A stretch of DNA of 39,587 nucleotides. It comes from a virus. Made by a program: the position numbers and the translations under genes. Shown here piece after piece: positions 1 to 39,587 of the stretch. Under the pieces are notes generated by a model. It was given only the letters and a program-made list of their open reading frames with translations. It ran no database searches and had not been told where the DNA came from. Numbering within the stretch: position 1 is the first letter of the stretch; every line of letters starts with the position of its first letter. The stretch spans positions 1-39,587 of IMG/VR virus record IMGVR_UViG_3300047318_000136; one strand, 5' to 3'.

Positions 1-169
1 CCGGATCAATAATGTATCTGATGCCGTTAGCGACATCAATAAATCAATCAAGGCTATCGAGCGCGGCCCGTTATCAGCCAAGCAGAAGCAGTTGAAGATC
101 GAACCGCTGATTAAGCGCCGGAACGAGTTGGTGCAGCGCATTACACAAAGCCTAAAGGACAAAAAATGA
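1..169 (+). CDS. C-terminal fragment of a large virion protein (5' end outside window)
   Basis: An open frame enters from the left edge (codons starting at base 2) and stops with TGA at 167-169. The 55 visible residues are charged and helical (K, E, I and L rich, ending in LVQRITQSLKDKK), like the C-terminal tail of phage ejection or polyvalent proteins. The right edge of the window ends inside just such a protein (35633 onward), so I infer that this is its missing end in a circular or permuted genome. The two edges are not quite in frame: one base is lacking at the join. The stop codon overlaps the next ATG. Confidence 0.6.
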   Translation, partial: RINNVSDAVSDINKSIKAIERGPLSAKQKQLKIEPLIKRRNELVQRITQSLKDKK

Positions 170-351
170 TGAAGAACCTCATCCAGTACGACGAAACCGA
201 ATTCCAGGACGGACTAACCTACTGGGCGCTGGACTGGATCACGCACCTATACGGGGCAGAGATGGCGGAGTTACTTGACCCGGAGGTGGTGCCGATAGAT
301 GTGGGGAGCAGCGGACACAATCTACGATCTGATTTACTTCGTACTTCGTAA
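166..351 (+). CDS. small hypothetical phage protein, 61 aa
   Basis: The start ATG overlaps the previous stop (ATGA), and an AAAGGA-type ribosome site sits just upstream. The protein is acidic and aromatic (MMKNLIQYDE..., two Trp in the middle) with no recognisable domain, signal or membrane segment. Its last 50 bases overlap the ORF that starts at 299 in another frame, so the two genes are translationally coupled or one of the frames is disturbed. Position between the virion-protein end and the lysis genes fits a minor late protein. I do not recognise a family. Confidence 0.5.
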   Translation: MMKNLIQYDETEFQDGLTYWALDWITHLYGAEMAELLDPEVVPIDVGSSGHNLRSDLLRTS

Positions 352-666
352 CTTAAAAGATTTCCGATGGGAGGCCCTTATAGGGTACTCCCTTTATTTA
401 TTCGGCAAGCGCAGCGGCATGAAGATGTTCCGCAAGTTCATGACCGGACACTTCCCTTACTTAGCCGACGAAAACGAGGACTGGCGCAGATGGGCGACAA
501 ACCAAATCGAATTGTTAGGTGGTCGAAAATGGCAGCCGACGAAGCAGTATGGGCGTATGAAACGATCTGCGAGAGTGGGTCAGAGGAACTCAACTACATC
601 ATTGACATTATCACAGGGGGCAATCGCCCCGGAAAGGCGGTACCCGATGAAGACAGTCGTACTTGA
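299..666 (+). CDS. hypothetical protein upstream of amidase, reading frame apparently broken near 526-529
   Basis: A good ribosome site (GGAGGTGG at 282-289) precedes ATG 299. The first 77 codons look like a real protein (MWGAADTIYDLIYFVLRNL..., aromatic and basic). In the same frame the sequence then turns into poor S/T/Q/R-rich residues and runs without a stop into the amidase. In the next frame, from ATG 529, a sensible sequence continues (MAADEAVWAYETICESG...) and stops at 666. Adding one A to the AAAA run at 526-529 joins the two parts into one 122-residue protein whose end overlaps the amidase start by 20 bases. Alternatively, 529-666 is a separate 45-residue gene using the AGGTGG at 517-522 as its ribosome site. 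Function unknown. Confidence 0.4.
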
Positions 667-1504
667 TGCCGGGCATGGCAAGAAAGACTCAGGCGCCGTA
701 GGAGCAACGAAGAAGCTTGAGAAGGACTTTAATCTCGCAATGGTCCTGAAGGTCAATGAGTTGCTGAAGAAGAACCCTGAGTTGCAAGTGATCCTCACGC
801 GATCAACAGACGTATTTGTGGAGCTTGTTGACCGCGCCAAGGTGGCAAATAAGGCTGGGGCAGCAGTGTTCCTGTCCATACACGCCAACTCTGGAGACAT
901 CCTCTCAAAAGGATCAGAGACGCTATATTCAAAAGATATCGACAAACCATTTGCGACGATCATCCATAAGTATCTGATGGCAACAACCGGACTGACCGAC
1001 CGTAAGTGCAAGTATCAGAACCTTTCTGTATGCCGCAACACGACTATGCCAGCGTGCCTGATCGAGCCGGGATTCTTGAGCAACCCGGCAGAGGAAGAAT
1101 TACTTTTTAATGAAGAGTTTCAAAATCGGCTTGCATTGGCGATGGCACAAGGAGTTTGCGAGTACCTGGGAGTTAAGTACGGTGTGAGATCTACGCCGGC
1201 CGGAACATATCCGGTAGATGTGCTGCTGAACGATGTGCCGTACGAGGGACTGCTGATCGAGGGTAAGAGCTGGGTCCCGGCTAAAGCAGTCCTGAACGCC
1301 CTGGGTGCTCGCTGGTCCTATGCGCTGCGCAGTATCTATGTGGGCGACACGAAGGTTGATACGAAGATATATGACGGCACCAGCTACATTAAAGGGACTG
1401 ACCTACGGGACCTCGGCGTAGTCCGTAGCGTGTTTCTCGACCCGGATGCCGTCAACACCAAACGAGTGTTAATCTATCAAAAGGAGAGTGTGACAAATGA
1501 ATGA
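647..1504 (+). CDS. endolysin: N-acetylmuramoyl-L-alanine amidase (Amidase_3) with C-terminal stalk domain
   Basis: This zinc amidase cuts the amide bond between MurNAc and the stem peptide to lyse the host. Counted from ATG 647 (285 aa), residues 1-180 are Amidase_3. The zinc ligands are His10 (LDAGHG), Glu25 and His79 (LSIHAN), and the catalytic Glu is 140 (LIEPGFLSN). Residues about 190-280 match the copper amine oxidase N-terminal-like (stalk) domain common in Paenibacillaceae surface proteins (GKSWVPAKAVLNALG), probably the wall-binding part. I chose ATG 647 because the family starts with the MKTVVLDAGHG strand; an in-frame extension back to 299 looks artefactual. There is no signal peptide, so export depends on the holin that follows and overlaps its stop codon. 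Confidence 0.93.
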   Translation: MKTVVLDAGHGKKDSGAVGATKKLEKDFNLAMVLKVNELLKKNPELQVILTRSTDVFVELVDRAKVANKAGAAVFLSIHANSGDILSKGSETLYSKDIDKPFATIIHKYLMATTGLTDRKCKYQNLSVCRNTTMPACLIEPGFLSNPAEEELLFNEEFQNRLALAMAQGVCEYLGVKYGVRSTPAGTYPVDVLLNDVPYEGLLIEGKSWVPAKAVLNALGARWSYALRSIYVGDTKVDTKIYDGTSYIKGTDLRDLGVVRSVFLDPDAVNTKRVLIYQKESVTNE

Positions 1505-1766
1505 TCTGTTACTGCAAGTCATGGCCTTTGCCTCTGCACTGTCTGTGATTGTCGTTGCGCTGCTTAATCTGGTTAAGGCTACCGTTACCCTGCCGAAGAA
1601 CCTTATCCCTATCATCGGCCTTGTGATCGGTTTGGCAGCTGGCGCCGCAGGGTATATCTTCACTGACTTGGACATGGCCCCACGGCTGTGGGCGGGAGCA
1701 TTCGCCGGGCTATCGGCAACGGGGCTGTTCGAGTTGATAAAAAATAATCCAGGTACGACGAAATGA
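1497..1766 (+). CDS. holin, Hol118 (A118) type
   Basis: A small hydrophobic protein of 89 aa with an N-terminal membrane helix (about residues 5-27), a second helix (about 36-55) and a third weaker one (about 65-80). The pattern LPKNLIPIIGLVIG...RLWAGAFAGLSATGLFE closely matches the Listeria phage A118 holin as I remember it. It oligomerises in the membrane and releases or triggers the endolysin. The ATG overlaps the amidase stop, and AAGGAGAG (1481-1488) is the ribosome site. The order endolysin then holin is the reverse of the usual Firmicutes cassette. A terminator follows directly. Confidence 0.88.
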   Translation: MNDLLLQVMAFASALSVIVVALLNLVKATVTLPKNLIPIIGLVIGLAAGAAGYIFTDLDMAPRLWAGAFAGLSATGLFELIKNNPGTTK

Positions 1767-1772
1767 CAAGTA

Positions 1773-1800
1773 GGCCATCCTTAACCGGGTGGCCTTTTTA
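1773..1800 (+). terminator. Rho-independent terminator after lysis cassette
   Basis: The arms GGCCATCC (1773-1780) and GGGTGGCC (1787-1794) pair around a 6-base loop and are followed by TTTTTA. This ends the late/lysis transcript before the putative attP and the opposing integrase gene. Confidence 0.85.
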
Positions 1801-1806
1801 TTGCAG

Positions 1807-1825
1807 TTATCCACATTGTGGACAA
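1807..1825. promoter_or_regulatory. inverted pair of DnaA-box-like sequences
   Basis: TTATCCACA (1807-1815) is a perfect match to the bacterial DnaA box. One base later TGTGGACAA (1817-1825) is the inverse of TTGTCCACA, one mismatch from the box. Together they form a near-perfect palindrome in the non-coding region between holin and integrase. Confidence 0.45.
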
Positions 1826-1827
1826 TT

Positions 1828-2074
1828 ATGTTACTCGGGTAACATTTGGGGTAACAAAATTAACGTATACGCCATGATATAAACATAAATATGTTACAAA
1901 TCTTTTCGAGACTGATTCCTTGTTAAAGTCGAAATAGTGTATATTTGGCGTAATGTAGGTATACAGACATTAAGATGTTACAATTATCATGAGATATCTT
2001 AAAGAAGTCATAGAATGCCTATATATCAAGGAAAATCAATCTTCAAGTTGGTTCGGGTAACATTTGGGTAACAT
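1828..2074. other. putative attP region with repeated GTAACAT arm-type sites
   Basis: The heptamer GTAACAT or its complement ATGTTAC occurs at 1828 (-), 1839 (+), 1851 (+, last base differs), 1891 (-), 1975 (-), 2057 (+) and 2068 (+). The last two lie inside the 3' end of the integrase gene. Several copies extend to GGGTAACATTTGGG. Clustered short repeats on both sides of a core next to an integrase gene are typical arm-type sites of tyrosine recombinases. The core site itself cannot be named without the host attB. The stretch 1801-2042 has no plausible gene. Confidence 0.55.
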
Positions 2075-3386
2075 TCGGGTCTCTATTGATCGTATTTTTG
2101 AGCAAATCACTGTACTTTACTACAGCATCTTTCTTTTTTAATTTGGTGGTGTGCAGGTAGACGCGTTTTGTCATTTCGTCGCCTGCATGACCCAACATCT
2201 CCATGATCTGTTCCAGACTAACGCCAGCCGCGGCCATCAATGAAGTGAATGTATGTCTCAATGAATGCGGTGACAGATCTTTGTTTAAACCTGAGAGAAG
2301 CAATATTCGCTTCATTCTTTGGTTAATAATAGCCTCAGGAATCGGATATCCAATATACCTACCCACGGTCTGACCGAATATGAACCCTTGGTCATGGTGG
2401 AAGCTGCTCGATGTTTTAAGTACATTGTGTTGCTCAATTAATCTTAACATCATTATAGTAATCTCTGGATCAATGTCCAACTCACGAATAGACGAGGTTG
2501 TCTTAGGAGGACCTAATTCATATTTTGTATAATTGTTGTAATTAACGTAGTTCTTAATAATTTTTATCTTATTCAATTCAGAATTGATTGCAACCTCCTG
2601 AAGCGCTTCTAGTTCACCAATCCGTATGCCGCTATAGGCTAATGTGGTGAATATTTCATAGTCTAGCGGTCTGCCATGTAAGTATGCGGTATCTAGGAAA
2701 ACAAGAAGTTCGTCACGTTCTAAAAATTCAGGGAGTTCTTCCCAATTCTCAATTTCTTCGACCGTTTGGTAATCTTGAGGCACATGAGCGCCTTTGGCCG
2801 GGTTTTCTTCTAAAAGTTTATGCTTAACGCCAAACTGGAATATCATCTTTGCAGTCGTATGTGTGCCGGTTAAAGTCTTTGTAGTGAATTTCTTTTTATG
2901 TTTTTCATGAGTGCCATCTTTCATTCGCTGTAGGGCATCCTGATATTCATTGTGCGTGATTTCGCGAGCTGGTTTATCGAAACATGCAGCGATTCTATTT
3001 TTATCATGGATTTTGTTCTTTAGAGTATTTGAGCGTTTTCGTTTCCCCGTAGTTTTATATACTTCAAACCATTTATCACTCAGATCCTCAAAGCTAATGT
3101 TAATCCGTTCTTCTTCCTTTTGCTGTTCTTCGAGTTTACGCTGTTCCTCGGCCTCTCTACGGGCTACATCTTCCGGCAGGGTATTAGTTCTGTACTGCTC
3201 CATCATGATGGCTGCTGCGGCCTCTGCGTCGTCCTTGGTATCAAACCCGCCTCGCTTCTTCTGATTCCGGCTGCCGTCAGGCTTCTTGCCCAGATCCAGT
3301 ATAAAGGACCATTTAGCACCGCACTTACACTTTTTCTTCTGTAGACCAGGGCACTCGCAATGAGGCTTATAGTAATGTCCTTTCAC
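2043..3386 (-). CDS. int: tyrosine-family integrase
   Basis: Phage integrase of 447 aa acting at attP/attB. The N-terminus has a CxC-x7-CxC cluster (residues 10-22), probably a zinc knuckle, merged with the arm-binding domain. A charged helical linker follows (about 55-97), then the SAM-like core-binding domain (about 98-185) and the catalytic domain (about 220-435). Catalytic residues are visible: Arg255 (SGIRIGEL), Lys295, His374 and Arg377 (HSLRHT), His400 (LGHAG) and Tyr410 (VYLHTT). I chose GTG 3386 because AAGGAG lies 8 bases upstream; the in-frame GTG at 3395 would sit inside that ribosome site. Its 3' end overlaps two repeats of the putative attP. Confidence 0.95.
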   Translation of the reverse strand: MKGHYYKPHCECPGLQKKKCKCGAKWSFILDLGKKPDGSRNQKKRGGFDTKDDAEAAAAIMMEQYRTNTLPEDVARREAEEQRKLEEQQKEEERINISFEDLSDKWFEVYKTTGKRKRSNTLKNKIHDKNRIAACFDKPAREITHNEYQDALQRMKDGTHEKHKKKFTTKTLTGTHTTAKMIFQFGVKHKLLEENPAKGAHVPQDYQTVEEIENWEELPEFLERDELLVFLDTAYLHGRPLDYEIFTTLAYSGIRIGELEALQEVAINSELNKIKIIKNYVNYNNYTKYELGPPKTTSSIRELDIDPEITIMMLRLIEQHNVLKTSSSFHHDQGFIFGQTVGRYIGYPIPEAIINQRMKRILLLSGLNKDLSPHSLRHTFTSLMAAAGVSLEQIMEMLGHAGDEMTKRVYLHTTKLKKKDAVVKYSDLLKNTINRDPNVTQMLPEPT

Positions 3387-3435
3387 CTGGATCACTCCTT
3401 CAATCTCTCTATGATGTCATTGTAGGGTAGGGGTA

Positions 3436-3467
3436 ACAAAAAGACCATACCCGGATTGAGTATGGCC
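3436..3467 (-). terminator. terminator of the membrane-protein gene
   Basis: Read on the minus strand, an imperfect stem (3460-3467 with 3443-3450, loop between) is followed by a run of T (AAAAA at 3438-3442 on plus). It lies just after the stop of the 3474-4112 gene and keeps its transcript out of the integrase. Confidence 0.7.
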
Positions 3468-3473
3468 TGTATT

Positions 3474-4112
3474 CTATTCAAGATTCAATACGTTTAATGG
3501 GTCGTTCCATCCAACAACAAGGTTATTTTCAAAGTTAACAGATGCTGATTTAAAAAACCATGTGTTTCCGTTATTCATTATCGAACTTGGCGTCCCCATT
3601 GATAGTTTAACCGTCTCCTTAGAGTCTCCTAGACCAAACGTTGCAGATGATTCGGCCAACTCTTTTCTTCTCCTCTCAAGATATTCTTCTCCTGTTTCAG
3701 TATTTGTGCTTGCATCCCTATTTCTAACATCTGCGAAAACTGACTCTGTGGATTGTTTTTCAACTGCACTGTTAGCTTCTGCGATAACTTTGTTTTTAGC
3801 TTCTTCTAGTTTATCTGTAATTTCATTTAGCACATCTTGCTTAATTTTGTTACTTTGAATATCTAAAGTCGCTTCGATTCCTTCTTTATATTCAATGAAC
3901 TTGCTCATTTGAGCGTCAACATCGCCAACGGTCGACCATGTATCTCCGTAAAGAACTTTTGTCTCACCTGTAATTCTGTTTATCATTACTGGATATTTTT
4001 GAACTAATTTATCATACCTATATAATCCAGGGTACACGAATATACCAAAAGCGCATATGCAGATTAGGACGAAAATATATTTTATTCCTTTTCTCAAATA
4101 ATTTTTCCACAT
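3474..4112 (-). CDS. single-pass membrane protein with BamE/SmpA-like C-terminus
   Basis: 212 aa. A basic N-terminus (MWKNYLRKGIKY) is followed by one membrane helix (about residues 11-30), an extracytoplasmic helical region (about 60-150) and a C-terminal segment with the pattern GLGDSKETVKLSMGTPSSI...W.F..., which resembles BamE/SmpA-type small domains. It was read from ATG 4112 because GAAGGGG lies 7 bases upstream; the longer TTG start at 4133 lacks a ribosome site. It is transcribed alone from its own promoter in the lysogeny region, so it is probably expressed in the lysogen. A superinfection-exclusion or conversion role is an inference from position and topology only. Confidence 0.7.
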   Translation of the reverse strand: MWKNYLRKGIKYIFVLICICAFGIFVYPGLYRYDKLVQKYPVMINRITGETKVLYGDTWSTVGDVDAQMSKFIEYKEGIEATLDIQSNKIKQDVLNEITDKLEEAKNKVIAEANSAVEKQSTESVFADVRNRDASTNTETGEEYLERRRKELAESSATFGLGDSKETVKLSMGTPSSIMNNGNTWFFKSASVNFENNLVVGWNDPLNVLNLE

Positions 4113-4151
4113 ATAATATTCCCCTTCACTCAATGTTATTTCCCAACACTT

Positions 4152-4181
4152 ACTATAATTTACTTGTCATATTTTGAGCAA
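4152..4181 (-). promoter_or_regulatory. promoter of the membrane-protein gene
   Basis: On the minus strand TTGCTC (complement of 4176-4181) and TATAGT (complement of 4152-4157) are separated by 18 bases, about 40 bases upstream of the chosen start at 4112. Confidence 0.5.
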
Positions 4182-4213
4182 TGATAACTTTACTTCAATA
4201 AAGTATGATTTAA

Positions 4214-4236
4214 CTACCCATGTTTTGGGTAGGAGG
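4214..4236 (+). promoter_or_regulatory. hairpin overlapping the LytTR gene ribosome site
   Basis: CTACCCA (4214-4220) and TGGGTAG (4226-4232) form a perfect 7-bp stem with a 5-base loop. The AGGAGG ribosome site (4231-4236) starts inside the right arm. It may be an operator for the regulator itself or may limit its translation. Confidence 0.45.
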
Positions 4237-4244
4237 GCGACATC

Positions 4245-4577
4245 ATGAGATTACTAACAGTAAGAATGCATGACAGAGTTGGTGATGATAACGATTTTGT
4301 AGAACTCGACGTTGACGATATTGATTACATCAACATTTGGTATCGCACTAAAAGTTCCACTGGAGTACCGGCGTTCCATACTTTTTATGGATCTTTCATT
4401 TGTCTTTGTAATCTAGCTGATTTAAGCAAGGCGCTTAAGTCGTTTGGATTTGAGTCTGCGGATCAGTCAACTATCATAAATACAAAACGCGTGCAAGAAG
4501 TAAAGTCTGTTGATAATAATGGTTCAGTGATTAAATTCATCAGTGGCGCTCAAGTCAAGATACGTAAGCAGATTTAA
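4245..4577 (+). CDS. LytTR-domain DNA-binding regulator, 110 aa
   Basis: The C-terminal half matches the LytTR (AgrA/LytR-type) DNA-binding fold: FGFESADQSTIINTKRVQEV, followed by the strand pair around VIKFISGAQVKIRKQ. The N-terminal 35 residues are acidic (DNDFVELDVDDIDYI). There is no receiver domain, so this is a stand-alone DNA-binding protein rather than a classical response regulator. AGGAGG lies 8 bases before the ATG. It is divergent from the membrane-protein gene and next to integrase and the repressors, which fits a lysogeny or conversion regulator. LytTR proteins usually bind two 9-bp direct repeats; I did not find a convincing pair here. Confidence 0.7.
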   Translation: MRLLTVRMHDRVGDDNDFVELDVDDIDYINIWYRTKSSTGVPAFHTFYGSFICLCNLADLSKALKSFGFESADQSTIINTKRVQEVKSVDNNGSVIKFISGAQVKIRKQI

Positions 4578-4582
4578 GATAT

Positions 4583-4650
4583 GATTGTCAACCCCTCCAC
4601 GGTTGTTGGACGGGTACAATCGTTCGACTACGTTCGACAGCGTTTTCAAT
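4583..4650. repeat. repeats downstream of the LytTR gene
   Basis: GATTGT (4583-4588) and ACAATC (4616-4621) are inverted and enclose a smaller hairpin, CAACC/GGTTG (4589-4593 and 4601-4605). Directly after, CGTTCGAC is repeated twice at 10-base spacing (4621-4640) with a third degenerate copy. The rest of 4578-4776 shows no gene. Confidence 0.4.
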
Positions 4651-4703
4651 ATCAAAGTGTTATATTAACAGCATAAATTATTTACAAAGTAGGTGATTTC
4701 ATT

Positions 4704-4778
4704 CACAATATGTATATACGGAATTGTGAGTACCAATTAAGTGGTACTCTTACCCGAGAGCGGCTAAGCCACTCCGCT
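4704..4778. repeat. three consecutive inverted repeats at the 3' side of the HTH gene
   Basis: CACAAT/ATTGTG (4704-4709, 4723-4728), GAGTACCA/TGGTACTC (4728-4735, 4742-4749, 6-base loop) and AGCGG/CCGCT (4759-4763, 4774-4778). None has a T run on either strand, so they are not standard terminators. They may be operators or RNA structure at the end of the leftward HTH transcript. Confidence 0.4.
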
Positions 4779-4995
4779 ATCGCCATTCCCATTTAAAAAG
4801 ATCATCAAGCGAACATTCGAGATAGTAAGCAAGGATTGCGGCGCGTTGTATCGAGATATTATCCATTCTCAAGTGCACGATATCCGATACACGCTGCTTA
4901 CTAATTCCAGACATTTCTGCGAGCCATTGTTGGTTCTTACCGATCTTTTTTAGTAAATAAGGAATACGACAGCTGACGGGTACATAATCCATCAT
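4777..4995 (-). CDS. XRE-family HTH regulator, 72 aa
   Basis: A short Cro/CI-type HTH protein. The HTH is at about residues 22-46 (NQQWLAEMSGISKQRVSDIV), followed by the usual C-terminal helices ending LDDLFKWEWR. AGGTGG precedes the tandem ATG ATG start; the second ATG has the better spacing. It lies leftward of the main repressor with a TTACCA/TGGTAA inverted repeat upstream. It is probably a second lysogeny regulator, since there is no effector or peptidase domain. Confidence 0.8.
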   Translation of the reverse strand: MMDYVPVSCRIPYLLKKIGKNQQWLAEMSGISKQRVSDIVHLRMDNISIQRAAILAYYLECSLDDLFKWEWR

Positions 4996-5045
4996 ACTGC
5001 CACCTTATATTTTTTTAAATAAAAAACAGAACAAGTGTTCTTTCG

Positions 5046-5063
5046 TTACCAGTGATGTGGTAA
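5046..5063. promoter_or_regulatory. operator-like inverted repeat TTACCA-N6-TGGTAA
   Basis: Perfect 6-bp arms 6 bases apart (5046-5051 and 5058-5063) lie upstream of the leftward HTH gene. A second imperfect dyad AGAACA/TGTTCT lies just before it. This spacing fits an HTH dimer site, different in sequence from the TAAGCGT operators. Confidence 0.5.
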
Positions 5064-5106
5064 TATTAACAGATCATCGCTGTAAAAACTCTAAGGGGTT
5101 GTTTAA

Positions 5107-5283
5107 ATGGACGAACTGTCTAAAAGATTGGCTGGTTTAATAATAGAGAAGAAAGTGCTGCATGTCGCTGATGACGAACTCATTGATTTTTTTTACTCAC
5201 GCTCATTTTCATCTTCGCAAGATGCTGAACTAATTCTCTTACAGCCGACTCAACAACAGGATCGTCCCGTAAATCAACCTTAA
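5107..5283 (+). CDS. possible small ORF antisense to the repressor 3' end, 58 aa
   Basis: ATG 5107 has AAGGGG about 9 bases upstream and opens MDELSKRLAGLIIEKKVLHVADDELIDFFYS, a credible helical protein. The last 100 bases run antisense to the end of the leftward repressor gene and are less convincing in composition. It might be a small antirepressor or an antitoxin-like protein, but nothing in the sequence says so. Confidence 0.35.
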   Translation: MDELSKRLAGLIIEKKVLHVADDELIDFFYSRSFSSSQDAELILLQPTQQQDRPVNQP

Positions 5284-5551
5284 ATTCTGCTTCCGCCTCT
5301 TTAATGATCCTAACCATAACATCTTCCGGGAGCGTGTATTCGCTCTCTTTTTTCTCCCTACCTTTTAGCCAATCTAGTGAAACATCGTATAAATCAGCTA
5401 GTTTAGCCAATGTATCTGAATCTGGATCTCTGTAATTTCTCTCATATCCTGAGATAGCTCCGTTTGTAGCTCCAAATTTATCCGCTACTTCTTGTTGTGT
5501 TAATCTCTTATTTTTTCTTGCTTGCTTTAATCGTGCTCCTAAATCACTCAT
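5180..5551 (-). CDS. CI-like phage repressor, XRE HTH, 123 aa
   Basis: The N-terminal HTH (LGARLKQARKNKRLTQQEVA, GATNGAISGYERNYRDPDSD) is a classical XRE fold at residues about 3-60, followed by a charged helical C-terminus. There is no S24 peptidase domain, so it cannot be inactivated by RecA-driven self-cleavage; the antirepressor gene downstream of cro is the likely inducer. I chose ATG 5551 with GAGGAGG upstream; the longer frame to 5605 would translate through the operator. It is divergent from the Cro-like gene with shared TAAGCGT operators between them. Confidence 0.85.
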   Translation of the reverse strand: MSDLGARLKQARKNKRLTQQEVADKFGATNGAISGYERNYRDPDSDTLAKLADLYDVSLDWLKGREKKESEYTLPEDVMVRIIKEAEAEFKVDLRDDPVVESAVRELVQHLAKMKMSVSKKNQ

Positions 5552-5573
5552 CGTGATCCTCCTCTCAACTATT

Positions 5574-5602
5574 AATATACCAATACTGAGCGTAACGCAT
5601 AA
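5574..5602 (-). promoter_or_regulatory. leftward repressor promoter (PRM/PL-like) with embedded operator
   Basis: On the minus strand an extended -10, TGG-TATATT (TATATT complement of 5574-5579), is preceded 17 bases upstream by a weak -35 (TTATGC). The operator-like dyad AGCGT-A-ACGCA (5589-5599) lies between the two elements. Confidence 0.5.
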
Positions 5603-5686
5603 CAAAATAAGCGATAAGCAGAAAAATGTCTTGACTAAGCGTTTTGTGTATATTATATTTAACTCACAAGTTAAGCGTAACGCTTA
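5589..5686. promoter_or_regulatory. repressor/Cro operator cluster
   Basis: The best site is the perfect dyad TAAGCGT-A-ACGCTTA (5672-5686). Related sites are AGCGT-A-ACGCA (5589-5599), TAAGCG with a poor right half (5608-5620) and the half-site TAAGCGT (5636-5642), which touches the rightward -35. This arrangement of multiple graded sites between divergent cI and cro genes is typical of a lysis-lysogeny switch. Confidence 0.75.
5631..5659 (+). promoter_or_regulatory. rightward early promoter (PR)
   Basis: TTGACT (5631-5636), a 17-base spacer and TATATT (5654-5659) give a strong sigma-A-type promoter. An operator half-site abuts the -35, and the perfect operator 5672-5686 lies just downstream of the likely start, so bound repressor would block it. 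Confidence 0.75.
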
Positions 5687-5705
5687 GTTAAACGGAGGTG
5701 AAAAC

Positions 5706-5939
5706 ATGAATTATGTAATCAAAAACATTGAAATCATTAGAAAAAGTCGCGGTGTTACTAAGACGCATATTGGATCTCAATGCAACAAGACAGGCGCTTG
5801 GTACGGCGACATTGTAAAGGGACGCAGAAGAGTATACCTAAATGATCTATTGCTTATTGCTACAGCATTAAATGTGGATGTTGCTATTTTTTTTGACAAG
5901 CAACTAAGCGATACGCTTAATTTTAAAAAATCAGCCTAA
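5706..5939 (+). CDS. Cro-like HTH protein, 77 aa
   Basis: A small HTH protein (IEIIRKSRGVTKTHIGSQCN, KGRRRVYLNDLLLIATALNV) with ribosome site GGAGG 5 bases before ATG 5706. It is the first gene of the rightward early operon, immediately after the operators, which is the classical cro position. It probably competes with the leftward repressor at TAAGCGT sites. Its 3' end contains a further operator copy (5905-5919). Confidence 0.8.
   Translation: MNYVIKNIEIIRKSRGVTKTHIGSQCNKTGAWYGDIVKGRRRVYLNDLLLIATALNVDVAIFFDKQLSDTLNFKKSA
5893..5922 (+). promoter_or_regulatory. second operator with overlapping promoter-like sequence inside cro
   Basis: TAAGCGA-T-ACGCTTA (5905-5919) differs from the perfect operator only at the inner base pair. 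It sits between TTGACA (5893-5898) and a weak -10 TTAATT (5917-5922). A repressor-controlled promoter directly in front of the antirepressor gene is suggested. Confidence 0.5.
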
Positions 5940-5952
5940 GGAGTGATTATGT

Positions 5953-6711
5953 ATGAACCAACTTCAAAAATTCATGTACGTTCACCAGGAAGTGAGAAGC
6001 GCAGTTGTTAATGGTGAACCATGGTTTGTAGCAAAAGATGTCTGTGATGTTCTGGAAATATCCAACAGCCGTGATGCTTTAAACAGACTTGATGAAGATG
6101 AAAAGGATGTAGTTTCAACCGACACCCTTGGCGGAAAGCAGAATGTTTCAATAGTCAACGAATCCGGCCTATACTCCCTAATCCTCGGCAGCCGCAAACC
6201 GGAAGCCAAACAGTTCAAACGCTGGATCACACACGAAGTCATCCCAAGCATCCGGCAGCATGGGGCATACATGACTCCAAGCACGATAGAAAAAGTACTC
6301 ACTGATCCTGACTTCATCATCAAGATGGCGAACCAGATGAAAACGGAGCAAGAGAAAAATCGGCTGCTCCAACAGAAGATTGATGCTGATAAGCCAAAAG
6401 TACACTTTGCTGAATCCGTAGAAATCTCGAAAGACTCTATCCTGGTGGCTGACCTCGCTAAGCTGTTGAGACAAAAAGGCGTAGAGATCGGTGAGCACCG
6501 GCTGTACAAATGGATGCGCGAAGAAGGTTATCTGATCAAGTCGGGTTCTGAGTATAACAGACCTACGCAACGTTCAATGGAGCTTGGATTGTTCGAAGTA
6601 AAAACAGGGCATCGAGGTAGCTCAGACGGAACGATTAAACTCACATACACCTCCAAGGTAACCGGCAAGGGTCAAATTTACTTCATTAATAAGTTTTTGA
6701 AGGCAGCATAG
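5953..6711 (+). CDS. antirepressor with Bro-N and KilAC (ANT) domains, 252 aa
   Basis: Residues about 5-105 are a Bro-N domain (GEPWFVAKDVCDVLEISNSR, VNESGLYSLILGSRKPEAKQ, IRQHGAYM). Residues about 135-250 are the KilAC/ANT domain (VADLAKLLRQKGVEIGEHRLYKWM). Proteins with this pair act as phage antirepressors that bind and inactivate CI-type repressors. Ribosome site AAGGAG is 9 bases before ATG 5953. It follows cro and may have its own operator-controlled promoter at 5893-5922, which would give a switch for induction without repressor cleavage. Confidence 0.9.
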   Translation: MNQLQKFMYVHQEVRSAVVNGEPWFVAKDVCDVLEISNSRDALNRLDEDEKDVVSTDTLGGKQNVSIVNESGLYSLILGSRKPEAKQFKRWITHEVIPSIRQHGAYMTPSTIEKVLTDPDFIIKMANQMKTEQEKNRLLQQKIDADKPKVHFAESVEISKDSILVADLAKLLRQKGVEIGEHRLYKWMREEGYLIKSGSEYNRPTQRSMELGLFEVKTGHRGSSDGTIKLTYTSKVTGKGQIYFINKFLKAA

Positions 6712-6777
6712 AACCAGTATCAATTATATACCAGTACAAATGAGCTTAAAAGGATAATACTCCCAAGGAGGTACACC

Positions 6778-7056
6778 ATGGCGAAAGCGATAACACTGGA
6801 TGACATGCCTCAGGTGATAACTGCCCAGCACATTGCTGATTACCTTGTATTGGCCCGAAACACCGTCTACGAGTTGTACGATACACCGATTGAAATGGGA
6901 GGAATTCCGAACATGAGGATCGGAAACTCTCGCCGCACTCTTAAAAAAGACTTCATTGAATGGATGGAACTTAAGAAACAGGAGCAGAAGGATGAAATGG
7001 ATCAGCGCTATGCCTACATCAGAGGCGAGAGAAAAGGAGTGAAACAAGTTGGCTAA
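6778..7056 (+). CDS. excisionase-like HTH protein, 92 aa
   Basis: A MerR/excisionase-type winged HTH (HTH_17 style): ITAQHIADYLVLARNTVYELY, then a basic GNSRRTLKKDFIEWMELKK. Such small proteins bind att-flanking DNA or act as early regulators. AAGGAGG precedes ATG 6778. The C-terminal 25 residues are highly charged. It is not next to int, as is usual when the excision function lies in the early operon. Confidence 0.65.
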   Translation: MAKAITLDDMPQVITAQHIADYLVLARNTVYELYDTPIEMGGIPNMRIGNSRRTLKKDFIEWMELKKQEQKDEMDQRYAYIRGERKGVKQVG

Positions 7057-7291
7057 GAAAATAGAGGATCTGCCTAAACTGACGTTGGTGATACCCATCA
7101 AGCGACCGGACAAGCCCAAGCACAAACTGACGCACATCTTCACGCCAACGTGCGGTATGTGCAGCAGAGAGGCCGAGTACGAGGTGTACGACACCTTACA
7201 ACCGCATTGTGAACGTCACATGCTGGAAGCAATGGACAGCAAGATTAAGCCGTTCGTGCGGCCTTTGGGAGGGTTTGACGATGCAAGCTAA
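7049..7291 (+). CDS. hypothetical zinc-finger-like protein, 80 aa
   Basis: TTG start at 7049 with AAGGAG upstream, overlapping the previous stop. The protein holds a CxxC (FTPTCGMCSREAEYEVYD) and an HCERH motif about 20 residues later, a possible zinc site. The N-terminus is basic and proline rich (IPIKRPDKPKHK). It belongs to the run of overlapped early genes; the next gene starts before its stop codon. No family recognised. Confidence 0.6.
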   Translation: MAKKIEDLPKLTLVIPIKRPDKPKHKLTHIFTPTCGMCSREAEYEVYDTLQPHCERHMLEAMDSKIKPFVRPLGGFDDAS

Positions 7292-7523
7292 GTATCCGCC
7301 GCCGCCACCTAGTATTGAGTGGTACATCGAAACAACGTGCGGTCGTCTACTTTCGTGGTCTGCGGTTGACCTGGATAGTCTGTTTATCCGGCTGCATGAG
7401 AAGAACTTCAAAGCTAGGAAAGTCATGACATGGGCAGAACATGAAGCACTGATGGCTGAACTGGAAGAGGCAAAAGAGTATTTGAAACGCGAAGAGGAAA
7501 GAGAGCTGAAAGAAACTGCTTAA
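7281..7523 (+). CDS. hypothetical early protein, 80 aa
   Basis: I chose ATG 7281 because GGGAGGG lies 7 bases upstream and the start overlaps the preceding stop; the longer frame from 7209 is an out-of-frame read of the preceding gene. The sequence starts MQAKYPPPPPSIEW and ends in a charged helix (EELEEAKEYLKREEERELKE type). No domain recognised. Confidence 0.6.
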   Translation: MQAKYPPPPPSIEWYIETTCGRLLSWSAVDLDSLFIRLHEKNFKARKVMTWAEHEALMAELEEAKEYLKREEERELKETA

Positions 7524-7570
7524 GACGGTACTGGACATAATCGAACATTACGGGAAGGAGCAAAAGGAGG

Positions 7571-7723
7571 ATGATACCACAGGACCGGAGCCTATACCTG
7601 GAACTAGCGAAGCAGAGGCCGAACGATAAACGCTGGGTGAGGACGTGCTTTAAGAACTACGCAAGGGTGCTAAAAAGAGAATGGGCAGCCGTTGGAGGGC
7701 CACCCATGTCAGTTGCATATTAA
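7571..7723 (+). CDS. small basic hypothetical protein, 50 aa
   Basis: ATG 7571 follows GGAAGGAG (7552-7559) at about 11 bases. Product MIPQDRSLYLELAKQRPNDK...REWAAVGGPPMSVAY. A second overlapping frame (7516-7629, CTG start, acidic, 37 residues, LKTVLDIIEHYGKEQKEDDT) also looks protein-like but has no good start codon. The two cannot both be ranked from sequence alone. Confidence 0.45.
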   Translation: MIPQDRSLYLELAKQRPNDKRWVRTCFKNYARVLKREWAAVGGPPMSVAY

Positions 7724-7764
7724 ATAACTTACGAAAATTATAACCCAGAAAGGGATGTTAATCA

Positions 7765-8655
7765 ATGTTAGATCAGGACAATGCAAGCGATTATATGCCA
7801 TCAGTAGCAGTTTCGAACCGGAGTGTTACCGCAGATTCTATGGTCGGCCGTCAGATGCAGGAGGTTAAGGCCATGGTGTTCATGGCGAAGCAGTTTCCCC
7901 GGGACATCGCCGGATCGTACCAGCGTATCATGACGGCCTGTGAGCGCCGCCTATTGGCTGAGAATGCAGCATACCAGTATCCGCGTGGATCTGAGAAGGT
8001 GTCAGGTCCATCTATCCGGCTGGCTGAGGTTATCGCCCAGAATTGGGGGAATATCGACTTTGGCGTAGTGGAATTGGAGCAGAAATCCGGTGAATCTACG
8101 GCCATGTCGTACTGCTGGGACCTTGAAACCAATGTCCGGCAGACAAAAATCTTCACCGTCAAGCATGAGCGTCATACAAAAAAGGGTGTAAATAAGCTCA
8201 CGGACCCGCGGGATATTTATGAAATGGTTGCGAATCAAGGCGCTCGTCGGTTGAGAGCTTGCATCCTTGGAGTTATCCCGGGTGACATCGTAGACAAGGC
8301 CCTACAGAAATGTCAGCAGACACTGATCGGAAACAATAAGGAACCTTTGATCGACCGACTGACAGTGGTCCTGGCTCAGTATGACAAGGAGTTCAGTGTA
8401 TCCAAGGAAATGATCGAGAAATACTTCGGATATAGCTTGACTGCCTTTACAGAGCATGATCTCGTACAGCTCAAGAAGATTGGGCTGTCTATCCGGGACG
8501 GGATGTCCAAACGTGAGGATTACTTTGATATCAAGAAGACTGAAGCGAAGGAATCGGCGTCCAAGACGGTTGACGACTTCGAGGAATATCTAAAATCTAC
8601 TCAAAAGGACGGCGGTACAGATGATCCTAACCAGTCAGAACTACCACTCGATTGA
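7765..8655 (+). CDS. conserved phage recombination protein, candidate single-strand annealing protein, 296 aa
   Basis: A conserved phage family, with blocks such as MVFMAKQFPRDIAGSYQRIM, GPSIRLAEVIAQNWGNIDFG, KLTDPRDIYEMVANQGARRLRACILGVIPGD. The acidic C-terminal tail (DDPNQSELPLD) resembles SSB-type interaction tails. It is directly upstream of, and overlaps, a PD-(D/E)XK exonuclease gene, the usual pairing of a phage annealing protein (RecT/Erf type) with its exonuclease. Assignment as annealing protein is from this context; no RecT signature is obvious. Ribosome site GAAAGGG upstream of ATG 7765. Confidence 0.6.
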   Translation: MLDQDNASDYMPSVAVSNRSVTADSMVGRQMQEVKAMVFMAKQFPRDIAGSYQRIMTACERRLLAENAAYQYPRGSEKVSGPSIRLAEVIAQNWGNIDFGVVELEQKSGESTAMSYCWDLETNVRQTKIFTVKHERHTKKGVNKLTDPRDIYEMVANQGARRLRACILGVIPGDIVDKALQKCQQTLIGNNKEPLIDRLTVVLAQYDKEFSVSKEMIEKYFGYSLTAFTEHDLVQLKKIGLSIRDGMSKREDYFDIKKTEAKESASKTVDDFEEYLKSTQKDGGTDDPNQSELPLD

Positions 8656-9406
8656 AGCAAACCTGTATTACATGAGCAACAGCCAGTTCAAAAGCTTCGA
8701 GGAGTGCGAGGCTAAAGTGATGGCTGAATTATCCGGGGCGTTTATCGCCCCTTCCAATGATAATTTTTTGCTAGGTTCATATGTTCATGCCTATGTAGAG
8801 GGGACTTTGGACCAGTTCAAGGAGTCCACACCGGAGTTATTCACCAACAAAGGGCAACTTTACTCCAAATATGAGGTTGGCGATGCCATGATCCAGACCA
8901 TCAAGAACGATGAATTCATCCGGTTTGTGCTGCAAGGCGACAAGGAACTGATCATGACGGCCGAACTATTCGGGGTTCCTTGGAAGGTGAAACTTGATGT
9001 GCTGAACCAGCAGCGCGGCAGAATCGTTGATCTGAAGACAGTTAAGGGACTGCGAGAAAGATACTGGAACAAGGAATACGGCGCTTGGGAATCCTTCATC
9101 GAGCATTACAAATATATCCGACAGATGGCTATCTATGCGGAAGTAGAAAGGGTAGTCAACGGCCGCGAGAACTGGCTGGAACCCCTGATCGTTGCTGTTT
9201 CGAAGGAATCCGTACCAGACAAGGAGGTAATCGGATTCGATGCGGAACGGTTGAAAATTGAACTGGATGAAGTTGCTGAGAAGATCGGCCACATCATGGA
9301 GGTTAAACGTGGTCTGGTCGCTCCGCGGCATTGCGGACACTGCGCATACTGTAAGCAAATCAAAAAACTGCGGTCAATTACCCATTACAGCGATTTAGCA
9401 GTTTAG
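8621..9406 (+). CDS. PD-(D/E)XK exonuclease (RecE/DUF3799-like), 261 aa
   Basis: The pattern fits the PDDEXK exonuclease fold seen in RecE and DUF3799 proteins: His56 in LGSYVHAYVE, Asp126 in WKVKLDVLN, Asp137-Leu-Lys139 in RIVDLKTVK and a Gln motif at 168 (RQMAIYAE). The C-terminus has CxxCxxC (238-244), which may bind metal. The enzyme would resect double-strand ends for the annealing protein encoded just upstream. Start ATG 8621 overlaps that gene by 35 bases. Confidence 0.78.
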   Translation: MILTSQNYHSIEANLYYMSNSQFKSFEECEAKVMAELSGAFIAPSNDNFLLGSYVHAYVEGTLDQFKESTPELFTNKGQLYSKYEVGDAMIQTIKNDEFIRFVLQGDKELIMTAELFGVPWKVKLDVLNQQRGRIVDLKTVKGLRERYWNKEYGAWESFIEHYKYIRQMAIYAEVERVVNGRENWLEPLIVAVSKESVPDKEVIGFDAERLKIELDEVAEKIGHIMEVKRGLVAPRHCGHCAYCKQIKKLRSITHYSDLAV

Positions 9407-9417
9407 GAGGTGTGACC

Positions 9418-9834
9418 ATGCGAAAGAAGCCAAAGAAGCAGCCGGCCCCATGGAGGGTCGGCATACTTGACCACCACAATCGCGGCAGCATGAAACGTGG
9501 TGACGCTACTAAGGTTACGGCAGATGTGCGCGAGGAAGTAAACAGGCGCTCCAAGGAGTTGCTTAATAGCGAAGTTCCGCGCTGTGAGAAATGCGGAACC
9601 ACGAAGAACCTCAGCAAAGCTCACATCGTAAACGCCTCTCAGGGCGGTCCTGGAGGCGATCCATCCAACATTATGAATCTCTGCGGCACTCATGGTTTGA
9701 TTGGCACTTGTCATCATTGGGCGGACAGTACGCTTCCCGGTCGCAGGTGGAAGAAGCAATACGGCTCCATGCTGCGGCTCTACTATAGCGAAGGTAACGG
9801 CAAGAACTACTGGTCATATAAGGAGGAAGCCTGA
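9418..9834 (+). CDS. HNH-type nuclease-like protein, 138 aa
   Basis: A basic N-terminus precedes an HNH-like zinc motif: CEKC (56-59), then KAHIV with His69, a GGPGGDPSNIMNLCGTH block (Cys89, His92) and TCHHW (98-101). The fold suggests a phage HNH endonuclease acting in recombination or replication. ATG 9418 is chosen because AGGAGG lies 7 bases upstream. Located directly after the exonuclease, so a recombination role is likely. It could also be a zinc-binding DNA-structure protein. Confidence 0.65.
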   Translation: MRKKPKKQPAPWRVGILDHHNRGSMKRGDATKVTADVREEVNRRSKELLNSEVPRCEKCGTTKNLSKAHIVNASQGGPGGDPSNIMNLCGTHGLIGTCHHWADSTLPGRRWKKQYGSMLRLYYSEGNGKNYWSYKEEA

Positions 9835-10079
9835 TGAATTTCTTCTACCAATTCGCCACTAAAGACACAAGGAGGAATAAAACCGTGGACCCAAAAGAGC
9901 GCATCACCAACGACATAGCGGATTATGACAAGGCCATCGGGATTTACCAAGAGGTACTGGATTACGCCACAAAGCACAATAACCCCGGCGACATCGAATT
10001 CTACGGTCACATGATAGATTTCATGCGCAGTAAAAAGGATGAAGCCGAGGCAGCGTTGCAGCAGTTAAAGAGTGCTTAG
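9834..10079 (+). CDS. hypothetical helical protein, 81 aa
   Basis: ATG 9834 overlaps the previous TGA and follows AAGGAGG by 7 bases. A second strong ribosome site (AAGGAGG) lies inside, 9 bases before an in-frame GTG at 9885, so a 64-residue form is equally possible. The protein is charged and helical (ADYDKAIGIYQEVLDYATKH, EAEAALQQLKSA). It converges on the leftward ribbon-helix-helix gene. Function unknown. Confidence 0.6.
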   Translation: MNFFYQFATKDTRRNKTVDPKERITNDIADYDKAIGIYQEVLDYATKHNNPGDIEFYGHMIDFMRSKKDEAEAALQQLKSA

Positions 10080-10231
10080 TTTTCCTTATTAGCTTTCATA
10101 TAATCGCGGAGAATGATGTTTATTTTTGAACTTACAGACCGATCATCCTCCGCGGCTGCTTTACTTATAAACTCAAATACATCGACATCTAGCGTTATTG
10201 ATAACTTTTCTTTATTGGTTTGTCTCACCAT
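10076..10231 (-). CDS. ribbon-helix-helix (Arc/CopG-type) repressor, 51 aa
   Basis: This short leftward gene encodes MVRQTNKEKLSITLDVDVFE... with the RHH pattern: a beta strand (KLSITLDVDVFEF) followed by two helices (FISKAAAEDD, SSKINIILRDYMKAN). GAGGTG lies 7 bases before ATG 10231. It is the only leftward gene in the early region and faces a region of tandem GTAGGATAAA repeats, so it probably represses itself and the rightward replication genes. Its 3' end overlaps the stop of the convergent gene. Confidence 0.7.
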   Translation of the reverse strand: MVRQTNKEKLSITLDVDVFEFISKAAAEDDRSVSSKINIILRDYMKANKEN

Positions 10232-10257
10232 ATAAATACACCTCAAAAAAAGTATAG

Positions 10258-10320
10258 CATTTTATCCGATAATCTAAACATTTATCTTGCTAAGTAGGAT
10301 AAAGTAGGATAAAGTAAGAA
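10258..10320. promoter_or_regulatory. operator repeats of the replication-module regulator
   Basis: Two exact tandem copies of AAGTAGGATA (10293-10312) are followed by AAGTAAGAAT, and an inverted TTTATCC lies at 10261-10267. A possible rightward -35 TTGCTA (10288-10293) is embedded, and the -10 TATACT of the leftward gene (complement of 10249-10254) lies just beyond. Tandem repeats next to an RHH gene are the usual autoregulatory layout. Confidence 0.55.
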
Positions 10321-10349
10321 TATGAACAGAACAGAAGGAGTTGAGACAC

Positions 10350-10547
10350 ATGGCAAAGTTTTACTATCACGCTTGGACGAGCGCGGAGGATAAGCTGCTC
10401 AAGCAAATCATGGTCACCGGAATAAGCGACCGTAAGAAGGTTCTGGACCTGTTCAACGAAGCCTCTGAACGTCTGCAGCGCACCGCCAAGTCTTGTCAGA
10501 ACCGTTGGTACGAGCTTCGCAGCGCTGAAAATTCTAAGGCCGTTTAG
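10350..10547 (+). CDS. Myb/SANT-like (RsfA-type) DNA-binding protein, 65 aa
   Basis: The sequence HAWTSAEDKLLKQIMVTGIS ... SERLQRTAKSCQNRWYEL is a Myb/SANT-like HTH resembling the N-terminal part of the Bacillus RsfA family. GAAGGAG is 9 bases upstream of ATG 10350. It directly precedes the DnaD-like initiator and may regulate the replication module. Confidence 0.65.
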   Translation: MAKFYYHAWTSAEDKLLKQIMVTGISDRKKVLDLFNEASERLQRTAKSCQNRWYELRSAENSKAV

Positions 10548-10558
10548 GCGGTGGGCAA

Positions 10559-11365
10559 ATGGATGGATGGATAAAATTACACCGCAAGATTCTGGATAAC
10601 CCTATCGTCTGCAAGGACAGTGACCACATAGCTGTATGGACTTACTTACTACTGAATGCGACTCATAAGGAGTACCCGACAGTATTCAAGGGTATCAAGA
10701 TTATCCTTCAGCCCGGGCAGCTTATAACCGGCAGAAAGGTGATCGCTGAGAAATTCAATATTTCAGAAAGTAAGGTACAACGAATCCTAAAAAGCTTCGA
10801 AATCGAACAACAGATTGAACAACAGAATTGTAACAAAAACCGCTTAATATCAATAATTTCATGGGCTGATTATCAAAGTAGTGAACAACAAGATGAACAC
10901 CTAGTGAACAACAAGCGAACAACAACTGAACAACAACTGAACACAAACAAGAATGTAAAGAACTTAGAGAACTTAAGAAATACTTCTTCTTCATCTACAG
11001 ACGATCGAGAAATTACACTTGGGGACACTTACACCAAAGTCTGCGGAACAATAATCATGCCGGAGAACTTTAGACAATTCTTTAAAGATGTTAGAAGTCA
11101 GGGATACACAGAGTCATTCTGCATCGACCTTTTAACCGAAGCCGGAGATTCTGCTGCTGGTGGAAAATTTGGACTTAACTATCTAAAAGAAATATACGAG
11201 TCATGGCACACGCAAGGGTTAGGCAGCAGAGAAGAAGCCAAACAAAAAAAGGAAGGTGATAAGCGTGGAAAGTATTCGTCAGGCGCTGAAGGGAATAGAC
11301 CTGGAGGAAATCAAAAAGAGAGCGAGTATGCTTTCCTCGACCTCCAAAACCGAACCGGAGCATGA
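10559..11365 (+). CDS. DnaD-like phage replication initiator, 268 aa
   Basis: The N-terminal winged helix (MDGWIKLHRKILDNPIVCKD, VWTYLLLNATHK, GRKVIAEKFNISESKVQRIL) is typical of phage replisome organisers. A Q/N/T-rich linker (about 80-140) follows, then a DnaD/DnaB_2 C-terminal domain ending in the YxxxIxxxW signature (YLKEIYESW). It would bind the phage origin and recruit the helicase loader encoded next, whose start lies inside this gene. The linker-coding DNA consists of 11-bp repeats (see 10883-10946), as in phages whose origin lies inside the initiator gene. Confidence 0.85.
   Translation: MDGWIKLHRKILDNPIVCKDSDHIAVWTYLLLNATHKEYPTVFKGIKIILQPGQLITGRKVIAEKFNISESKVQRILKSFEIEQQIEQQNCNKNRLISIISWADYQSSEQQDEHLVNNKRTTTEQQLNTNKNVKNLENLRNTSSSSTDDREITLGDTYTKVCGTIIMPENFRQFFKDVRSQGYTESFCIDLLTEAGDSAAGGKFGLNYLKEIYESWHTQGLGSREEAKQKKEGDKRGKYSSGAEGNRPGGNQKESEYAFLDLQNRTGA
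10805..10946. repeat. iterons inside the initiator gene, candidate replication origin
   Basis: GAACAACA occurs at 10805, 10817, 10883, 10906, 10917 and 10928, with shorter GAACAC copies at 10895 and 10939. From 10883 to 10946 six repeats follow each other at 12, 11, 11, 11 and 11 bases, about one helical turn. The region is A-rich, which suits duplex opening. Confidence 0.65.
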
Positions 11366-12065
11366 TCCACGATTCCGTTGTCAAAAGTGTAAGGATGATG
11401 AATATATAATCGTCCGCTATGAAGATGGTAGGGATTATGCAAGAGAGTGTGAATGCAAACAACTTCGCCGGGCTGAAAAGCTGATGAAGTCCAGTAAAAT
11501 CACAGAAGAGTTCCAGGGTAAAACCTTCCGGAATTTCAATCTTACCGGAAGACCAGCAAAAGTACATGAAGCAAGGGAGGCTGCATTTAACTACACGATC
11601 AATTTTGAGGAAATCAGAAACCATCGAGCAAACAGCATATGCCTACTGGGTCGCCCGGGATGCGGCAAGACACATCTGCTCATGGCAACCAGCAATAACT
11701 TACTTGCGAAAGGTATAGGCGTGGTGTACTTCCCCTGGGTGGAAGGGTTCAATGAGATCAAGAATGACTTCGATATGTTGGACGAGCGTATCAAACGGCT
11801 GCAGATGGCAGAGGTGCTATACATTGACGACATGTTTAAGGGCCGCGCGATACCGACAGACTTCCAACTTGAACAACTATTCGCAATCATCAATTACCGT
11901 TACTTGGAGAAAAAGCCGGTGCTAATTAGTTCGGAACGTTCAATCATGCAGCTGTGCGAGATTGACGAGGGCATAGGCAGCCGGATCAATGAAATGTGTG
12001 AGAACTACCGGGTGGTACTGACCGGGGGAATTGAACTAAATTATCGGCTTAAATCAATCAGTTGA
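11265..12065 (+). CDS. DnaC-like helicase loader ATPase, 266 aa
   Basis: An AAA+ loader with an N-terminal zinc site (RCQKCKDDEY, ECECKQL; Cys pairs about 39/42 and 62/64), Walker A GRPGCGKTH (129-137), Walker B VLYIDD (184-189) and a GIGSRINEM sensor/Arg block. It loads the host replicative helicase at the phage origin with the DnaD-like protein. I chose GTG 11265 because AAAGGAAGG lies 8 bases upstream; GTG 11256 would overlap that site. It overlaps the initiator gene by about 100 bases in another frame. Confidence 0.88.
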   Translation: MESIRQALKGIDLEEIKKRASMLSSTSKTEPEHDPRFRCQKCKDDEYIIVRYEDGRDYARECECKQLRRAEKLMKSSKITEEFQGKTFRNFNLTGRPAKVHEAREAAFNYTINFEEIRNHRANSICLLGRPGCGKTHLLMATSNNLLAKGIGVVYFPWVEGFNEIKNDFDMLDERIKRLQMAEVLYIDDMFKGRAIPTDFQLEQLFAIINYRYLEKKPVLISSERSIMQLCEIDEGIGSRINEMCENYRVVLTGGIELNYRLKSIS

Positions 12066-12078
12066 GAGGGTGAACTAA

Positions 12079-12384
12079 ATGGAAATTAAGATTAAATACC
12101 CACAGTTATTCGGGTTTCAACTGGTTAAAGACACGAATACAAACAAATTAAACGTGTCGGCTATTCAATTGGGAACCAAGGTAAAAAGAGAAAATATTAA
12201 ATTCAACGCAGTAAAAAGCTTCTCATATGATGGCCAGACTCATTTCGCTGTTATTAGTGTTAAAGAAATCAATAACCAGCAGGAGTTAAGAGATGAATTG
12301 CGGAGATTGCAGGATATTTGGGTCTTGAACATAGCTAATCCATTTATTGCAGACGTTTCTAACGAAGACTTGAACATTAATTGA
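12079..12384 (+). CDS. hypothetical protein, 101 aa
   Basis: GAGAGGGTG precedes ATG 12079. Product MEIKIKYPQLFGFQLVKDTN..., an alternating hydrophobic/charged pattern suggesting beta strands followed by a helix (NNQQELRDELRRLQD). No domain recognised. AT-richer than the loader gene just upstream. Located directly after the replication genes, so probably co-transcribed. Confidence 0.6.
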   Translation: MEIKIKYPQLFGFQLVKDTNTNKLNVSAIQLGTKVKRENIKFNAVKSFSYDGQTHFAVISVKEINNQQELRDELRRLQDIWVLNIANPFIADVSNEDLNIN

Positions 12385-12440
12385 TTCGCAGACCACAAAG
12401 CAAGAGTGAGCCGGCTTAAATAAGAGAGGATGGATGAACA

Positions 12441-13058
12441 GTGAGTTATTATGGTGATGAAGATTTCGAGGAATACGAAGCGCCAGATGAATTGGCCTTG
12501 AAAATAAGAGAATTGGTGACTGAAGAAGTTAAATCTAAAATCACCGAAACGGTTGAAAGTTTAGAAAACGCTAAAAAGACTATTGAATCTTTGAATAAAA
12601 GAAATTTCGACCTGCAATCCAAAGTCAGCAGACATCCTGGTGAAATCAAAGAGGCAATACAGGCCCGGGATTTAGAATATCGCAGAGAGATTAGCGGAGG
12701 ATACATTGTTGGCGATAAATTTTATTACGCCGAAACAAAAAGCGCAAGAGATAAATGTAAACCTTGTTCTGCTTCTGGAAAAGTGAAGGCCATTGTTGCT
12801 GGCTCAGAAATCACAATAGAATGCCCGGAATGCGGTGGTAAAGGAGAAGAACATCAGTGGGTTTTCGAACCAGTGGAAGATGTGGTTAACAGTGTTCATA
12901 TATCGTTTTATGAAAGAGGAAATAGATCCCGCGCAACGCATTATGGAGAAAGAGGCGGCAGTAGTGAAAGAATGTCGGAGAAAATGAAAAAAACTTTTGA
13001 AGAGTGCAAGGCTTGGTGTGATGAAAAAAATGCTGAATCAAACAAGGTAAAATCATGA
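12441..13058 (+). CDS. coiled-coil protein with DnaJ-like CxxC zinc motif, 205 aa
   Basis: GTG start with GAGAGGATGG upstream. Residues about 15-80 form an acidic coiled coil (IRELVTEEVKSKITETVESL). Then two zinc pairs follow: CKPCSASGKV and CPECGGKGEE, the second like the CxxCxGxG repeat of DnaJ. The C-terminus is charged and ends with a CKAWCDEK segment. Probably a zinc-stabilised adaptor; no enzymatic motif. The stop overlaps the next ATG. Confidence 0.6.
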   Translation: MSYYGDEDFEEYEAPDELALKIRELVTEEVKSKITETVESLENAKKTIESLNKRNFDLQSKVSRHPGEIKEAIQARDLEYRREISGGYIVGDKFYYAETKSARDKCKPCSASGKVKAIVAGSEITIECPECGGKGEEHQWVFEPVEDVVNSVHISFYERGNRSRATHYGERGGSSERMSEKMKKTFEECKAWCDEKNAESNKVKS

Positions 13059-13189
13059 CCAAACCCATGGACGACTACGACCTATACGACAAAGACTTCG
13101 CCGCCTGGTGGCGCAAGGGACTGGAATCCTTCGGGATGGACACGAGCGTGGTAGATGAATGGGAACGTGAGCAGACTGAGGCAGCATAA
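13055..13189 (+). CDS. small acidic hypothetical protein, 44 aa
   Basis: The start overlaps the previous TGA (ATGA). The protein is rich in Asp, Trp and Tyr (DDYDLYDKDFAAWWRKGLES) with an acidic C-terminus. The coupling and the neat fit between two genes support it as real. Function unknown. Confidence 0.55.
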   Translation: MTKPMDDYDLYDKDFAAWWRKGLESFGMDTSVVDEWEREQTEAA

Positions 13190-13206
13190 CAAGGGAGGAA
13201 ACAGGG

Positions 13207-13503
13207 ATGAAGGACTTCGGAGAACGTTTGAAAGCACTGAGGGAAGAAAAATTAATTTCGCAGCGGTTCCTGGCAGAGTTGGCATCGGTTGATCATACGT
13301 ACATCAGCAAGATTGAAAATGGAGAATCGGACCCGCCATCCGAAGAGAGCATTATCAGGATTGCAAAGGCGCTGTTCACCGACAAGTACAGTTTGATTAT
13401 GGCAGCCGGAAGGATACCCTCAGACTTTCAAATCGCAATCCTATCTGATACTGGTATACAGGCGATGTTGAGGGATAGAGTCAAAGAGTATCCGCACAGC
13501 TAA
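13207..13503 (+). CDS. XRE-family HTH regulator in the accessory operon, 98 aa
   Basis: A clear XRE HTH (FGERLKALREEKLISQRFLA, SVDHTYISKIENGESDPPSE) occupies residues 1-60. The C-terminal part (MAAGRIPSDFQIAILSDTGI) lacks any effector domain. GGGAGG lies upstream. Its place far from the lysogeny switch, inside the rightward operon, suggests timing control of early or middle genes, or a host-directed regulator. The following 13504-13606 has no gene. Confidence 0.75.
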   Translation: MKDFGERLKALREEKLISQRFLAELASVDHTYISKIENGESDPPSEESIIRIAKALFTDKYSLIMAAGRIPSDFQIAILSDTGIQAMLRDRVKEYPHS

Positions 13504-13606
13504 TACAAGCCCCACGCAGACGTTATAACCGCAAGGGCAGGCATAAGTTAGGGTCAACCATAATCAGCGCTCTACGGGGCGTGTAGAAGGTGAAAGGGTG
13601 AAGGGA

Positions 13607-13906
13607 ATGAGTTATAAAAACGCAACATTGATGGTGAGCGCAATGGCTAATAGGATCTACCTCGGTACACTGAAAAAGAATTCACCATTTCCAGTAATGA
13701 ATGACAGCAGAGTGGACTTTACTGACCAAGTTATCCGGGCGATGATCACACATATGCAAGGAATGGACGAAGGAAAGGACTGCTACGAGGTCCCAGGGGT
13801 GGGGCGTTTGGTTTGGGAACCTGCTTTGCCGAAGGCCATCGAGTCGGACGAATCAGCTCAGGCTTCAGCCGGCAGCCGGATAGGGTCTGGGGGTTCCCAT
13901 GAATAA
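13607..13906 (+). CDS. hypothetical phage protein, DUF7446-like, 99 aa
   Basis: From ATG 13607 (AAAGGGTG upstream) the protein begins MSYKNATLMVSAMANRIYLG and contains a FTDQVIRAMITHMQGM helix and a PGVGRLVWEP strand, as in a widespread phage family I recall as DUF7446. The function is unknown. An in-frame GTG at 13598 is the alternative start. The C-terminal 20 residues are low-complexity (S, A, G). It overlaps the next start. Confidence 0.6.
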   Translation: MSYKNATLMVSAMANRIYLGTLKKNSPFPVMNDSRVDFTDQVIRAMITHMQGMDEGKDCYEVPGVGRLVWEPALPKAIESDESAQASAGSRIGSGGSHE

Positions 13907-14282
13907 ACTAACAGAGATCAAAGAGTCATTGTCTAAAATAACTCAGGGTGAATGGTACTCAACAGATGATGCTGTAAGGATTACGCCTCACGACAGCAAA
14001 AAATGTGTATGGATCTGTCAAATGTTTGAGGGAGACGAGAGAGGAACGGACGACGTGATTTCTTTCGAAAACGGAGAGAACAATGCAAAATTCATCGCAG
14101 ATGCACCGGACTATATCAAGCACCTCCTATCTCTCCTAGAAGAAAAAGACAAAGCCCTAAAGGGTCAGCACAGATACTTTGAACGGATAAGCGTGACCTT
14201 TGGAGAGTTCGAGTGCCATCGCTTGGCGAAGGAAGCAATGGAGAAATATACATCCTCTAACAACGAAGGAGAGAAGATATAA
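13899..14282 (+). CDS. Ea22-like hypothetical protein, 127 aa
   Basis: The layout resembles lambda Ea22-like proteins: an N-terminal SLSKITQGEWYSTDDAVRIT block, then the conserved NAKFIADAPDYIKHLLSLLE segment and a helical C-terminus. The start overlaps the previous gene by 8 bases. Ea22-like proteins are common accessory proteins of temperate phages with no known biochemical role. A second protein of this type is encoded at 16275. Confidence 0.55.
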   Translation: MNKLTEIKESLSKITQGEWYSTDDAVRITPHDSKKCVWICQMFEGDERGTDDVISFENGENNAKFIADAPDYIKHLLSLLEEKDKALKGQHRYFERISVTFGEFECHRLAKEAMEKYTSSNNEGEKI

Positions 14283-14283
14283 G

Positions 14284-14739
14284 ATGCTTACACCAGAACG
14301 AATACAAGAGTTGAAAGGGCGGTACGCAGATTTATCACCCGAAGACATTACATTTATGACGGTAGGAGAACTGACTAGCTTGCTAGCTGCTCTAGAAGAG
14401 GCACAACAACAGCTGGTAAACATACAACATACACTTTTTGCAGAACGCGCCCGGGGAGACAAATGGGAAAAGGCATTTGATAACGCAGATAGGCAGTATC
14501 TCAAACAGGAGAAGACTGCAGCTGATCTGCGGCGGGAACTGACCAAATTCCAAACGCTGGCATCAGATAATCATACTCTGGCTGCGAGGTTTGAGAGGGA
14601 GTTAGCAGAGGCACAACAGACCATAGCCCGGCTAACAGCCGCACTAATCGCCGAACGGGACGCAGCCCTCATATGGGACGGTATAGGTACGGTTAACCGG
14701 ATCAACGAGGCCCTTGGGGAAGGAGCTAAGGAATCATGA
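14284..14739 (+). CDS. coiled-coil hypothetical protein, 151 aa
   Basis: ATG 14284 follows GAAGGAGAG. After an N-terminal helix (LTPERIQELKGRYADLSPED) nearly the whole protein is predicted coiled coil (LAALEEAQQQLVNIQH, ADLRRELTKFQ, ELAEAQQTIARLTAALIAER). Likely an oligomeric scaffold or adaptor. It overlaps the next gene (ATGA). Function not recognised. Confidence 0.6.
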   Translation: MLTPERIQELKGRYADLSPEDITFMTVGELTSLLAALEEAQQQLVNIQHTLFAERARGDKWEKAFDNADRQYLKQEKTAADLRRELTKFQTLASDNHTLAARFERELAEAQQTIARLTAALIAERDAALIWDGIGTVNRINEALGEGAKES

Positions 14740-15035
14740 GCAAGATGGGATTTGCAATATTCCGCGATTATGAAACGCCAACCAACTATGTAGCCCCGAA
14801 ATCGTCCCATAGCAAAGAACAATTCGAAGAGGAATGTAAAAGAGAAGCTGATGGTTACTGGAGCACTAAGGAAGTCGAAGAGAAATTTGTTCGATGGTTT
14901 CCGCGCATACCAGAAGAGATAAGCCTCGACAGTGGATTTGATGAAGGCTGCTGGGGATTTTGCAAACCTGGGCGCGGAGCGTTTCCGGTCTGGTCAGTAG
15001 AAGTTGAGCCGCTAGAGGAAGGTGAGCAGCCATGA
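14736..15035 (+). CDS. hypothetical protein, 99 aa
   Basis: ATGA overlaps at both ends show tight translational coupling. The product is acidic and aromatic (KFVRWFPRIPEEISLDSGFD, GCWGFCKPGRGAF) and may form a small beta domain. No family recognised; a cysteine pair is present but without a zinc pattern. Confidence 0.55.
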   Translation: MSKMGFAIFRDYETPTNYVAPKSSHSKEQFEEECKREADGYWSTKEVEEKFVRWFPRIPEEISLDSGFDEGCWGFCKPGRGAFPVWSVEVEPLEEGEQP

Positions 15036-15433
15036 CACAAGTAAAGGAATGGAGCAACCAGGAGCTGAACCGTAAGCTGACTGAGCTACTAGGATACAAA
15101 GTTGTAAAAGACGAAGCTACTGGAATGCACCGTATGGTTAACCCGCAGGGCAAAGAGTTCGGAATGAGCAGACCAACAGAAGGGCTGGTATGGAATGACT
15201 ACGCTTATCCTTTCTGTACAGACCCTGCTGCCTCTCTAGAGGTACAGACAGCAGCGTGCGCTATTGATAAAGAGGGATATATCCGCAACCTCGTCCTTGT
15301 AAAGTGGGGAGAATCTCCGATTTTATATAGTTCGGTGAGCAATTCGACAGCAGCGGACATAGCATGCGCCCGCCCCCGAGAGAGGGCAGAGGCGGCATAT
15401 ATCACGCTACAGGGGGCGAAGAGGAATGTTTAG
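15032..15433 (+). CDS. phage ABA-sandwich domain protein, 133 aa
   Basis: The block WSNQELNRKLTELLGY followed by YPFCTDPAASLEVQTAA matches the phage ABA-sandwich family, small proteins of unknown function found in Gram-positive phage accessory operons. The C-terminal RERAEAAYITLQGAK helix is also typical. A related protein is at 17424. Start overlaps the previous stop. Confidence 0.65.
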   Translation: MTQVKEWSNQELNRKLTELLGYKVVKDEATGMHRMVNPQGKEFGMSRPTEGLVWNDYAYPFCTDPAASLEVQTAACAIDKEGYIRNLVLVKWGESPILYSSVSNSTAADIACARPRERAEAAYITLQGAKRNV

Positions 15434-15599
15434 AAAAAAAGATCGTCAGCTATTGGACTTGATTGAGAGTCAAACGAGAAGTATTGCTGCGCTGACCATG
15501 GCATTAACAACATGTCTTGCAGATGAAGGCCACATTGACGGAGATAAAGCAGCAAAGATATCGAAAGAACTCATGAAAACATATAAAGTCCGTGATTAG
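15426..15599 (+). CDS. small helical hypothetical protein, 57 aa
   Basis: ATG 15426 overlaps the preceding stop, with GAAGAGGA as ribosome site. It is a basic N-terminus (MFRKKDRQLLDLIESQTRSI) followed by two helices. Its TAG is the first three bases of the repeated intergenic element at 15597-15649. Confidence 0.6.
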   Translation: MFRKKDRQLLDLIESQTRSIAALTMALTTCLADEGHIDGDKAAKISKELMKTYKVRD

Positions 15600-15649
15600 G
15601 CCGGAGGCCATCGTCCGACAGCATAATCCCAGGCTTTAGCCGGGGGCCG
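15597..15649 (+). repeat. intergenic repeat element, copy A
   Basis: A 53-base element beginning at the stop codon of the previous gene. It has the pattern TAGGCCG-R-AGGCCATC, then CCGACAG-ATAATCCCAG, then GGGGGCCG. About 45 positions match copy B at 19006-19055. It can fold as GGCC/GGCC and as CCC-A-GGCT-TT-AGCC-G-GGG (15628-15645). Confidence 0.65.
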
Positions 15650-15663
15650 AAACAGATCATTAA

Positions 15664-15722
15664 GGGAGTAGGAGTATCCCTCCTCTCCCAAAGGCAGAGA
15701 AGACGCGTATAACGTAGGAGGG
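15664..15722 (+). promoter_or_regulatory. candidate translation switch upstream of the 15730 gene (copy 1)
   Basis: CCCTCCT (15678-15684) is a perfect complement of the ribosome site AGGAGGG (15716-15722). The same bases can instead pair with an upstream GGGAG-TA-GGAG (15664-15674), forming a local hairpin with CTCC-T-CTCCC (15680-15689). The two folds exclude each other. The 13-base core CCCTCCTCTCCCA recurs at 15928-15940. Confidence 0.55.
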
Positions 15723-15729
15723 CTGGCGG

Positions 15730-15891
15730 ATGGGGTTGGAAAAACGGTGCAGCACATGTAACGGAGTCAAGCATGTGCCAAAGGGTCCCGAGGAATTTGG
15801 AAGAAAGCCCTGCCCTGAATGCATGGTACTAATGCTTATTGAGCGTAAAGTATCGGACGTACCCACCAACTCGAAAAAGCAAACTAGATGA
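15730..15891 (+). CDS. zinc-ribbon microprotein, 53 aa
   Basis: ATG 15730 follows AGGAGGG by 7 bases. Two CxxC pairs (CSTC at 7-10, CPEC at about 28-31) form a small zinc ribbon, followed by a basic tail (ERKVSDVPTNSKKQTR). Its ribosome site can be sequestered by an anti-Shine-Dalgarno hairpin. Possibly a nucleic-acid or RNA-polymerase binding protein; no specific homolog recognised. Confidence 0.6.
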   Translation: MGLEKRCSTCNGVKHVPKGPEEFGRKPCPECMVLMLIERKVSDVPTNSKKQTR

Positions 15892-15907
15892 ATAGTACAA
15901 AGATACA

Positions 15908-15950
15908 GGGACAGAGAGGGTATACAGCCCTCCTCTCCCACTAAGGGAGG
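15908..15950 (+). promoter_or_regulatory. candidate translation switch upstream of the 15959 gene (copy 2)
   Basis: GGGA-CA-GAG-AGGG (15908-15920) pairs with CCCT-C-CTC-TCCC (15928-15939) around a 7-base loop. The 3' arm also contains CCTCC, which can pair with the GGAGG of the ribosome site at 15945-15950. The 13-base core is identical to copy 1. Confidence 0.5.
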
Positions 15951-15958
15951 AACAGACA

Positions 15959-16144
15959 GTGAGCAAATACAAAGTACTGGTATGCCGGGAAATGTGGGGA
16001 ACTATTGAAGTAGACGCACTCAGCGAACATGAAGCACGTCAGAAAGTAATGGATGGCGAGTATGATTATGAATTTGAACCAAATGGAAAAACGGGTAACG
16101 AGGGAGTTTACAGCGCTGAATTGGTAGGGGATGAAGCCCAATGA
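15959..16144 (+). CDS. hypothetical protein, 61 aa
   Basis: GTG start with AAGGGAGG 8 bases upstream. The protein MSKYKVLVCREMWGTIEVDA followed by SEHEARQKVMDGEYDYEFEP looks like a small beta-alpha-beta unit (strand, helix, strand) as in many phage 'DpnD/PcfM-like' proteins. Stop overlaps the next start (ATGA). Function unknown. Confidence 0.6.
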   Translation: MSKYKVLVCREMWGTIEVDALSEHEARQKVMDGEYDYEFEPNGKTGNEGVYSAELVGDEAQ

Positions 16145-16275
16145 CACAAACACCACAATTAATCTGCGGTAAGTGCGGATGTAAAAAGTGGACGCATCGA
16201 CAATTCGGAGTATTAAAACTTCAGATTTGCGTGAGATGTGGAAATCCAATGCGTAAGAGAGAGGATGGGGAGTGA
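16141..16275 (+). CDS. zinc-ribbon microprotein, 44 aa
   Basis: Overlapping start (ATGA) and stop (TGATG) show coupling to both neighbours. Cysteines CGKCGC (about 14-19) and CVRC (about 32-35) form a zinc ribbon with a basic hairpin between (KKWTHRQFGVLKLQI). Probably a nucleic-acid or protein binding finger. One of several such microproteins in this operon. Confidence 0.6.
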   Translation: MTQTPQLICGKCGCKKWTHRQFGVLKLQICVRCGNPMRKREDGE

Positions 16276-17057
16276 TGGCACAAACACCGATGGACTGGCA
16301 AAAGGATATGGAGATGTGCAAGGCGGCAACACCGGGGCCATGGCAAACAGTAGAGGTAGCTGACGGCGCTTTTGTATTGGACGCTGAGTACAACGTAGTT
16401 GCAGCAATGGTTGAGCATACGAACGACACTGTATTTATTGCAGAGTCCCGAGAATCATTGCCTCACTGGCTCAAAGAAGCGCAGAAATGGCGTGAGGAAG
16501 CCCTGCGGCAATACCCGACACCGGAAGCCTATGAAGCAGCCTGCACCGCCTTGGAGAAGCACAGAGCACGTGCAGACGCAGCAGAGGCCAGGATAAAGGA
16601 ATTAGAAAGAGAACTCAATAGCAAAAAACAACTGCTACGGGAAACAGATCAATCGAGGACAGAAGTCAGGGAAATGTATAGATCAGTTTGTGATGTTGCG
16701 CAGGAATACAAAGATAATTTGGAGTTGGCAGAGGCTCGGGAACAACGGCTGAAACCGGAGATAGGTAAATGTCTGGTCGCAGGAAATTCACTAGGCAGCG
16801 TCATTATGAGTTACAACCTTCCGACTGGTCATGAAGATTGGACATTCCAGCAGGCCAGCACGTACTTTTACGAAACCTATGCACGGGAAACGGCCCATGA
16901 AAGATATGAAATCTGGCTTGCATGGACAGCGATTATGGGTGTATCTCAGAATTTATCCACCCTTTACCCAGATACCCCAAGAGGAGACCTGCAAGGCGAA
17001 GGAGACCCAGATACCCTAGCACAACCAGCGGCACCTAAGGAGGGCGACACCGAATGA
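16275..17057 (+). CDS. Ea22-like coiled-coil protein, 260 aa
   Basis: From ATG 16275 the first 80 residues follow the Ea22-like pattern (CKAATPGPWQTVEVADGAFV, then NDTVFIAESRESLPHWLKEA). A long coiled coil follows (about 95-170: RARADAAEARIKELERELNS), then a C-terminal aromatic region and a proline/acidic tail. The upstream GTG at 16272 is less likely because ATG is coupled to the previous stop. Likely an accessory protein of unknown function. Confidence 0.6.
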   Translation: MAQTPMDWQKDMEMCKAATPGPWQTVEVADGAFVLDAEYNVVAAMVEHTNDTVFIAESRESLPHWLKEAQKWREEALRQYPTPEAYEAACTALEKHRARADAAEARIKELERELNSKKQLLRETDQSRTEVREMYRSVCDVAQEYKDNLELAEAREQRLKPEIGKCLVAGNSLGSVIMSYNLPTGHEDWTFQQASTYFYETYARETAHERYEIWLAWTAIMGVSQNLSTLYPDTPRGDLQGEGDPDTLAQPAAPKEGDTE

Positions 17058-17230
17058 AATGGATTATGCTCAGAAGTTTACCTTACACACATGAATTTCA
17101 GTTAGAAGGTGACGATAGAGTTGAACTTAAGCTGTCGTGCAGGGAATCAGAGATTATTAGCAAAATGCAGTCGGTCTTCGGAAGTGATGTTGAAGTCGAT
17201 CTGTTTGGTGAGGAAGGATATAACCAATGA
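17054..17230 (+). CDS. small hypothetical protein, 58 aa
   Basis: ATGA overlaps with both neighbours. Product MKWIMLRSLPYTHEFQLEGD...FGSDVEVDLFGEEGYNQ, acidic C-terminal half. Short strands alternate with one helix (SCRESEIISKMQSVFG). Not recognised, but gene coupling strongly supports translation. Confidence 0.55.
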   Translation: MKWIMLRSLPYTHEFQLEGDDRVELKLSCRESEIISKMQSVFGSDVEVDLFGEEGYNQ

Positions 17231-17427
17231 CAGGAGACATTCAAAAGATTCAGCAAGAGACTATGGATAAATGCCAAGAATACTATGACGAAATTGCTAA
17301 GTTGCTGCCAAAGAGAGGATTTATCTGGCTGCGGAATGATGAAACGGGGCAATTGATGGTTTATACCAGGTTCGAGTACACGGAACGAATTATGGCATTT
17401 CTGAAAGAATTGGAGGATACGATATGA
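17227..17427 (+). CDS. small hypothetical protein, 66 aa
   Basis: ATGA coupled on both sides. Helical N-terminus (IQKIQQETMDKCQEYYDEIA), then a strand pair (GFIWLRNDETGQLMVYTRFE) and a terminal helix. Could be a small dimeric adaptor. No family recognised. Confidence 0.55.
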   Translation: MTGDIQKIQQETMDKCQEYYDEIAKLLPKRGFIWLRNDETGQLMVYTRFEYTERIMAFLKELEDTI

Positions 17428-17804
17428 CACCCACAAGGGAAGAGATACTGGCGCTGGAGGCAGGACAAGATTTGGATAGGTTGATATCCATACATGTAAT
17501 GGGTTTTGAAATCCGGAAGGAGTACTTGGCTGACCAGTCTTACCATGAATACTATTATCGCGAAGGATACAAATATGAGAATGTGAATTATCCCGACGAA
17601 TGGCAGCCGTCAAGATTCATAGACGTAGCATGGGAAGTGCTGGAGCAATTCAAGCAGTATACCGTGATGAAGGCTGCTGGATGGGAAAAGGAATATGACT
17701 GTCGCATTTGGGTGGGCATAACCGGAGATCAATGGTCAGTGCAAGCGAAGACAGCGCCGGAAGCGATCTGTAAGGCGGCACTGCTGGCGAAACTGAACTT
17801 ATAA
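17424..17804 (+). CDS. phage ABA-sandwich-like protein, 126 aa
   Basis: Starts MTPTREEILALEAGQDLDRL, the usual opening of phage ABA-sandwich proteins, and ends with the pattern RIWVGITGDQWSVQAKTAPEAICKAALLAK. The middle is tyrosine-rich (HEYYYREGYKYENVNYPDEW). It appears distantly related to the protein at 15032. The stop at 17802-17804 is followed by a GGCC-GTCA-GGCC hairpin that faintly recalls the repeat elements at 15597 and 19006. Confidence 0.65.
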   Translation: MTPTREEILALEAGQDLDRLISIHVMGFEIRKEYLADQSYHEYYYREGYKYENVNYPDEWQPSRFIDVAWEVLEQFKQYTVMKAAGWEKEYDCRIWVGITGDQWSVQAKTAPEAICKAALLAKLNL

Positions 17805-17895
17805 CGGCCGTCAGGCCTCCGATTCGACCGAACCACCTAGCGACAGCGGAAGCCGTATAAGGTCTGGTACTTAACTTATAAGGGGGCAGAGACAC

Positions 17896-18036
17896 ATGCC
17901 AGAGAAAGTGAAAAAATGCCGGAAATGCAAAACGCCGATGAAGTACCAATGGTCAGACGCGGACGATCTGGGCGGTATTGAAGAGTGGATGGAATGCCTC
18001 GAATGTGGAGCAACGGCGAAGGTTCCAAAGAAGTGA
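17896..18036 (+). CDS. zinc-ribbon microprotein, 46 aa
   Basis: Paired cysteines CRKC (8-11) and CLEC (about 34-37) with a basic start (MPEKVKKCRKCKTPMKYQW) and an acidic middle (SDADDLGGIEEW) make a classical two-knuckle zinc ribbon. GGGGGC lies upstream of ATG 17896. Role unknown; it resembles the microproteins at 15730 and 16141 in design but not closely in sequence. Confidence 0.6.
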   Translation: MPEKVKKCRKCKTPMKYQWSDADDLGGIEEWMECLECGATAKVPKK

Positions 18037-18041
18037 ATTTA

Positions 18042-18054
18042 GGGGTCAGACCCC
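18042..18054 (+). promoter_or_regulatory. small hairpin GGGGT-CAG-ACCCC
   Basis: A 5-bp stem with 3-base loop just before the AAGGGAGAGG ribosome site of the 18073 gene. No T run, so not a terminator. Possibly an RNA end protector or translation modulator. Confidence 0.35.
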
Positions 18055-18072
18055 AAAGGGAGAGGATAACAG

Positions 18073-18243
18073 ATGCAACAGATAACAATCATGGGAGAAT
18101 ACAAAGTTATAGACGGCCCATGTGCCGGCGTTAAAGGTCAAGTAATGAGCGTTGAAATCAACATTGATGTTGACGAGGTATGGCTGCAGGTGGACCCGTT
18201 CACATCGGTAGTGACTAATTCTGACAATCTGGAAGAGGTATAA
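18073..18243 (+). CDS. small hypothetical protein, 56 aa
   Basis: AAGGGAGAGG precedes ATG 18073. The sequence ITIMGEYKVIDGPCAGVKGQ and SVEINIDVDEVWLQVDPFTS alternates as beta strands with a GxGV turn. This suggests a small SH3-like barrel of the KOW type, similar in style to the protein at 20324. Function unknown. Confidence 0.55.
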   Translation: MQQITIMGEYKVIDGPCAGVKGQVMSVEINIDVDEVWLQVDPFTSVVTNSDNLEEV

Positions 18244-18256
18244 GGGGGAGAAGAGA

Positions 18257-18601
18257 ATGGATAAGGTCTCAGTAATGGTGATGCGTAATAAGTCGAATGC
18301 GGAACGGTATCTTGCGGCAAACGCCGATGTTGGGGATTGGGACGATGAGAACCTGGACGTTACCATAGCCGACATCCAGAATGCATACATGATTGTGCGT
18401 AAAGACAATGCTGTTCCGACTACTGCGGATTTTGAAGAACATAAGAAGTGGCATCTTGCAGTTAAAAGCTATCTTACCGAGAAGTATGGGCCATCCCGAT
18501 TTATATCGCTAGATTTTGAAGCGGTGTGCGAACATTACGAGCCAGTGAATGTTGAAATCACGCAAGAGCAACTTCAATATGCACAAGAACTGATGGAATA
18601 G
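18257..18601 (+). CDS. hypothetical protein, 114 aa
   Basis: GGGGGAG lies upstream of ATG 18257. The N-terminus has the pattern VSVMVMRNKSNAERYLAANA, then an acidic stretch (DVGDWDDENLDVTIADIQNA), and the C-terminus is helical (ITQEQLQYAQELME). No conserved motif recognised. Part of the rightward accessory operon. Confidence 0.6.
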   Translation: MDKVSVMVMRNKSNAERYLAANADVGDWDDENLDVTIADIQNAYMIVRKDNAVPTTADFEEHKKWHLAVKSYLTEKYGPSRFISLDFEAVCEHYEPVNVEITQEQLQYAQELME

Positions 18602-18621
18602 ATTGAGGGGGAAAAGAGGAT

Positions 18622-19008
18622 ATGAGCAAAACGATATTGACGCCGGAAGGCAAACAGAAACTTCAAGAAGAGTTAGCAAACATCATGGCAAAGCGACTGC
18701 CTGATGCTGAAGCTCGGCTTGAGAACATAAAGAAGTTCGGGGGAAACATCAAGGATGCTACCGATGAACGGGATTTCTATAAAGAGCGAATCCCTCAGTT
18801 AGAAAAAATGCTCGCCACGGCGCAAATACAGTATGAACAAACGATTAAGATTGGGAAGGAACAAGCGAAGAAACTCGGAGAAATCATGGAAATGCTATCT
18901 GATTCCGGCGTTGACTCCATCACCCGAAACGAAGCAGCTGAGCACTGCATTGACTGGGTGCATCACCTTGTCAAAAAGAATGGTATGAAGATCAGACCGA
19001 AATCATAG
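18622..19008 (+). CDS. GreA N-terminal-like coiled-coil protein, 128 aa
   Basis: Residues 5-75 align without gaps to the GreA N-terminal coiled coil: LTPEGKQKLQEELANI, RLPDAEARLENIKKFG, ERIPQLEKMLATAQ. GreA family proteins enter the RNA polymerase secondary channel and stimulate transcript cleavage with Asp41 and Glu44 at the tip. Here these positions are Gly41 and Lys44 (KFGGNIKDATDE), so cleavage activity is not expected. The C-terminal 55 residues are helical and lack the GreA FKBP-like domain. It may bind host polymerase as a competitor, but this is an inference. Its stop is the start of repeat copy B. Confidence 0.6.
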   Translation: MSKTILTPEGKQKLQEELANIMAKRLPDAEARLENIKKFGGNIKDATDERDFYKERIPQLEKMLATAQIQYEQTIKIGKEQAKKLGEIMEMLSDSGVDSITRNEAAEHCIDWVHHLVKKNGMKIRPKS

Positions 19009-19055
19009 GCCGAAGGCCATCTACCGACAGAATAATCCCAGCGCAGCGGGGGCCG
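19006..19055 (+). repeat. intergenic repeat element, copy B
   Basis: Second copy of the element at 15597-15649, again starting with the TAG stop codon of the upstream gene. The terminal hairpin is kept despite sequence change: CCC-A-GC-GCA-GC-G-GGG (19037-19051) in place of CCC-A-GGCT-TT-AGCC-G-GGG. Confidence 0.65.
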
Positions 19056-19171
19056 GGTGAGCCTCCGGTGGTCATCTACACCGAAGGATGCAAGATACTA
19101 CACAGAGGCGCGAATGATCTCAAAACGGCATGATTAAATCAATGAAAACATAAGTAAAACAAAGATAAATG

Positions 19172-19200
19172 TACAATAGTCGCGGGAAATAGTGTATAAT
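19172..19200 (+). promoter_or_regulatory. promoter upstream of the coiled-coil gene
   Basis: A perfect -10 TATAAT (19195-19200) with a weak -35 TACAAT (19172-19177) at 17 bases, 41 bases before the GTG at 19242. The non-coding 19056-19171 otherwise shows nothing recognisable. Confidence 0.5.
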
Positions 19201-19241
19201 ATAGGTAATAATCAATTATTTGGACGAAAAGAGGGGTATTC

Positions 19242-20306
19242 GTGGAAATATCAGAGTTGCAGTCATTGATTGACCAGAAACAGTATGAGTTGAACACGGA
19301 GAATCAACGCGGCGGACTGAAGGACAGCGGCAAGGTAGCGACTCTTGAATCGGAGATTGCAGAACTCAACAAGAAGATTGAGGAACTGAACAAAGCTGCC
19401 ATCCAGGCGTCGGTTACAACTGAGGTTTCTAAGTTCATGAGTACACTGGATTTCGAAGGTGTGGATCCGAAGGACCTATTCTTGAACTACACTGAAGAAA
19501 AGGCTGGCGCGTCTTATGACTACGTAAACGCCGTTATACAGAATGCTGTATCCAAGATGAAGCAGGCTGAGCTTGCCAATACGAATACACTCGAAGCTAC
19601 GATTGCTGCGTTGCAAGAGAAATACAACCAATCTGAAGCAGCGAATGAGCAGCTTAACTTGGACCTAAGCAATAAAACGCTAGAAATAGCAGACCTGAAC
19701 AGTCGGCTTACCAACGCCACACGGTTGCTGGATGAAGAAAAGTCCGAGGTAGAGCGCCTGAACAGTCAGGTGGATGATCTTCGCAAGGAAATTGCTATCG
19801 GTGCGGCTGCGGCAACAAAGGTTGTGGAAGTGGATGTACGGAGCGCCCGGGAGATTTGGGAAGAAGAGCGCAGGAAAGAAGAAGATGCTAAGCCAGCAAT
19901 TTATAACATCCATTGGAAAGACGACTTGAGAAGAGATGTGTACGTGGCAATTCTGGCTGCAACGGACGAAACGATTGAATTCCCTCATTACGAAATGAAC
20001 GGAAATATCAAAGAACCAACGACCATGAAGGGTAAGTACCGGGTGGTGACCAGCGAAGAAGCGCCATCGTTTCGAACCGTCACCGTGGAAGTACAAGACC
20101 CCGAATATAGTGATGCGGATAATACACACGATACTACCGACGAGGTAGCCTATACCGCACCTGCCTTTCGTGATACAGAGGAAGACGGGGCAACCGGTGG
20201 ACTGGATCAAGCAGACGCTGGTAGCGAAGTGGCAGGAACGACAGTTGAAGAAAGACTCACGGCGCTCGAGTTAGCGGTATTTGGTACAGCGAGGGAGGCG
20301 GCCTAA
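19242..20306 (+). CDS. large coiled-coil protein with acidic C-terminus, 354 aa
   Basis: GTG start with AGAGGGG upstream and its own promoter. Long heptad regions (about 1-55 and 110-200: ESEIAELNKKIEELNKA, EKYNQSEAANEQLNLDLSNK, EKSEVERLNSQVDDLRKEIA) flank a short globular stretch. A second globular part (about 210-290) and an acidic, threonine-rich linker lead to a final helix (VEERLTALELAVFG). No enzymatic motif is visible. Its size, separate promoter and place just before the late regulator suggest an abundant middle protein, such as an assembly or host-takeover factor. Function unknown. Confidence 0.65.
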   Translation: MEISELQSLIDQKQYELNTENQRGGLKDSGKVATLESEIAELNKKIEELNKAAIQASVTTEVSKFMSTLDFEGVDPKDLFLNYTEEKAGASYDYVNAVIQNAVSKMKQAELANTNTLEATIAALQEKYNQSEAANEQLNLDLSNKTLEIADLNSRLTNATRLLDEEKSEVERLNSQVDDLRKEIAIGAAAATKVVEVDVRSAREIWEEERRKEEDAKPAIYNIHWKDDLRRDVYVAILAATDETIEFPHYEMNGNIKEPTTMKGKYRVVTSEEAPSFRTVTVEVQDPEYSDADNTHDTTDEVAYTAPAFRDTEEDGATGGLDQADAGSEVAGTTVEERLTALELAVFGTAREAA

Positions 20307-20323
20307 CGGCTGCTTTTCTCCTT

Positions 20324-20485
20324 ATGCAGGTAGGTGACAGGGTAAGACACAAGTCAGGATTAACCGGACGTATCATGAGTATCACAGAGTGGGTATATGT
20401 ATGGTTAGACGGTACACGGACGACATTACCTTATTATGCGAGTAGCCTAACGGTGATCGAGGGGGGTCAGCATGAAGTGGATTGA
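20324..20485 (+). CDS. small KOW/SH3-like protein, 53 aa
   Basis: The sequence VGDRVRHKSGLTGRIMSITE followed by WVYVWLDGTRTTLPYYASSL is a typical five-strand KOW/SH3-like barrel. ATG 20324 lacks a clear ribosome site (the nearest GAGGGAGG is about 27 bases upstream), so expression may depend on reinitiation after the 19242 gene, which ends 18 bases before. It overlaps the next start. Confidence 0.5.
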   Translation: MQVGDRVRHKSGLTGRIMSITEWVYVWLDGTRTTLPYYASSLTVIEGGQHEVD

Positions 20486-20606
20486 AAAGCTGCTTTCTTT
20501 ATTTGTGAAAAAGAAAGAGTGTAGGCATAGACATATCTTTTGTTCGGAGGAAACAGGGTATTATTGCATGGATTGTGGAGCCGGGGGATTTAAGGAACGC
20601 AAGTAA
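20472..20606 (+). CDS. zinc-finger-like microprotein, 44 aa
   Basis: GAGGGGGG precedes ATG 20472. A basic amphipathic N-terminus (MKWIEKLLSLFVKKKE) is followed by a C/H-rich part (ECRHRHIFCSEETGYYCMDC) that could bind one zinc. It overlaps the preceding gene by 14 bases. Function unknown. Confidence 0.5.
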   Translation: MKWIEKLLSLFVKKKECRHRHIFCSEETGYYCMDCGAGGFKERK

Positions 20607-20633
20607 TTCATATTATCTATAGGGGGGATAACC

Positions 20634-21047
20634 ATGAACTGGAAGGAGTCATACAACGACATATGCGCCGAATTGCAGATGATGAAACTGAGGGAGTTCG
20701 AACTTCGGAAGCAATGGGAGAATGCCCACAAAGCGGTTAAGGAAGGCAAACTACCTTCAAGCATCTACTGCCATATAGATCTGGTAAAGGGACTGGAACT
20801 GTATGATGCAGCTGCTGAAAAGCTAAACGAATGTGTGGATGAAGTAATGAGGCTGGAAGGCGTAAAGCGTCAGTATGAATCATACATGGATCAATTCACC
20901 GGACTGAACAATGTAATATTGTCCAAACGTGCGCAGGGCTACAGCCTGAAAGAAATTGCTGCACATACGGGACATTCCTACGGATATATCCGAAATAAAA
21001 TGGCTCAACATGACAAAGTAGTGACAACAAGTGCAAAGGCATCGTGA
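20634..21047 (+). CDS. HTH regulator, candidate late-gene activator, 137 aa
   Basis: The C-terminus carries a sigma-region-4-like HTH (VILSKRAQGYSLKEIAAHTG HSYGYIRNKMA in two pieces). The N-terminal 100 residues are helical with a heptad-like pattern. Proteins of this layout (ArpU or sigma-like phage proteins) stand just before the terminase genes of Gram-positive phages and switch on late transcription. GGGGGG lies upstream of ATG 20634. The activator role is inferred from position and HTH only. Confidence 0.65.
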   Translation: MNWKESYNDICAELQMMKLREFELRKQWENAHKAVKEGKLPSSIYCHIDLVKGLELYDAAAEKLNECVDEVMRLEGVKRQYESYMDQFTGLNNVILSKRAQGYSLKEIAAHTGHSYGYIRNKMAQHDKVVTTSAKAS

Positions 21048-21063
21048 TATTATAGTAGTATGA

Positions 21064-21109
21064 GGAATTGGCGATCAGTGACCCGGGGACTGCCCCTATC
21101 GCCGATTCC
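21064..21109 (+). ncRNA. long hairpin upstream of the tRNA
   Basis: GGAAT (21064-21068) pairs with ATTCC (21105-21109), GGCGAT (21070-21075) with ATCGCC (21098-21103) and GGGG (21085-21088) with CCCC (21093-21096): 15 base pairs with a bulge. An alternative inner pairing CAGT/ACTG is possible. No coding potential that I believe. It may be a processing or regulatory structure of the tRNA transcript. Confidence 0.5.
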
Positions 21110-21140
21110 CATCACTTGGATGATTCACTTCCACACCTTG

Positions 21141-21160
21141 GCGCTGGCTTCGGCTGGCGC
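21141..21160 (+). ncRNA. UUCG-capped hairpin directly before the tRNA
   Basis: GCGCTGGC pairs with GCTGGCGC around a TTCG tetraloop closed by C-G, with two G-U pairs in the stem. It ends 8 bases before the tRNA 5' end. The few T (TACATTTT) make it a poor terminator; a 5'-processing signal is an alternative. Confidence 0.5.
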
Positions 21161-21168
21161 TACATTTT

Positions 21169-21240
21169 GCTCCATTAACTCAGTGGCAGAGAAGGCGCCT
21201 TATATGCGTCTAGTCGGTGGTTCGATTCCATCATGGAGTA
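21169..21240 (+). tRNA. tRNA-Ile (anticodon UAU)
   Basis: All four arms fold. Acceptor GCTCCAT/ATGGAGT with a G-U first pair; D arm ACTC/GAGA with an AGTGGCA loop (one A-A mismatch); anticodon stem GGCGC/GCGTC with loop CTTATAT (anticodon 21201-21203 reads UAU); 5-base variable loop; T arm GGTGG/CCATC with loop TTCGATT; discriminator A at 21240. No CCA is encoded. It would decode AUA directly, which hosts of this type usually read with lysidine-modified tRNA-Ile(CAU). Confidence 0.85.
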
Positions 21241-21438
21241 CTCTTTTAGCAACAACCACACACCGCGAAAGGGACAGACTCACCCCTAGTGGTGGTGTGG
21301 ATATGCATATATGATTGGGACTGTGCTTACACGGGCCTAATTAAACACAGCAGCCCCAGCGGACCGGGGATATGAGGAAGGCAAAGTTAGGACCGTCCCT
21401 ATGCTGGCTCGGGTTATCCAGTACAGAGTATCAGAGAG
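21241..21438 (+). other. structured non-coding stretch after the tRNA
   Basis: No convincing ORF. Several dyads can form: CCACAC/GTGTGG (21256-21261 with 21295-21300), CTGTG/CACAG (21321-21325 with 21346-21350) and CCAGC/GCTGG (21356-21360 with 21403-21407). It precedes a clear terminator, so it belongs to the tRNA-bearing transcript. Confidence 0.4.
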
Positions 21439-21468
21439 AGTGGCGGAAACGCTGCTCTTTTTGTTTTA
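21439..21468 (+). terminator. Rho-independent terminator before the late genes
   Basis: AGTGGCG (21439-21445) pairs with CGCTGCT (21450-21456) around a GAAA tetraloop, followed by CTTTTTGTTTT. It separates the early/middle transcript with the tRNA from the terminase operon. 21469-21580 shows no clear sigma-A promoter. Confidence 0.8.
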
Positions 21469-21580
21469 TCTCTGCATCGAGTCAGACACATGAAAGCACG
21501 TAAATAAGTTGTTACAGGAATAGCAAGTCTCCGAAAATACGGGGGTTATATCGTAAATACAGCAGAAAGATGGTGAAGTG

Positions 21581-21922
21581 ATGGAAAGTTTATATCTACA
21601 CATTGGAAATGGCGGGGTTAGTTTTATAGCCGGGACGGATTCAGAGGGCAGACTAGCATTACAGATTGAAGCTACACACATGGGTAACACCACCAACAGC
21701 ATGAAGATTTTAACAAACGCAGAGAGTATGACAAAGATCGGGCGAATGTTAATTGAAGCAGCTAAAGAACAACATGAGGTGTATTGCTGCGCAGCCAAGT
21801 GGGATGATCCAGAAAAGGCGCCACAACCTATGAGCAGCGAGCTTACAATATGCGGAGATTCGGAAACGGTCCAACACAAAGGATGGTCTGGCATTCCTTC
21901 GCACAATATGGGGATAGATTAG
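21581..21922 (+). CDS. hypothetical protein before terminase, 113 aa
   Basis: ATG 21581 is preferred over the adjacent GTG 21578. The N-terminus forms a beta-rich segment (ESLYLHIGNGGVSFIAGTDS), followed by a helix (MTKIGRMLIEAAKEQHEVYC) and a loop-rich C-terminus. No family recognised. First gene of the late block, 15 bases before the terminase small subunit, so probably packaging related or regulatory. Confidence 0.55.
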   Translation: MESLYLHIGNGGVSFIAGTDSEGRLALQIEATHMGNTTNSMKILTNAESMTKIGRMLIEAAKEQHEVYCCAAKWDDPEKAPQPMSSELTICGDSETVQHKGWSGIPSHNMGID

Positions 21923-21937
21923 AGGGAGGCGAACACA

Positions 21938-22378
21938 ATGGCAGGAGGCAGACCAAGCAAATACTTCACAAATGTTGAACCGAAACTCCTGCTCATTGAG
22001 GCTTGGGCTAGAGATGGTGTGACAGATGAACAGATAGCAGAAAACCTCGAAGTTGCTTACTCGACATTCAGGACATATAAAGATGACTATCCGGCATTGT
22101 CGGCGGCCTTAAAAAACGGCAAGGAGATAATTGATACGATGGTCGAGAATGCCTTGCTTAAGGCGGCTCTTGGTTATGAGTATGAAGAGGTAAAGGAATC
22201 TGCTGATGGATTTGAGAGATCCACAAAGGTGGCTCACCCCAACACAACGGCGCTTATATTCTGGCTTAAGAATCGCAAGCCGCAGCAGTGGCGTGACAAA
22301 CAAGAGATTGGCCTAGAAGGTGACCTAAACATCAAAGTGTCATTGCCGAAAGGATTGACTGAAGATGCCGACGATTAA
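21938..22378 (+). CDS. terminase small subunit, 146 aa
   Basis: DNA-recognition subunit of the packaging motor. The N-terminal HTH (DGVTDEQIAENLEVAYSTFR TYKDDYPAL in two pieces) is followed by the conserved KNGKEIIDTMVENALLKAAL and AHPNTTALIFWLKNRKPQQW blocks typical of Gram-positive phage TerS. GGGAGG lies upstream of ATG 21938. It overlaps terL by 14 bases. It binds the pac site, which often lies in or near this gene. Confidence 0.9.
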   Translation: MAGGRPSKYFTNVEPKLLLIEAWARDGVTDEQIAENLEVAYSTFRTYKDDYPALSAALKNGKEIIDTMVENALLKAALGYEYEEVKESADGFERSTKVAHPNTTALIFWLKNRKPQQWRDKQEIGLEGDLNIKVSLPKGLTEDADD

Positions 22379-23840
22379 CATCGACTTAACCGAGCTTCCG
22401 ACATTAACCAATGATCGGTTTTATCCACTTTACATGAATAAGGATAGATACTTGGTGCTGATGGGCGGCGGCGGTTCGGGTAAGTCGGTGTTTACGGCCC
22501 AGAAGATCATCTTCCGGCTGCTGACTGAACAGAAGCACCGTATCCTGGTACTACGTAAGGTAGCGAAGACACTGCGGGAATCGGTGTTTATGGAGCTTAA
22601 GAACGCGATATACCGCTGGGGCCTAGAGAAGCTATTCAAGATCCCGAAGGGTACAAGTTCAGAACTACACATCAGCTGCATTAATGGCAACGAGATCCTG
22701 TTTGCTGGGCTGGATAATGTAGAAAAGCTTAAGTCAATTTCAGGTGTGACTAGCGTGTGGATGGAGGAAGCCAGCGAGTGTTCGCCGGAGGACTTCAGGC
22801 AGCTGGACATCCGGTTACGTGGTAAGCACATCAACTACAAACAGACGATGATTACCTTCAACCCAATTGACATCAACCATTGGCTCAAGAAAGAGTTCTT
22901 CGATAACCCCAAGCCAAACGCCACGACGATTCATAGCACATACAAGCACAATAAGTTCCTGGATGACGAGGCTATTAAGGTGCTGGAGGCGTTCAGAGAG
23001 ACGGACCCATACTTCTATCAGGTGTACGCGCTTGGTGAATGGGGAGTGCTTGGCAAAACCATATTCAACGCTCAGAAAGTCAGTGAGCGCATCTCATACC
23101 TTCGTGACCATGATCCATTGGTGCAGCGGGGGTATTTTGTTTATCAGAAAGATGCTGCAGATAAGATCATCGACAGCACCATTAAATGGATTGAGGACGA
23201 CACAGGGTATATCAAGCTATTTGAGCGACCACAACCGCAGACACCTTATGTAATCGGCGGTGACACGGCTGGAGACGGATCAGATAACTTTACAGGCCAA
23301 GTGATCAACAACGTCACAGGCAGGCAATCAGCCGTGTACAAGAACCAGTTTGACGAGGACTTGTACGCAGAGCAGATGTATTGCCTGGGTAGACATTACA
23401 ACTATGCACTGGAGAGCATTGAAACCAACTTCAGCAGCCATCCGGTCAAGGTGCTCAGCCGCCTGGGATATACGAATCAGTACATCCGAGAGCGAGAGGA
23501 TACATTCACCGGATCCATTACCAAGTCTTACGGCTTTCGTACAGATAAACTAACCAGGCCATCAGCCATTGCTGAGCTGGTGAAGATCGTACGTGAGTCG
23601 GTGAACCTTATCAACGATATCGACACGCTGAATGAGATGCTAACCTTTGTACGCAACGAGAAAGGCCGACCACAAGCACAGGAAGGAGCTCATGACGACT
23701 TGATCATGGCCCTTGCGATTGCTTATTACAGCCGAGGACAGCAAGACAGTAGCCTGCTTCAGAAGGCGATAGAAACACCTGTCACACCATTCCCATTCAG
23801 AACAGACGAACCCACCGGAGGCGATTATTTAGCATGGTAG
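22365..23840 (+). CDS. terL: terminase large subunit (Terminase_3, PBSX type), 491 aa
   Basis: ATP-driven packaging motor and nuclease. Walker A GGGGSGKS at 34-41, Walker B VWMEEA at 131-136 with catalytic Glu, coupling motif around TFNP (164-167). The C-terminal RNase H-like nuclease has acidic residues at Asp300 (GGDTAGDG), Glu353 (SIETN) and Asp444/445 (GAHDDLIMALAIAYY). Length and motif order match PBSX-like TerL proteins. Overlaps terS and the next small gene. Confidence 0.96.
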   Translation: MPTINIDLTELPTLTNDRFYPLYMNKDRYLVLMGGGGSGKSVFTAQKIIFRLLTEQKHRILVLRKVAKTLRESVFMELKNAIYRWGLEKLFKIPKGTSSELHISCINGNEILFAGLDNVEKLKSISGVTSVWMEEASECSPEDFRQLDIRLRGKHINYKQTMITFNPIDINHWLKKEFFDNPKPNATTIHSTYKHNKFLDDEAIKVLEAFRETDPYFYQVYALGEWGVLGKTIFNAQKVSERISYLRDHDPLVQRGYFVYQKDAADKIIDSTIKWIEDDTGYIKLFERPQPQTPYVIGGDTAGDGSDNFTGQVINNVTGRQSAVYKNQFDEDLYAEQMYCLGRHYNYALESIETNFSSHPVKVLSRLGYTNQYIREREDTFTGSITKSYGFRTDKLTRPSAIAELVKIVRESVNLINDIDTLNEMLTFVRNEKGRPQAQEGAHDDLIMALAIAYYSRGQQDSSLLQKAIETPVTPFPFRTDEPTGGDYLAW

Positions 23841-24112
23841 AGTGGCCGGAAGAATTTAAAAAGCAGATAAAAGAAAAATATAATCATGAGTTTTTAGGAT
23901 GGGCCAGAGCAAATCCGTTAGGTGATGCAGAAATCCAAGAATGCAAGGAACTAATTTATGAACATGCAAAGGAATCATTGCAAGAAAATGGTGCAGATAT
24001 ATCATCTCTGCAGACAGAGTGGATTGTTAAGGTTTCTCCGTATAATCTTGTAGATCCGTTAGATCAGAGTTTAATGATATGTCTTAACCATGGGGCGGAG
24101 GTACACGGATGA
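23834..24112 (+). CDS. hypothetical protein between terminase and portal, 92 aa
   Basis: Starts inside the end of terL (ATGGTAG). The ribosome site is weak (GGAGGCG about 13 bases away), so it relies on coupling. Helical and acidic (EEFKKQIKEKYNHEFLGWAR, KELIYEHAKESLQENGADIS). Clearly AT-richer than terL and the portal, suggesting later acquisition. Not recognised. Confidence 0.55.
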   Translation: MVEWPEEFKKQIKEKYNHEFLGWARANPLGDAEIQECKELIYEHAKESLQENGADISSLQTEWIVKVSPYNLVDPLDQSLMICLNHGAEVHG

Positions 24113-24294
24113 AGGAAGCAACTGAACTAGGCGAACTGCTAAAGCTGCCAAACCTGGAGGACGAGACAACCGCGCTGATAAATGCGAAGATGCGCGAATT
24201 CATAGGCGAGGTGAAGCCGACACCGCCTGAGATTAAACAGGAAGCAGAAAGCATCTTAGCTGAGTGGCTGGGCGCACAGAAAGAAGGTGAGTAA
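24109..24294 (+). CDS. small hypothetical protein before portal, 61 aa
   Basis: ATGA coupled to the previous gene and directly abutting the portal start. Two helices (EATELGELLKLPNLEDETTA, EIKQEAESILAEWLGAQ) and a proline linker. It may assist portal assembly, by position only. Confidence 0.55.
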   Translation: MKEATELGELLKLPNLEDETTALINAKMREFIGEVKPTPPEIKQEAESILAEWLGAQKEGE

Positions 24295-26031
24295 ATGGCA
24301 AGGGAAGAGCCAACGACTTATGACAAGCTGGCTGGGGAAATCGAAAAGCAATACAAAGAGGGATTAGCATTCCTACGTAAGATGGGATACCTGGACAAGT
24401 GGCCGGAGTACGAGCGATTCAGGGCTGGTGACCAGTGGCCCCCAGCAACACCACGCACCAAAGCATTACCGCGTCCGGTGTTTAACATGATCAAGATGAT
24501 CGAGACGCACAAAGTGGCCAACGTTATGAGTGAGCAAATTAACATGCTGTTCAGCCGTGAAGAGGCAGACGAATCCATGGAAGACGACGAAACTGGCGAC
24601 CTATTCAGCCGTTATTCTGCTGCTACCTGGGAGCGAATCAAACAAGATGACCTCAATGAGGAAGCGCTGGACGTGGGTGCAAACACTGGTACCACGATCA
24701 TGCACTATTACTTTGATGTGAGCATCAAGGGTGGAAAGAAGTTTTCGTTTGTCGGTGAGATGCAGGGCGAAGTGATTGACCCGATTAACATCTTTTTCGG
24801 CAATGAGCAGCAGCGTAACGTACAGAGACAGCCGTACATCATCATATCAAGCCGAGAGTCAGTCAAAAGCGTACGTGCTTATGCCCGGGCAAATGGAATG
24901 TCAACAGAAATGGTATCCCAGATCAAGCCAGACAAGGACACTCAGGATGAAGGATACGACCTCGCGAAGGTTGAGATTGATGATAGCAAGAAGATCGCAG
25001 TCATCACCAAGTACTGGAAGGGCAACGGCGGAAATATCATGTTCTGCAAGGTTGCTGGCGGTATGACAATCAAGAAGCCTACAGACACGATGCTTACCCG
25101 GTACCCTATCGCTGTGATGCAGTGGGAACGCCGTAAGAAGTCCATACGTGGTATAGGCGACACTGAGGGACTTATCCCGAATCAGAAAGCTGTTAACACG
25201 CTGGTCGCCATGCAGATCCTCTCTGTACAGCTCACAGGATGGCCTAAACTGATCTATAAAAAGGGTGCGATTGATCCGAGTAAGATCACCAATGCTCCGG
25301 GTGAAATGATCGAGGATCATCTGCCTGTGGGCCAGGGTGATGGGGCCAAGTACCTCACTCCTGGTAACATCAGCGCGGTGGCTGGCAGTTTGGTAGAGTC
25401 CATATTGACCTACACTCGCCAAATGACCGGGGCTGACGAGGCCGCAACTGGTACTGCACCATCATCTGACCTTAATGCAACGGCTATCATGCTGCTGCAA
25501 AAGGCTTCAGCAATCCCGATTGAGTCCATCAAGCGCCGTTTCTACTCGTTTATTGAGGATATCGGACGCATCTGGGAGGACATTTGGAAGGTGAAGTACA
25601 ATCTGCCGCGTCAAGTCACGCTTAAGGATGATGACGGCGAAGAATACCCGGCCATGTTTGACGGTTCGCAGTACCAGGATGTACCCATGTCGCTCAAAAT
25701 TGATGTCGGTCCATCGTCCACGTACTCGGAATCACTCATGCTGTCTAGCTTGGACAAGGCTCTGGACCGTGGGGACATCGACTATATCCAGTACCTCAAG
25801 TATGCGCCTCACGCTGTGGTGCCGTTTAGGGACCGGTTGATGAAGGAATTGGAAGAGAAGAAGGGCATCATCGGGCAAATGGAGCAGTTGGTCGCATCCA
25901 TGCAGCCGGAGGAAAAGCAAATGTACGATTCGATTCCGCCAGAGCAGCAGTTTGAATTCCTGTATCAGAACCTTCTCGCTCAACAAGCACCGCAAGCAGT
26001 ACCGAATCAACCTACAGCCGTAGGGATGTAA
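24295..26031 (+). CDS. portal protein, podovirus (P22-like) type, 578 aa
   Basis: Dodecameric ring at the packaging vertex. The sequence has the P22-style opening (RFRAGDQWPP, RPVFNMIKMIETHKVANVMS), the ITKYW strand, a central QWERRKKSIRGIGDTEGLIP block, the tunnel-loop region (GADEAATGTAPSSDLNATAI) and a Gln-rich C-terminal helical barrel (QQFEFLYQNLLAQQAPQ). It follows terL as expected. Length of 578 and motif order separate it from the SPP1 and HK97 portal types. Ribosome site GAAGG/GAG just upstream. Confidence 0.85.
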   Translation: MAREEPTTYDKLAGEIEKQYKEGLAFLRKMGYLDKWPEYERFRAGDQWPPATPRTKALPRPVFNMIKMIETHKVANVMSEQINMLFSREEADESMEDDETGDLFSRYSAATWERIKQDDLNEEALDVGANTGTTIMHYYFDVSIKGGKKFSFVGEMQGEVIDPINIFFGNEQQRNVQRQPYIIISSRESVKSVRAYARANGMSTEMVSQIKPDKDTQDEGYDLAKVEIDDSKKIAVITKYWKGNGGNIMFCKVAGGMTIKKPTDTMLTRYPIAVMQWERRKKSIRGIGDTEGLIPNQKAVNTLVAMQILSVQLTGWPKLIYKKGAIDPSKITNAPGEMIEDHLPVGQGDGAKYLTPGNISAVAGSLVESILTYTRQMTGADEAATGTAPSSDLNATAIMLLQKASAIPIESIKRRFYSFIEDIGRIWEDIWKVKYNLPRQVTLKDDDGEEYPAMFDGSQYQDVPMSLKIDVGPSSTYSESLMLSSLDKALDRGDIDYIQYLKYAPHAVVPFRDRLMKELEEKKGIIGQMEQLVASMQPEEKQMYDSIPPEQQFEFLYQNLLAQQAPQAVPNQPTAVGM

Positions 26032-26036
26032 AACAT

Positions 26037-26069
26037 AGGGCTTCCGCTGAGACTGCGGTGGCCCTTTTT
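26037..26069 (+). terminator. terminator-like hairpin after portal
   Basis: AGGGC (26037-26041) pairs with GCCCT (26061-26065) and CCGC (26044-26047) with GCGG (26055-26058); a T run follows. It lies inside the late operon, so it probably lowers rather than stops transcription into scaffold and capsid genes. Confidence 0.75.
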
Positions 26070-26079
26070 ATATACAAAT

Positions 26080-26104
26080 TTGCCCCAACCATAGGGCAAG
26101 GAGG
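26080..26104 (+). promoter_or_regulatory. hairpin overlapping the scaffold ribosome site
   Basis: TTGCCC (26080-26085) pairs with GGGCAA (26094-26099); AAGGAGG (26098-26104) starts in the right arm. Could restrain scaffold translation. Confidence 0.35.
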
Positions 26105-26112
26105 CGTTATAC

Positions 26113-26901
26113 ATGGAAGAAACCGCCAACCATAGCGGCATTGAAAGCATTGAAGCACCTGTCACTGAAGTGACTGAGCCAATAGGAACACCTGAAGGAG
26201 AGTCTTCCCCACCACAGGAAGCGCTAAAAGGGATAAACGTTAAGTACAACAAGGAAGATCGCTTTGTGCCAGAGGATGAGGTACCGAATTGGGTCCAAAA
26301 GGGACTGAATTACGACAAGGTATCTGAAAAAGCCCAACAAGCCGAGCGATATCAGCAATCACTTGACCGTGCTGCACGTTATCACGGTTTCGAAGATCAT
26401 GAAGCATACATTTCTGCAATTGAAACAGCTGAAGAAAATGACCGCATTGCCGCAGAAGCCACACATTTAGGTGTACCGGAAGACGTGATACGAGAGTATG
26501 TGGAGCCACTTAAAACAAAACTCGATCAGTACGAAAAACGTGACTTGGAACGTTCCGAACAGGACGCGCTCCAGAGGGTAGAGGCTAAAATCTCCAGCAT
26601 GGAGAGCGACACTGCCAACTATCCAAACTTTGCACAGCACAAGATGGACGTCATCAACCTTGCCGCAGCCAAAGGCTACAGCTTGGACGATGCCTATAAG
26701 CTCCTTACTTACGACACGCGGGTAACTACCGCATCGCAACAGGCCCAGCAGGAGGCCATACGAAGACTGCAACAAAACGCCGACAGCTCAACAGGCGCAT
26801 TGGGCGCTGACGCACCAGAGCAAGCCACAGGTTATATGGCAATGTCTCCGGCAGAGCGTAAAGCGTTCCGTGAAGCCCAAAAGCGCGGACGACCATACTA
26901 A
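26113..26901 (+). CDS. scaffold protein, 262 aa
   Basis: Typical scaffold composition: an acidic and proline-rich N-terminus (EAPVTEVTEPIGTPEGESSP), a KYNKEDRFVPEDEVPNWVQK block as in N4-gp56-linked scaffolds, a long helical Q/E/R-rich middle and a basic C-terminal helix (SPAERKAFREAQKRGRPY) that would bind the capsid protein. Located directly before the major capsid gene. No protease motif. Confidence 0.8.
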   Translation: MEETANHSGIESIEAPVTEVTEPIGTPEGESSPPQEALKGINVKYNKEDRFVPEDEVPNWVQKGLNYDKVSEKAQQAERYQQSLDRAARYHGFEDHEAYISAIETAEENDRIAAEATHLGVPEDVIREYVEPLKTKLDQYEKRDLERSEQDALQRVEAKISSMESDTANYPNFAQHKMDVINLAAAKGYSLDDAYKLLTYDTRVTTASQQAQQEAIRRLQQNADSSTGALGADAPEQATGYMAMSPAERKAFREAQKRGRPY

Positions 26902-26915
26902 GGGGATGACTTACC

Positions 26916-27878
26916 ATGGCAACATCAGTACAAGGATATAACGCAACAGCCGGAGTAAACGCACTTACAACGGAACAACATACGTATTTCCAGGACGAAA
27001 TGCTTGACCGGCTTACTCCAGAATTGGTTTGGACGGAATATGGTGAAAAGAAAACCATTCCTAACCGCAAGGGTTCCACAACCAACTTCCGCCGTCTGAA
27101 CTCTCTGGCAGTATCCACGACAGCGCTGACTGAAGGTGTGACGCCAGACGGTGTAAACCTGGATATCGTAGCTATCACAGCTACTGTGTCTGAATATGGT
27201 TCGTGGACAAAGATTTCCGAATTCATTAACATGACCGGGTTTGACCCGATTTTGACTGAGGCTTCTGGTCTTATGGGTGAGAATGCTGGTGAATCTATAA
27301 ATGTGATTACACGCGACATTCTGGCCGCAGGAACAAACGTAGTATACGCTAATGGGAAAGCTTCTCGGGTTCTGGTAGCTGCTACAGACAAGATCACAGC
27401 AGCCGATATTCTTAAGGTGCGTCGCGCCATGAAGCGCAACAAGGTCAAACCGGTCAAATTGCCAGGCGGTGGATCTGGTTTTGTGGCTCTGGTTCACACG
27501 GATGTGGCGATGGACCTAATGTCCACACAAGAGTGGAAGGATCAGAATACTTACGTTGACACCAAAAACCGCGAGGAAGGCATGCTAGGCAAGATGTACG
27601 GCATTTACTTCAAAGAGGTTGATGAAGGCGTGAAGTTTGCTGGCGCCGGAGCATCTGCTGCGGACGTATACGGAACTATCTTCCTGGGACGCGGTGCTTA
27701 TGGTCTGCCGGACATTGGCGGCAGCATGAAACCTGAAATCATCGTACACCCTGCCGGATCTGCTGGATCTGCTGACCCACTGAATCAATTCAATACCGTA
27801 GCTTGGAAGTGTGCTTTCACCGTGGTACGTCTGCAAGAACTCGCAATCGTCCGTTACGAATCTGGAGCATCCGTATAA
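26916..27878 (+). CDS. major capsid protein, N4-gp56 family, 320 aa
   Basis: HK97-fold capsid subunit. The N-terminus (NALTTEQHTYFQDEMLDRLT, then KKTIPNRKGSTTNFRRL), the GVTPDGVNLDIVAITATVSEYG block, and the C-terminal LNQFNTVAWKCAFTVVRLQE segment match the N4-gp56 major capsid family. The family is found in podoviruses and some other short-tailed phages. Its terminator lies directly behind the stop codon. Confidence 0.92.
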   Translation: MATSVQGYNATAGVNALTTEQHTYFQDEMLDRLTPELVWTEYGEKKTIPNRKGSTTNFRRLNSLAVSTTALTEGVTPDGVNLDIVAITATVSEYGSWTKISEFINMTGFDPILTEASGLMGENAGESINVITRDILAAGTNVVYANGKASRVLVAATDKITAADILKVRRAMKRNKVKPVKLPGGGSGFVALVHTDVAMDLMSTQEWKDQNTYVDTKNREEGMLGKMYGIYFKEVDEGVKFAGAGASAADVYGTIFLGRGAYGLPDIGGSMKPEIIVHPAGSAGSADPLNQFNTVAWKCAFTVVRLQELAIVRYESGASV

Positions 27879-27881
27879 TTG

Positions 27882-27902
27882 AGGGGCCTTGTGCCCCTTT
27901 TT
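27882..27902 (+). terminator. terminator after major capsid gene
   Basis: AGGGGC (27882-27887) pairs with GCCCCT (27893-27898), followed by TTTTT. Ends most capsid transcripts and lets a fraction read into the next gene. Confidence 0.8.
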
Positions 27903-27923
27903 AAATTTGAGGAGGAATTAATC

Positions 27924-28220
27924 ATGTCAGCAAAAACAGAACAATCAATGGAGCAAGAAGCAGCAGCGGCGGAACGTAGTGCAGCGCAGCAACTGAAGGA
28001 AATGCCGAAGGTACAAATATTGATCCCCGATGATCCGCAGAATCCTTCTGATAAGGTTGTTCCTATCGGTTTCAATGGTGTGGTCTACACGGTTCCCCGC
28101 GGTATTCCTACAGAGGTTCCGAAGGCAATAGCTGAAATTTGGAATGATTCATACTTACGTACCCGGGCGGCAAACAGTCGCATCGAAAACAGCACCAGCC
28201 AAGAAATCAAAGTGATGTGA
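27924..28220 (+). CDS. hypothetical head-associated protein, 98 aa
   Basis: I chose ATG 27924 with GAGGAGG upstream; the frame extends back to 27879, through the terminator. An alanine/glutamate-rich helix (EQSMEQEAAAAERSAAQQLK) precedes a beta segment (KVQILIPDDPQNPSDKVVPI) and the pattern NGVVYTVPRGIPTEVPKAIA, which is common in small phage head proteins. Probably a decoration or completion protein. A terminator follows. Confidence 0.6.
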   Translation: MSAKTEQSMEQEAAAAERSAAQQLKEMPKVQILIPDDPQNPSDKVVPIGFNGVVYTVPRGIPTEVPKAIAEIWNDSYLRTRAANSRIENSTSQEIKVM

Positions 28221-28224
28221 CTAC

Positions 28225-28246
28225 GGCCCCGCAATGGGGCCTTTTT
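28225..28246 (+). terminator. terminator after head-associated gene
   Basis: GGCCCC (28225-28230) and GGGGCC (28236-28241) form a perfect stem with a 5-base loop and a TTTTT tail. Third such element within the head operon. Confidence 0.8.
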
Positions 28247-28266
28247 GTCTATTAAGGGGTGATACC

Positions 28267-28851
28267 GTGACATTACAGGAAATACTGGACGAAATCGCAG
28301 AGAAATACCCGCATGGTCTGTCCAATGATAGCGTGATCCGTAAGATTAATCAGGTGCAAAATGAATTGTTTCGAACCACATGCCGAGTGAAGTCAATGGC
28401 TATATTCAACTTGAAAGCTGGAATATTCGCCTATTCTTTGCCATTTCCTCGGTCATCTTTGCTAAGTGTAGTAATACAAGGCAGGGAATTTACTTACCAA
28501 GACACCAAACACGATTCAAATGTTCCGTTTTACTACTTTGTTGGAACCACGGGCATTGGAATATATCCCACACCAGAAGAAGATATCGACAATGGAATAT
28601 CCATGTGGTATTACATTTCACCGAGTCCATTAGTATCAACGAACCTTGGCGCTGCACCTGAGTTAGATGCGGATTTTCATTTATTGTTGGTATATGGAGC
28701 TTTGGTTCAGATATGCGAATCCTTCAATGATGTGGCCATGGTCAACAATTACACAAATAAATACAATGGATTGTTAGAAGAATTTCACAAAGCTAATGAT
28801 GAAACACCGGATTACCTTGTCATTGAAGATGTCATGGGGGGGTTGTTATGA
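28267..28851 (+). CDS. head-tail adaptor protein, 194 aa
   Basis: GTG 28267 with AAGGGGTG upstream; the ATG at 28234 lies in the terminator. Starts with a helix pair (TLQEILDEIAEKYPHGLSND), then a beta sandwich and a C-terminal helix bundle with the pattern DADFHLLLVYGALVQICESF and NNYTNKYNGLLEEFHKAND. This resembles P22 gp4 / T7 gp11-type adaptors that bind beneath the portal. Position after the capsid genes fits. Confidence 0.65.
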   Translation: MTLQEILDEIAEKYPHGLSNDSVIRKINQVQNELFRTTCRVKSMAIFNLKAGIFAYSLPFPRSSLLSVVIQGREFTYQDTKHDSNVPFYYFVGTTGIGIYPTPEEDIDNGISMWYYISPSPLVSTNLGAAPELDADFHLLLVYGALVQICESFNDVAMVNNYTNKYNGLLEEFHKANDETPDYLVIEDVMGGLL

Positions 28852-30404
28852 GTTCGTCCGAATTGATTGCACAACAGTTTATTGATGGCGGCGTTATCCC
28901 TTCTGTATTGGGTGCGGAAGCGCCTGGAAATCATGCTGCAAAACATTTGCCTACAGGATCAGACCCAATACCATACGCAAATACAGTATCTGGCGGGTTA
29001 ATGACTGCGGCGGCGGTTAATCAATTGGCTGATAATACGATTCAAATCGCACTAAAGGCTAATAAATCCTATGTCGATACGATCACAGCGAGTATTTCTA
29101 GCGGTAGCCCCAAGGGTACTTATGCGACACTATCAGCACTGCAAGCTGCTCACCCTACCGGAAACACTAACACTTATGTAGTTATCGCGGACGGTAAATG
29201 GTACTACTGGTCAGGGTCAGCATGGACAGCTGGAGCGGTGTATCAAAGTACAGGACTTGCGGATGGGTCAGTTATCCCGCCAACCATATACAAATCCGAT
29301 TACTATGTTAATTTATTTAATCAATCAACGATAACACCTGGGTACTATCTGGATAACTCCGGGGTCCAACAGGCGCTATCATCTTTCTGCATTTCTGATT
29401 ACATCCCTGTTGTAGCAGGTCAATCATATACGGTGTACGCAGTGGACGAAGGTGGTAACAGCCCCACTTTTGCGGGGAGTTATTACAACTCAAGTCATGC
29501 GTTTTTAACTCCGTTTACGCCTGGTGCTTCACCGCGTACGGTAACCGTCCCTGCTGGCGCGGCATATGTACGCATCAATATGGGTCTGAGTATGATAGGG
29601 TCCACGTATTTAAAAAATACGATCCCTGATAGGTATTTTATCGATTGGCTCAAAATAAAAACAACCAACTTAGAAAATGAATCGGTCACGCTGGACAAGT
29701 TATCCGCCGCCGTCAAGGCTGAATTCGGTTTATCTGCCTCACAATGGGCAGGGAAGACAGCAAACTTTTTAGGAGATAGCATCACATACGGATACGGTCT
29801 AGCAGATCGGGTAAATGATTGTTTTGCTACTTTGGTCAAAAACAGCCTTTCCCTTGCTACCGCTAATAACTATGGTCTCATCGGTACTAAGATCGGTAAG
29901 GTGGTGACTGGTGACGGTAGTTTTGTAGAACGATACTCAGCCATGGATGCGGCGGCGGACATTACATTTGTGATCGGCGGTACGAACGATTATGGGCATA
30001 ATGCCTCAAATCATCCATACTCTCTCCCATTCGGAACATTTACAGATAGGGTGGAGACAACTTTCTTCGGAGCGCTTCACGTGCTTTGCAATGGATTAAT
30101 CACCAAATATCCTGGAAAGCCCATAGTATTTGTAACTCCTACTCACAGGCTATCCTGGGACAGCGTTGGAGACGACTATGAAAATAATCCTGATACCGGG
30201 AAGAATCTGCGAGATTATGTTAACGCAATTAGAGAGGTTACTGAATACTACGGTGTGTACGTGTTGGACTTGTTCAAATCACTGAACATCAGTCCTAATG
30301 TGGCCGTTAATAAAACATCGTATATGCCAGATGGGTTGCACCCTAACGAGGCTGGTCATGTTAAAATGGCAGACGCAATAACTCATTTCACTTTGAATCT
30401 GTAA
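28848..30404 (+). CDS. tail fibre or spike with SGNH esterase domain, 518 aa
   Basis: The N-terminal part (ELIAQQFIDGGVIPSVLGAE, NHAAKHLPTGSDPIPY) anchors to the virion and is followed by a fibre-like repeat region. Residues about 150-265 form a beta-rich, lectin-like domain. Residues about 300-518 are an SGNH/GDSL hydrolase: Ser311 in FLGDSITYG, Asn380 in GGTNDYG, Asp495 and His498 in PDGLHPNEAGH. Such enzymes deacetylate surface polysaccharides on entry. Overlaps the adaptor gene by 4 bases. Confidence 0.85.
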   Translation: MSSSELIAQQFIDGGVIPSVLGAEAPGNHAAKHLPTGSDPIPYANTVSGGLMTAAAVNQLADNTIQIALKANKSYVDTITASISSGSPKGTYATLSALQAAHPTGNTNTYVVIADGKWYYWSGSAWTAGAVYQSTGLADGSVIPPTIYKSDYYVNLFNQSTITPGYYLDNSGVQQALSSFCISDYIPVVAGQSYTVYAVDEGGNSPTFAGSYYNSSHAFLTPFTPGASPRTVTVPAGAAYVRINMGLSMIGSTYLKNTIPDRYFIDWLKIKTTNLENESVTLDKLSAAVKAEFGLSASQWAGKTANFLGDSITYGYGLADRVNDCFATLVKNSLSLATANNYGLIGTKIGKVVTGDGSFVERYSAMDAAADITFVIGGTNDYGHNASNHPYSLPFGTFTDRVETTFFGALHVLCNGLITKYPGKPIVFVTPTHRLSWDSVGDDYENNPDTGKNLRDYVNAIREVTEYYGVYVLDLFKSLNISPNVAVNKTSYMPDGLHPNEAGHVKMADAITHFTLNL

Positions 30405-30421
30405 TAGCGAGGAGGTTCTCC

Positions 30422-31812
30422 ATGCGCAGTTGGACATCTTCACCAACAAAGTCAAAGCCGGTTATCGTCACGCTGGCTGATGGTATTAATCAATCCATAG
30501 AGTCCATAGAGCTTGCAGACGGTCAATGTACCGATGCACTCAACGTGGACTCTTTTATTTATCCCACGCTTCAGGTGCGTGATGGGTACGCGCTGCACAG
30601 TACTCCTACAGGCTATATCAACCGCATATTCAAGTTCCTTGGTGTTTGGTACTGTGGTAACGGAAAGGGCCTGTATCGGTACACAGGATCGGCGTGGGTT
30701 GCTGTGTATGAGTATGGCGACACCAACAATGACCGGCTGTGGGATGCGGCTATGTTTTTTGATGGAAGCAAGCTTTACTTCCTGGATGGATCTCTTCAAT
30801 TGCGGCAATGGGACGGCACGACACTGACCACACTCGGCAGCGCACCGGCAGCGAGTACATTTCTTACAACCCACGCCAACCGTTTCTATCTAGCTAACCG
30901 CGCTGATAACCTTCTGAGCTTCTCAGGCCTTCGTGACGCTGCAGACTGGACCAGCACCAATAAATACACCGGCACCGGGAAGATCACGGTAGAAACACCG
31001 GACGGTGAGAAGCCAACCGGCCTTATAGCTTATGCTGATCATGTGATTCTCTTCAAAAAGTACACGCTTCATGAGCTATACGGCGAGGACAGTACCAACT
31101 TCCAGATGCAGAACCCTTACGGTGTAGGCTGTATCTCAGACCGTTCCATCGTTCCTACGAATTCGGCGCTTTTTGGCTAGGCCCTGACGGAGTATATTCC
31201 TACTCAGGAGGGGCCGCACCCGTAAAAATAAGCGATCCCATCAAAAATTACATTGCGTCCATCAACCAAGCTTACGCGAAACACTGCGTAGCTGGTACAG
31301 ATGGGCGTTTTCTTTACCTGTCTCTGGTGACCGGGTCCAATACCATTCCAAACATCACGCTTAAATTAGACCTCCAGGGAGGCCGCTGGTGGCCGTGTAG
31401 TTTCGTGGCTACATCTTATTACCTGGATGGACAAACGCTCTACATCGGCACGTCAGGCGGTCAGGTGCTGCAAATGGGCGGAACAACAGACAACGGAGCA
31501 GCAATCAACTGGTACATTGACTACAAACCTTTGTCCGAGGGTGACGAAACAGTCCGTAAGACGATCAACCGACTTTGGGTAGTGGCTGATATTGAACCGG
31601 GATCAACGCTGAATGTGGCTTACGCAGCTGGTACTGAGGGCGGAACATGGAACGTAGTCAGTTCTACATCAAACGGCACCGGGGCCATTCAGAGCATACG
31701 AATACCGGTTATCGTGAGAACACCGGAAATATGGTATCGTCCTAGGCTGTATGGCACCGGGAAAGTGAAAGTATATCGTCTTATTCGAGAAATATCAGGG
31801 AGGAATGCTTAA
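30422..31812 (+). CDS. tail tube/stopper-like beta-propeller protein, frameshifted at 31170-31174
   Basis: ATG 30422 has GAGGAGG 8 bases upstream. The frame runs 252 codons to TAG 31178-31180 (ending ALFG). The -1 frame goes on without a break from 31174 (FWLGPDGVYSYSGGAAP) to TAA at 31810-31812. One extra T in the run TTTTT (31170-31174) makes a single protein of 463 aa. It is rich in Trp, Gly and short strands (YRYTGSAWVAVYEYGDTNND, FLDGSLQLRQWDGTTLTTLG), like beta-propeller tail proteins next to adaptors of podoviruses. Either a base was lost or read wrongly, or a -1 ribosomal slip on UUU joins the halves. Confidence 0.7.
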
Positions 31813-32525
31813 TGGCTTCATTTTCAATGCCTAATGTTGATGGCATGAATAGCGTGGAGGAACTGAAGAACGCAGTGGGTAAGATGGCAAAGGAACTCAC
31901 GTGGCTGATGCAGAATCTGGACTGGAAGAACATTAATGAACTCAACATTCAACTCAACGGTGGGGCGGCGGTTACGATCAGTGAAGAGGGCATAGTGATC
32001 AGTGACGGTACGAATGTCACTTTCCACGCGGATATTGACGGTAAAGTTACCATGACCGGCGCCACTATACAGAGTGCATCTGGCTATCCCAAAGTGGTGA
32101 TGGACCCATCCGGTAATTTGTTTGGTGCCTATGCTTCAGCGGCAAGTTATTTAACCATTAATCCGGTAGGGTCGGCGGGAGGATCTCCACAACTTTCTAT
32201 AGTGTCGCCTACTGGGTATATGTTCTTGTACCAGGGTGGAACAGACACAAACTTCAACAGTGGTGGTGACTTGCGATTAAATGCTATGGGTGACTTGGAG
32301 TTAAATCTCAGTGGATCAACAATCGTACCATTTTCGCAAATCTATAATTTTGGGTCAACTGTGTCATTACAGGATGCGCTAAACGCCAAAGCCACTAAGG
32401 GAATATCAACATCCTCGTCAGGATCTGCAAACGGAGGCATCCCAATCGGAACTGTTTTAATGGTAAGTGGCGGCGGTACAGTTACCTGGAACGGGATACC
32501 AAATCATTCACATGCACAGAATTAA
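31812..32525 (+). CDS. tail fibre or appendage protein, 237 aa
   Basis: TAATG-coupled start. A helical N-terminus (NSVEELKNAVGKMAKELTWL) leads into glycine-, serine- and asparagine-rich beta repeats (EEGIVISDGTNVTFHADIDG, SGDLRLNAMGDLELNLSGS split by short loops), as in phage tail needles or collagen-like fibres. The C-terminus (GGGTVTWNGIPNHSHAQN) resembles fibre tips. No enzyme motif. Confidence 0.6.
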   Translation: MASFSMPNVDGMNSVEELKNAVGKMAKELTWLMQNLDWKNINELNIQLNGGAAVTISEEGIVISDGTNVTFHADIDGKVTMTGATIQSASGYPKVVMDPSGNLFGAYASAASYLTINPVGSAGGSPQLSIVSPTGYMFLYQGGTDTNFNSGGDLRLNAMGDLELNLSGSTIVPFSQIYNFGSTVSLQDALNAKATKGISTSSSGSANGGIPIGTVLMVSGGGTVTWNGIPNHSHAQN

Positions 32526-32535
32526 ATGCTATACT
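32507..32535 (+). promoter_or_regulatory. strong promoter of the secreted moron
   Basis: TTCACA (32507-32512), a 17-base spacer and TATACT (32530-32535), with a TGC extended -10. It lies across the end of the tail gene, 34 bases before the next ATG. Independent promoters inside late regions mark moron genes. Confidence 0.7.
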
Positions 32536-32568
32536 TATCCCAAAATATAACATTGGGGTGCGGATCAT

Positions 32569-33159
32569 ATGAAAAAGATAGGAACACTTATCATCGGCAT
32601 TATTATAGGTGTCGGATTGACGCTTTCACCACAAATATATGGTGCTTCTGTGAAGCTGCTAGGAAAGGACGTGGACAATCAATTGGAAGTCAAATTGAAC
32701 GACAAGGTAATCGGTCAAGCTGCTGTAATTGAAGGAACCAGTTACATTCCTGTTCGTGCTTTCGCAAATGAGTACCAGCTCGAAGTCGCGGTTGATTCTA
32801 AATCTATAACATTGACGTCTCCTACGGCTGAAGAGAATGCAAAAGAAGCACAACGGCAGCAAGACGAATCTGATAAGGCGACAAAAATAACAACATTAAA
32901 TTCTCAAATAGAAATTTCAAAAGCTAATGTCGAATCTTACTCTAACGGAGTAGAATATGCTGAAAAAAAATTAGCATCAGTGAAAATAAGTTACGACGAG
33001 GTAATGTCCAACCCGAACGGAAGTCAAGAATACAAAGATAGTGAAACTAAAAGATACGAAGGATTTAAGCAGACGCTCGAAAATGCTAAAGCACTGCTTG
33101 CAAAAGAACAAGCTAACCTCGCGGACCTCGAATCCCAACTCGCCGCGCTGCAAAAATAA
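32569..33159 (+). CDS. secreted stalk-domain/coiled-coil protein (moron), 196 aa
   Basis: N-terminal signal sequence (MKKIGTLIIGIIIGVGLTLS, likely cleaved near QIYGA), then a copper amine oxidase N-terminal-like stalk domain (KLNDKVIGQAAVIEGTSYIP VRAFANEY in two pieces) and a C-terminal coiled coil (about 95-196). The same stalk domain forms the endolysin C-terminus. It has its own promoter and terminator within the tail module, so it is probably expressed from the prophage. A cell-surface role such as altering phage adsorption is an inference. Confidence 0.75.
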   Translation: MKKIGTLIIGIIIGVGLTLSPQIYGASVKLLGKDVDNQLEVKLNDKVIGQAAVIEGTSYIPVRAFANEYQLEVAVDSKSITLTSPTAEENAKEAQRQQDESDKATKITTLNSQIEISKANVESYSNGVEYAEKKLASVKISYDEVMSNPNGSQEYKDSETKRYEGFKQTLENAKALLAKEQANLADLESQLAALQK

Positions 33160-33212
33160 TTAAAAAGTATTGCCTACGGGTGATACACTGAAATAAATGA
33201 TAGAACGGCCAG

Positions 33213-33238
33213 AGGACTCCTTAGGGGGTCCTTTCATT
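33213..33238 (+). terminator. terminator after the moron, copy 1
   Basis: AGGACTCC (33213-33220) pairs with GGGGTCCT (33225-33232) around TTAG, then TTTCATT. The two arms are identical in sequence to those of the terminator at 33674-33697. Confidence 0.75.
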
Positions 33239-33254
33239 ATGAGGAGGAAATAAA

Positions 33255-33425
33255 ATGCCAAAAGAAACACAAGAAAAATTACACAAGACAATCGAATTAT
33301 TGTGTGAGGACGTGCAAACCTGTGTTAATATTGGAATAAAAAATGGAGGCCACGTAGTTGGATTTCCCAACCTACCCGACCTCCTAAATTCCATTGCAAA
33401 TCTGGTTAATGCTTCAAGATTTTAA
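33255..33425 (+). CDS. small hypothetical protein, 56 aa
   Basis: GAGGAGG lies 9 bases before ATG 33255. Helical N-terminus (KETQEKLHKTIELLCEDVQT), a central glycine turn (IKNGGHVVGFPNLP) and a C-terminal helix. It converges on and overlaps by four bases the leftward gene that follows. The pair sits between two identical terminators. Function unknown. Confidence 0.55.
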   Translation: MPKETQEKLHKTIELLCEDVQTCVNIGIKNGGHVVGFPNLPDLLNSIANLVNASRF

Positions 33426-33604
33426 GATTCGGACTCTTTAACTACAGCATACACGGCTTTGTAGAATTTTTGAATTTCCACAATATTATCCGCATTGGCC
33501 GTTTCAACAGTTGTGCTCATTCCTGAACTGTTTTTATTAAGATATCCATTTTGAATTGCAGCAATGACGATGTCTTTAGTAATCTCAGAAAAAGTCTGTG
33601 CCAT
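33422..33604 (-). CDS. small leftward protein, 60 aa
   Basis: AAGGAGG lies upstream of ATG 33604. Product MAQTFSEITKDIVIAAIQNG...NADNIVEIQKFYKAVYAVVK, helical, slightly acidic. It is the only leftward gene in the late half of the window, so it cannot be part of the late transcript; a promoter within 33605-33680 (TAAAAT preceded by a weak -35) would serve it. This marks it as a moron or a lysogen-expressed gene. Function unknown. Confidence 0.65.
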   Translation of the reverse strand: MAQTFSEITKDIVIAAIQNGYLNKNSSGMSTTVETANADNIVEIQKFYKAVYAVVKESES

Positions 33605-33673
33605 ATGTATACACCTCCTTCCCGACAGTACATTTTATAGTAAATGGTAAAAAATGAATAGGATTAAATTGTC

Positions 33674-33697
33674 AGGACTCCAAACGGGGTCCTTTTT
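33674..33697 (+). terminator. terminator copy 2 before the internal virion gene
   Basis: AGGACTCC (33674-33681) and GGGGTCCT (33686-33693) pair around AAAC; a TTTTT tail follows. Arms identical to copy 1 at 33213-33232. Confidence 0.8.
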
Positions 33698-33718
33698 CAT
33701 TTGCAAAGGAGGCCCAAC

Positions 33719-35212
33719 ATGGCAACCACTTTAGGAAATGGCGTAGTGGACTACAACACAGCCACAGCAGACGCCAAGAAGAAGCTTGTGCAGAATCAGT
33801 TGAAGATCAACAATGATCCCGGGTATGTAGCTAGTGAGCAGCAACGGGCAATTCAGGTTATCGCAGACCGGCAAAAACAAGGGTTGGACGTAACGGGCCA
33901 GCAGAAGTATTTAACGCAGCAGTTGGGGTATAAAGCGCCGGCAGCAAACGCAGCAGCCACAACTACCGCGTCAGCTACGACAACACCAGCAGCACCAAAG
34001 ACGAACGCTCAGCAGGGATCGGATTACATGTCTCAGATGGCGGCTATAGCTCAGAGACAGGCCACGCCATTCGCTTACGATCCTAACAGCGATCCACTGT
34101 ATCAAGCAGCGCTGACCCGGGCAAAAGCAAACATTGCAGACGGAACCGCACAGACGGAAGCCGAGATGAACCGGCGCGGACTGTTGAACAGCACTATCAC
34201 GTCTGATCGGTCCGCAGAGATTGGTGCTCAGGAAATGGGCAACGTTGAAACAACCGTCCTGCCGCAGCTGATGCAGCAAGCCTACCAGAAGTATGCAGAT
34301 CAGTTGGCACAGCAGCAGCAGCAATTCAACAACCTTGGAACAGTGGCTAACTCCTATCTCAGTGAGGATCAACGTGGCATCGACAACACCAACACCCGGG
34401 CGAATATGACCGGCTACCTCCCAGGCGGTGAAGATGCGCAAAATCTATACACACAGCTCATGGACCTGAAGCAGAAAGCGGAGGCGAAAGGAATCACGGC
34501 TGCCGATCGCAATAAGCTGAGCAATCAAGCCACCGGAATTCGAGCAATGCTCTCACAAATGGGCGTGGATATCACGAACCTTGGTGCGAATACGAACTAC
34601 AACACAGCAAGTCAAGTAGCTCCATCCATTCGTACACTGGCTGGTAGAGCCCAAGATACAACAGCTCAAGGACAAAAGTTCGATCAAGATCTTGCTACAC
34701 GCCAGCAAAACACCTCAGAAAAACAATACGCTGAGAATATGCAATATCAAAAGGCGCGCGATGCTATCTCAGATAAACAGTGGCAACAAACATTTGACTA
34801 CAACAAGGAGCAAGGTGGACTGGATTATGCTCTTCGTAAGCTCGCACAAGAAGATTCCTCTTCCTATCAACAAGCCCAGGTAGCGCTGTCGCAGGATGAT
34901 AACGCTAGAGCATGGGTGACATTAGATGCACAACAGTCTGGAGCCGCAGCTACATCTGGTCTTACACCTAACCAGATATTAAGCAGCATGCAGAGTCTTT
35001 ACACCGAACCTGTGTATGTCACTGATCCAGATACCGGAGTTCAAACCAAAACAGGAGACAAGATTACATCCGACCCGGCGAAGCGTAAGCAAATGTTCGA
35101 ATCCGTTGTCGATTCTGGACTGAGTGACACCGAAACCAATCAAATTTTGTTATCACTTGGCATGACCAAGAAAGAAATTGATTCACTAATCAAACAATAC
35201 TCGGGGGAGTAA
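33719..35212 (+). CDS. internal virion (ejection) protein, 497 aa
   Basis: ATG 33719 has AAAGGAGG upstream. A long Ala/Gln/Thr-rich helical protein: a low-complexity linker (ANAAATTTASATTTPAAPK), then the block DPLYQAALTRAKANIADGTA and EAEMNRRGLLNSTITSDRSA seen in podovirus ejection proteins, with glutamine runs (QQQQQ). It ends IDSLIKQYSGE. The -1 frame continues without a stop into the transglycosylase ORF; one extra G in GGGGG (35203-35207) would fuse them into 636 aa. It probably forms the DNA-ejection channel with the next two gene products. Confidence 0.7.
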   Translation: MATTLGNGVVDYNTATADAKKKLVQNQLKINNDPGYVASEQQRAIQVIADRQKQGLDVTGQQKYLTQQLGYKAPAANAAATTTASATTTPAAPKTNAQQGSDYMSQMAAIAQRQATPFAYDPNSDPLYQAALTRAKANIADGTAQTEAEMNRRGLLNSTITSDRSAEIGAQEMGNVETTVLPQLMQQAYQKYADQLAQQQQQFNNLGTVANSYLSEDQRGIDNTNTRANMTGYLPGGEDAQNLYTQLMDLKQKAEAKGITAADRNKLSNQATGIRAMLSQMGVDITNLGANTNYNTASQVAPSIRTLAGRAQDTTAQGQKFDQDLATRQQNTSEKQYAENMQYQKARDAISDKQWQQTFDYNKEQGGLDYALRKLAQEDSSSYQQAQVALSQDDNARAWVTLDAQQSGAAATSGLTPNQILSSMQSLYTEPVYVTDPDTGVQTKTGDKITSDPAKRKQMFESVVDSGLSDTETNQILLSLGMTKKEIDSLIKQYSGE

Positions 35213-35235
35213 AACCCGGCGTAGCATCCGTTAAG

Positions 35236-35628
35236 GTGCCGACAGCATATGCCGGGTTATTTTCGTCGGCTCAATCTAAGTACACTCGCCTTCCAGACGG
35301 ACTTTTATCTGCCGTAGCAGACGCAGAGTCTGGATTTAATCCAAATGCAAAGAATAAAAGTGGAGCCTCTGGGATGATGCAGTTCATGCCAGCGACAGCG
35401 CAAGGGTATGGTATAGATCCATTTAACCCATCCCAAGCAGTAGATGCGGCCGGAAAAATGCTGAACGGACTCATGGCAAAATATAATGATGACTTGTCAA
35501 AAACACTGGCCGCTTACAACTGGGGCGGAGGAAATGTAGACAAGGCCATTAAGAAATACGGCAGCAACTGGTTGCAATACGCACCAACAGAAACAAAGAA
35601 CTACATCAAAAAAATATTAGGACGGTGA
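35236..35628 (+). CDS. virion lytic transglycosylase (SLT) domain, probably fused to the upstream protein
   Basis: The SLT fold is clear: LLSAVADAESGFNPNAKNKS with catalytic Glu31 (from GTG 35236), GASGMMQFMPATAQGYGIDP, then the C-terminal LAAYNWGGGNVDKAIKKYGS. It cuts glycan strands during genome entry. The GTG has no ribosome site, and the open frame reaches back to the end of the 33719 gene (GVKPGVASVKVPTAYAG), so the domain is most likely the C-terminus of that protein after a -1 shift or a missing base. P22-type phages also carry a lysozyme in their ejection or tail machinery. Confidence 0.85.
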   Translation: MPTAYAGLFSSAQSKYTRLPDGLLSAVADAESGFNPNAKNKSGASGMMQFMPATAQGYGIDPFNPSQAVDAAGKMLNGLMAKYNDDLSKTLAAYNWGGGNVDKAIKKYGSNWLQYAPTETKNYIKKILGR

Positions 35629-35632
35629 GGAA

Positions 35633-38600
35633 ATGGCTACTTTTGACGCGGTTCGTAATCGCAAAAGAGGTGAAGAGGCTAAACAGCGTGTGTTGTCACG
35701 GACCTATTCTCCCAAGGAGGAACAGCAAGAAAGTTCGTTTTCTGCCGTCCGCAATCGAAAAATGACTGACACTGATTCAACAGATCCAGCGGCAGCAGCA
35801 AGAACAAGGATGATTCTAGGCGATACCTTGGCCGGAGTTGGTGTGGGTTCCCAAGTACAAGGTTTCAATACAACTCCTGTACAGCAGAAAACAGTAGATT
35901 TCAAAGCCGATCAAGCCAAGAAAAAACAAACAGAAGCATTTGATGGTAAACTCCCAGCACCGTCAGTTCTAAATATTCCTACAGCGCCCTTGCAGACACA
36001 ATTGCAGGGGCGTTTACCTGCTGCGAGTTCATTAAATCAAACTGGTGGAGGTCCGGCAGATGCATCTCATAACTTTCTCTCCACAGAGTACGACATCCGG
36101 GACAAGGCTATTGATGAAACAAATATCCCTGAAGCATTGAAATACCCATCTAGGGCAATGAACGTCTTAGCATTCGGTAATCCTGTGGGGCGGTTTATTT
36201 CCAACTCATTCGCGGGTAACTCCGGTGTCACTCAGCGTGACTCTACAGGTAGTGCAGCGGCGGACAAGGTATCAGACGTCATCAATCAGTTTGTAACACC
36301 GTTTATTACTCCTACCGGTGCACCAGTTGGTTTAGGGCCAAACGCTGCGCCGTACGAAGCCGCGGGTAAACTGATGAATACCAAGGCTGGTATGGCGGTC
36401 ACTAATGCACTATCCAGGATCATTCCAAAGGTATCTCCATCCACGGCTAACAATATCTCCCGGGTTGGTTTGACCGAAGGAGTTGCTGGAACTGCGCAGA
36501 ATGTCGCTGCCGGACTCATGAATCAGCAAGACAGTAACCGGGATATTGCTACAAATGCTTTGATAGGCGGAGCTACTGGATTGGGATTAGGTCTTGTTGG
36601 TGGCGCTGCACGACCTGTACTTGATCGGTTCGCAGCGGTTCGCGCAGCAAGAAAGGCTATTAATTCAGAATCACCGTCAGTCGAAGCGCCAGCATCAACA
36701 GTAGAAAACACTCCGAACGCACAGAACATCAATCCATCACAGGAGACTGTTGTTCCAGCGCAAGAACCTAAGATTGTAGCTCCTGAATCAAAGCCAAATT
36801 CTGCTGAAGAAAACATAAGTGCTCGTGATAGAGAAATCCTGAGTAAGCCAGCATCTGAGTGGACACAAGAGGATATTGACTATGCCATGCAATCTTCGAA
36901 GGAACTGGAAACTGCGGGGAATAAGTCTTCTGCGGCACAGGAACCGGCTCCAGTATCTGAACCGGAAACACTAAATGCCACATCTAAAACTGAGGTACAG
37001 GAGGTTGAGGAAGCCATACAAGCGGTCAACCAGCCAAATGTAAGGGACAAGGTTTACTCGTATCTTGACGAGGCAGAACAGGCTGCTAGAGAGCGTATTG
37101 CTAAGCGCAAAGGTAATCTCAACTCCAATCCGTTACCTGAGTGGGCAGATTATGCTGTGATCATGGCCTCCAAGCTTGGGAAAGGAACCATAAAGACAGC
37201 TAACTTTACTGAGGAATTGGTTAAGGAATTTGGCGAGAAAGTACGTCCCCATGCAGAGAAGATCCTGCGGATGAGCCGAGAGGAATTGCGGAGACAGGAA
37301 CGACTAGCTAGTGATGAAGGTAAGGCAGCAGCAGAATTCAATGCTGCTCCTGAAGGCGATGCAACGTCATTCGCAGAAAAAATCAGCCGTAATGCACCGA
37401 AAAAGTCAACTCCGTTTGCAGAGCGCTGGCAAAAATGGCGTACACAGACTACAGACGATCTAGCGGCCCTGGAGACAGTCGAAAAGAACGTTCGCGGTGG
37501 AAAGTTAGCCAGCGCAGAAGACAGCCTATATAAGGCTGCTAGAATGTTCAAGGGTGCACCTGAACGGGCAAGCCAAATCGTGCAGGATCGACTTGGATCA
37601 GTAATCAAAAAGGTTGAGCAATCTGGTAACTCCGTGGAGGACCTGGAACTGTACGCTCTCGCTAAACACGCTCAAGATGTTAACGCGGCCGGATATAAAT
37701 CTGGATTTACTAATCAAGAAATCAAGTCAATTCTGAATGAATTCGGATCTGATGAAATGAATGCCGCACAGCAGGAACTGGTTAAGGTTAACCGCGACAT
37801 GCTGAAGGAACTGGTAGACAGCGGAGTGGTATCAAAGGAACTATATGATGTTCTTGGTGATCGGTGGAAGAACTACATCCCGTTATTCAGAGAAATGGAC
37901 AATGAAAAAGTGGGATTTGGCGGTGGACTATCAAGCGCTCTTGCCAATGTAACCAGCCCAATCAAGGCGTTGCAAGGGTCGGAGCGTAAAGTTATCGCCC
38001 CACTGGAAAACATGGTGAAGAACATCTTCCAATCGGTCAACGCGGCAGAAAGAAACAAAGTATCTCAGCAGATTCCGAAGCTTGCTGAACTTGATGAAAA
38101 CGGGACATTCTTCCGTAAACTTACCAACGCGGAGCAAGTCGGAGAGAAAAACGTAGTCAAGGTTAAGGTGGACGGAAAGGAAGTTAGGTACGAGGTACAG
38201 CCGGAGGTGTACAAAGCGCTGATGAACCTGGACCAAGAGTCCAGCAACACGCTGATGAACATCCTTGCTAAACCTGCCAGCTTACTGCGTGCCGGGGCTA
38301 CTTTGACACCAGAGTTTGCGCTGCGTAACCCGATCCGTGATATTAACAACGCCTTCGTTGTCTCGGAGAGTGGATTCAACCCCATCACTGACTTCGGCGC
38401 CGGGCTAATACAGACGATAAAGAAGGGTCCGCTGTACAAAGACTGGATTGACAACCTTGGAGCCTATGGAAATACACTTTCCCTGGATCGAGACGTTCAC
38501 AAAAAAGCTTTAGAAACCGTGCTGAAGCAGCCGAATTCAAAGAAATTTGTCAATTTGGTGAATGGTAAATCACTAATCGGACTACTGAGAGCTATTTCAG

Positions 38601-39587
38601 ACACTACGGAATCAGCAACAAAGGTCGGTGAGTATCGGGCAGCACTACGTTCCGGCGCCAGTAAGCAAGAGGCGGCATACCGTTCACGTGATCTGATGGA
38701 CTTTGCCCGGGCAGGATCAAGCATTCGTCCGGCCAATAAGATTGTGGCCTTCATGAATGCCAATATTCAGGGTAAATCCAAACTGATTCGAGCTATTAAA
38801 AACGACTGGGTTGGTGTTACTACGCGAGGTGTTGTATCAGTAACGATTCCGACAATTGGAATATTCATCTTAAACCACAAGTATGCCAATGATACGCAGA
38901 AGTCCACCATCAGCAACGCCTCAGACTGGATGAAGGACTCCTTCTGGCTGATGGCAATCCCGGGAACCGATACAGTAGCCCGGATACCGAAGCCGTTTGA
39001 TCTGGCGACATTATTTGCAAACCTTCCAGAAAAAGCGCTCTCCTACACACTGGATAAAGATCCAGAGGCGTTTGACGGTTATGTGAGACGTTCACTCAAA
39101 AGCGCATCTCTTCCTTCTCAGATATCAGGTATCCTGCCGGTGATCGAGGGTATGGCCAATTATTCATTTTTCAAAGAGGGCGCCATTATTCCCCGGGCAG
39201 AGCAAGGATTACAGTACTCAGACCAGTATGACCCGGTTCGCACCACATCCACGGCCCGGATTATCGCGGGAGGCGTGGAAAAACTGACAGGCGGAAAGGG
39301 ATCATTTAAGAACTTCAGTTCCCCGCGCGTGATCGACAATACCCTGCAAGGATTGACTGCCGGTCTTGGTAAGTATGCTACAGATGCTGTTGACTTCATC
39401 CTTGATAAATCTGGAGCATATGAGCGCACTACAAAGCCTTCAAAGTCCATTGAACAGGCGCCGTTTACCCGGTCTTTCCTCGTTGATCCGAATCAGGGAG
39501 GTAAGGCTATGGATAAGTTCTACATGAAGAAAGACGAGCTCACGAAAGAAAAGGCATCTGCTAAGCTCAATAAAGAACCATTCAAGA
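35633..39587 (+). CDS. giant virion ejection protein with LPD38-like domain (3' end outside window)
   Basis: ATG 35633 follows GGTGAGG; 1318 codons lie in the window with no stop. The N-terminus holds a duplicated FDAVRNRK/FSAVRNRK motif (residues about 4-11 and 36-43). A low-complexity Pro/Ser/Glu stretch follows (about 340-460), then a large helical part containing ATLTPEFALRNPIRDINNAF and RSRDLMDFARAGSSIRPANK, typical of large polyvalent-protein domain LPD38. A probable membrane segment (VVSVTIPTIGIFILN, about 1065-1080) fits an ejected core protein. The C-terminal piece is probably the 1-169 fragment. Confidence 0.75.
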   Translation, partial: MATFDAVRNRKRGEEAKQRVLSRTYSPKEEQQESSFSAVRNRKMTDTDSTDPAAAARTRMILGDTLAGVGVGSQVQGFNTTPVQQKTVDFKADQAKKKQTEAFDGKLPAPSVLNIPTAPLQTQLQGRLPAASSLNQTGGGPADASHNFLSTEYDIRDKAIDETNIPEALKYPSRAMNVLAFGNPVGRFISNSFAGNSGVTQRDSTGSAAADKVSDVINQFVTPFITPTGAPVGLGPNAAPYEAAGKLMNTKAGMAVTNALSRIIPKVSPSTANNISRVGLTEGVAGTAQNVAAGLMNQQDSNRDIATNALIGGATGLGLGLVGGAARPVLDRFAAVRAARKAINSESPSVEAPASTVENTPNAQNINPSQETVVPAQEPKIVAPESKPNSAEENISARDREILSKPASEWTQEDIDYAMQSSKELETAGNKSSAAQEPAPVSEPETLNATSKTEVQEVEEAIQAVNQPNVRDKVYSYLDEAEQAARERIAKRKGNLNSNPLPEWADYAVIMASKLGKGTIKTANFTEELVKEFGEKVRPHAEKILRMSREELRRQERLASDEGKAAAEFNAAPEGDATSFAEKISRNAPKKSTPFAERWQKWRTQTTDDLAALETVEKNVRGGKLASAEDSLYKAARMFKGAPERASQIVQDRLGSVIKKVEQSGNSVEDLELYALAKHAQDVNAAGYKSGFTNQEIKSILNEFGSDEMNAAQQELVKVNRDMLKELVDSGVVSKELYDVLGDRWKNYIPLFREMDNEKVGFGGGLSSALANVTSPIKALQGSERKVIAPLENMVKNIFQSVNAAERNKVSQQIPKLAELDENGTFFRKLTNAEQVGEKNVVKVKVDGKEVRYEVQPEVYKALMNLDQESSNTLMNILAKPASLLRAGATLTPEFALRNPIRDINNAFVVSESGFNPITDFGAGLIQTIKKGPLYKDWIDNLGAYGNTLSLDRDVHKKALETVLKQPNSKKFVNLVNGKSLIGLLRAISDTTESATKVGEYRAALRSGASKQEAAYRSRDLMDFARAGSSIRPANKIVAFMNANIQGKSKLIRAIKNDWVGVTTRGVVSVTIPTIGIFILNHKYANDTQKSTISNASDWMKDSFWLMAIPGTDTVARIPKPFDLATLFANLPEKALSYTLDKDPEAFDGYVRRSLKSASLPSQISGILPVIEGMANYSFFKEGAIIPRAEQGLQYSDQYDPVRTTSTARIIAGGVEKLTGGKGSFKNFSSPRVIDNTLQGLTAGLGKYATDAVDFILDKSGAYERTTKPSKSIEQAPFTRSFLVDPNQGGKAMDKFYMKKDELTKEKASAKLNKEPFK

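Follow-up and report, generated by a model that had tools for sequence, protein, structure and literature searches.

What does a phage gain from a tRNA-Ile gene with the anticodon UAU when its host already has a way of reading AUA? PMC8007984, citing earlier surveys, lists Ile(UAU) as lacking in most bacteria and, by extension, in phages, and PMC8450103 reports 17 bacterial genomes in which UAU takes the place of CAU. A gene of this kind lies in the window, the whole stretch of 39,587 bases of viral DNA analysed here. The relatives of its large terminase subunit (TerL) found in genomes belong to Paenibacillus prophages, with 84–87% identity for the best three, so the host genus is presumably Paenibacillus. 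On balance, and judging from sequence comparison, the gene, an accessory insert in what is presumably the late-operon leader, probably encodes a working phage tRNA-Ile(UAU) that would read AUA independently of lysidine.

A tRNA gene under selection

ARAGORN, run on the whole window, calls a single tRNA in the 39,587 bases, a tRNA-Ile with the anticodon tat at 21169–21241 on the plus strand, and calls none in 100 first-order Markov shuffles of the window. Rfam RF00005 matches 21169–21240 over the full model (1–71) at 52.5 bits, above the gathering cut-off of 29, versus 64–65 bits in the copies of relatives. Read directly, the acceptor stem GCUCCAU/AUGGAGU is paired at 7/7 positions, including G1–U72, the D-stem ACUC/GAGA at 3/4, with a single A–A mismatch, and the anticodon stem GGCGC/GCGUC at 5/5, with one G–U pair. 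The seven-base anticodon loop, CUUAUAU, carries UAU at positions 34–36 together with U33 and A37, as in a UAU tRNA; the variable loop is UAGUC, the T-arm (GGUGG-UUCGAUU-CCAUC) is paired at 5/5, and the acceptor end carries A73. The isoleucine identity elements A73, C4–G69, U12–A23, C29–G41, and A37, which are those of E. coli whereas the host enzyme appears to be an IleRS2, are all present; position 38 is U, and A38 is a feature of E. coli tRNA-Ile. The stem-pair and t6A37 determinants of isoleucine identity are reviewed in PMC9976931, where the D-stem pair is printed as U12–G23.

Folded by itself, the strand has a minimum-free-energy structure that lacks the D-stem, with a z of only −1.73, and covariation across relatives is stronger evidence for a tRNA than such a single-strand fold. 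A search with the leader as the sole bait gave 17 viral contigs, L337 and L348 among them, and the corresponding slot of these two holds a diverged tRNA-Ile(UAU) gene. A tRNA-based search added L468, L469, and L472, which have the same slot but a different 5′ leader upstream, and L470 and L471, in which the gene stands in other contexts. Across the seven distinct tRNA sequences, 98.6% of the cells are paired and seven pairs have changed on both sides; shuffles gave 2.9 double-change pairs, with 0/500 matching the real alignment, and slid controls were 32–53% paired. Because these stem changes in the diverged copies are compensatory, selection acts to maintain the gene as a tRNA, even though the window copy has lost a D-stem pair (A–A) that is kept in the other six distinct sequences. 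The search pattern fixed the loop in L468–L472 but left it free in L337 and L348, so the evidence for a constant UAU comes from three sequences found independently; the diverged tRNAs of L337 and L348 share with the window the CUUAUAU loop, C4–G69, U12–A23, C29–G41, A37, and A73. The agreement of ARAGORN and Rfam, the empty shuffles, and the compensatory changes in relatives together bear out an earlier note on this DNA, which had claimed a genuine UAU tRNA-Ile gene.

That note had also called the anticodon rare, which holds for the host group, with the UAU pattern in 0/76 Paenibacillus-group genomes, but not for viruses. In viral contigs, the same strict pattern gave at least 120 matches, and ARAGORN called tRNA-Ile(tat) at 122 of the 123 UAU loci that comprise the matches listed and the loci from other searches. 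Among these loci, 47 are the sole tRNA in their stretch. At least 109 distinct tRNA-Ile(UAU) sequences occur in viral contigs, some of which may belong to eukaryotic viruses, where a UAU anticodon is normal. Ile(UAU), listed as missing, is hence predicted in at least 100 distinct viral sequences, and here it appears as a maintained, mobile module.

The probable late-operon leader and its variable slot

The tRNA lies between a promoter-like site and a terminator (Table 1), and, as the earlier note had described, it stands alone in a non-coding block ahead of the late genes, with no convincing gene in 21048–21577 and an ORF, terS, and terL next in line.

Table 1. Features of the leader region in the window, and tRNA-Leu-like elements in other viral contigs.
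Feature	Position	Strand	Basis or remark
137-aa protein, C-terminal helix-turn-helix, candidate late regulator	20634..21047	+	PHROG 10157 (unknown function), E 3.8e-7; position
Extended −10 promoter-like site TGATATTAT, no −35	21045..21053	+	conserved in relatives
5′ structured leader hairpin	21064..21109	+	inverted repeat; covariation
Second hairpin and T tract (CATTTT), terminator-like	21139..21162	+	tRNA inserted at its 3′ side
tRNA-Ile, anticodon UAU, CCA not encoded	21169..21240	+	ARAGORN, Rfam, covariation in relatives
Hairpin module CCACACACC...GGUGUGG	21249..21300	+	shared leader resumes here 3′ of the tRNA
Further conserved leader element	about 21345..21425	+	also in L339, L346, L348, L472
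Intrinsic terminator ahead of late genes	21432..21463	+	14-pair stem and T run
114-aa ORF	21578..21922	+	no family
Terminase small subunit (terS)	21938..22378	+	PHROG 309, 1.8e-54
Terminase large subunit (terL)	22365..23840	+	PHROG 3717, 3.1e-69
tRNA-Leu-like element, L336	7831-8035	−	
tRNA-Leu-like element, L337	4891-4999	−	
tRNA-Leu-like element, L337	4652-4789	−	
tRNA-Leu-like element, L345	7286-7362	+	
tRNA-Leu-like element, L350	2540-2650	+	

The gene of the 137-aa protein, which has a weak Pfam HTH_58 match under the cut-off of that family, ends in a stop that overlaps the extended −10-like site TGATATTAT. This site is kept as GTGATAT(T/A)AT in 17 viral contigs and is probably the late promoter; no site with both hexamers emerged from a sigma-70 scan. 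The RNA of the 5′ hairpin is genuinely structured, since 100% of its cells are paired in seven distinct leaders and five of its pairs carry double changes. The stem of the third hairpin is CCAUCC/GGAUGG or CCACCC/GGGUGG in other leaders, the terminator hairpin and its T run are retained in relatives, and the whole leader (21064–21463, with homologous leaders in 17 viral contigs) folds at a z of −4.3. We infer that the region is a late-operon leader, with promoter activity, termination, and any antitermination likewise presumed. Its layout has the conserved promoter and 5′ hairpin at one end, the conserved terminator at the other, and exchangeable modules of structured RNA in between, and it could be a candidate antitermination or packaging-related RNA.

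Among 16 related, syntenic viral records, the tRNA is present in two, only the near-identical ones, and is absent from the other close relatives. In the window the gene is flanked by GGCGCTACATTTT and CTCTTTTAGCAAC, and the empty site reads GGCGCTAC-TCTTTTAGCAAC in L005 and GGCGCTAC-ATTTTAGCAAC in L004, both of which lack the tRNA. The window is 98.7% identical to L005 over 21239–21315 and 91.5% identical over 21340–21487. A short ORF of about 45 aa fills the slot in L006 (about 4029–4152) and L024 (about 3661–3786). As relatives without the tRNA show either an empty site or this small ORF, the tRNA is an accessory insert and the slot is an accessory insertion site. No TerL related to that of the window was found in L469 and L472 (some of these records are fragments), which suggests that the leader and tRNA are passed between phages whose head modules differ.

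Several further observations concern the slot. L338 and L347 have the short ORF in this place too; its product (MDRFMDAYE.Y...) looks like a small protein of membrane type. L339 carries in the same slot (580–672, plus strand) a tRNA-like gene of 93–94 nt with an odd anticodon region, which ARAGORN calls “Phe aaa” and the Rfam tRNA model scores at 43 bits; it perhaps has a long variable arm or is an interrupted tRNA. A BLAST search of the tRNA-bearing 600-bp block against 50,697 phage records gave no match, and the tRNA-Ile genes of six similar-looking named phages were rejected as UAU counterparts, as all have GAU.

The same late leaders also hold tRNA-Leu-like elements, in L336, L337 (two), L345, and probably L005; the pattern recurs in at least 110 other viral contigs (L349–L467), and no such element lies within the window. 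The element has the D-arm GGCGGAAUAGGUAGACGC, a short or missing anticodon arm, and a long hypervariable middle, with the consensus GGUGGCGGAAUAGGUAGACGC ... CAUGYRAGGUGCAAAUCCUYRCC and the T-loop UGCAAAU instead of UUCRANY. In 27 sequences, 97.2% of the cells are paired and 107 are double-change cells. No Rfam family matches these elements at the gathering score, or in a permissive scan around one copy, and a terminase gene lies within the next few ORFs downstream in 6/10 of the loci checked. They could be an undescribed phage RNA family, one not found in the literature searched. Directly before the element of L350 stands a tRNA-like structure (2403–2478, plus strand) with a canonical T-arm and a weak tRNA-Sec match of 21 bits, and the two are possibly an array of tRNA-like modules. 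Elsewhere in the window, at 1700–2060, repeats of ATGTTAC and GGGTAACA that resemble attP arm sites separate the lysis genes from the integrase gene; the lysis genes and int are joined in the contig, as they would be in the genome of a virion or an excised phage. A seemingly gene-poor 3′ end of the window is actually one long ORF that runs off the end.

AUA decoding in the host and AUA use in the phage

The host type reads AUA through TilS and tRNA-Ile2(CAU), as the earlier note had assumed. TilS is present in 5/5 related Paenibacillus genomes, from which it follows that the host reads AUA with lysidine, and the CAU tRNA-Ile2 pattern is present in 21/21 host-group genomes, usually with one Ile2-like copy per genome. 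With TilS at 5/5 and CAU at 21/21, the phage gene does not replace tRNA-Ile2 in the sense of serving a host that lacks both.

The sole full IleRS in all five Paenibacillus genomes (L298–L302) is about 1,030 aa long and 31% identical to that of E. coli. A domain scan of one of these enzymes, that of L299, places PF19302 at the C-terminus and finds no PF06827 zinc finger, and the other four align with L299 at the C-terminus, without the CPRCW motif. The best PDB match of the host enzyme is 8c8v, an isoleucine–tRNA ligase that we take to be P. megaterium IleRS2, followed by the IleRS of T. thermophilus and eukaryotic cytoplasmic IleRS. By these comparisons, the host IleRS is classed as a eukaryote-like IleRS2. 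E. coli IleRS reportedly charges UAU poorly because of W905, which lies in its C-terminal zinc finger PF06827, and the replacement of W905 by Arg, as in M. mobile, is said to restore UAU charging. UAU-type tRNAs are charged by eukaryotic IleRS. As the host IleRS2 lacks the zinc finger that carries W905 in E. coli, charging of the UAU tRNA by this enzyme is plausible. The earlier note had proposed that the phage decodes AUA without lysidine, which needs a synthetase that accepts UAU; the type of the host enzyme makes this plausible, but does not show charging. The occurrence of UAU in eukaryotes is noted in a passage of PMC8007984. Misreading of AUG by U34 could be a risk.

AUA makes up 24.6% of the Ile codons in the annotated phage genes versus 9–13% in the host (about 56,000 host codons). 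In the core late genes (TerS, TerL, portal, major capsid protein, and endolysin), AUA accounts for 14/122 Ile codons (11.5%), versus 129/460 (28%) in the remaining phage genes (p 9e-5), and for 9/65 in the 1,318-aa-plus ORF that runs off the window end. In relatives without the tRNA, the share ranges from 10.7 to 25.8%, with L006 and L016 as rich in AUA as the window phage. The comparison of late genes with the host that the earlier note had put forward thus speaks against a simple supply of codons: since the core late genes are host-like and relatives lacking the tRNA are equally AUA-rich, the tRNA is not explained by the codon demand of the late genes downstream. This result therefore favours insurance or a non-decoding role over codon matching, the choice between the former two being one of interpretation.

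Competing explanations and known systems

If the gene is a functional AUA reader, RNase P and RNase Z would release the tRNA from the transcript of the late leader, CCA would be added to it, and the host IleRS2 would charge it with isoleucine; the charged tRNA would then read AUA without needing TilS. The likeliest benefit, and one more likely than codon matching, would be insurance, through an AUA reader that, late in infection, is independent of the host tRNA-Ile2(LAU) or of the modification of that tRNA; a broader contribution to AUA decoding in the AUA-rich accessory genes would be a secondary possibility. The main rival, rather unlikely in our estimate, takes the tRNA as a processing or shape module of the late leader, where cleavage by RNase P and RNase Z frees the late message from the 5′ leader or alters termination and the anticodon matters little. 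Such a role would suit a gene placed exactly behind the terminator-like hairpin and ahead of the conserved terminator, in a slot whose contents vary from another tRNA (L339) to a short ORF (L006, L024) or nothing (L004, L005), and in a type of leader that also holds tRNA-Leu-like structures uncalled by tRNA finders or Rfam models (L336, L337, L345). It does not account for a CUUAUAU loop that is constant while the stems diverge (L337 and L348, found without tRNA bait), and several leaders have no tRNA there, so the tRNA is not essential to the leader. Somewhat less probable is a redundant tRNA, expressed but poorly charged or nearly neutral, and carried by modular leader exchange. The presence of the gene in only 2/16 records of syntenic relatives, the missing codon-usage signature, and the slightly degraded D-stem of the window copy are consistent with this, and the tRNA-Ile(UAU) of L. 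plantarum, reportedly expressed but not charged, would be a precedent; however, neutral drift would not keep the cloverleaf by compensatory change in seven distinct diverged copies, and the host IleRS2 is without the domain that carries W905 in E. coli.

An escape from host defence, also proposed in the earlier note, in which the tRNA replaces host tRNA-Ile2 destroyed by an anticodon nuclease or a similar system, is improbable. By direct reading the anticodon differs at position 34, and the host tRNA-Ile2(CAU)-like genes are few, usually one, which makes tRNA-Ile2 a possible weak point; phage tRNAs have been proposed, among other roles, to counter defences that degrade tRNAs, as cited in PMC10865867. 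Complementation of a host tRNA broken by integration is very improbable, even though the phage has an integrase and an excerpt of PMC10865867 describes tRNA-dependent lysogeny with tRNA-Ile2-CAT in Gordonia phages. The L005 record, with a 76% identical integrase, does without the tRNA, the int-side region matched none of the 76 host genomes and no attB was found there (an uncontrolled negative), and the tRNA lies far from int, within the late operon, where it is presumably silent in the prophage. A broader proposal, as doubtful as the processing role, treats the late leader as a modular device made of RNA, with real tRNAs (repeatedly the UAU isoleucine tRNA) and tRNA-like structures as exchangeable parts; tRNA processing or shape, perhaps together with decoding, would control whether transcripts begun at the late promoter continue beyond the terminator into the terminase and head genes. 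If the tRNA is charged, it shows that an essential tRNA modification of the host can be circumvented by viruses, and UAU tRNAs are predicted to track hosts with IleRS2-type synthetases; if it is not, the fact that it is conserved suggests a function in the late leader other than decoding.

Among known systems, prophages of Latilactobacillus curvatus likewise carry tRNA-Ile genes, one of ten with UAU, and AUA is enriched in these phages versus their hosts, as described in part of PMC10688831; 7/10 of the genes have CAU, however, and neither a late-leader slot nor compensatory copies are described in that part. The phages with tRNA-dependent lysogeny, as portrayed in sections of PMC10865867, are temperate and combine a tRNA gene with an integrase, as here, but a link to integration is not supported in the present case. 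The redundant tRNA-Ile(UAU) of L. plantarum exists beside TilS and tRNA-Ile2(CAU) (Tomikawa 2018, as cited in a passage of PMC9976931). UAU thus stands beside a lysidine system there as it does here, a likeness by description rather than by sequence, and the synthetase of L. plantarum is expected to be of another type. The tRNA-Ile3(UAU) of Mycoplasma, Bifidobacterium, and Neorickettsia (PMC8450103, PMC4013482) is likewise a UAU tRNA-Ile that reads AUA without lysidine. In contrast to these bacteria, in which tRNA-Ile3(UAU) replaces the cellular tRNA-Ile2(CAU) and, in M. mobile, TilS is missing as well, the gene described here is an accessory phage gene, and the host type keeps both.
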